In this document: piece after piece, positions 1-38,236 of the stretch
Numbering within the stretch: the stretch's first letter is position 1
Layout: every line of letters begins with the position of its first letter
Source of the DNA: Campylobacterota bacterium
Lineage (GTDB): Bacteria; Campylobacterota; Campylobacteria; Campylobacterales; Nitratiruptoraceae
Assembly (NCBI GenBank): GCA_013153095.1
Contig: JAADFB010000012.1
Location: 1 to 38,236, forward strand
Direction of reading: 5' to 3'
Length of the DNA: 38,236 nucleotides
Notes under the pieces: generated by a model
Told to the model about the DNA's origin: nothing
Databases searched by the model: none
The model's input: only the letters and a program-made list of their open reading frames with translations
Position numbers and translations under genes: made by a program

Positions 1-253
1 AACCCTTTGCGGTCGTTTCTAAAGTGTTCACATCTTGGGTATAGCTAGCGTTCCAGAGGTTGTTAATAATCCCTTGAGCATTGAAACTAACCTCCCAAAG
101 TTGAGCCGTATCGTTTGGGTTATAGACTGTAACCTCAGCACAAAAGCCATCGTTCCACTCACTCTTTTTAGCAATTTCAACGCTCAAAGGCGCACTAATC
201 ATACTGGTAGCTAAAAGAGCCAAGCCGGTTGTGGCAACAATTACTTTATTCAT
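1..253 (-). CDS. secreted protein with carbohydrate-binding module family 2 (CBM2)-like domain, partial (3' end beyond window)
   Basis: Manual translation from ATG at 253 down: MNKVIVATTGLALLATSMISAPLSVEIAKKSEWNDGFCAEVTVYNPNDTAQLWEVSFNAQGIINNLWNASYTQDVNTLETTAKG. Signal peptide followed by the W..GF.A.VTV.N....W.V.F....I...WNA spacing typical of CBM2. Not in the ORF track because it runs off the window edge. Confidence 0.7.
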   Translation of the reverse strand, partial: MNKVIVATTGLALLATSMISAPLSVEIAKKSEWNDGFCAEVTVYNPNDTAQLWEVSFNAQGIINNLWNASYTQDVNTLETTAKG

Positions 254-309
254 CCGCCATCCTTTTGGATAAAGTTGGACATTTCGTCCACCCCCTATTG
301 CCGGTGGGC
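254..309 (-). promoter_or_regulatory. structured 5' leader of the CBM2-like gene (several hairpins, RBS inside one)
   Basis: On the minus strand: CCACC(303-307)/GGTGG(288-292); TGGAC/GTCCA (276-280 with 286-290, loop GAAAT), which overlaps the first stem; ATCC-AAAA-GGAT (259-270), which contains the candidate SD AAGGAT just before the ATG. Confidence 0.35.
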
Positions 310-381
310 ATTTTTAATTATAGATGAGAAAAGAAAAAAGAAAGCTTAAAAAAGGAGTAAAAGAGTACTATTTTTGAGGGG

Positions 382-403
382 AAGAAGGAGGTTTTCCTCC
401 TTC

Positions 404-405
<2 letters not shown>
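382..405. terminator. perfect 10-bp stem-loop at the glnK 3' end (possible terminator/3' protector)
   Basis: aagaaggagg-tttt-cctccttctt; overlaps the glnK stop codon at 404-406. No clean U-tract on the minus strand. Confidence 0.4.
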
Positions 406-745
<340 letters not shown>

Positions 746-758
746 CTACTCCTTAAAT

Positions 759-2033
759 TTAAAGATTAAACCCTCGCTCTCCGTGAATTGCTTCATCAAG
801 ACCCATAACTTCAGTTTCCTCATCCACTCTACCACCACCAGTTAATAAACTAGCAACTAAATAAACGATAGCGGTTACTACTGCGGTAAAGAGCATAGTA
901 ACGATTACAGATTCAACCTGTACCAACATTTGAGCGGTTCTATCTCCGTGATCCTTTAGTGGACTTCCATCCCAAGCCAATTCTCTTAAAGCAAAAACTC
1001 CTGTTGCTAACGCTCCCCATAAACCTGCTAAAAAGTGAACTCCAAATGCGTCTAAACTATCGTCATATTTGAACACTTTTTTTAGCCAAGCTACACCTAT
1101 AAATCCAAAAACGCTTCCACCAATTCCAATAACCAAAGCTCCAAGTACATCTACAAATCCAGCTGCAGGAGTTATTGCTACCAATCCCGCTACCGCACCG
1201 GTTGCAGCTCCTAAGAGGGTTGGTTTTTTATAGACGATCCATTCAATCACTACCCAAGTTAAAGCCCCAATTGCTGCTGCAAAGTTGGTCATTAAAAGTG
1301 CGCTTCCAGCAACTCCATCGGCTGCAAATTCACTTCCCGCGTTAAATCCAAACCACCCAAACCATAAGATTGCAGCTCCTAAAGCGGTTAAGATTACACT
1401 AGAGGGATGCATCGCTTCTTTTGGATAACCTCTCCTTTTTCCTACCATCAGCGCTAAAATCAATCCTGCTAAACCGCCGTTCATATGAACAACTGTACCA
1501 CCTGCAAAATCTAAAGCACCATCATTGTATAAAAATCCACCGCCCCAAACCATATGGGTGATAGGGACATATACAAAAGTTACCCATAAAATACTAAAAA
1601 TAACCCAAGTAGAAAATTTCATCCTTTCGATCACTGAACCGCTAGCTATTGCTAAAGTAATAGCTGCAAAAGTCCCTTGAAAAGCGATGAATACAAACTC
1701 TGGATAGGTGCCACTTAAACTTTTAGTAGTTACCCCTTTTAAGAAAAGTTTATCCAGATTCCCAATTATAGCTCCATCTCCACTAAAGGCTAAAGAGTAA
1801 CCCCAAAGTACCCATACAATCGAACCGATTACATACGCAATAAACACCATCATATAGGTGTTTAAAACGTTTTTAGCCCGCGTCATCCCTCCATAAAAAA
1901 GAGCCAATCCTGCAGGAGTCATCAACATAACAAACGCGGTAGCTACGATCATCCAAGCCGTATCTCCGCTGTTAAGTTTATCCTCCGCAAAACCGGGCAA
2001 AAGCATCAGCGCAACCAGCAACCACTGCCTCAT
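759..2033 (-). CDS. amtB: ammonium transporter Amt family
   Basis: 424 aa polytopic; ALFYGGMTRAKNVLNTYMM, GGTVVHMNGGLAGLILALMVGKRRGYP and FGVHFLAGLWGALATGVFA are typical Amt motifs. Confidence 0.96.
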   Translation of the reverse strand: MRQWLLVALMLLPGFAEDKLNSGDTAWMIVATAFVMLMTPAGLALFYGGMTRAKNVLNTYMMVFIAYVIGSIVWVLWGYSLAFSGDGAIIGNLDKLFLKGVTTKSLSGTYPEFVFIAFQGTFAAITLAIASGSVIERMKFSTWVIFSILWVTFVYVPITHMVWGGGFLYNDGALDFAGGTVVHMNGGLAGLILALMVGKRRGYPKEAMHPSSVILTALGAAILWFGWFGFNAGSEFAADGVAGSALLMTNFAAAIGALTWVVIEWIVYKKPTLLGAATGAVAGLVAITPAAGFVDVLGALVIGIGGSVFGFIGVAWLKKVFKYDDSLDAFGVHFLAGLWGALATGVFALRELAWDGSPLKDHGDRTAQMLVQVESVIVTMLFTAVVTAIVYLVASLLTGGGRVDEETEVMGLDEAIHGERGFNL

Positions 2034-2095
2034 AGGAACTCCTTAAGAAAAGATTTTGATAGCCTAATTGTAACTTAGAGAGGTTAATTTTTTTG

Positions 2096-2101
2096 TATAA
2101 T
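2096..2101 (+). promoter_or_regulatory. putative sigma70 -10 element (TATAAT) for the 2126 gene
   Basis: ttttttttgTATAATttttaaac about 25 nt before the ATG, in the amtB divergent intergenic region. Confidence 0.4.
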
Positions 2102-2125
2102 TTTTAAACAGAAAGGAGTACAGTT

Positions 2126-2848
2126 ATGGAGAATTTTATAGCCAAATCTCCCCAAAGTTTAAAAGTGTTGAATGTTTTAAGAGTCTCCGCCTCTTTGCCT
2201 GTAAATATCTTAATTATTGGAGAAAAAGGAACCGGAAAAGAGACTTTAGTTAATAGTGTATTTGCTAACATTGCTAAATATGATCCTTTGGAGTTGGAAG
2301 AAGGTTTGATACCAGAAGAGAAGGAGTTTTTTGTTAGAGATTTTGAAAAGATAAACGATGCGATCTCTTTTATGAATAGGTTTAAAGGATACCGGATCGT
2401 TGCAGCTACTACTAAACCCAAAAAGGTGTTAGAAGAGTTTTTTCCAATTAGATTAACTATCCCTCCACTTAGAGAAAGGAAGGAGGATTTAGAAGAGTTA
2501 AAAAAGCTTTATATTCAAAAGGTAAAAAAGGAGTTTGAACTAGAGGAGCTTCCAAGAGATTTTGAAGTTGATTTAAGTAAAAATGCGATCTCTTTAAAAC
2601 GATCTATTTATGAAAAAGCTCTTCTAGAGAAGATGGACGAGGAGCGGTTTAAACAGATGTGTGAAGAGTTTTTTTATCCTAGGTTAGAAAAAGGTTATAA
2701 AAAGTTGATAGAGTTTTTTGAAATACCGCTTTTAAAAGCTGCTAAAAGAAAATATAAAAGCGCACTAGCTATATCAAAGGCGTTAGGAATGAACCGTGCT
2801 ACTTTAACGGGGAGGTTGAAAAAGTATAACTTAAGTGATAAAAGGTAA
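2126..2848 (+). CDS. compact NtrC-type (sigma54 AAA+-derived) regulator with C-terminal Fis-type HTH
   Basis: Walker A GEKGTGKE, RLTIPPLRERKEDLEEL (typical of NtrC-family AAA+), C-terminal AISKALGMNRATLTGRLKKYNL Fis HTH; RBS AAAGGAG. Confidence 0.7.
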   Translation: MENFIAKSPQSLKVLNVLRVSASLPVNILIIGEKGTGKETLVNSVFANIAKYDPLELEEGLIPEEKEFFVRDFEKINDAISFMNRFKGYRIVAATTKPKKVLEEFFPIRLTIPPLRERKEDLEELKKLYIQKVKKEFELEELPRDFEVDLSKNAISLKRSIYEKALLEKMDEERFKQMCEEFFYPRLEKGYKKLIEFFEIPLLKAAKRKYKSALAISKALGMNRATLTGRLKKYNLSDKR

Positions 2849-3544
2849 TTCTATATGGATTTTATCTTTTTCAAAAGAGATGATAAACTCCTCATCTTTT
2901 ATCGGTTCTAGATTGCGAATTAGGGAAGATTGTATCTCTAATACAATTACTTGATATTTTCTATTTTCGATTTTTATACTTCGTCCTGTAGCGATAGCTA
3001 CTTTAATTTTTATCTCTTTACTCTCTTTTAAAGCTTGGAAAATTTTGTTTAAGAGTTGAAGGAATCGTGCAATATTGATTTTAAATTCTGGGATAGAGAC
3101 ATCGTAGTCGGTTACAATTTTTACCTTATCTTCTAAATTGGTATTGATAGCTATATCGATTAGGGTAAAGATATTACTAAATTGTAGCTCCTCTTTTTCA
3201 CTTCTAAACCGTTTACTACAAACGTTTTTATGGAGCATTATTCCTATCATATCGCTATCTAAATACCCTACCGTCAATGCGCAAAAACTTGAATGTCCAA
3301 TATCTATATCCAAAAAAGAGTGCTTAAATCCAAATCTCATCGAGGCGTGGGAAACGGCAAGGTTAAAAAGCTCATCTTTATCGATTACGGAGAGTATATA
3401 CTCTCCTTCATCATTGTAATCTAGAACTTGGGCATTGGAATCAAAGATTATAAAAGGATTGATCCCTTTTTCGATAAACTCTTTATAAAGCTCCATATCA
3501 AAATTATAACTAAACTTTTGTCCACCCGTGAAGCTTTTTTGCAC
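2831..3544 (-). CDS. hypothetical protein, possibly degenerate PAS/histidine-kinase-like
   Basis: 237-aa ORF; 'GINPFIIFDSNAQVLDYNDEGE' resembles a PAS-like N-terminus. A start at the internal Met near 3496 (MELYKEF) is also plausible. Confidence 0.5.
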   Translation of the reverse strand: MQKSFTGGQKFSYNFDMELYKEFIEKGINPFIIFDSNAQVLDYNDEGEYILSVIDKDELFNLAVSHASMRFGFKHSFLDIDIGHSSFCALTVGYLDSDMIGIMLHKNVCSKRFRSEKEELQFSNIFTLIDIAINTNLEDKVKIVTDYDVSIPEFKINIARFLQLLNKIFQALKESKEIKIKVAIATGRSIKIENRKYQVIVLEIQSSLIRNLEPIKDEEFIISFEKDKIHIELPFIT

Positions 3545-3980
3545 TTAGGGCCAAATATCCTTCCCCTTCAATTGGATTGATAGCTACAAAGTTTACATCT
3601 TGTAAAAGCTTTTCATACTTTTCTAACTCTTCTTTAGGAACGAAGAGAATAATATCCCCTCCGTTTTTGCTCATTCGATATACCTTTTTTAAAAACTCTT
3701 CTAAGTTGGGAATCTTTTCTAAAGGATAGTTGATAAAAATGGTATCAAACATTACCGAACGTTGGTTATATCGCTCTTTTTGTAAAGGGATATTTCTAAC
3801 TTTTACCCCTTCTAAATCTTTTAAAGAGTTAAATAGTTCCTCTTCAAATGCTACTATCTCTAAATAGTGTCCTTGTTCTTGACAAAATTTAGCTAGATTG
3901 GCTGAGGTTTCATAATCTTTTGCAAATTCAAATACCCTAACTCCGGGTAGATTTGGAATGATAGTAAAAAGCTCTTTCAC
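3510..3980 (-). CDS. hypothetical protein (possible SAM-methyltransferase-like fold)
   Basis: 156-aa ORF in a tight operon; 'GVRVFEFAKDYETSANLAKFCQEQ...YRMSKNGGDIILFVP' has a Rossmann methyltransferase-like rhythm but no diagnostic motif. Confidence 0.5.
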   Translation of the reverse strand: MKELFTIIPNLPGVRVFEFAKDYETSANLAKFCQEQGHYLEIVAFEEELFNSLKDLEGVKVRNIPLQKERYNQRSVMFDTIFINYPLEKIPNLEEFLKKVYRMSKNGGDIILFVPKEELEKYEKLLQDVNFVAINPIEGEGYLALSAKKLHGWTKV

Positions 3981-4648
3981 TCTTCCCTCCAGATCATCAC
4001 TGCAAATCTTCCTGTAACCTTATCTCGACGATAGGAGTAGTAATTGGGATTACAAGAGGTACAAATATTTACATCTTTTACACTCTCTACCCCACCTCTA
4101 GCAAGCCCTTCATAGATTATCTGTTTAATGTCCAAAAATTTCCCATTTTTTATAAACTTTGCAGGGTATTTTTTTGCTAATGAAGGAGATATTTCATAAC
4201 AGCAACTATGTATCCCAGGTGAAATAATAGCTTTTATCTCTTTTGCCCCAAACTGTTCTCTCATCATTTTTATTCCCTTTTCTACAATGCCTAAAGTTGC
4301 CCCTTTCCGTCCTGCGTGTAGAGCTGCAATAACCCCTCTCTCTTGATCAAAAAGTAACACTCCAAAACAGTCTGCAACCATAACTGCTAAAGGAAGATTA
4401 ACTTTATCAGTAATTAACCCATCTGCAGTAGGAGGAGTAGAAAAGTGAGGGATATAAACAATCTCGTTACTGTGGATCTGATTGGCAAATTGAGCTTGTG
4501 GAATATTTGCTCTTGCATAAAGGAGAAGCCTATTTTTATCAACATTTCTAGGATCGTCTCCTACATGATACGCAATATTTAAAGAATCAAAAGGCGCTGG
4601 ACTAACCCCACCAAAACGATCACTTATTAGATAACGAATTTTGCTCAT
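3977..4648 (-). CDS. pgeF: purine nucleoside phosphorylase / polyphenol oxidase family (YfiH/PgeF/LACC1)
   Basis: NQIHSNEIVYI, VMVADCFGVLLFDQERGVIAALHAGRKG, SPGIHSCCYEI motifs. The track start (4684) is probably too early; MSKIRYLISDRFGG starts at 4648. Confidence 0.88.
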   Translation of the reverse strand: MSKIRYLISDRFGGVSPAPFDSLNIAYHVGDDPRNVDKNRLLLYARANIPQAQFANQIHSNEIVYIPHFSTPPTADGLITDKVNLPLAVMVADCFGVLLFDQERGVIAALHAGRKGATLGIVEKGIKMMREQFGAKEIKAIISPGIHSCCYEISPSLAKKYPAKFIKNGKFLDIKQIIYEGLARGGVESVKDVNICTSCNPNYYSYRRDKVTGRFAVMIWREE

Positions 4649-5891
4649 AGATAAACACCTTCCCAATTGGATGACAGCCTTCATTATCGCAGTTTGGGGT
4701 TATTTTTATTACCACTTCTCCTTTTTCAACCTTTAACCATACCTTTTCACTAAAATCAAACAGATAACCATCTCTTAGGGTGGAAATTTTAAGGTATCTA
4801 GCCCTGGTAATGGGAGGATGAATTAGAACAAGGCCGTTTTTATACTGACGCCATAAAACTCTTCCCTTTTGCCAAGAGGCTCCTAATGGCTCTCCTAAAT
4901 TTGCAAAGTAGATAGTATCTCGCTCTAAGGAGTGGTCATAAGGAACCTCTATGAAAGGGATAAAGTCGCTAAGCCGAGTCATTGCATAAACATAATGGAT
5001 ATTTTTGGTAGGAGAAAGAAGAGTGCCTCCTTGCGTATAAAGGGGGGCTAAATAATTCATATAGATAAAATTTTTAAAGCCAAATGTAGTATAATGTTTT
5101 TTCAATTTGCTTAAATAGGTGAAGTAGTGAATAATCTCTTTTGTTGGAACAAATCTTGTAACCTCTTTACCACTTTTATCCTTTTCATTAGTGGCAATAT
5201 AGCTTTCGGTCATATCGTAATGGGTATAAGCTAAAAGTTCAGGATTACGATAAGCTTGATTGGTAACTATTAATACCCCCTTCTTTTTTAATTTGGATAA
5301 AAAGTTTCCAATGCAATGTCTAAAGGCTTTTTCTGGATGTCTTCGTTTAAAAGCTCTAAGAAGGGGTAAAAACTTCTTCTCATACAGATAATCTTCGTTT
5401 GCCCAATCAAAAAATAATCCATCCAGCCCATACAATCTAATCTGCTCTAAAAGGTAAGCCACCCGCCTCTCTACAACCTCCTCATTACATAAATCGTAAT
5501 AAAAGTCCGCATTATTTGGCATATAGTGGGGATTTAAGGTAGCTCTTTCTTTGTTTAGGTAAGCCCAACGTGCAAAGGGATTGTCTTCAGTTTCGTGGAG
5601 ATAAAAGCCAGCTAGCCAAACATATGCTATCTTTTTATTAAATCCTTTAAAATTTACACTTTGGAGATCGTTAAAGCCTCCTACCTCAGCTATATAAAAA
5701 TGTTTTGCAAAATGTAAAGAATCTTTTTCCCAAGCTCTAGCAGTTGCATAAAACCCTAAACTGGTAGGATAACAGAGCTGTTTATCATAACATGGTTTAT
5801 ACTCCTCTTTGGTAACAATTTTCATAGCTAGCAAGCTTACTCCTATAGTCAATGCGGCAAGAGTTTTTTTCATATTTTGCGATTTTACCAC
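4620..5891 (-). CDS. exported putative TIM-barrel glycoside-hydrolase-like protein
   Basis: N-terminal signal (MKKTLAALTIGVSLLA); 'RLYGLDGLFFDWANE' and 'GVLIVTNQAYRN...YDMTESYIA' fit the beta-strand acidic residues of putative glycosidases. No family assignment attempted. Confidence 0.6.
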   Translation of the reverse strand: MVKSQNMKKTLAALTIGVSLLAMKIVTKEEYKPCYDKQLCYPTSLGFYATARAWEKDSLHFAKHFYIAEVGGFNDLQSVNFKGFNKKIAYVWLAGFYLHETEDNPFARWAYLNKERATLNPHYMPNNADFYYDLCNEEVVERRVAYLLEQIRLYGLDGLFFDWANEDYLYEKKFLPLLRAFKRRHPEKAFRHCIGNFLSKLKKKGVLIVTNQAYRNPELLAYTHYDMTESYIATNEKDKSGKEVTRFVPTKEIIHYFTYLSKLKKHYTTFGFKNFIYMNYLAPLYTQGGTLLSPTKNIHYVYAMTRLSDFIPFIEVPYDHSLERDTIYFANLGEPLGASWQKGRVLWRQYKNGLVLIHPPITRARYLKISTLRDGYLFDFSEKVWLKVEKGEVVIKITPNCDNEGCHPIGKVFIYEQNSLSNK

Positions 5892-6021
5892 AAATTTTTT
5901 TATACTTTTATCCTTCCCAAACTCTTGGAAGTTTTATATTTCTTTTTAGTAGATTTTGTAAAGTTTAGAAACTAAAACAGCCTAAATTTGGGAGATAAGT
6001 GGATTTTTTTATTAATTTATC

Positions 6022-7260
6022 TTATCCAATCATCTGACTTAAATTCCACATCGGTAGAAAAATTCCTAGTGCTAAAGTCAACACAAACAAAGCGATCACA
6101 GCTATCAGGATCGGTTCAATTAAAATAGTGATATTGTCTACAATATAATCAAACCTTTCTTTATACATCTTAGTTATCTTTCCTAACATCTTTGAAAGTC
6201 CACCTCCAATCTCCCCAGTCTTTACCATCTCTACTACCATGCCTTCAAACACTTCCGCACTTTCAAACCCTTGATATAAATTTTTCCCTTCCTCAATTGC
6301 TAGGGGGATATATTCTATTTTCTCTTTGAGGTATTGATTTTCTACTATTTCGTTGGCTATTAGAATCGCTTCTAATATGGGGACTCCCGCATCATTTAAC
6401 ACTTTAAAAATATAAAAAAAACGGCTCAACATTGCGTAATAGGTAGCTTTTCCTAAAATAAAAACCTTTAAAACTCCTCTATCTATCCACCAGCGCAGTT
6501 GTACACTCTTCTTATAAGCCAACCAGATAGTTACTATTAAAGCGATTGTTCCTGCTAAAATAGCTCCTCCATACTCCACAATTATCTCTTTAAACCCTAG
6601 TAAAAGTTTTGTAGGTAAAGGTAACTCCATATTGGTCTCTTTAAAAAAGCTTTCAAATTGTGGGACTACCATTAAAGTTACAACTACAAAAGATACTCCC
6701 ATCGATACTAGAATAAACAGCGGGTATCTGGTAGCTTTTTTAAACTTTCGACGGTTATCTAAAATCTCTTGAAGGATTTGAGAGAGGTGGGAGATCTCTT
6801 GAGCTAAAGTTCCCGTCTCCTCTCCTAAATGGAAAAGGGATAAGGAGATATTACCCAGTTGAGTTTTAAACCCTTTAGCCGATTCATATAACCCTTTTCC
6901 ACTTTCAATATCGTTATAAATTTGGGAGAAGATAGCCTTTAGCATCAAATCCTTTTCATTTTTTATAACCTCTTTAAGAGCTAAGTTTAGGGGCAATCCA
7001 GCATCCAACATTATTGCAAGTTGGTCTAACAAAGCGATATAGGGTTCTAGTTTTACCGGTTTATTTTTAATAGGATTATTAAATTTTTCTAAAATTTCTT
7101 GAAAATGAAACTTTAACGGTTTAGGTACCTCTTTTACCTCAACAACTACTCCTATCTCCATCTCCATAAACTTTTTTAACGCTTCTGCTCGATTATATGC
7201 GGAAAGGATAAGTTTTTCTCTTTTTTCTCCAAGTTTATAAAGGATTAAAAAAAATCTCAC
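6022..7260 (-). CDS. gspF: type II secretion / type IV pilus inner-membrane protein GspF/PilC
   Basis: 412 aa; LDQLAIMLDAGLPLNLALKEV, RFFYIFKVLNDAGVPILEAI, MVKTGEIGGGLSKMLGKI repeats of the GspF domain, next to gspE. Confidence 0.9.
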   Translation of the reverse strand: MRFFLILYKLGEKREKLILSAYNRAEALKKFMEMEIGVVVEVKEVPKPLKFHFQEILEKFNNPIKNKPVKLEPYIALLDQLAIMLDAGLPLNLALKEVIKNEKDLMLKAIFSQIYNDIESGKGLYESAKGFKTQLGNISLSLFHLGEETGTLAQEISHLSQILQEILDNRRKFKKATRYPLFILVSMGVSFVVVTLMVVPQFESFFKETNMELPLPTKLLLGFKEIIVEYGGAILAGTIALIVTIWLAYKKSVQLRWWIDRGVLKVFILGKATYYAMLSRFFYIFKVLNDAGVPILEAILIANEIVENQYLKEKIEYIPLAIEEGKNLYQGFESAEVFEGMVVEMVKTGEIGGGLSKMLGKITKMYKERFDYIVDNITILIEPILIAVIALFVLTLALGIFLPMWNLSQMIG

Positions 7261-8930
7261 TATCTCTCCTTTGCCACTCGCAAAAGTTCCTGGATAGTGG
7301 TTATTCCCTTTAAGGCTTTCTCAACTCCATCTTGAAGCATCGGTTTAAAATTTCCATTCTGCACGGCATACTCATAGATTTCAAACTTATTTGCCCCCTC
7401 GCTAATTAGCTTTGCAATTTTTTCATCCACCTTTAACACCTCAGAAATCATCGTTCTTCCAAAATAGCCTGTAAAGTTACATCTACTACACCCTTCACCT
7501 TTAAAAAATGTATACTCCGGAGGAAGATATTTTTTTATCTTCTTTAGAAGCGATTTAGGAGGCTTATAGGTAGTTTTACACATTGGACAGATTTTCCTAA
7601 CCAACCGTTGAGCTACCACTCCAACTACTGAATCAGCGATCATATACGGTTTTAATCCCATCTGAGCTAATCTTGAAATAGCACCCGGAGCATCATTTGT
7701 ATGTAATGTAGAAAAGACCAGATGGCCGGTTAAGGAAGCTTGGGCTGCGGCGTTCAAGGTTTCAAAATCTCTAATCTCACCAATTAACATAACATCCGGG
7801 TCTTGTCTTAAAAATGCCCTTACCGCAACCGCAAAAGTTAAACCACTTTTTTCATTTACCTGCACCTGTTGAACTAGGGGAAGACGATATTCTACTGGGT
7901 CTTCTATTGTCATAACTTTGTTATGGATACTTTTTATCTCATTTAAAGCGGCGTAAAGAGTTGTAGTTTTTCCACTTCCTGTAGGACCTGTAATTAAAAC
8001 TATCCCGTAAGGGGAATGGATCATATCCTCAAAAATTTCTAAATTTTCCTCTTCAAATCCCAATTTTTCTAGTCTAAGTAGCGCTTTCTCTCTATCCAAA
8101 ATCCGCATCACTAAAGATTCTCCAAATATTGTAGGAGTACACGAGAGTCTAAAATCGTAAAGTTTTCCTTCTACCTCCATAGAGAAACGTCCATCTTGAG
8201 GTTTTCTTCGTTCACTAATATCCAGTCCACCTAAAAGTTTTATTCTAGTGTTGAGCGCATAATAAACCTCCTCATCAAAAACAAAAGTTTCGTGTAAAAC
8301 TCCATCGATCCTAGCCCTTACGATAGCTTTTTTCTCATCCGGTTCAATATGAATATCGCTAGCTCTTCTGATGATAGAATCTTTAATGATTAGATGGATT
8401 AGATGAACTACAGCGCTCTCTTTTCTCTCCTTTTTTGCATATTCACTTCTTAACTCTTTTTTTACCTCCTGAATAATTTGTTGGGTATCTTCTAAGATGG
8501 TTAAACGGTGAAAGATCGCTTCTATCTCATCTTCTAACGCTAAATAGATTTTTAGAGGTTTCATAAAAATTCTTTCTAAAACCTCTAATGCTTCGTAGTT
8601 GAGAGGATCGGAGGTAGCAACATAGATATAATCTTCATCCTCTTTAAAAGGGATAGCCTTAGCATTTTTTAGAAGTTGTAAAGGGTATTGGGAAAGTTTT
8701 TGAAAGTCGATCTTTTCTCCATAAAGGTCTACAAAATCGTATCCTAACTGTTTAGAAAGGGCTTTAAGCAACTCTTTTTGAGAGATAAACCCTTCTTCTA
8801 AAAGGATTTGTCCCAATTTTTTGGTAAAATGGGTTTGTTTTTGAAGTTTTAATGCAAGTTCTAGTTGTGAAGGGGTAAGTAACCCTTCTTTAACTAAAAG
8901 ATCTCCTAATCTCACCTTTTGTTTTAACAT
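7260..8930 (-). CDS. gspE: GspE/PilB/MshE secretion ATPase with N-terminal MshEN-like domain
   Basis: Walker A GPTGSGKTTTLYAAL, DPVEYRLPLVQQVQVNEKSGLTFA, LRQDPDVMLIGEIRD, STLHTNDA, zinc motif CPMC..CSRC. Confidence 0.95.
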   Translation of the reverse strand: MLKQKVRLGDLLVKEGLLTPSQLELALKLQKQTHFTKKLGQILLEEGFISQKELLKALSKQLGYDFVDLYGEKIDFQKLSQYPLQLLKNAKAIPFKEDEDYIYVATSDPLNYEALEVLERIFMKPLKIYLALEDEIEAIFHRLTILEDTQQIIQEVKKELRSEYAKKERKESAVVHLIHLIIKDSIIRRASDIHIEPDEKKAIVRARIDGVLHETFVFDEEVYYALNTRIKLLGGLDISERRKPQDGRFSMEVEGKLYDFRLSCTPTIFGESLVMRILDREKALLRLEKLGFEEENLEIFEDMIHSPYGIVLITGPTGSGKTTTLYAALNEIKSIHNKVMTIEDPVEYRLPLVQQVQVNEKSGLTFAVAVRAFLRQDPDVMLIGEIRDFETLNAAAQASLTGHLVFSTLHTNDAPGAISRLAQMGLKPYMIADSVVGVVAQRLVRKICPMCKTTYKPPKSLLKKIKKYLPPEYTFFKGEGCSRCNFTGYFGRTMISEVLKVDEKIAKLISEGANKFEIYEYAVQNGNFKPMLQDGVEKALKGITTIQELLRVAKER

Positions 8931-8951
8931 AGTTAGAACTTTTTTAAAAAG

Positions 8952-9632
8952 TTATCGGAAAAAGCTAGGGAGCTTTTTGATGGCTTGTGTTACATCCTCT
9001 TGCAGGAAATGGGTAAAATATTCATCTATATAGTTTTCAAACTCTCCAAATAGAGTTACCCGTTTTTCCCGTTTAGGGTTTATTAAGATTGAAATAGGAT
9101 AATATTGAGCAATATCTGCAATATCTATAACCTTTCCACTAGTTCCTACAGCGATAAAAACTTCGGCTTTGATGGTGTAAAGATAACGGTAGTTAGGAGC
9201 AACCTCTCCAAATAAAATTACATTGGGACGAATCTTTTTACCATAACAAAAAGGGCAACTGCTAGGTTGATCTTTGTAACCTATATCCCAAACCTTTCTA
9301 CACTCTTCACATCTAACTTCAGTTAATTTTCCGTGAAGATGGATAGGATTATCTCCTGCTTTTTGGGCTAAATCGTCGATATTTTGTGTAAGATGGATGG
9401 AATTGGGGAGTTTTGAGAAAAAGTAGTGCGCTTCATTAGGTTTATATTTTTGTAACTCTTTTCGACGCTGGTTAAAAAACTCTATCACTTCTTGAGGTCT
9501 TTCTAACCAAGCTTGATGTGTAGCATATCTTTGGACGGAGTAGCGATCCCAAATACCTCCCTCATCTGTATAGGTTGGAATCCCGCTAGGAGCGCTTAAT
9601 CCAGCTCCGCTTAAGATATAAAATTTTGCCAT
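8952..9632 (-). CDS. Sir2-family NAD-dependent deacylase (sirtuin)
   Basis: ILSGAGLSAPSGIP, HLTQNIDDLAQKAG, HLHGKLTEVRCEEC...CPFC zinc site, IRPNVILFGE, VGTSGKV. The start is probably the internal Met (MAKFYILSGAG) at 9632, not 9659. Confidence 0.88.
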   Translation of the reverse strand: MAKFYILSGAGLSAPSGIPTYTDEGGIWDRYSVQRYATHQAWLERPQEVIEFFNQRRKELQKYKPNEAHYFFSKLPNSIHLTQNIDDLAQKAGDNPIHLHGKLTEVRCEECRKVWDIGYKDQPSSCPFCYGKKIRPNVILFGEVAPNYRYLYTIKAEVFIAVGTSGKVIDIADIAQYYPISILINPKREKRVTLFGEFENYIDEYFTHFLQEDVTQAIKKLPSFFR

Positions 9633-9686
9633 AAAACCCCTTTTTGAGGTATTATACATTTTAAAAAATTAAACTCAAGGTGTAAA

Positions 9687-10655
9687 ATGAGAATAGTTAG
9701 CGGAATGCGTCCCACTGGAAAGTTACATCTAGGACACTATTTAGGAGTTTTAAAAAATTGGGTAGAACTACAGCAACAACACGATACTTTTTTCTTTGTG
9801 GCTAACTGGCACGCCCTTTCTACTAGCTATGAGGATAAATTGAATTTAGAGGAGTTGAGTAAAGAGCTGGTGAAAGAGTGGTTAGCGGTTGGAATTACAA
9901 ATGCCACTATCTTTATTCAAAGCAGAATAAAAGAACACGCCGAGCTTTATCTGTTGTTTAATATGATAACTCCTTTAGGATGGTTGGAGAGAAATCCCAC
10001 CTACAAAGATCAGCTAGCTCAACTTAAGAACAAAGATATCCATACTGCCGGATTTTTAACCTATCCGGTTTTGCAAGCTAGTGATATAGTGTTGTATGAT
10101 GCGGAAGCGGTACCGATTGGGGAGGATCAAAAACCTCATCTAGAAATAACTAGAGAAATTGTAAGAAGATTTCATCATCTTTTTGAAAAAGAGCTTTTTA
10201 TAGAGCCTAAGGAGCTTTTAAGTCCTACCCCTCGCCTTTTAGGTTTAGATGGAAGAAAAATGAGTAAAAGTTACAATAATGCTATCTATTTAAGTGATAC
10301 TCCTAAGGAGGTTTGGGAGAAGTTAAGAGGGGCAAAAACCGATCCCCAACGCCTTAGAAGAAAAGATCCGGGAAATCCGGAGGTTTGTTTAATTTTTGAT
10401 TACCATAAAGCTTTTAGCGATCCTCAAGTGGTAAAAGAGGTAGAAGAGGGTTGTAAAACTGCTAAGATTGGTTGTGTAGATTGTAAAAAGTGGTGTTTTG
10501 AGTCTATCGAAAAGGTACTAAATCCCATTAGAGAAAGAAAAGAGAAAATAACTTTAACTCAAGTAGAAGAGGTGTTAAAAAAAGGGGAAGAGAGGGCAAA
10601 AGAGATCGCTTCTAAGAAGATGGAAGAGGTGAATAGGGCTATTTTTGAGAAATAG
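9687..10655 (+). CDS. trpS: tryptophanyl-tRNA synthetase
   Basis: GMRPTGKLHLGHYLGVLKNW (HIGH-type) and GRKMSKSYNNAI (KMSKS); 322 aa. Confidence 0.97.
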   Translation: MRIVSGMRPTGKLHLGHYLGVLKNWVELQQQHDTFFFVANWHALSTSYEDKLNLEELSKELVKEWLAVGITNATIFIQSRIKEHAELYLLFNMITPLGWLERNPTYKDQLAQLKNKDIHTAGFLTYPVLQASDIVLYDAEAVPIGEDQKPHLEITREIVRRFHHLFEKELFIEPKELLSPTPRLLGLDGRKMSKSYNNAIYLSDTPKEVWEKLRGAKTDPQRLRRKDPGNPEVCLIFDYHKAFSDPQVVKEVEEGCKTAKIGCVDCKKWCFESIEKVLNPIRERKEKITLTQVEEVLKKGEERAKEIASKKMEEVNRAIFEK

Positions 10656-10659
10656 CCCT
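10635..10659. terminator. 10-bp perfect stem-loop between convergent trpS and repeat-protein gene
   Basis: agggctattt-ttgag-aaatagccct; contains the trpS stop (10653-10655) and touches the stop of the minus-strand gene (10659-10661). Confidence 0.5.
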
Positions 10660-12500
10660 TAAGGAGAAAAGAACATTACTTTTGCTGGGAGGGTAAGAGA
10701 AACATTTGAATCGGAAACAGAAATATTTTTCTCTCCTTCTAATTTAATTGCAATTTCTAACACTTTGGTAAGATCATCTGATTTCCCATCTCCGTCCACA
10801 TCAAGATATTTGAAAGTATGGTTTTCATTTGCCCCCATTAATTTAAAAACTTTTTTTCCATCCCTAGTAATATATAGCCAAGAAAATCTCTTATCTTTTT
10901 CTTCAAAATCTCTTATGTTTACGAAAAATCCTGATGGGGGAGCAGATATATTAAAATCTTCAGGAAGGGATATTTCCTTAAAGCCAAAAACGCTATTAGA
11001 AGTAGGTTCATTTCCTAATAATTGATATATTGTTCCCTTCTCAGAAAGATATATCCAATCGCTTGGAGCTGATTTTGAGTCTTTATTAAAATCATAATAA
11101 TAGAAGTATCCATTTATATTAAAGCTTTCTTTTTGAAGCAAAAAACTTTTTAGATTTTGAAGATAGGACTCAATATTTATATTTTCTTCTTCCTCTTTTT
11201 CTTCCTCTACAGGGTTTTTAGATAAAGTAGAAGTTGGAGCTAATTGTACTTGGGAAGAATTAGATACACTCCAAGATGGAAAAATACATTTTACTGATCC
11301 ATTTATCTCTGGAGCTTTTCCTCCATGCCATGGATTTCCCCAAGTAATCACACTTCCATCTTCTTTTAACGCAGCAAAAGCTCCTTGTGTAGAATAAATA
11401 TGGTCTACTTTTATTAATTCTTTTTCTACGTTTGAACTATCTCCTCCATAATCAGGATCGCCCCAAGTAACAACTGTCCCATCTTCTTTTAAGGCTGCAA
11501 ATGCGAAATCTGTAGAAAATATCGCTTTTACATCTTTTAACTTTTCCGCTACTGAGCTACTATCTCCTCCTGCATCACCCCAAGTAACAACTGTTCCATC
11601 TTCTTTTAAGGCTGCAAATGCTGAGAAAGTTGAATAAACAGAGATTACATTTATTAACTTTTCTCTTACTAGTGAACTATCTCCCCCTGAATACATATCA
11701 CCCCAAGTAATGACTGTTCCATTTTTTTTAAGAGCAGCGAATGCATATCCTGTAGAAACGATAGTTTTAACATCTTTTATATTCCTTAATATTTTTTCAG
11801 TTTCTGCACTATTTCCACCGTATTTAGCATTACCCCAAGTAACAATTGACCCATCTTTTTTTAATGCTGCGAAGGCAAAATAATTAGCAAATATATCAAC
11901 AACATCTTTTAGTTCATTTTTAACAGAAGAACTATCTCCGCCAAAGTTAGGATTACCCCACGTTACTACACTCCCATCTTTCTTTAATGCTGCAAATGCC
12001 TTAGGAGTAGAAACTATCTTTTGAATATTTACTAATTTTGAATCTACATTCGAACTATCTCCTCCATCTTCGCTATTCCCCCATGTTACAACTGTTCCAT
12101 CTTTTCTTAAAGCGGCAAAAGCATCAATAGTAGAAGAGATTGTAATCACATCTGTTAATTTTTCTTTCACTATATAACTATCTCCACCTGCTATTTCATC
12201 CCCCCAAGTAATTACTTTCCCATCTTTATCTAAAGCAGCAAAGGCTGCATCTGTGGAAAATATAGCAACAATATTTTTCAATTGACTTTGTACAATACTA
12301 CTATCTCCTCCACTGAAAGGTTCCCCCCAGCTGATTATATTCCCATCCTCTTTTAACGCTACAAATGCCCAAGGATTTATTTCTCCTGCCTTAGTTTTCC
12401 CTGGATAGATCGTTTTTTCCCATCCATCTTTATAGCATTGTGAAAAAGCGAGAGAAATGAAAACGGAATAAAACAAAAGAGTCCTTAACCAAATTCTCAT
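10659..12500 (-). CDS. secreted RCC1-like tandem-repeat protein with EF-hand-like Ca-binding motif
   Basis: Signal peptide MRIWLRTLLFYSVFISLAFSQC; nine ~40-aa repeats of AFAALKEDGTVVTWGDPDYGGDSSNVxxKLxxV; C-terminal DVDGDGKSDDL. Confidence 0.8.
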   Translation of the reverse strand: MRIWLRTLLFYSVFISLAFSQCYKDGWEKTIYPGKTKAGEINPWAFVALKEDGNIISWGEPFSGGDSSIVQSQLKNIVAIFSTDAAFAALDKDGKVITWGDEIAGGDSYIVKEKLTDVITISSTIDAFAALRKDGTVVTWGNSEDGGDSSNVDSKLVNIQKIVSTPKAFAALKKDGSVVTWGNPNFGGDSSSVKNELKDVVDIFANYFAFAALKKDGSIVTWGNAKYGGNSAETEKILRNIKDVKTIVSTGYAFAALKKNGTVITWGDMYSGGDSSLVREKLINVISVYSTFSAFAALKEDGTVVTWGDAGGDSSSVAEKLKDVKAIFSTDFAFAALKEDGTVVTWGDPDYGGDSSNVEKELIKVDHIYSTQGAFAALKEDGSVITWGNPWHGGKAPEINGSVKCIFPSWSVSNSSQVQLAPTSTLSKNPVEEEKEEEENINIESYLQNLKSFLLQKESFNINGYFYYYDFNKDSKSAPSDWIYLSEKGTIYQLLGNEPTSNSVFGFKEISLPEDFNISAPPSGFFVNIRDFEEKDKRFSWLYITRDGKKVFKLMGANENHTFKYLDVDGDGKSDDLTKVLEIAIKLEGEKNISVSDSNVSLTLPAKVMFFSP

Positions 12501-12598
12501 AATACCTCCTTACCTTAAAAAAAAGGATATAATATTGTAATTTATTTAACCTTAGAAAGTTAATTAAATAAAAAATTAGTAATTGAATAAGGAATCCA

Positions 12599-12946
12599 AT
12601 GAAACGCTACCTAGGACACAGAAAACGGCTTAGAATCTATATCGATAGTGATGATACTTTTGAAGGCAAGGCTTTGTGGCAGTTAATCGTGGAAGACGCA
12701 AAAGCTTACGGCTTAGCTGGAGCTACAGTTTATAAAGCTGTGGCGGGGATTGGAGCGCACAGCGAGTTTAGAAGTTTTAATGTTTGGAGTTTAAGTCAAA
12801 AGCTACCGGTAATTATTGAAATAATCGATAGTGAAGCTAAAATTAGAGGTTTTTTAGCCCAATTAGAACCGATCCTAACTCAGGCGTTGATAACATTAGA
12901 AGATGTTGAGGTACTTCTTTATAAACATCCAAAGTTTAGCCAATGA
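12599..12946 (+). CDS. DUF190 family (PII-like) protein
   Basis: RLRIYIDSDDTFEGKALWQLIVEDAKAYGLAGATVYKAVAGIG is typical DUF190; adjacent to crcB as commonly seen. Confidence 0.88.
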   Translation: MKRYLGHRKRLRIYIDSDDTFEGKALWQLIVEDAKAYGLAGATVYKAVAGIGAHSEFRSFNVWSLSQKLPVIIEIIDSEAKIRGFLAQLEPILTQALITLEDVEVLLYKHPKFSQ

Positions 12947-13329
12947 GTTTTACCCACATCCTTGCAGTAGGGTTAGGCGGTTTTTTTGGAGCTATTAGTA
13001 GATTTTTACTCTCCTTTTGGGTACAAAAGTTAACCAACTCCCTCTTTCCTTTTGGAACATTGACGGTAAATGTTATAGGTAGCTTTTTAATTGGATGGCT
13101 TTTTCTTTACTTTTCTTATGTAATTAATCCTACTTTAAAAGCTTTTTTGGTAACTGGTTTTTTAGGGGCGTTGACTACATTTAGTACCTTTAGTTTAGAA
13201 ACGGTTTTATTATTGCAAGATGGAGTTTATCTAAAAGCACTCTTTAATATCTTCTTAAATGTTAGTTTGAGCATTGTTTCTACAATTCTTGCTATAATTT
13301 TGTTTAAAAAAATTTATGGAGGAGTATAG
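12943..13329 (+). CDS. crcB: fluoride efflux channel CrcB/Fluc
   Basis: GLGGFFGAISRFLLSFW, FPFGTLTVNVIGSFLIGWL, TGFLGALTTFSTFSLE. Confidence 0.95.
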   Translation: MSFTHILAVGLGGFFGAISRFLLSFWVQKLTNSLFPFGTLTVNVIGSFLIGWLFLYFSYVINPTLKAFLVTGFLGALTTFSTFSLETVLLLQDGVYLKALFNIFLNVSLSIVSTILAIILFKKIYGGV

Positions 13330-13561
13330 AGTGTATAAAATTGAGATAGATAAGATGTGTCGCTGTGCTAAAGATGAGGAGAAGTTGATAAAAGAATATA
13401 CTTCCAAAGAGTTTAAAAGTAAAGAAGAAGCTGAATGGGAAGCTTTAAAACTAGCCAATCACGCTAACGCTAACTGGTGTAAAAAGCACCGTTTTTACGC
13501 TTATGAGGAGGATAGCATCATTAGAATCGCGGTTGAACTTAGCTGTCCTAAAGAGGTTTGA
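13316..13561 (+). CDS. hypothetical small cysteine-containing protein
   Basis: 81 aa, overlaps crcB and the next CDS by a few nt in an operon; no family recognised. Confidence 0.6.
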   Translation: MEEYRVYKIEIDKMCRCAKDEEKLIKEYTSKEFKSKEEAEWEALKLANHANANWCKKHRFYAYEEDSIIRIAVELSCPKEV

Positions 13562-14532
13562 TGAAGTTTGAGCTACCCCCTATTATAAAAAATCCCAACG
13601 GGGAGATTAGAAAAGCGGGCTTTGAAATAGAGTTTAGTGGCCTTCGTCCTAAAGAGGTAAGTTCAATCATTGTAAAGCTTTTTGGGGGAACTGTTTTAGA
13701 GTTGGATGAGTATGAAACGGTAGTTAAAGATACCAAATTTGGGACTTTTAAAATCTACTTGGATTCAGTCTACCTTAGAAAAGATAGCGATAAATATATC
13801 TTTAAAGGTGAAAGTGGGGGGCTAAAAGAACTGGTTTATACTCTTTCAGAACTGGTTGTCCCTTATGAAGTTGTAACCCCTCCAATTCCTTTTGATCAGC
13901 TAGAAGAGGTTGAAAAATTAAAAGAGGAGTTAAAAAAAGCGGGAGCGCTTGGTACTAGTGCTTCTTTTTTGTACGCGTTTGGGATGCATATCAATATTGA
14001 AACTTATTCCTTTGAAGCTAAAGAGATTTTAGATATTTTAAGAAGTTTTGTACTCCTTCAAGATTATATCAGTGAGACTATTCAAGTAGATTTGACCCGC
14101 AAACTTACCTGGTTTATAGAACCGTTTGAGAGAGATTTTATTGAATATATCCTTAATAAAGAGTACAATCCTACCTTAGATCAGCTAATTAACGATTACC
14201 TCATCTACAACCCCACTAGAAACAGGGCATTAGACCTTTTACCCCTTTTTTGTTACTTAAAACCCTCCCTTAAAGAGGAGTTATCCAATCAAAAAATCTC
14301 CCCCCGCCCCGCTTTCCACTATCGCCTCCCAAATTCAAAAATCGATGAAGAGAAGTGGAGTATCGCTTTTGAATTTAATCAGTGGAGTTTAGTGGAAAAG
14401 GTTGCAGTAAATAAAGAGAAGCTGGAGAATTTAATAGATGAGTTTTGGGAGTTTGAGGAGACTCCCTTTTGGTTTATTAAAGAGCTTTGGGTTGAGAGGG
14501 TTAGAGAATGGATAAAAGAAGAGTTGTCGTAA
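13558..14532 (+). CDS. putative amidoligase enzyme (glutamine-synthetase-like fold)
   Basis: RKAGFEIEFSGL...GTFKIYLDSVYL...VVTPPIPFDQLEEVEKL...FGMHINIE fits the bacterial amidoligase family; followed by a class I GATase. Confidence 0.75.
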   Translation: MMKFELPPIIKNPNGEIRKAGFEIEFSGLRPKEVSSIIVKLFGGTVLELDEYETVVKDTKFGTFKIYLDSVYLRKDSDKYIFKGESGGLKELVYTLSELVVPYEVVTPPIPFDQLEEVEKLKEELKKAGALGTSASFLYAFGMHINIETYSFEAKEILDILRSFVLLQDYISETIQVDLTRKLTWFIEPFERDFIEYILNKEYNPTLDQLINDYLIYNPTRNRALDLLPLFCYLKPSLKEELSNQKISPRPAFHYRLPNSKIDEEKWSIAFEFNQWSLVEKVAVNKEKLENLIDEFWEFEETPFWFIKELWVERVREWIKEELS

Positions 14533-15128
14533 CAGGATCGGTTAAAGGAAGTAAAACGGCGTGGTTCTTTTTGGGATTGATATTAAATTCTATCGGTTTA
14601 AAACCCTATTTTGTACACGCCAAAAGAACGGCTCCTGCCAACTTTAACGGGCTGATCTTAAGTGGTGGGGTAGATATTGGAAAAGAGAAGGAAAGAGATG
14701 AGCTAGAAAAACGTCTTTTAGAAATAGCTTTTAAACATCACCTTCCAATTTTTGGCATCTGTCGCGGGATGCAGATGATAAACCTTTTTTTTGGAGGCAC
14801 TTTACACCAAGAGATTCAAGATTTAGATTTAAACTCTCCTCATCCAAATTCACCTTTACCCATCCATCTAGTCCACATCTTCCCTAATACCAAACTTTAC
14901 TCCATTTTACAAAAGGATAGAGTTAAAACTAACGCTCTTCATCATCAAGCAGTAGATAAACTAGGTGAAGGGTTAAAGATTAATGCAAAAGATAAAAATG
15001 GGATTGTACAAGGAATTGAGCATACCGAGCGGTTTATCTTAGGAGTACAATGGCATCCTGAATATCTCCCCTATATTCCTCTTCAGCGAAAACTGTTTTT
15101 AGCATTTAAAGAGGAGATGTTAAAGTGA
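14508..15128 (+). CDS. class I glutamine amidotransferase-like hydrolase (peptidase C26/PuuD-like)
   Basis: LILSGGVDIG, PIFGICRGMQMINLFFGGTLHQEI (nucleophile Cys), VQWHPEY. Confidence 0.88.
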   Translation: MDKRRVVVTGSVKGSKTAWFFLGLILNSIGLKPYFVHAKRTAPANFNGLILSGGVDIGKEKERDELEKRLLEIAFKHHLPIFGICRGMQMINLFFGGTLHQEIQDLDLNSPHPNSPLPIHLVHIFPNTKLYSILQKDRVKTNALHHQAVDKLGEGLKINAKDKNGIVQGIEHTERFILGVQWHPEYLPYIPLQRKLFLAFKEEMLK

Positions 15129-15526
15129 GAGGAGTTTTTTTTCTTCTCTTGGCTTTTTTTTTGGGAGGATGTGGAGAGTTAACTAAAAGTAAGATCGCAG
15201 ATAAGCTAATAGATTATTACACTCCTTACAGCTCTACCGAAATTCTTGTTCCTCAGGCAGTAGAAGTGTTGGAAGTTAAGGACAAAGAAGAGAATAAAAA
15301 GATAGCGAAAGTGTGTTATACTTTTAGGTTTTTAGTGGGATATTTGGATTTAGTGGAGTATATAAAAAGCCGTCCTAACTCCTTTTTGGCTAAATTTGAC
15401 TCTGGGTTAGTTGCGCTTTTGGGTAAAAAGTTTGGAAATTTTAAAAAAAATGATATAAAAAGTCGCTGTGATTATGTAATCTTTGAGAAGAAAAGCGGAA
15501 CTTGGTTAATAAGGGGGTTGGAATGA
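15125..15526 (+). CDS. hypothetical lipoprotein
   Basis: MRGVFFLLLAFFLGGCGEL lipobox; no family recognised. Confidence 0.6.
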   Translation: MRGVFFLLLAFFLGGCGELTKSKIADKLIDYYTPYSSTEILVPQAVEVLEVKDKEENKKIAKVCYTFRFLVGYLDLVEYIKSRPNSFLAKFDSGLVALLGKKFGNFKKNDIKSRCDYVIFEKKSGTWLIRGLE

Positions 15527-15972
15527 AAGATGCTCAAAGCTGTTTTTTGAGTGGATGTTTTGTAGGTTATCTTCCTAAAGCCCCCGGAACTTATGGTACT
15601 ATATTAGGAGCCGTTCTTGCTCTATTTTTGCCACAATTTACCCTGTTCCTATTAGCTATTTTAGTTACTTTAATTGCCATCAAACAGATAGATAACTACG
15701 AGGCAGCTAGCAATACTCACGATGAATCTTGGATCGTTATAGATGAGATTGTAGGTATTTGGATAGCCATCTCTTTACTCCCTAAGGTAACAATTTTTTG
15801 GGTAGCGGTAACGGTGGTACTGTTTAGATTTTTTGACATAACCAAACCCTCCTATATTAAGGTATTGGATAAGATGGAGGGAGGAGTTGGAGTGATGGCA
15901 GATGATCTTTTAGCTGGGGTGGTTGCCGGTTTAGTGGCCGGGTTACTGTATGTACTAGTTAATCTTCTTTAA
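15523..15972 (+). CDS. pgpA: phosphatidylglycerophosphatase A
   Basis: GYLPKAPGTYGTILGAVLAL, IDEIVGIWIA, FRFFDITKPSYIKVLDKMEGGVGVMADDLLAGVVAG. Start taken at MKDAQS rather than the track start 15502. Confidence 0.92.
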   Translation: MKDAQSCFLSGCFVGYLPKAPGTYGTILGAVLALFLPQFTLFLLAILVTLIAIKQIDNYEAASNTHDESWIVIDEIVGIWIAISLLPKVTIFWVAVTVVLFRFFDITKPSYIKVLDKMEGGVGVMADDLLAGVVAGLVAGLLYVLVNLL

Positions 15973-16030
15973 CCTTCTTTATCTTTCCTCGCTATTATTA
16001 AAAACGAAAAGTACTTTAAAAGAACAAGGT

Positions 16031-16672
16031 ATGCAATTTTCTCGCTGTTATGAACTATTTGGAGAAGATTTTAAAAAAATCATTAAGGGGAAAGTTTTAA
16101 TTTTAGGAGTAGGCGGAGTAGGCGGTTTTGCGTTAGATTGCTTATATAGAACAGGGGTTAGAGATATTGTGATCGTAGATTATGATAGATTTGAAGAGAG
16201 TAACCAAAACCGTCAGATAGGAAGTGAAGAGTTGGGAAAATCTAAAGTGGAAGTATTAGCTCAAAGATATAAGGGGATAAAAAAAATAGAAGCTAAAATC
16301 GATAATAACTGGGCAGAAGGGTTTGATTTTGATAGGTTTGATGTAGTAATAGATGCTATCGACGATCTGGATGCAAAGGTAGCCATAGCTAAAAGGTGTT
16401 ACCCTAAACTTATTAGCTCTTTAGGGAGCGCAAGAAGGTTAGACCCAACTCAAATCACCACCTCTTCTATTTGGAAAACCTATAACGACCCTTTTGCAAA
16501 AAAGTTTAGAGCAAAACTTAAGAAAGCAGATTTCAAAGGTGATTTTTTAACAGTTTTTAGCAAAGAGCTACCTAAATGTAAAGGGCTAGGTAGCTTTGTT
16601 GCAGTAACTGGAGCTTTTGGTTTAACTTTGTGTGCAAAAACGATTGAAAGATTAAGAGATGAAAAGAAGTGA
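16031..16672 (+). CDS. ThiF/E1-like, TcdA-type (t6A dehydratase) family protein, short
   Basis: VLILGVGGVGGFALDCLYRTGVRDIVIVDYDRFEESNQNRQIG, VIDAIDDLDAKVAI; TcdA-like order of motifs. Confidence 0.8.
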   Translation: MQFSRCYELFGEDFKKIIKGKVLILGVGGVGGFALDCLYRTGVRDIVIVDYDRFEESNQNRQIGSEELGKSKVEVLAQRYKGIKKIEAKIDNNWAEGFDFDRFDVVIDAIDDLDAKVAIAKRCYPKLISSLGSARRLDPTQITTSSIWKTYNDPFAKKFRAKLKKADFKGDFLTVFSKELPKCKGLGSFVAVTGAFGLTLCAKTIERLRDEKK

Positions 16673-17345
16673 TATAGCAATAGTGATACCGTTATACAAT
16701 GAGGAGAAAGTTATTAGGCAGACCCTTTTAGACTTGCAAAAAGAGCGTCCTAATGATGTGATTATTGTTGTAGATGACGGTTCTACCGATAACAGCTTTG
16801 AGCAAGCTTGTGTAAAGGGAGTTAGGCTTTTACGCCATATTGTAAATTTGGGTCAAGGTGCGGCCCTTCAAACCGGTATAGAATGTGCAAAAAGATTGGG
16901 GTGTAAATATGTTGTAACTTTTGATGCGGATGGACAACATTGTCCAAAAGATATAGAAAAGTTTGTAGAAGTTTTAAAAAAAGATGAGGCGGATATAGTG
17001 CTTTGTTCTAGATTTTTAGGAAAAGCGGAAAATATTCCTACCTTTAGAAAATATTTTCTAAAAACCGCCTCTTTAGTAGAAAAACTGTTAACCGGAATCT
17101 CTTTAACCGATGTACACAACGGTTTTAGGGCTATCAACATTCAAAAGTTCCCAAATTTTACTATCACTCAAAACCGTATGAGCCACGCTTCAGAGATAAT
17201 TGATCTAATTAAACGGTTAAAGATGAGGTATGTGGAAATGCCTTGTACTATTAGGTATAGTGAATACTCTCTTAGCAAAGGGCAGTCTTTAATGAACAGT
17301 ATCAATATCCTTTTTGAGTTTATTTTAGGAAAGGCGATCAAATGA
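16659..17345 (+). CDS. family 2 glycosyltransferase (dolichyl-P-mannose synthase-like)
   Basis: IAIVIPLYNEEKVI, VIIVVDDGSTDNS, VVTFDADGQHCP, DVHNGFRAI. Confidence 0.93.
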   Translation: MKRSDIAIVIPLYNEEKVIRQTLLDLQKERPNDVIIVVDDGSTDNSFEQACVKGVRLLRHIVNLGQGAALQTGIECAKRLGCKYVVTFDADGQHCPKDIEKFVEVLKKDEADIVLCSRFLGKAENIPTFRKYFLKTASLVEKLLTGISLTDVHNGFRAINIQKFPNFTITQNRMSHASEIIDLIKRLKMRYVEMPCTIRYSEYSLSKGQSLMNSINILFEFILGKAIK

Positions 17346-17668
17346 TCTTGATAAAGTTTTTCTTAATTACGGTTTTGAGTATAGTATTTTTACTCCTTGC
17401 TCTCTCCTCTAGATTTAGGACTTATCAACGAATTACGGTTATTTTGCTTTACCTTTTTTTAGCGTTTTTGATCCTTTTTCCTCAGACAGCAGATAAAGTT
17501 GCGGAGTTTTTTGGAATTGGGCGAGGGGTGGATTTGATCATCTACCTCTCTATTGCGGTGTTATCTTTGATAGTAGCGATTTTATACGCAAAGCTCAAAA
17601 TGACCGAGCGAGCGATTACGAAAATTATTCGAGAGATAGCTGTGGATAAATCAAGGGAGTGTGAGTGA
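17342..17668 (+). CDS. DUF2304-like small membrane protein
   Basis: 108 aa, three hydrophobic segments, immediately downstream of GT2 as in typical GT2-DUF2304 pairs. Confidence 0.7.
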   Translation: MILIKFFLITVLSIVFLLLALSSRFRTYQRITVILLYLFLAFLILFPQTADKVAEFFGIGRGVDLIIYLSIAVLSLIVAILYAKLKMTERAITKIIREIAVDKSRECE

Positions 17669-18546
17669 AAACCTATTCAAAAAAGCTAATCCAAGCTTGG
17701 AAAAGAGCTATAATTAACACTTATGGATTTGAGGAGTATATGGATTTTGTGGTACAACCCAGTTTTACAAAAAAATACCTCTCCTATTTGCCACTTTTAA
17801 ACTATACCGATAGGGAAAGTGACAAAATTAAAGACCTACTGGAGCTAGCTAAAGATAACCATTATCAAATTAGGACTTTAAACTTTAACTACAAAGATTT
17901 TAAAGATCACGATACCGTTGTATTGCGATTGGATATTAAAGATAAAACGATAGAGGAGATAAAACGAGGATATAAGAAACTTGCTAAACGAAGCGTAAAT
18001 AAGGAGTTAAAGCTTAATCGATATGAACTAAAAGAGAGTAAAGAGTATTTAGATTATTTTTATGAGGTACTAAAAGATATTTATCATAAACACGGAACTC
18101 CTATACTTCCAAAGCGGTTTTTTAAAAATCTAATAGAAGAATTAGGGGAGAATTTGGATATTTTTATCCTTTTTGAAAAAGACAAAGTGGTAGGAGGGGT
18201 GCTATTTTTTTATGACAACTCTATTGCAACTTTACAGTATGGGGGAGTTATTCAGGAAAGAAGTGAGCCTACTACCGGTTATTTTCTCTACCACAAAATT
18301 ATAGAATATCTGCTTGAAAAAGAGGGGATAGATATTATCGATTTTGGAAGGTCTCCTTACAATGGAGGTACCTACTTTTTTAAAACCCGTTTTGGAGCAA
18401 CACCTGTAAAAATTGACATTCACACCAGCGATAAAGTTGATATTTATTCTGCTTATTCTTTAGCTTCGAAAGTGTGGAAAAAACTCCCTTACGCTTTAAC
18501 CGATAGAGTTGGTCCTATTTTAACTAAATATTTGGTGGATCTATGA
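17665..18546 (+). CDS. FemAB-like / GNAT-fold acyl(aminoacyl)transferase
   Basis: Two-half GNAT-like pattern; 'LRLDIKDKTIEEIKRGYKKLAKRSVNKELK...GGVLFFYDNSIATLQYGGVIQERSEPTTGYFLYHKIIEYLLEKEGIDIIDFGRSPYNGGTYFFKTRFGATP'. Confidence 0.75.
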   Translation: MKTYSKKLIQAWKRAIINTYGFEEYMDFVVQPSFTKKYLSYLPLLNYTDRESDKIKDLLELAKDNHYQIRTLNFNYKDFKDHDTVVLRLDIKDKTIEEIKRGYKKLAKRSVNKELKLNRYELKESKEYLDYFYEVLKDIYHKHGTPILPKRFFKNLIEELGENLDIFILFEKDKVVGGVLFFYDNSIATLQYGGVIQERSEPTTGYFLYHKIIEYLLEKEGIDIIDFGRSPYNGGTYFFKTRFGATPVKIDIHTSDKVDIYSAYSLASKVWKKLPYALTDRVGPILTKYLVDL

Positions 18547-19475
18547 AAAGAGGTGTAAAACTTCTTATCCTCTTACTCCTTTTAGGCTGGCTTTTTTACG
18601 GTATCGATCTTAAACTTTTAGTAGAAAGTTTAAAAAGATTAAACCCTTTGGGAATAGTTTTAACTTTCATTTCTGTTTTTATTAGTGATCTTATCATCTC
18701 TTATCGGTGGTATTACTTAAGCCACTTTCAGCACCCTTTTAAAGCGAGTGTAGAAGCAAATATGCTAGCGTTTTTTTTAAACATCTTTGCCCCTGCTAAA
18801 CTTGGAGATCTAAGTAAAATCTACTATATGCAGCAAGAAGGGTATGATGCGAAGATGTCCGCTTCTATGTTTTTGTTGGAGCGGTTTTTAGATGTGATCG
18901 TTTTAGGGTTTATGATCCTCTTTAGTGCGCTTTTTATCCTTCCTAGTAAAAAAGCGGTTTGGATTGGAGGGGTTTTATTGATCGTAGCTTTAATTTTCTT
19001 AGGAATCGTTTTTAACTACTCTTTGATGTTGAAACTTTTACGCTTGATCCCTTTTAAAAAAGTTAAAGTAGTGTTATACAAAATTTTAAAAGCTACCCGT
19101 ACAAACTTAGAGCCTAAAAGATTGGTGATTTTATTTTTATTAACTTTATTGGTCTGGGGAGGTTATTATCTAAATAACTTTGTTTTCTTTTTAACGGCAA
19201 CGGATTTTGATCTAAGTTTAAAAGAGATTTTCATCGCCTCTACTTTAGCGTTTGCAGTTTCTGCAATTCCAATAACTCCAGGAGGTATAGGCACTTTTCA
19301 AGCCGCTTTTATCTTAGCTTTAGGATGGTTTGGAATTAGTAAAGAGGAAGCGTTAGGGGCATCTATCGTATTGCAACTGCTCTATATTCTTCCTGCGACC
19401 CTTTATAGCCTTTATCTTTTTTGGAGTAAAGAGTTTTTATTAGGAGCAAAAAATGGTTCTACCACCAAATTATAA
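18543..19475 (+). CDS. lysylphosphatidylglycerol synthase TM-domain / flippase-like membrane protein
   Basis: LRLLPLGIVL-type start, NMLAFFLNIFAPAKLGDLSKIYYM, SAIPITPGGIGTFQAAFILAL. Confidence 0.85.
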   Translation: MKRGVKLLILLLLLGWLFYGIDLKLLVESLKRLNPLGIVLTFISVFISDLIISYRWYYLSHFQHPFKASVEANMLAFFLNIFAPAKLGDLSKIYYMQQEGYDAKMSASMFLLERFLDVIVLGFMILFSALFILPSKKAVWIGGVLLIVALIFLGIVFNYSLMLKLLRLIPFKKVKVVLYKILKATRTNLEPKRLVILFLLTLLVWGGYYLNNFVFFLTATDFDLSLKEIFIASTLAFAVSAIPITPGGIGTFQAAFILALGWFGISKEEALGASIVLQLLYILPATLYSLYLFWSKEFLLGAKNGSTTKL

Positions 19476-20343
19476 AAATTACCCAATATGGCTAACTATC
19501 GATGTGGAAAAGGTTGAAGATGCCAATTTTGGAATTACACCTAAAAAACCTTTAAATATCGATTATCCTAAGATTATTGAAGATTGGATAAACTTATGTG
19601 AAAAACATCAAGTAAAATCGACCGCGTTTGTGTTAGGTTCTTTTGCTAAGGAGTATCCTCAAGTTGTAAAAAGGTTAAAAGAGGCTGGACACGAAATAGC
19701 TTCTCACGGCTTAAGGCACGAACTTGTATATAAATTGGAATTTAAGGAGTGGAAAAAGGAGACTTTAGAAGCTAAGAAACTTTTAGAAGATCTAATTGGG
19801 GATGAGGTTAAAGGGTATCGTTCTCCTAGCTGGACACTTCCTTTTAAAAGAGAGTATTATGAAGCGTTAGTAGAGTTAGGATTTAGCTACTCTTCCTCAT
19901 ATTTTCCTTTTAAAACCTATATGTATGGAAACAGCATCGATAAAAAACAACCCTTTACAATTTATACCCCTAGTGGAGAGATAACCGAAATCCCTATTCC
20001 TAAACAGTTGATCCCTTTTAGTGGTGGATTTTATATGAGAATTCTCCCTTTTTGGTTAATTAAGATTCTTTTTAGCTCGTTAATTGCCTCTGGTCACAAG
20101 CCGATAATATACACACATCCGTATGAGTTGATACCAAACCTCTTTAGAAGTTTTCTAAAGAGTGTTAAAGTCGATCTGGCTTATTTTCTAACTTTTGCAA
20201 ATGTTGGAGATAGCTTAAAACGTTTTGATCGGCTCTTAGAAAGTTTTGTAAAGGATAGGAATGTGGCAGGGGCTACTTATACTAGCTATGTTACTTGGCG
20301 GATGCGCCAAGACAGCAGAGCAGAAGGAGATAAAGAAGAGTAA
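19453..20343 (+). CDS. polysaccharide deacetylase (NodB family)
   Basis: IWLTIDVEKVED, STAFVLGSFAKEYPQVVKRLKEAGHEIASHGLRHE, GYRSPSWTL, PIIYTHPYEL. Confidence 0.9.
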   Translation: MVLPPNYKNYPIWLTIDVEKVEDANFGITPKKPLNIDYPKIIEDWINLCEKHQVKSTAFVLGSFAKEYPQVVKRLKEAGHEIASHGLRHELVYKLEFKEWKKETLEAKKLLEDLIGDEVKGYRSPSWTLPFKREYYEALVELGFSYSSSYFPFKTYMYGNSIDKKQPFTIYTPSGEITEIPIPKQLIPFSGGFYMRILPFWLIKILFSSLIASGHKPIIYTHPYELIPNLFRSFLKSVKVDLAYFLTFANVGDSLKRFDRLLESFVKDRNVAGATYTSYVTWRMRQDSRAEGDKEE

Positions 20344-21241
20344 AGAGGGGATAACTATTAGATTGGAAGGGGAGGTATTCCCTTCCAAAAAAGAGGATAT
20401 TTTAGCTACTATGGATGGTCGAGTTAAAGAGGTTTTAGTCAAAGAAGGAGATAAGGTTAAAAAAGATCAGGTGTTGATAAAGTTTGAAACCACTATCACA
20501 AACCTAGATATTGAAAAGACCCAACGAGAGCTTGATTATCTTCAAGAGTTTCAACGTTTTATAAAGGATAGCAAAAAAAACAACATAAATCTAGCAATGG
20601 TCAATATAGCTAGGTTAAATCTTGAGCAAATTTCCAAACTGAAGTCTCAAGGTTACTCCGATTCTATGGAGTTACATAACGCTAAAACCGCATACGCTTC
20701 CTCCCTTCACGCTCGCTATAGTGAGGATGAGATGAAAAAGGAAAAACTACACTCTCTTCAAGAAAGGATCACTTTAACTCAAGCTGAACTCAAGAAGCTT
20801 AAATATTTATTAGACTTAAGTGAGGTTAAAAGTGATATTAGCGGTTTTATAGCCGATATAAAAACTCAACCTGGAGATTATGTAGCTAAGGGGAGCAAAT
20901 TAGGAACAATTGTAAACTTAGATAGAGTGATTGTAAAAGCTGGAATAGCTCCCGGACTTCTTCCTTTTGTTAAAAAGGGAAAAAAGGTAAAAATAAACTT
21001 TATTACAACTCCCCCCTATAGCGTAGAAGCTAATATTACTAGAGTCGTAATGATAACCGATCCCGATTTTGGAAGGATGACGGTAGAGATCGAAATTCCT
21101 AACAAAAACTACCTACTTCAAGAGGAGACCAAAGCGCTAGTTACCGTTTATTTGGAAAAAGAGGAGCAGGAGTTTATTAAAAAACATTTTATCGAAGATG
21201 CAGACGATACCGTTTATGAAGTTAAGGCTCAAAACTACTGA
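20261..21241 (+). CDS. HlyD/RND-type periplasmic adaptor (membrane fusion) lipoprotein
   Basis: MWQGLLILAMLLGGC lipobox; biotinyl-lipoyl-like ATMDGRVKEVLVKEGDKVKKDQVLIKFET and coiled coil, then SDISGFIADIKTQPGDYVAKGSKLGTIV. Confidence 0.88.
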   Translation: MWQGLLILAMLLGGCAKTAEQKEIKKSKEGITIRLEGEVFPSKKEDILATMDGRVKEVLVKEGDKVKKDQVLIKFETTITNLDIEKTQRELDYLQEFQRFIKDSKKNNINLAMVNIARLNLEQISKLKSQGYSDSMELHNAKTAYASSLHARYSEDEMKKEKLHSLQERITLTQAELKKLKYLLDLSEVKSDISGFIADIKTQPGDYVAKGSKLGTIVNLDRVIVKAGIAPGLLPFVKKGKKVKINFITTPPYSVEANITRVVMITDPDFGRMTVEIEIPNKNYLLQEETKALVTVYLEKEEQEFIKKHFIEDADDTVYEVKAQNY

Positions 21242-23397
21242 GCCTCTTCTTGTGCTAACTTCTCTAAATACTCACTATTGTCTATCTCATAAACTGTAAC
21301 CAGGTTACTAGAGTAAAAAACTCTTATATTGTTGTGAAAAGCTTGGTAGATAGAAACCCAACTTTTTAAACTTGTCATTACTCTACTTCTCCAACGGTAG
21401 TACCAGTCATCACTTTCGTGGAATCGATGGGGAATATCTTCTATAAAGATGTAAATTTTTTGAGAAGGGATTGGTAGATAGCGATCGGTTGGATCATACC
21501 AGCGTACGAAATCGCTAGAGTTTATAAAAAAACCTTTATTTAACACCTTAGAATACTCTTCAGAAAAAGCCACCACCGTCCAGGTGTGTAACCTATTTTC
21601 TTTAATTATTTTGTACAACGCCATAGAAACATCGCTATAGTTAAATCGATCTACATACCTCATCAACTCTTCACTATCTTTATAATGGGGAACAAAAACC
21701 GCCAAAAGAAAAAATTGGATGTAGAGCAGTCCTAAGAAAAGATAGCGGGTAATATTTCCTAAGAAAAGCTTTATAGCTAGATAGATTAATCTTAAAGTAC
21801 AAGCGACTAAAATAGTGGTAGCTAAAAGAAGATATTCCGCTGCCCTGCCCTGATGGATAAGTTTGCTAAATCCTAAATTTTCGGCAAAGTAGATAAGAAA
21901 AATCCCAATAGGAATCAATAAAAAGCTACTAAAGTAAAATTTCCTTTTCCCTAAGAAAGCTATAAGAAAAAGCGCCACACTGTAAAGAAAATAGTAAAGG
22001 TGAATTGGAGTTAAAACGGAGATTGTAACCTCTTCCAATCCTGTGGCGACTAAATCTTCTACCGCTTGTTTAGTTCCAAAGAGACGATCTAAAAAAGGGG
22101 CGGCAGCTCCAAAATCTTGCGGTATCCCATACTTTAAAACCGATAGCATCCACCCGTTTCCCAAAATTGCCGCTATGAAAATAGCTTTTAATCCCTTTTT
22201 TAACAACTTCCAATTAAGTTTAAAGGTGATGGTTGCATTGAGAGCTATCAAAAGGCTAGGTACTATCAACGCGATCGCCCCACCCCCGTGGAAGATAAAA
22301 ACCAACATTAAACTTAAAGTGTAGTTTAAAAAGTGGCGCGGTTGTCCTCTATCCACCGCTTTGATGAGGTAAAAAAGGTTTAAAAGAAAAAAAGCGGAAG
22401 CAAATTCATACGCCATCCCGCTAAAATAACGAAGATAGGGATCAAAGTTGGGTCCTGTAGCCGCTTGGGCTAAATCTTTATCTAGTGTGTAAAATTTAAG
22501 TCCAAAGAGATCAATAATTTCGGGGTTAGTAGTTGGTGCCACTCCAGTGATTAAAAAGGAGTTTAACGGTGAACCTAATAAAACTATCCCATAAATCATC
22601 AATGTGGAAAGGGCGAGTAAAGAGGAGAGGGTAAACCGTTTTGCTACAAAGTAGACTCCCAAAAGTAAAAAGGAGATTAGTAAAAGGGGATAGATGTTGA
22701 AAAGAACAATAGAGTCGATATTGGTTAAAACCTGCATTGTAAAGATAAAGATACTGATCCCGTAAAAATCTGCCCCTGCGGTTTTGCCATCAGCATATAA
22801 GATATTTTTATGAAGAGTTGCCACCCATTCAATAAATTGGGTTGTATCTGGAAGAGGGTTAGATAAAGAGATAAAACAGCGGTAGCCTAAGGTGTAAATG
22901 AGATAAACAAAGACCAATAGAAAAAGGAATCGATAAAGAAGATGGTAAAAACTTAAATGTAAAAAATAGTTTTCTAACGCTAAAACCAATTTTCTTTTAG
23001 CCTCTTCAAAATACTTATCTTTCTCATCGAAAAAGTCAAACACCTTAATTAAAAACTGATTGTAGTTATAGCTTAAGAAAGGTTTTAAGGAACGTTTGTA
23101 ATAGAATTTAAAAAAAAGTATCTTCGTCAAAAGTAGAGAGGTTAGAAAAGTTGTAAGACTAAATATTTTTAAAAACACCATCAACGGAACTACAAGTTCC
23201 ACATAGGCTAACATATAAAGGATATTTGAAATAATATTTTCTAATCCTCCTCCAGCATACCGTTGCGGGAAAATATGTCTAGGAAGGTAGATAAAAAAAA
23301 GGATCGCCACTATAAAAAGTAAGATCGCATTAGGAAGAGTTACTAAAACGATCTCTTTTATTAAATTGGCATCGATAAAAATCTTTTCACTCGGCAT
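21235..23397 (-). CDS. large polytopic membrane protein, paralog 1 of 3 (function unknown)
   Basis: 720 aa; shares PRHIFPQRYAGGGLENIISNILYMLAYVELVVPLMVFLKIF, GYRCFISLSNPLPDT, VYIFIEDIPHRF and LVTVYEIDNSEYLEKL with the two other copies. Confidence 0.9.
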   Translation of the reverse strand: MPSEKIFIDANLIKEIVLVTLPNAILLFIVAILFFIYLPRHIFPQRYAGGGLENIISNILYMLAYVELVVPLMVFLKIFSLTTFLTSLLLTKILFFKFYYKRSLKPFLSYNYNQFLIKVFDFFDEKDKYFEEAKRKLVLALENYFLHLSFYHLLYRFLFLLVFVYLIYTLGYRCFISLSNPLPDTTQFIEWVATLHKNILYADGKTAGADFYGISIFIFTMQVLTNIDSIVLFNIYPLLLISFLLLGVYFVAKRFTLSSLLALSTLMIYGIVLLGSPLNSFLITGVAPTTNPEIIDLFGLKFYTLDKDLAQAATGPNFDPYLRYFSGMAYEFASAFFLLNLFYLIKAVDRGQPRHFLNYTLSLMLVFIFHGGGAIALIVPSLLIALNATITFKLNWKLLKKGLKAIFIAAILGNGWMLSVLKYGIPQDFGAAAPFLDRLFGTKQAVEDLVATGLEEVTISVLTPIHLYYFLYSVALFLIAFLGKRKFYFSSFLLIPIGIFLIYFAENLGFSKLIHQGRAAEYLLLATTILVACTLRLIYLAIKLFLGNITRYLFLGLLYIQFFLLAVFVPHYKDSEELMRYVDRFNYSDVSMALYKIIKENRLHTWTVVAFSEEYSKVLNKGFFINSSDFVRWYDPTDRYLPIPSQKIYIFIEDIPHRFHESDDWYYRWRSRVMTSLKSWVSIYQAFHNNIRVFYSSNLVTVYEIDNSEYLEKLAQEEAQ

Positions 23398-24853
23398 CTA
23401 ACACTTCAAGTTTTTTTCTTATTCCATCACTTGCATCTAGAAACGCTTGAATAATTTGTGCTTCTACTAGTTTATCTTTTTGGGCATGAATATCCTCTAA
23501 AGCCGCTTCGTGTGAAAACGCTTCCCGGTAAGCTCTAGGACTTGTCATTCCTACGTAATACTCAGCTAAGGCTACTATTTGAGCGTGGATAGGAATATCT
23601 TTCCCTTTTAATCCAAACGGGTATCCACTTCCATCAAACCGCTCATGGTGATATTTCACAATAGGAGCGATGTTATAGATGTTGCTAATAGGTTCAACTA
23701 TTACACTTCCTACAATTGGGTGGTATTTGATTAGGTCTAACTCTTTTTTATTGATAGTTTTACTATCTAAAAAGCTTTCAATCTTTCCAACCATCCCTAT
23801 ATCGTGAAGCTCAGCTCCTAGAGAAATAGTATCGATAGAGTGTTCATCTAAAAATAAATTCTTAGCTACCTCAACTGCAACGATTTGTACCTTTTTGGAG
23901 TGGTTTTTAAAATAGGGGCTTTGAAGTTCTAAGGCTCTATTGGAGAGACGAAGGAAGTGGATATAATTGGTTACCATCTTACTATTTTCGTTGATATGTT
24001 CAAAATAGATTCCCGCCATATCTAAGAAAGAGCCTATCTCACTAATTTGCTCTTTTGTTAAAGGTTGAAGTGTAAAAATGTCCATAATGTATGGAGTGTT
24101 ACGGATGTAAAACCTTTTTTTATACTTTCCTTTTTTAGGGTCTTTAAACACTTTTATTTTGTTGGGTTTTTCCCTATTTAATAAGATAATCCCCGTAGTC
24201 CCTTCAACCTTAAGCAATAAAGAGATCACGAACTTTAAAAAAGTCTCCGTACCCGATTGAAATCGCATCATTGAAGAAAACACCTCTTTGGAGGCGTTAG
24301 AAACATTGGAAACGCTATACTCTTCCAGTAACAAAAACGATTTTGTATAGTAACTTAGGAATAGTCTTAAAAATCCCTCAATCTCTTCTAATTCTAACTC
24401 TTTTCTGCTAAAAGCAGCTAAAAGCGCTTGTCCATCCACCGACTCTATATAATAGACGTTAAAATTTCCTATTTTGGTATGGGGGGTAATATCTTTTCTA
24501 TAGAGTCTATTTTTTATCCCTACCTTTCCCTCATTTGAGGCAACTTCCAACACAAAAATATCCCCTCGTCGAATGTAAAGAGCGATCTCATCCAATCCAA
24601 AAATAGAGCGATTTTTGATTATAAACTCTTCAATCTCCCCAACTTTACCTTTTTTAGCTAATTCTAAAAAGGCTTTATTAAACTGCATCAGTTTATATTT
24701 TAAAAGCGCTTTATCTTTAAAAAGTTTTATAGATAAAAGAAAAAAGATAACTGCAAAAAGTAGAAAAACCCACCAAAAATTTATGGCAATAAAAAATATA
24801 ACTTCGTCTAGCTTTTCCCTGATTAGCGGGTTTTCTAAAGGGTTATTTACCAT
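23387..24853 (-). CDS. TM + GAF-like + HD-GYP domain protein (c-di-GMP related; substituted catalytic motif)
   Basis: N-terminal TM (FWWVFLLFAVIFFLL); LHDIGMVG...IKYHPIVG...KYHHERFDGSGYPFGLKGKDIPIHAQIVALAEYYVGMTSPRAYREAF. Confidence 0.88.
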   Translation of the reverse strand: MVNNPLENPLIREKLDEVIFFIAINFWWVFLLFAVIFFLLSIKLFKDKALLKYKLMQFNKAFLELAKKGKVGEIEEFIIKNRSIFGLDEIALYIRRGDIFVLEVASNEGKVGIKNRLYRKDITPHTKIGNFNVYYIESVDGQALLAAFSRKELELEEIEGFLRLFLSYYTKSFLLLEEYSVSNVSNASKEVFSSMMRFQSGTETFLKFVISLLLKVEGTTGIILLNREKPNKIKVFKDPKKGKYKKRFYIRNTPYIMDIFTLQPLTKEQISEIGSFLDMAGIYFEHINENSKMVTNYIHFLRLSNRALELQSPYFKNHSKKVQIVAVEVAKNLFLDEHSIDTISLGAELHDIGMVGKIESFLDSKTINKKELDLIKYHPIVGSVIVEPISNIYNIAPIVKYHHERFDGSGYPFGLKGKDIPIHAQIVALAEYYVGMTSPRAYREAFSHEAALEDIHAQKDKLVEAQIIQAFLDASDGIRKKLEVLDAE

Positions 24854-27020
24854 CTCTTTCCCTTTTTAATCGCTCTACATATGCACTATTATCTATTTCA
24901 TACACAGTTAAAAGTTTTGTCTTAGCATATACCCTTATATTATCGTGCGTAGAGGCGTAAATAGTTACCCACTCTTTTAATCTATTTTGAATTTCTGTCC
25001 TCCAGCGGTAATACCACTCATCTTTACCGGTGTATTTATGAGGAATATCCTCTACAAAGATATACACTTTAGGAGTGGGGATAGGTAGTTCCTGAGGTAA
25101 AGGGGAGTAATCGAGTAAGAATTCATTGGTATTAATCATAAACCCTTTTCCCAACACTTTAGAGTATTCTTGAACATAAGAGATTACTGTCCAGGTCATA
25201 GGGCGATTTTCTTTTACAATCTGGTAAAGATGGTAAGGGATTTCCGAGTATTGGACCCCGTTGATAAACCTTTTGAAAAATTCCACCTCTTTGTAATGGG
25301 GAATAAGAAAGATAGAGATAAGCAACATTATAAACACTATTACTAAAAACACTATTTTGGCTAACTCTCCTAAAAGCTTTTTTAACGGAATCCATAAAAA
25401 AAGTTTTAAGTAACACGCCACAATTACGGTAATACTTAAGTAAAGATACTCAGCTCCTCTAGAAGGGTGAACCAACTTACTTAGCCCCAAGTTTTCTGCA
25501 TAATAAACTACAAAAAAACCTAAAGGAATAAGTAAAAAACTGCTAAAGTAAAACCCCTTTTTAAAAAACCGTGCCAAAATAAAAAAAGAGATTGCCGAGA
25601 TGAGTAAAAAAAGATGCATATAGGTTAGATGGGAGATAGTAACCTCTTCAATTCCCGCTGAAACGATCTCTTTTATAGCTTGTTTAGTTCCAAAGAGACG
25701 ATCTAAAAAAGGGGCGGCAGCTCCAAAATCTTGCGGTATCCCATACTTTAAAACCGATAACATCCACCCGTTTCCCAAAATAGCAGCAAACAAGATCGCC
25801 TTTAATCCCCGTTTTAGAAGGTCTAGATTCAATTTAAAACTAACTAAAGCGTTTAAGGCGATCAAAATACTAGGAGCTATCAATGCGATCGCCCCACCCC
25901 CGTGAAAAATAAAAACTAGCATCAATGAAAGAGAGTAGTTATAAAGGTATCGGGTGTAACCTCTATCTAATGCTTTAATTAAGTAAAAGAGGTTAATTAA
26001 AAACATTGTGGAAGAGAATTCATACGCCATACCGCTAAAGTAGCGAATGTAGGGAGTCATTGAAACTTTTTCTAGATGGAGGTTAGGGTTTTCAAAATAC
26101 TCTTTAGGAATTTGGTAAAGTTTAAAGTGCCAAAACCTAATAAAATCGGGATTGCTGGTAGTTGTAATCCAAGTGGCGATATGTTCATTCCAAGGAGAGC
26201 TTAGTAAAATGGAACCGTAAATTAAAAGAGTTGCCATAGCTAAAAGAGAGGTTAGGGTAAATCTTTTCATTACAAAATAGACGCCCAAAAACAAGAAAGT
26301 GATTAACAAAAGTGGATAGATATTAAAAAGGATAATAGAATCGATATGGGTAAAGGTTTGAAGGAAAAAGATAAAAACGCTTATCCCGTAAAAATCTGCC
26401 CCTGCGGTTTTGTCATCAGCATAAAGGATATTGTCGTTTAGATTTGCTACCCATTCAAAAAATTGGCTGGTGTCGGGTAGAGGGTTTGCTAAAGAGATAA
26501 AACAGCGATAGCCTACGATGTAAACCAGATGGATAAAAATTAAACCTAAAAGAATTTTTTTAAAAAACTGGTAGTAGTTGAGGTTTTTAACATATAAAAA
26601 AAGAACGTTGTAAAGTTGTTTGCGTAGGGAGATAATTTTTTGGTAAGGATCATCTAAGAAATCGTAAACAACTATTAAAATTTTACTTTTTAGATTTAAA
26701 AGATACTCTTTTGGGTCTTGCTTGTAATAAAACTTCACAAAGGCTAATTTAGTCAAAAACAGCACTGCTAAAAAAGAGGGAAGGGTAAAAATTTTTAAAA
26801 ATACCATTAATGGGACTACTATCTCAATATATGCTAACATATACAAGATATTGGAGATGATATTCTCTATCCCTGCCCCAGCGTAGCGTTGAGGAAAAAG
26901 CCTTCTTGGAAGAAATAGGAAAAGAAGGTAGGCTATAATGAAGAGTAAGAGGGCATTTTTTATATTAAGATAGATAATTTTGTGGATAATCTCCAGATCA
27001 AGATATTCATCTTTTAACAA
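24843..27020 (-). CDS. large polytopic membrane protein, paralog 2 of 3
   Basis: 725 aa, clear end-to-end homolog of 21235..23397 and 27052..29223. Confidence 0.9.
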   Translation of the reverse strand: MLKDEYLDLEIIHKIIYLNIKNALLLFIIAYLLFLFLPRRLFPQRYAGAGIENIISNILYMLAYIEIVVPLMVFLKIFTLPSFLAVLFLTKLAFVKFYYKQDPKEYLLNLKSKILIVVYDFLDDPYQKIISLRKQLYNVLFLYVKNLNYYQFFKKILLGLIFIHLVYIVGYRCFISLANPLPDTSQFFEWVANLNDNILYADDKTAGADFYGISVFIFFLQTFTHIDSIILFNIYPLLLITFLFLGVYFVMKRFTLTSLLAMATLLIYGSILLSSPWNEHIATWITTTSNPDFIRFWHFKLYQIPKEYFENPNLHLEKVSMTPYIRYFSGMAYEFSSTMFLINLFYLIKALDRGYTRYLYNYSLSLMLVFIFHGGGAIALIAPSILIALNALVSFKLNLDLLKRGLKAILFAAILGNGWMLSVLKYGIPQDFGAAAPFLDRLFGTKQAIKEIVSAGIEEVTISHLTYMHLFLLISAISFFILARFFKKGFYFSSFLLIPLGFFVVYYAENLGLSKLVHPSRGAEYLYLSITVIVACYLKLFLWIPLKKLLGELAKIVFLVIVFIMLLISIFLIPHYKEVEFFKRFINGVQYSEIPYHLYQIVKENRPMTWTVISYVQEYSKVLGKGFMINTNEFLLDYSPLPQELPIPTPKVYIFVEDIPHKYTGKDEWYYRWRTEIQNRLKEWVTIYASTHDNIRVYAKTKLLTVYEIDNSAYVERLKRERDGK

Positions 27021-27051
27021 ATTAAACTCCTATTACGGAGCTTTTAGGGAT

Positions 27052-29223
27052 CTATTTAACATCGCTTTCCCTTTTTAGACGCTCAATGTACTCACTATTG
27101 TCGATCTCATAAACGCTTAAAAGTTTGGTTTTGGAATAAAGTTTTATGTTGTTATGAGTTGAAGAGTAAACCCCTATCCACTCTTTCAATCTATCTTGAA
27201 TATCTCTTCTCCATCTATAAAACCACTCCTCTCTCCCTAAATATCTGTGAGGAATATCTTCTACAAAAATATATATCTTTTTGGTAGGGATGGGTAATTC
27301 TTTCTCTTTAGGGGAATAGTTGAGTAAAAAATTGCTAGAGTTTATCATAAAACCGCGCCCTTTAACTTTAGAATACTCTTGTACGTAAGAGACTACTGTC
27401 CAGTTCATCGGTCGATTCTCTTTAACTATTGAGTAAAGTTTTAAAGGTATGTCTGAATATTGAACTCCGTTTATAAAACGCTTAAAAAAATCTGTCTCTT
27501 TATAGTGAGGGATAAAAAAAATTGAAATTATATATACTCCCACTATTGCTAATAAAAAGATAATCTCCCCAACTTTTTTAAAAACTTTTTTTAAAAAAAG
27601 CCATACCGCCTTTATATAACAACTTATAATTATAGTCACACTTAGGTAAAGATGGGTCACCCCTTTTGAAGGATGAAGCAGTTTATAAAAACCCAAATTT
27701 TGGGCAAAAAAGAGAAGAAAAAAACCTAAAGGGATAAGTAAAAAACTGCTAAAGTAAAACCCTTTTTTTAAAAATCGTGCTATAACAAAAAAAGAGATTG
27801 CAGAAGTAAGTAAAAAAAGGTGATGGTAAGTTAAATGGGAGATAGTAACCTCTTCTAATCCTAATTCTATTTTATCTGTTTCTATGTTAAGAAGGGTTTT
27901 TAAAAAAGGGATGTCTAAAAAATCGGGAAGTACTTTATACTTAAACACTGCTAAAAACCATAAATTTCCAATAAAAGTAGTTAGAAGGATAGCTTTTAAA
28001 AATTGGGGGAACTTTTTTACCTTAAAACTAACAAGGGCATTCAAAAAAATAAGAAATGTAGGAACAATTAAAGGTATACTTCCCTCTGGATGAAAGATAA
28101 AAATTAAAAGTAAAGAGAAGGTATAGTTGTAAAGGTAACGGTTATAGCCTTTGTCCAAAAACTTTATAAGATAGAAGAGATTAATTAAAAACAAAGTGGC
28201 GGAGAGTTCATAAGCCGTTCCACTAAAGAAGCGAATATAAGGATTCATAGAGATTTTTTCCAAATAGGTAGTTGGGTTTTGAAAATAAAAAGAAGGGATT
28301 TGGTAAAGTTTAAACTCCTCCCATAAGGATATAATTTCTGGGTTAGAGGTTGTAGTAATCCAAGTAGCTACATTCTCTCCAATAAAAGAGGATATAACGA
28401 CAGAACCAAAGATTAGCAGTGTTGCCATCGCTACTAAAACACTTAGGCTAAACCGTTTAATTACAAAATATACCCCTAGGAGTAGGAAGGTTATCACTAT
28501 TAACGGGTAGATGTTAAAAAGAATAATAGGATCGATGTTAGTAAAAAGTTGCAAAATAAAGATAAAAATAGCTAACCCGTAAAAAAGTTCTCCTGTAATA
28601 GCTTTGTCATCTGCATAGAGAATGTTTAAGTTTAGATCGGCTACCCACTCAAAAAAGTAACTTGTTTGGGGTAACGGATTGGCTAAGGAGATAAAACAGC
28701 GGTATCCTAAAAGATAAATTAAGTAGATAAAAATTGTGATAAGGAAGACTCTTTTCAAAAAGTAGAAGTAATTAAGATGTTGGAAATAGGAAAAAAGAGT
28801 TAAAGAGATACGTTTTTTTAGTGCTTTAAATTTTAGATAGGGTTCATCTAAAAGATCGTAGAGGAAAATAATTATTTTGTTTCCAATGTTAAAAAGATAC
28901 TCTTTGGGACTTTGATGATAATAATATTTGACAAAGAACAGTTTAGTTAATACTAACATTGCCAAAAAAGAGGGAAGGCTAAAAATCTTTAAAATTACCA
29001 TTAAGGGAACTATCAGCTCCAAATACACCAACATATACAAAATGTTGGAAATTACATTTTCTAATCCTGCTCCTGCGTAGTCTTGAGGGAAAAGTCGACG
29101 GGGAAGAAAGATAAAAAGTAAATAACTAATTATAAAGAGTAAAATTATATTTTTTAAGTTGAGAGAAAATATCTGTTGTAAAACCTCAACATCGATATAA
29201 TCTGGATATTTAGGTTTTAACAA
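27052..29223 (-). CDS. large polytopic membrane protein, paralog 3 of 3
   Basis: 723 aa, same architecture as paralogs 1 and 2; the central GIPQDFGAAAPFLDRLFGTKQ segment is diverged (VLPDFLDIPFLKTLLNIET). Confidence 0.9.
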   Translation of the reverse strand: MLKPKYPDYIDVEVLQQIFSLNLKNIILLFIISYLLFIFLPRRLFPQDYAGAGLENVISNILYMLVYLELIVPLMVILKIFSLPSFLAMLVLTKLFFVKYYYHQSPKEYLFNIGNKIIIFLYDLLDEPYLKFKALKKRISLTLFSYFQHLNYFYFLKRVFLITIFIYLIYLLGYRCFISLANPLPQTSYFFEWVADLNLNILYADDKAITGELFYGLAIFIFILQLFTNIDPIILFNIYPLIVITFLLLGVYFVIKRFSLSVLVAMATLLIFGSVVISSFIGENVATWITTTSNPEIISLWEEFKLYQIPSFYFQNPTTYLEKISMNPYIRFFSGTAYELSATLFLINLFYLIKFLDKGYNRYLYNYTFSLLLIFIFHPEGSIPLIVPTFLIFLNALVSFKVKKFPQFLKAILLTTFIGNLWFLAVFKYKVLPDFLDIPFLKTLLNIETDKIELGLEEVTISHLTYHHLFLLTSAISFFVIARFLKKGFYFSSFLLIPLGFFLLFFAQNLGFYKLLHPSKGVTHLYLSVTIIISCYIKAVWLFLKKVFKKVGEIIFLLAIVGVYIISIFFIPHYKETDFFKRFINGVQYSDIPLKLYSIVKENRPMNWTVVSYVQEYSKVKGRGFMINSSNFLLNYSPKEKELPIPTKKIYIFVEDIPHRYLGREEWFYRWRRDIQDRLKEWIGVYSSTHNNIKLYSKTKLLSVYEIDNSEYIERLKRESDVK

Positions 29224-29229
29224 AAATAA

Positions 29230-30138
29230 CTACCTTCCCAAAAGATAAAAAAGCAGTCTCCATCTTAAAAGCTCCCCGTCATAGTACACATCTTTATACT
29301 CAAACGGAAGAAGTGTTACTACCATCCCTTCCTGATAGGGGATTTGGGTAACTAATGCTCTTCCTTTTGTATCTAAAATTAGTGGCTCTCCTAAAGCTAT
29401 CGCGTAATTTTCCATAAAGTTCTCCAGGTTTAATTTAAGTCTTTTTATATCTTTAAACTTGGAACGTTGGGTATCAATTGTAAACTCTTTGGAGGAGGGA
29501 ATGTAATTGATCACATCTAAGTTTTTGCTTTTAAAGATATATGACCTTATAGGTTTTGAGAAGAGTTTAGTATTGTTAAAGCTAGAGTTGATTAAAGAAC
29601 GGATCTTTTTAGTGGAAATCTCCCCATACCGGTTAAAAACATCATATTTTGTAGAAAAAGTTCCAAACTCCACCCATAACTTTCCCCCTTGCGCTATCCA
29701 ATCGCGTAAAATATGTTGTTCTTCTTTAGAAATGTTGTAGGAGTAAGCTATATTTTCTAAAAGGTCTTTAGAGATTTTTCTATAATCCTTTATCCATAGG
29801 GGTAGCACGTAGATAAAATCTAAACTACTAGGATCTTCTTGCAGTTTCCAAAAGTTTACATCCTTAAGATGTTTAGCTTTAAAAGAGGTATCGAGCGATT
29901 TATAAAAATCATCGCTAAACTTGCCTCTTATTTCCAAACTTGGTTTTAAAGAGATAAAAGGAAACTGCTTAAAAATCTCTTTACTATCTTGCTGTTCTAA
30001 AAAGGGGGATTTGATTTTGGCTACTTGAAGTTTTACCTCCTCAATCTTTTCAATCTTTTCATCTAACCTATCTTGTTTAGAAGCGCATCCAGTAAAAAGA
30101 AGTAGGGCGCCTAAAAAAGATAAAATTTTTTTTCTCAT
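29230..30138 (-). CDS. hypothetical lipoprotein with possible GATase-like/DUF4159-like fold
   Basis: MRKKILSFLGALLLFTGCASK lipobox; 'ILRDWIAQGGKLWVEFG' resembles class I GATase-like 'hyper-plane' domains of non-catalytic proteins (weak). Confidence 0.7.
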   Translation of the reverse strand: MRKKILSFLGALLLFTGCASKQDRLDEKIEKIEEVKLQVAKIKSPFLEQQDSKEIFKQFPFISLKPSLEIRGKFSDDFYKSLDTSFKAKHLKDVNFWKLQEDPSSLDFIYVLPLWIKDYRKISKDLLENIAYSYNISKEEQHILRDWIAQGGKLWVEFGTFSTKYDVFNRYGEISTKKIRSLINSSFNNTKLFSKPIRSYIFKSKNLDVINYIPSSKEFTIDTQRSKFKDIKRLKLNLENFMENYAIALGEPLILDTKGRALVTQIPYQEGMVVTLLPFEYKDVYYDGELLRWRLLFYLLGR

Positions 30139-30147
30139 TTTTTTCCT

Positions 30148-31710
30148 TTAATAAGCTGAATAGTAGAAGTAATCCAGTTTTGTAAACATCTTTTTGATGT
30201 AGCGGTAAGTGATATACCAAAAAACTACGCTTCCAGCTAATAATCCAAAAACCGCAAAGAATTTTGCCAACATCTTACTTAACACTATCCCCACCGCAAA
30301 ATCTACAAGTACAGCAGTAACTATCGCCTTTACTACTACCTGCTGTCTGGAGAAAGAGAAAAGCACCAACACATTTAAGAGGGCATTGGTCAAAAAGGCG
30401 TAAGCGATAGAGGAGATAAGGTAAACAAACTGGGCGCTAGGAGTAAAGGGGAGCGTTTTTTCATCTACCGGAATTGATAAGATTAAGAGGTAGAGCGAAA
30501 CTATTGTAAGCATCGCAAATACTATAAAAATCTGATTGACAATTCTATAAAATCTTACAAAATCTCTGTTAAATTCTCTAAACTCTTTTAAAGAGTAGAA
30601 AAACACCTTATCGTTTATTCGATACAAAAACTCATACACCACCACCTCAACAAAACCCATCAATACAATTAAAACCATTAGTGCTAGATCGGTTCCGATC
30701 TCATACTCCACATCAAACCAGATAAAAAAGCCTACATCTATTCCGTTTGCGTTCCACTCAATCAGTTTATCCAACACCAAAAAGATAAAGTAAAAAAGTC
30801 CATAGATAAAAAACGGCATCAAAGTGTAAACAAACATTGAAGCCCTAGGAAGAATCTCACCTTCTGAATCTAAACGCTTTCTAAGTTTTTCCACCTTAAA
30901 GAACGCAAACGCCCCCATAATTACATCTAATAACAGCAACGCTAGAAATTGAGCATCTGGAAAATTGATATTAAAAATTTCGTGGATTATCATCACCAAA
31001 ATTAACCCAAATACAAAAAAATATAACACCTTCTCATATTCTTCAAATACATAATAGATCGCAGAGTTTAAAAATAGGATGCTAAGAAGCAAAAAGGTGG
31101 AGATAAAAACGTAAAAAAGGTAATCTTCAAACATCCCAAAAACGATATTGGCCAAATAGAAGATAAACCCTACCAAAAAGATGAGTCCAACACTCAATCT
31201 ATAGAGGAGATGCATCGTTTTAGCCGCTAAAACATACTCATTCATCTTTAGATAATACAACCCTTTACGCCCCAAAATCTGAGCAGGACCTCCCGTAATT
31301 ATCATCGCTAAAAAAGTTCCAAAAGCTATCATTGTAGCTTCTGTAACCTCTATATCCACATTTGACCAAAGGGCGTAACCAAACACAATAGTGGCTACAA
31401 TTTGAACCAGCATCGGAAGAGCAAAAGCTAATCCCTTAAGATAATTTTTTATAATTCGGCGTTTTAGAGGGGGAAGTTTCTCTTGGGAGACGATTCTTTT
31501 TACCGGATAGGTTTTTATATCTTTGTATTTATACAGCTCTTTTGCCATATCAAATACATCTTTAAACCCATACTCCTTTTTAGCATCTATATCCCTAATT
31601 CCATACACTTCAAGTAACGCTGCTATTTCCCACGCATCTAGGGGCTCTCCTCTATCCTTAGTTATCTCTAAGTAGAGCTTCTTCAGGTCTTTCACTGCTC
31701 TCTTCCTCAT
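30148..31710 (-). CDS. pelG: PelG-like polysaccharide transporter (MATE/MOP-type membrane protein)
   Basis: 520 aa, about 12 TM segments; 'TMIAFGTFLAMIITGGPAQILGRKGLYYLKMNEY', immediately downstream of and overlapping the PelF-like gene. Confidence 0.8.
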   Translation of the reverse strand: MRKRAVKDLKKLYLEITKDRGEPLDAWEIAALLEVYGIRDIDAKKEYGFKDVFDMAKELYKYKDIKTYPVKRIVSQEKLPPLKRRIIKNYLKGLAFALPMLVQIVATIVFGYALWSNVDIEVTEATMIAFGTFLAMIITGGPAQILGRKGLYYLKMNEYVLAAKTMHLLYRLSVGLIFLVGFIFYLANIVFGMFEDYLFYVFISTFLLLSILFLNSAIYYVFEEYEKVLYFFVFGLILVMIIHEIFNINFPDAQFLALLLLDVIMGAFAFFKVEKLRKRLDSEGEILPRASMFVYTLMPFFIYGLFYFIFLVLDKLIEWNANGIDVGFFIWFDVEYEIGTDLALMVLIVLMGFVEVVVYEFLYRINDKVFFYSLKEFREFNRDFVRFYRIVNQIFIVFAMLTIVSLYLLILSIPVDEKTLPFTPSAQFVYLISSIAYAFLTNALLNVLVLFSFSRQQVVVKAIVTAVLVDFAVGIVLSKMLAKFFAVFGLLAGSVVFWYITYRYIKKMFTKLDYFYYSAY

Positions 31711-33178
31711 CTTGGTAAGCTTGGTATAACCGCCTATACATCTGCCAGTAATTTTCTACCATATCTTCGGTTTTAAATCCTCCAACTATCACCCTTCTAG
31801 CTTTTTTTCCTATCTCTTGAGTGATTTCGGGGTTTTGAAGGAGATAGATCACATATTTTGAAAACTCCTCATAATCTTTAGGCTTTACAATAAACCCATA
31901 ACCCTCTAGTACCTCTTTAGTTCCACCAACATCGCTAGAAACCACCACCTTCTCACACGCCATCGCTTCAATAACCGCAAAGGGAAACGCTTCGGAGATA
32001 CTAGTTAACATCACCACATCTCCCTCATTGTAAGCTCTAGCGGGATTGGAGGTAGGTCCCATAAAGGAGAAGTTATCTTCAACTTTCAACTCTTTAGCCA
32101 ACTCCACACACTGCTCATAGTACTCCTTATCTGCAACGGGACCATAGAGTTTAAAGTGGACATCGGGAATAGTTTTAGAAACTATCTTTGCACATCTAAT
32201 AAAAGTTTCTACATCTTTTAAGGGATCGATTCTTGCTACCATTACCACAGTTGGACGATCCTCTTTTTCCACTTGAAACGGCTTAAACTTTAAAATATCT
32301 ATCCCGTTATAGATAGTTTCTATCTTCTCCTCTTTTACACCCCATCTAGTTTCCCAGCGCTTGTTATAGTTGCACACCGGGGAGATCACATCTGCAAAAT
32401 GGTAGTTAAGTTTGGAAACGGTAGTGATTAAGCCCAAAAGAAACTCTTTAGTTCTCAAAGGCAACTGCTGACGGGAAGCAAAGAGATACTGCTCTCTGAT
32501 ATAGATTCCGTGTTCGGTTAGTAGAAACTTACTTTTATGCTTCTTTTTAGCCAAAATACACGGAAGCCCACAAAACGCAGCCGCAGAGGAGTGGTAAATT
32601 TCAGCTTTTGGAAGTTCAGGGAGCAAGGTTATGAAAAATCTAAAAAGGTACCTTAACCCTTCAATCATATCAAACATTTTTGGAGGGTTTTTAGTCTCGT
32701 TTGCGTAATGGTTTAAAAGGTACTCTTTGTAGATGTTCCAAACCTCTTCACTCCTAAAAATCTCATAGTAATCATATTTTTGGAAGTAAAGATGAAACTG
32801 ATACAACGCTTCCCCTAACCCTTCTAAGTCCTCCTCTTTTTTGTAGATATGGTTTAGAATTTTTAAAAGTATCGGCTCAAAAGTTTTTATATCTTTGTTG
32901 CGTTGTGTGTTGAGTTTTGCTTGATAGATTCTAGAGAATTTTATGTTTCTAATATATTCTACTGGCTCCTCCGTCCCCCAAAGAGGGACGTTTATAGTAT
33001 CCACAACATTGGGAGGTATCTCATATTTTGCATGCATATAAGGGTGCATCATTATGGGCAAAAGGATAAAATCGATATTTTTCAACTCCTTTATTAAAAT
33101 ATCTGCCCAAGTGCTAACACCTCCGGTAGTGTAGGGATAAGTCCCCTCTCCTGTCCAGACAACCTTAATCCTTGCCAT
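31658..33178 (-). CDS. pelF: PelF-like GT4 glycosyltransferase
   Basis: VWTGEGTYPYTTGGVSTWADILIKEL, IYHSSAAAFCGLPCILAKK, LLTEHGIYIREQYL, TIYNGIDILKF, VVMVARIDPLKDVETFIRCAKIV, EAFPFAVIEAMACEKVVVSSDVGGTKEVL. Confidence 0.9.
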   Translation of the reverse strand: MARIKVVWTGEGTYPYTTGGVSTWADILIKELKNIDFILLPIMMHPYMHAKYEIPPNVVDTINVPLWGTEEPVEYIRNIKFSRIYQAKLNTQRNKDIKTFEPILLKILNHIYKKEEDLEGLGEALYQFHLYFQKYDYYEIFRSEEVWNIYKEYLLNHYANETKNPPKMFDMIEGLRYLFRFFITLLPELPKAEIYHSSAAAFCGLPCILAKKKHKSKFLLTEHGIYIREQYLFASRQQLPLRTKEFLLGLITTVSKLNYHFADVISPVCNYNKRWETRWGVKEEKIETIYNGIDILKFKPFQVEKEDRPTVVMVARIDPLKDVETFIRCAKIVSKTIPDVHFKLYGPVADKEYYEQCVELAKELKVEDNFSFMGPTSNPARAYNEGDVVMLTSISEAFPFAVIEAMACEKVVVSSDVGGTKEVLEGYGFIVKPKDYEEFSKYVIYLLQNPEITQEIGKKARRVIVGGFKTEDMVENYWQMYRRLYQAYQDEEESSERPEEALLRDN

Positions 33179-34772
33179 AAAAGACTCGCTTACCCTTTAG
33201 AACTTCTAGAGTTGCTTCATTTTGAATAAGAGAAGTTTCTATCTGTTTTTTCTCTTCCAAAAGTGTTAAATAGTTTCTAATCGCATCGGAATACTGCCGA
33301 TAGTTGGAAAGACCGTTAATATATCTCTTTTTTACCAATTCTAACTTCTCTTTCATCAGCGAAACCTGCTCTTTAGTTATTAGAAGGTGTTTTTTTAACC
33401 TCTCAATCTCGTTTAAATACTTAAACGCTTGAGATGAGGTTTCTTTTATGGTATTTAAAAGCTTATACTTTTGCATCAAGGTTTCCAACTTCGCCTTTTC
33501 TAATAGGTATCCCCTATTTTCGGCTGAATAGATCGGAAATTTTAGATTTAACATCGCCTGATAATTAAGTCCATTAGTGCTTTTGGCGGGGTCTAGGCCA
33601 AAATCTTTTTTATATTCATAATAAAGGGAAGAGCTAAAATCTACTATAGGTAGATAACTTTTTTTATACTGCTCTAAAGAAGCTTTTTTTATTGAAAAAA
33701 GGGTTCTTTCTTGCTGAATTAAAAGGTTATCGTGAAGGATTTGGTTAAAGATTTTTATCAGTTCTCCACCGTCGCTTTTAATTTTAAACTCTTTAAGTTT
33801 CAAAGGTTTAGGGTCGGTAATATTTGCACTATTTCTTAAAAGAAAGTCAAAATAAAGATACTCGTACATCTTTAAAAGAACGGTTTTTTTTAACTCTAAA
33901 AGGTCGTTTTTAGCATCGATAAGATCAACTTTAGAAGCTAGTCCCGCTCTGTTTCTCTCTTTTACAATCTCAAAAAAACCTTTTTGAGCTAAATAGATCT
34001 CCTCATATAGCTCCTTAACCTTTTGATTAAAAAGAGCTTGAGTATAGATAGAAACTCCATACAGAGATAGTTTATCTTTTGCGCTCAGCCCTTCCAACTT
34101 CCCTAGCCTCTTTTTTAATTCCAATAACCTTTCTTTTACTAACATCCCGGGATCAAATACTCTTTTATTAGCCCCGATTCCTAAATCTACTGCTAGCTCT
34201 TTATTAGTTCCTAGATCGTAATTTATAAACTTACTGTATCTTGTAAGAGCGTTTCCGAAAATGTTCCAATCATACCTACTATTTTCTAAAAGTGCCTCTA
34301 CTTTAGTTAAAATCTCTTTGTAGTTTGATTCTTTTAAACCGTAATCGCTTTTAAAAAGTTTTTCCATATAGGTATAGAAATCCAAAAGGGTATAATTGTT
34401 ATTGTTGTGGATAGGTAAAGAGGTTTTTTTTACGGTTTTTTTAGGAATTAGGGTTTTTAGCTTTGGAAGAGGGCGAGGGGCTTGAGTTTTTTTAAGTTTT
34501 TTTTTACACCGTTTCATATACGCATCAGAATTGAACTCTTTAGCTTTATTTAACCATTCTATAGCTTCCTCTTTGGTTTCATAAGGTCCCGATTTAAAAC
34601 GGTACAATCCGTTAACTTTAGTGATAGAACCTTTAGGGAAGTTTTTTAGGAAAACCTTATCCTCATCACTATGAATCTTTTGTTGAAGAGAGTGGTAAAT
34701 ACACCAGTTTGCCAATGAGAAGGAGATAGTTGTAAGTGTTAATAACGCTGCTCTTACCATCTTGGATCGCAC
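33165..34772 (-). CDS. TolC-like outer-membrane efflux protein with N-terminal SPOR-like segment
   Basis: Signal (MVRAALLTLTTISFSLA), 'ITKVNGLYRFKSGPYETKEEAIEWLNKAK' SPOR-like, then long coiled-coil OEP repeats (LLELKKTVLLKMYEYLYF; LEKAKLETLMQKYKLLNTIKETSSQAFKYLNEIERLKKHLLITKEQVSLMKEKLELVKKRYINGLSNYRQYSDAIRNYLTLLEEKKQIETSLI). Confidence 0.85.
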   Translation of the reverse strand: MRSKMVRAALLTLTTISFSLANWCIYHSLQQKIHSDEDKVFLKNFPKGSITKVNGLYRFKSGPYETKEEAIEWLNKAKEFNSDAYMKRCKKKLKKTQAPRPLPKLKTLIPKKTVKKTSLPIHNNNNYTLLDFYTYMEKLFKSDYGLKESNYKEILTKVEALLENSRYDWNIFGNALTRYSKFINYDLGTNKELAVDLGIGANKRVFDPGMLVKERLLELKKRLGKLEGLSAKDKLSLYGVSIYTQALFNQKVKELYEEIYLAQKGFFEIVKERNRAGLASKVDLIDAKNDLLELKKTVLLKMYEYLYFDFLLRNSANITDPKPLKLKEFKIKSDGGELIKIFNQILHDNLLIQQERTLFSIKKASLEQYKKSYLPIVDFSSSLYYEYKKDFGLDPAKSTNGLNYQAMLNLKFPIYSAENRGYLLEKAKLETLMQKYKLLNTIKETSSQAFKYLNEIERLKKHLLITKEQVSLMKEKLELVKKRYINGLSNYRQYSDAIRNYLTLLEEKKQIETSLIQNEATLEVLKGKRVFYGKD

Positions 34773-34835
34773 TTCCTTTTTTGGAAAAGTTTATCATAAC
34801 CATTTTTTTGTAAGGTTTAAAACTTTTGGGCGATC

Positions 34836-35576
34836 TTAATTTGTTAGCCACAATTTGGCTATTTTCTTCAACTTTTCCGGATTTTCTGAAGCAAACAGTT
34901 TTAAGGAAGTGGGTTTTTTGGAAGGGGTTAAGTGGAAGTTTTGTTCTAAAAACTCTACTATCGCCTCTCCTGAGTGGATTAAGAGAGCAGAGTTTAGGAA
35001 GTAGTTGCTTATAGCGTTAGAGATTAAGGGGAAATGGGTACAACCCAAAATTATAGCTTTAGGCTTTAAATCCTGAAAATAGTATCTCATCGTGGCTTCT
35101 AAAATCTCACCGCTAAAAATCTCCTCTTCAACTAAAGGTACAAAAAGGGGGGTAGGCTTGGAGATGATGTTTTTAAACCCTTTTTCTTTCAAAAGAGTTT
35201 GGTATTTATTGCTGGAGATGGTGGCGTTTGTTCCAATAATTAATATCTCTTCCTCTTTTTTGACTTTACTTTGCTCTAAAGCCAAAACCCCAGGTTCAAT
35301 TACTCCAACTACTGGAAAGGGAGCGTTTTCTCTTAACTCCTCAATAGCGTAGGCGCTTACCGAATTGCACGCGGTAATTAAAATATCCACTTCAAAGTTT
35401 TTAAAAAACTCCAACGCTTCTAAAGAGTAACGAATTATTGTATTTTTATCTTTTGTTCCGTATGGGACTCTAGCGGTATCTCCAAAATAGATAATCTCTT
35501 CAAAGAGGGAGTTTTTAATTAGGCTTTTTACAACTGTAAGCCCTCCAACACCGCTATCAAAAACAGCTGCCCTCAG
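34836..35576 (-). CDS. murI: glutamate racemase; non-canonical start (CTG, or ATT at 35579)
   Basis: Extending the track ORF (start 35414) upstream gives LRAAVFDSGVGGLTVVKSLIKNSLFEEIIYFGDTARVPYGTKDKNTIIRYSLEALEFFKNFEVDIL..., the MurI N-terminus; also ITACNSVSAYAIE and ILGCTHFPL. GGAG lies 7 nt before the CTG. Confidence 0.88.
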   Translation of the reverse strand: MRAAVFDSGVGGLTVVKSLIKNSLFEEIIYFGDTARVPYGTKDKNTIIRYSLEALEFFKNFEVDILITACNSVSAYAIEELRENAPFPVVGVIEPGVLALEQSKVKKEEEILIIGTNATISSNKYQTLLKEKGFKNIISKPTPLFVPLVEEEIFSGEILEATMRYYFQDLKPKAIILGCTHFPLISNAISNYFLNSALLIHSGEAIVEFLEQNFHLTPSKKPTSLKLFASENPEKLKKIAKLWLTN

Positions 35577-35578
35577 AA

Positions 35579-36892
35579 TTAAGCTCCCTCATTCATAATA
35601 CTTAAGAATTCTTGGTTATTTTTAGTCTTTAACATTTTTGAGTACAGAAATTTTAAAGCTTCAACCTCATCCATCGACTGCATCGCATTTCTAAGCGCCC
35701 AAACTTTTTGTAAAGTGTTTGGATCGACTAATAACTCCTCTTTTCTAGTTCCCGATTTTAAAATATCAATCGCTGGATAGATTCTTCTATCGGCTATCTT
35801 TCTATCTAACACAATTTCGCAGTTACCCGTTCCCTTAAACTCCTCAAAGATAACCTCATCCATTCTACTTCCGGTATCTATTAGCGCGGTAGAGATAATA
35901 GTTAAGCTTCCTTTCTCTTCAATATTTCTTGCGGCCCCAAAAAATCTTTTAGGTTTATGAAGAGCGTTAGCATCAACCCCTCCGCTTAACACTTTTCCAC
36001 TAGAGGGGGTGATGGTATTGTAAGCTCTAGCCAATCGGGTTATCGAATCTAATAAAATCACTACATCTTTTCCCATCTCCACCCGTCTTTTAGCTTTTTC
36101 TATAACTAGCTCCGCTACTCTTACGTGGTTTTTAGCGGGCATATCAAAAGTTGAGCTATATACCTCTCCCTTTACACTTCGCTCCATATCGGTAACCTCT
36201 TCGGGACGCTCATCAATTAAAAGCACAATCAATTCTACTTCTGGGTGATTATGAGCTATTCCGTGGGCTAACTCTTTCATCAGCTCGGTTTTACCACTTC
36301 TTGGGGGAGCTACGATTAAGGCTCTTTGCCCTTTTCCAATGGGGGTAAATAGGTCTAAAACTCTACCAGTTAACTTCATTGGATCATATTCTAGTTTTAA
36401 TTTTTCAGTAGGATAGAGTGGAGTTAAGTTATCAAAGAGAGGTCGCTTTTTAGACTCTTCGGGAGGTAGATAGTTTATCGCTTCAATTTTTAAAAGGGCG
36501 TAGTATCTTTCTTGATCTTTTGGAGGCCTAACTTGACCTGTAACTATATCTCCTGTTCTAAGAGCGAATCTTCTAATCTGTGTAGCGCTTACATACGCAT
36601 CGTTAGCGCTATTGGAAAAGTTTTCATTTATAGCTCTTAAGAACCCATACCCTTCGGGAGTTATCTCTAAAATTCCAGTAAAAAGAATATACCCGCCTTT
36701 GCTGACTTGATTTTTTAAAATCTCAAACATCAAATCTTGCCGTTTTAGCTCTTGCGGGTTTTCAAGTCCTAATTCAGAAGCTATATCTAAAAGTTGATCC
36801 ATACTTTTGGTTCTTAGCTCCTCAATGGTATACCCTTCTACTGGAATATGGGTTCTTTCTTGAGTGGAGTTTTCACTACTGTTATCGCTCAT
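35579..36892 (-). CDS. rho: transcription termination factor Rho
   Basis: [119 protein letters not shown]. Confidence 0.97.
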
Positions 36893-36975
36893 TCTTTCCT
36901 TCTTTTAGTGGTTTTGCAGATTGATGAGGTTGTTCCTCTAGGAGATTTTTCGTTATTATATCAAAAAAGTGTGTA

Positions 36976-37368
36976 TTATCCTTGCATAAACGCCAAGTAT
37001 AAAAGAGGAGGATAGATGATCACATTTAGATAGCTCATAAATTTATGAACTGGAGTGTTTAAAGGCAAAGGAAACAGCTCTTCAATCTCTCCTTTTTCTA
37101 TCTTTTTGATTAAAGCAAGTTTATAGGCTATATCCAAAAATTTAAAAAAAAGTAAACTCATAAACCAAAAATTGGCCAATTCAAACTTTATTCCTAAAAA
37201 TAGAGTGTAGATAAAACTAGGATGGGAAAGAAAAAAGTGAAAAATTCCCCGTTTATACTGCTTATAGATATTGGCAAGAATATCACCAAAACTATCTCCC
37301 TTTTGCCAGGATGATTCATAAAGTTCAAAAACTACTAATAGAAAAACGTATATAATAATCTCTTGCAT
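36976..37368 (-). CDS. hypothetical membrane protein
   Basis: 130 aa, several hydrophobic segments; no family recognised. Confidence 0.5.
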   Translation of the reverse strand: MQEIIIYVFLLVVFELYESSWQKGDSFGDILANIYKQYKRGIFHFFLSHPSFIYTLFLGIKFELANFWFMSLLFFKFLDIAYKLALIKKIEKGEIEELFPLPLNTPVHKFMSYLNVIIYPPLLYLAFMQG

Positions 37369-37391
37369 ACTGCTCCCTAGAAAGGTTTAAG

Positions 37392-37871
37392 GTGATTATA
37401 CTAAATAGCGGTGGAACCTTTAATAAAGTTTACGATCCTATCATTGGAGATTTAGTAGTTCCAAAGAATAATGACGCGGTAGAAGAGATTTTAAAAAAAG
37501 TTAACCTCTCAATTCCAGTATATGGATTGATTTATAAAGATAGCTTAGAGTTTACCCAAAAAGATAGAGAGAAACTTTTAGAAGCGGTAAAAGGAAAAAG
37601 GAGTGTTGTAATAGTTCACGGTACGGATACGATGGAAGAGAGCGCCACTTTTTTGGCAAAAAATCTTCCTAAAGAGAGTTGTGTGGTTTTTACCGGTTCG
37701 ATGTATCCTTATTCTATCGATCCAGTCCAAGCTAGTGCCAATTTGATGTTAGCAATTTCAAAAGCTCTCTATTTTTGGAGTGAGGGGGTATTTATTGCGA
37801 TGAATGGGATTGTAGATAGTTATGAGAGGGTAAAAAAGGATAGGAAAAGGGGAATTTTTGTCAAAAGTTAG
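37392..37871 (+). CDS. single-domain (N-terminal only) asparaginase-like protein
   Basis: ILNSGGTFNKVYDP, VVIVHGTDTMEESATFLAKNL, CVVFTGSMYPYSIDPVQASANLMLAI; ends before the C-terminal domain. Confidence 0.82.
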   Translation: MIILNSGGTFNKVYDPIIGDLVVPKNNDAVEEILKKVNLSIPVYGLIYKDSLEFTQKDREKLLEAVKGKRSVVIVHGTDTMEESATFLAKNLPKESCVVFTGSMYPYSIDPVQASANLMLAISKALYFWSEGVFIAMNGIVDSYERVKKDRKRGIFVKS

Positions 37872-38236
37872 ATGCGATCACTGCCATTTAGAGTTTGATG
37901 AGAAGGTGATGATAAAAGATGGAGAGCATTATTTTTGTTGCAAAGGGTGTCAAGGAGTTTTCCATCTTTTAAAAAGTGAAGGGTTGGATAGTTTTTATGA
38001 AAAGCTAGGAGATACTACTCTTCACCCTGCTTTAAATCAAGTAGATGAGAAAGAGCTGGAGCGGTTTGATCTAGAGGGTTTTAAGAAAAAGTATATCAAA
38101 GTAAGAGAAGATGGGCTTTATGAGATTTTTTTAATAATTGAAGGGATTCACTGCTCCGCGTGTGTGTGGTTAAATGAGAAAGTTCTCCATAAGACTCCCG
38201 GAATTGTTGAGGTTTCTATCAACTACACCAACAATA
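37858..38236 (+). CDS. heavy-metal (copper) translocating P-type ATPase CcoI/FixI-type, partial, TTG start
   Basis: Manual translation from TTG 37858: (M)SKVRCDHCHLEFDEKVMIKDGEHYFCCKGCQGVFHLLKSEGLDSFYEKLG...FLIIEGIHCSACVWLNEKVLHKTPGIVEVSINYTNN; N-terminal Cys cluster plus HMA CxxC. Runs off the window. Confidence 0.88.
   Translation, partial: MSKVRCDHCHLEFDEKVMIKDGEHYFCCKGCQGVFHLLKSEGLDSFYEKLGDTTLHPALNQVDEKELERFDLEGFKKKYIKVREDGLYEIFLIIEGIHCSACVWLNEKVLHKTPGIVEVSINYTNN

Follow-up and report, generated by a model that had tools for sequence, protein, structure and literature searches.

The truncated open reading frame (ORF) at positions 2-253 of the analyzed DNA probably encodes the N-terminus of a secreted, modular CBM2-GH9 endoglucanase, with the catalytic half predicted from the domain composition of its relatives. 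The window (the whole stretch of 38,236 nucleotides that was analyzed) is an entire contig, C69, of a campylobacterial genome assembly (1.13 Mb, 92 contigs, 71% complete). The ORF lies on the reverse strand, comprises 84 aa from its ATG and is open at the contig end. The relevant features of the window are as follows (L036 denotes the closest homolog, described below):

2..253, reverse strand: first 84 codons of a truncated gene for a secreted CBM2 protein, a probable CBM2-GH9 endoglucanase (ORF, Pfam CBM_2, homology to L036)
194..253, reverse strand: signal-peptide-like N-terminus, residues 1-20 (translation read by eye, alignment with the N-terminus of L036)
14..181, reverse strand: CBM2 domain, profile positions 3-61 of 101 (Pfam CBM_2)
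261..266, reverse strand: AAAAGG, Shine-Dalgarno-like, within a small ATCC-AAAA-GGAT hairpin (sequence, fold)
317..322, reverse strand: TATAAT, -10-like hexamer, located 64-69 bases ahead of the start codon (sequence)
404..742, reverse strand: glnK (P-II), the upstream, co-directional neighbor, 150 bp away (Pfam P-II, E-value 1.1e-35)
759..2033, reverse strand: amt, ammonium transporter, marker of the conserved locus (Pfam, E-value 1.5e-118)

The CBM2 fragment and its fold

The Pfam CBM_2 profile (PF00553) matches residues 25-80 of the 84-aa ORF with 32.5 bits (E-value 1.2e-7; cut-off 24 bits). The match is genuine and beyond chance, in agreement with the initial annotation, which had read a CBM2 domain after a signal peptide at the window edge; it spans no more than the initial ~60% of the domain, the remainder being located beyond the contig end, and the genome (71% complete) gave no other CBM_2 match when scanned throughout. 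Residues 1-20 (MNKVIVATTGLALLATSMIS) appear signal-peptide-like by inspection, as expected for the secreted protein originally proposed.

The closest match to the fragment is L036, a protein from the metagenome-assembled genome of Campylobacteraceae bacterium T11 (JALWDJ010000020.1). The two share 56% of residues along an 82-aa alignment that takes in the signal peptide and 63% within the mature domain, which is N-terminal in both. The structural model of its CBM2 domain (pLDDT 96.8) has CBM2 and chitin-binding domains as leading PDB neighbors, with a TM-score of 0.80 to the Cellulomonas fimi CBM2 (6qfs); further neighbors are the CBM2-type domains of endoglucanase D and a Bacillus chitinase, and the assignment is also borne out by searching PDB sequences with a profile. 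The 50 structural matches listed for this model are led by GH20/chitinase accessory domains and CBM2, and no adhesin immunoglobulin domain is found among them. A different immunoglobulin-like adhesin fold, considered at the outset as an alternative to CBM2, can thus be rejected for the homologous domain of L036 as modeled.

Although the L036 domain has the same fold as CBM2a of C. fimi Cex/Xyn10A (1exg, 6qfs), sequence identity to the latter is only ~24%. The first two surface tryptophans on the Cex binding face have counterparts in W33 and W67 of the window protein (W13 and W47 in mature-domain numbering), and these two residues are invariant across the 17 domains aligned (the fragment and 16 complete campylobacterial domains); the third binding-face aromatic position falls past the contig end. 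The campylobacterial domains also exhibit a conserved pair of cysteines (GFC...FGYC), predicted to form a disulfide, whereas Cex has no Cys at these positions.

Catalytic partners of campylobacterial CBM2 domains

L036 is a full-length protein of 1096 aa that consists of two CBM2 domains, a proline/threonine linker, a GH9 domain and a C-terminal domain of another type, referred to here as X. Its GH9 domain was identified with an E-value of 3e-133, with Thermobifida fusca E4 (1js4) as the nearest solved structure (2.4e-125), and the GH9 catalytic motifs DAGD, NPHHR/A and NEVATDYNAG are kept in the relatives. L036 differs from the window protein in being complete, with the C-terminal X, and in its gene neighborhood.

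A scan of genome contigs with the 84-aa query returned no matches and search patterns could not be drawn from the CBM2 alignment because of its divergence, so GH9 was used as bait to collect relatives. The 12 best CBM2 matches to the fragment all reside in GH9 proteins and the first GH9-less one ranks 13th, in a ranking of loci partly gathered with that bait. Since the bait favors GH9 loci, for the census of partners 399 genomes of the order were instead scanned with CBM_2, without selection on GH9. CBM2 is present in 12 of the 399 (the window genome among them), a rarity that bears out the initial view of the domain as unexpected in chemolithotrophic Campylobacterota. The 11 genomes other than the window genome encode 16 CBM2 proteins, which combine the domain with GH9 (11 of 16), with X only (4 of 16) or with neither (1 of 16). 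The best match, the 12 best matches and the majority of the census therefore all argue for GH9 as the partner of the window CBM2, as does the CBM2-GH9 gene of the congener G014 described below.

An alternative that we regard as unlikely is that the CBM2 precedes X, a previously undescribed ~400-aa TIM-barrel-like domain, and not GH9, in which case the product would remain a secreted enzyme that degrades polysaccharide. All four GH9-less CBM2 proteins with X have CBM2 near the N-terminus, and some campylobacterial proteins with CBM2 directly after the signal peptide carry X only, which counts against a GH9 partner; L036 itself possesses both GH9 and X. However, the X-only proteins match the window CBM2 more weakly, with 58 bits at best (first domains: 51, 41 and 38 bits), than does L036 (105 bits).

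Domain X is secreted and occurs in L036 and in five other fetched proteins, some of them from closely related genomes, where it is 50-64% identical to the L036 copy and linked to CBM2 with or without GH9 (coordinates: L036, 5342-6544; L046, 2719-3915; L167, 256-1452; L173, 10-1191; L178, 16-1200; L179, 16-1200). All copies share an invariant MEPEFN motif. Neither Pfam nor the PDB sequences gave a match to the domain. In its model (pLDDT 75) it is similar to the TIM barrels of clan GH-A (GH53, GH5, GH26), though only with TM-scores below 0.6, and it may represent a new glycoside hydrolase family.

To return to the preferred CBM2-GH9 architecture, a tree of 81 GH9 domains, sampled as the best 80 matches to one query, groups 12 domains labeled as Campylobacterota together with one from Chromatiaceae and one from a Chloroherpeton-labeled bin (support 100/99), separately from all other phyla sampled. 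The GH9 endo/exocellulase Cel9A/E4 of T. fusca likewise has a CBM2, which is C-terminal and accompanied by CBM3c and Fn3 (PMC6731012), whereas in the window protein CBM2 is N-terminal and the domain scan of the relatives revealed no CBM3. AMOR_GH9A, a GH9 cellulase from a deep-sea vent metagenome (SP-GH9-CBM3; PMC6731012), is alike in its vent origin and in the catalytic family predicted for the window protein, but carries CBM3 and lacks CBM2. At the start of some campylobacterial CBM2-GH9 proteins (L034, L038, L018) CBM2 is preceded by DUF4214, possibly a surface or secretion module.

Two proteins of ~1920 aa, each with a second gene after it, were found in a cave Sulfurovum (L044, 164-5947) and in a bin labeled as a marine rock biofilm bacterium (L042, 3086-8836). 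The former, which was scanned, joins GH9, CBM2, cytochrome c and PSD/DUF1588-1592, i.e. a cellulase fused to heme domains. CBM2-bearing redox proteins of Teredinibacter (PMC10916295) offer a comparison for both.

The amt-glnK locus and the contig end

Analysis of the genomic neighborhood revealed that amt and glnK are conserved in 15 of 15 congeners (amt 85-92% identical). In several congeners glnK is followed by a convergent rarA and in others by unrelated genes; CBM2 is found beside glnK in none of the 14 congeners read at that place. The spot downstream of glnK (254-403 of the window; the same place in L139-L152) is accordingly variable, being occupied by rarA, by various genes or by the CBM2 gene. 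The GC content of the ORF is 43%, compared with a contig mean of 35% and a 95th percentile of 41% for segments of equal length, and its third-position GC is 0.43, whereas six further genes in the window have values of 0.27-0.33; the deviation is calculated from 84 codons. Because no congener has CBM2 at this place, the GC content is raised and CBM_2 is rare in the order, the gene appears to have been inserted downstream of amt-glnK in this lineage specifically, apparently by lateral transfer, as far as so short a sequence can indicate.

The high GC content, the position at a contig end and the lack of a congener with a CBM2 gene by glnK could also be explained by an artefact of assembly or binning, with the first few hundred bases derived from another organism and joined as a chimeric contig end. 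We consider this explanation highly improbable: the closest homologs of the fragment are from Campylobacterota, a congener has a CBM2-GH9 gene elsewhere in its genome, and the GH9 genes of relatives also break at contig ends, which fits multi-copy genes better than foreign joins. In the congener G014, one contig end carries a CBM2 that continues into the beginning of a GH9 domain, while two C-terminal halves of GH9, cut at the same place and 79% identical in DNA, are found at two other contig ends. This suggests that assemblies break at GH9 genes because several similar copies exist; the number of GH9 genes is probably undercounted, and similar copies may have caused the break of the window contig too. 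GH9 genes at contig ends were seen in G014 (end of C22, end of C25, start of C26), in G042 (end of C216) and at the start of L035. The search for the missing half in the window's own genome (71% complete) identified neither a GH9 domain (PF00759) nor a neighboring contig with rarA (only a distant 37% match). The lack of a GH9 domain weighs against the predicted partner, although the genome is incomplete and the gene is cut.

The CBM2 gene may be transcribed separately, from its own promoter, since the TATAAT hexamer lies upstream of it and a hairpin is found at the end of glnK. The promoter and terminator scan passed no element near the gene, the hexamer having no -35 partner at the threshold. 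Rfam searches over positions 1-3000 gave only chance-level matches, with no riboswitch in the leader. The fold of the leader is unremarkable (z -1.4) and the genome contains no second full copy of the leader, the hairpin core alone giving short, weak matches.

The exported glycosidase-like ORF noted initially at a distance of ~5 kb is indeed present (4620-5891, reverse strand; GLDGLFFDWAN), overlapping the start of a Cu-oxidase_4 gene, but it has no sequence match in Pfam, NCBIfam or PDB, and no link to the CBM2 gene was found. Another ORF (10659-12500, reverse strand) encodes a signal-peptide-like protein with RCC1 repeats.

Exopolysaccharide genes, substrate and biological role

The initial annotation had suggested that the CBM2 protein may bind the host's own exopolysaccharide (EPS) or act as an adhesin. 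The bacterial-cellulose protein BcsB is absent from the window's own genome (71% complete) and from 58 of 60 relatives, and the relatives that carry GH9 are among those lacking it. The EPS cluster of the window is Pel-like, with PelF (DUF3492, 2.9e-44) and with PelG just below its cut-off; the Pel polymer is of GalNAc type and is not a known ligand of CBM2. The own-EPS reading is weak on account of the missing BcsB and the Pel-like cluster, binding of the organism's own cellulose is unlikely, and an accessory protein of a self-cellulose (Bcs) EPS was rejected as a candidate. Three paralogous membrane proteins of ~720 aa (21235-23397, 24843-27020 and 27052-29223) form a cluster that includes an HD-domain protein and adjoins the Pel-like genes; the first two, which were scanned, have no Pfam match.

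The same genes bear on the possibility that the window protein is a non-catalytic CBM2 adhesin or matrix protein that binds polysaccharide. Such a protein would be compatible with a window in which the contig ends at base 1, ahead of any catalytic part, and it has a potential counterpart in L176, the one census protein that contains several CBM2-like repeats but, within the stretch that was read, no GH9 and no X. However, the other 15 of the 16 campylobacterial CBM2 proteins have a catalytic-like partner, and this, together with the lack of BcsB and the Pel-like character of the nearby EPS cluster, makes a purely binding role very unlikely. The homologs are cellulase modules, and neither the own-EPS nor the adhesin proposal found support.

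As a CBM2-GH9 endoglucanase, the window protein would be exported by its putative signal peptide, and a second CBM2 plus a linker would probably come after its N-terminal CBM2. The N-terminal CBM2 would anchor the enzyme on the flat face of crystalline beta-1,4-glucan via the exposed tryptophans, and the GH9 catalytic domain, as predicted from the relatives, would cut cellulose by the inverting GH9 mechanism. Detrital cellulose and the matrices of other organisms are candidate natural substrates; we speculate that the enzyme could be used to open cellulose-containing detritus, the biofilm of other organisms or animal matrices, for sugars or for penetration.

Vent Campylobacterota are regarded as autotrophic producers of organic carbon. 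We found no report of CBM2-GH9 cellulases in Campylobacterota in the literature searched, a search that most subscription papers fall outside of. Sulfurovum is abundant on sunken wood, where it has been discussed as a sulfide oxidizer (PMC5266260). Our analysis suggests that a few chemolithotrophic vent and cave Campylobacterota carry cellulose-degrading enzymes. A broader proposal, which we put forward only tentatively and consider rather doubtful, is that the Campylobacterota of vents and sulfidic caves own a cellulase lineage comprising CBM2-GH9 proteins, CBM2-X proteins and the GH9-CBM2-cytochrome c-PSD giants of the cave Sulfurovum, that some of these 'autotrophs' attack extracellular polysaccharide, perhaps in a manner coupled to extracellular electron transfer, and that the gene in the window counts as a recently acquired member of this set. 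If true, a rare and distinct lineage of secreted cellulases would mean that some vent Campylobacterota attack insoluble polysaccharide too.
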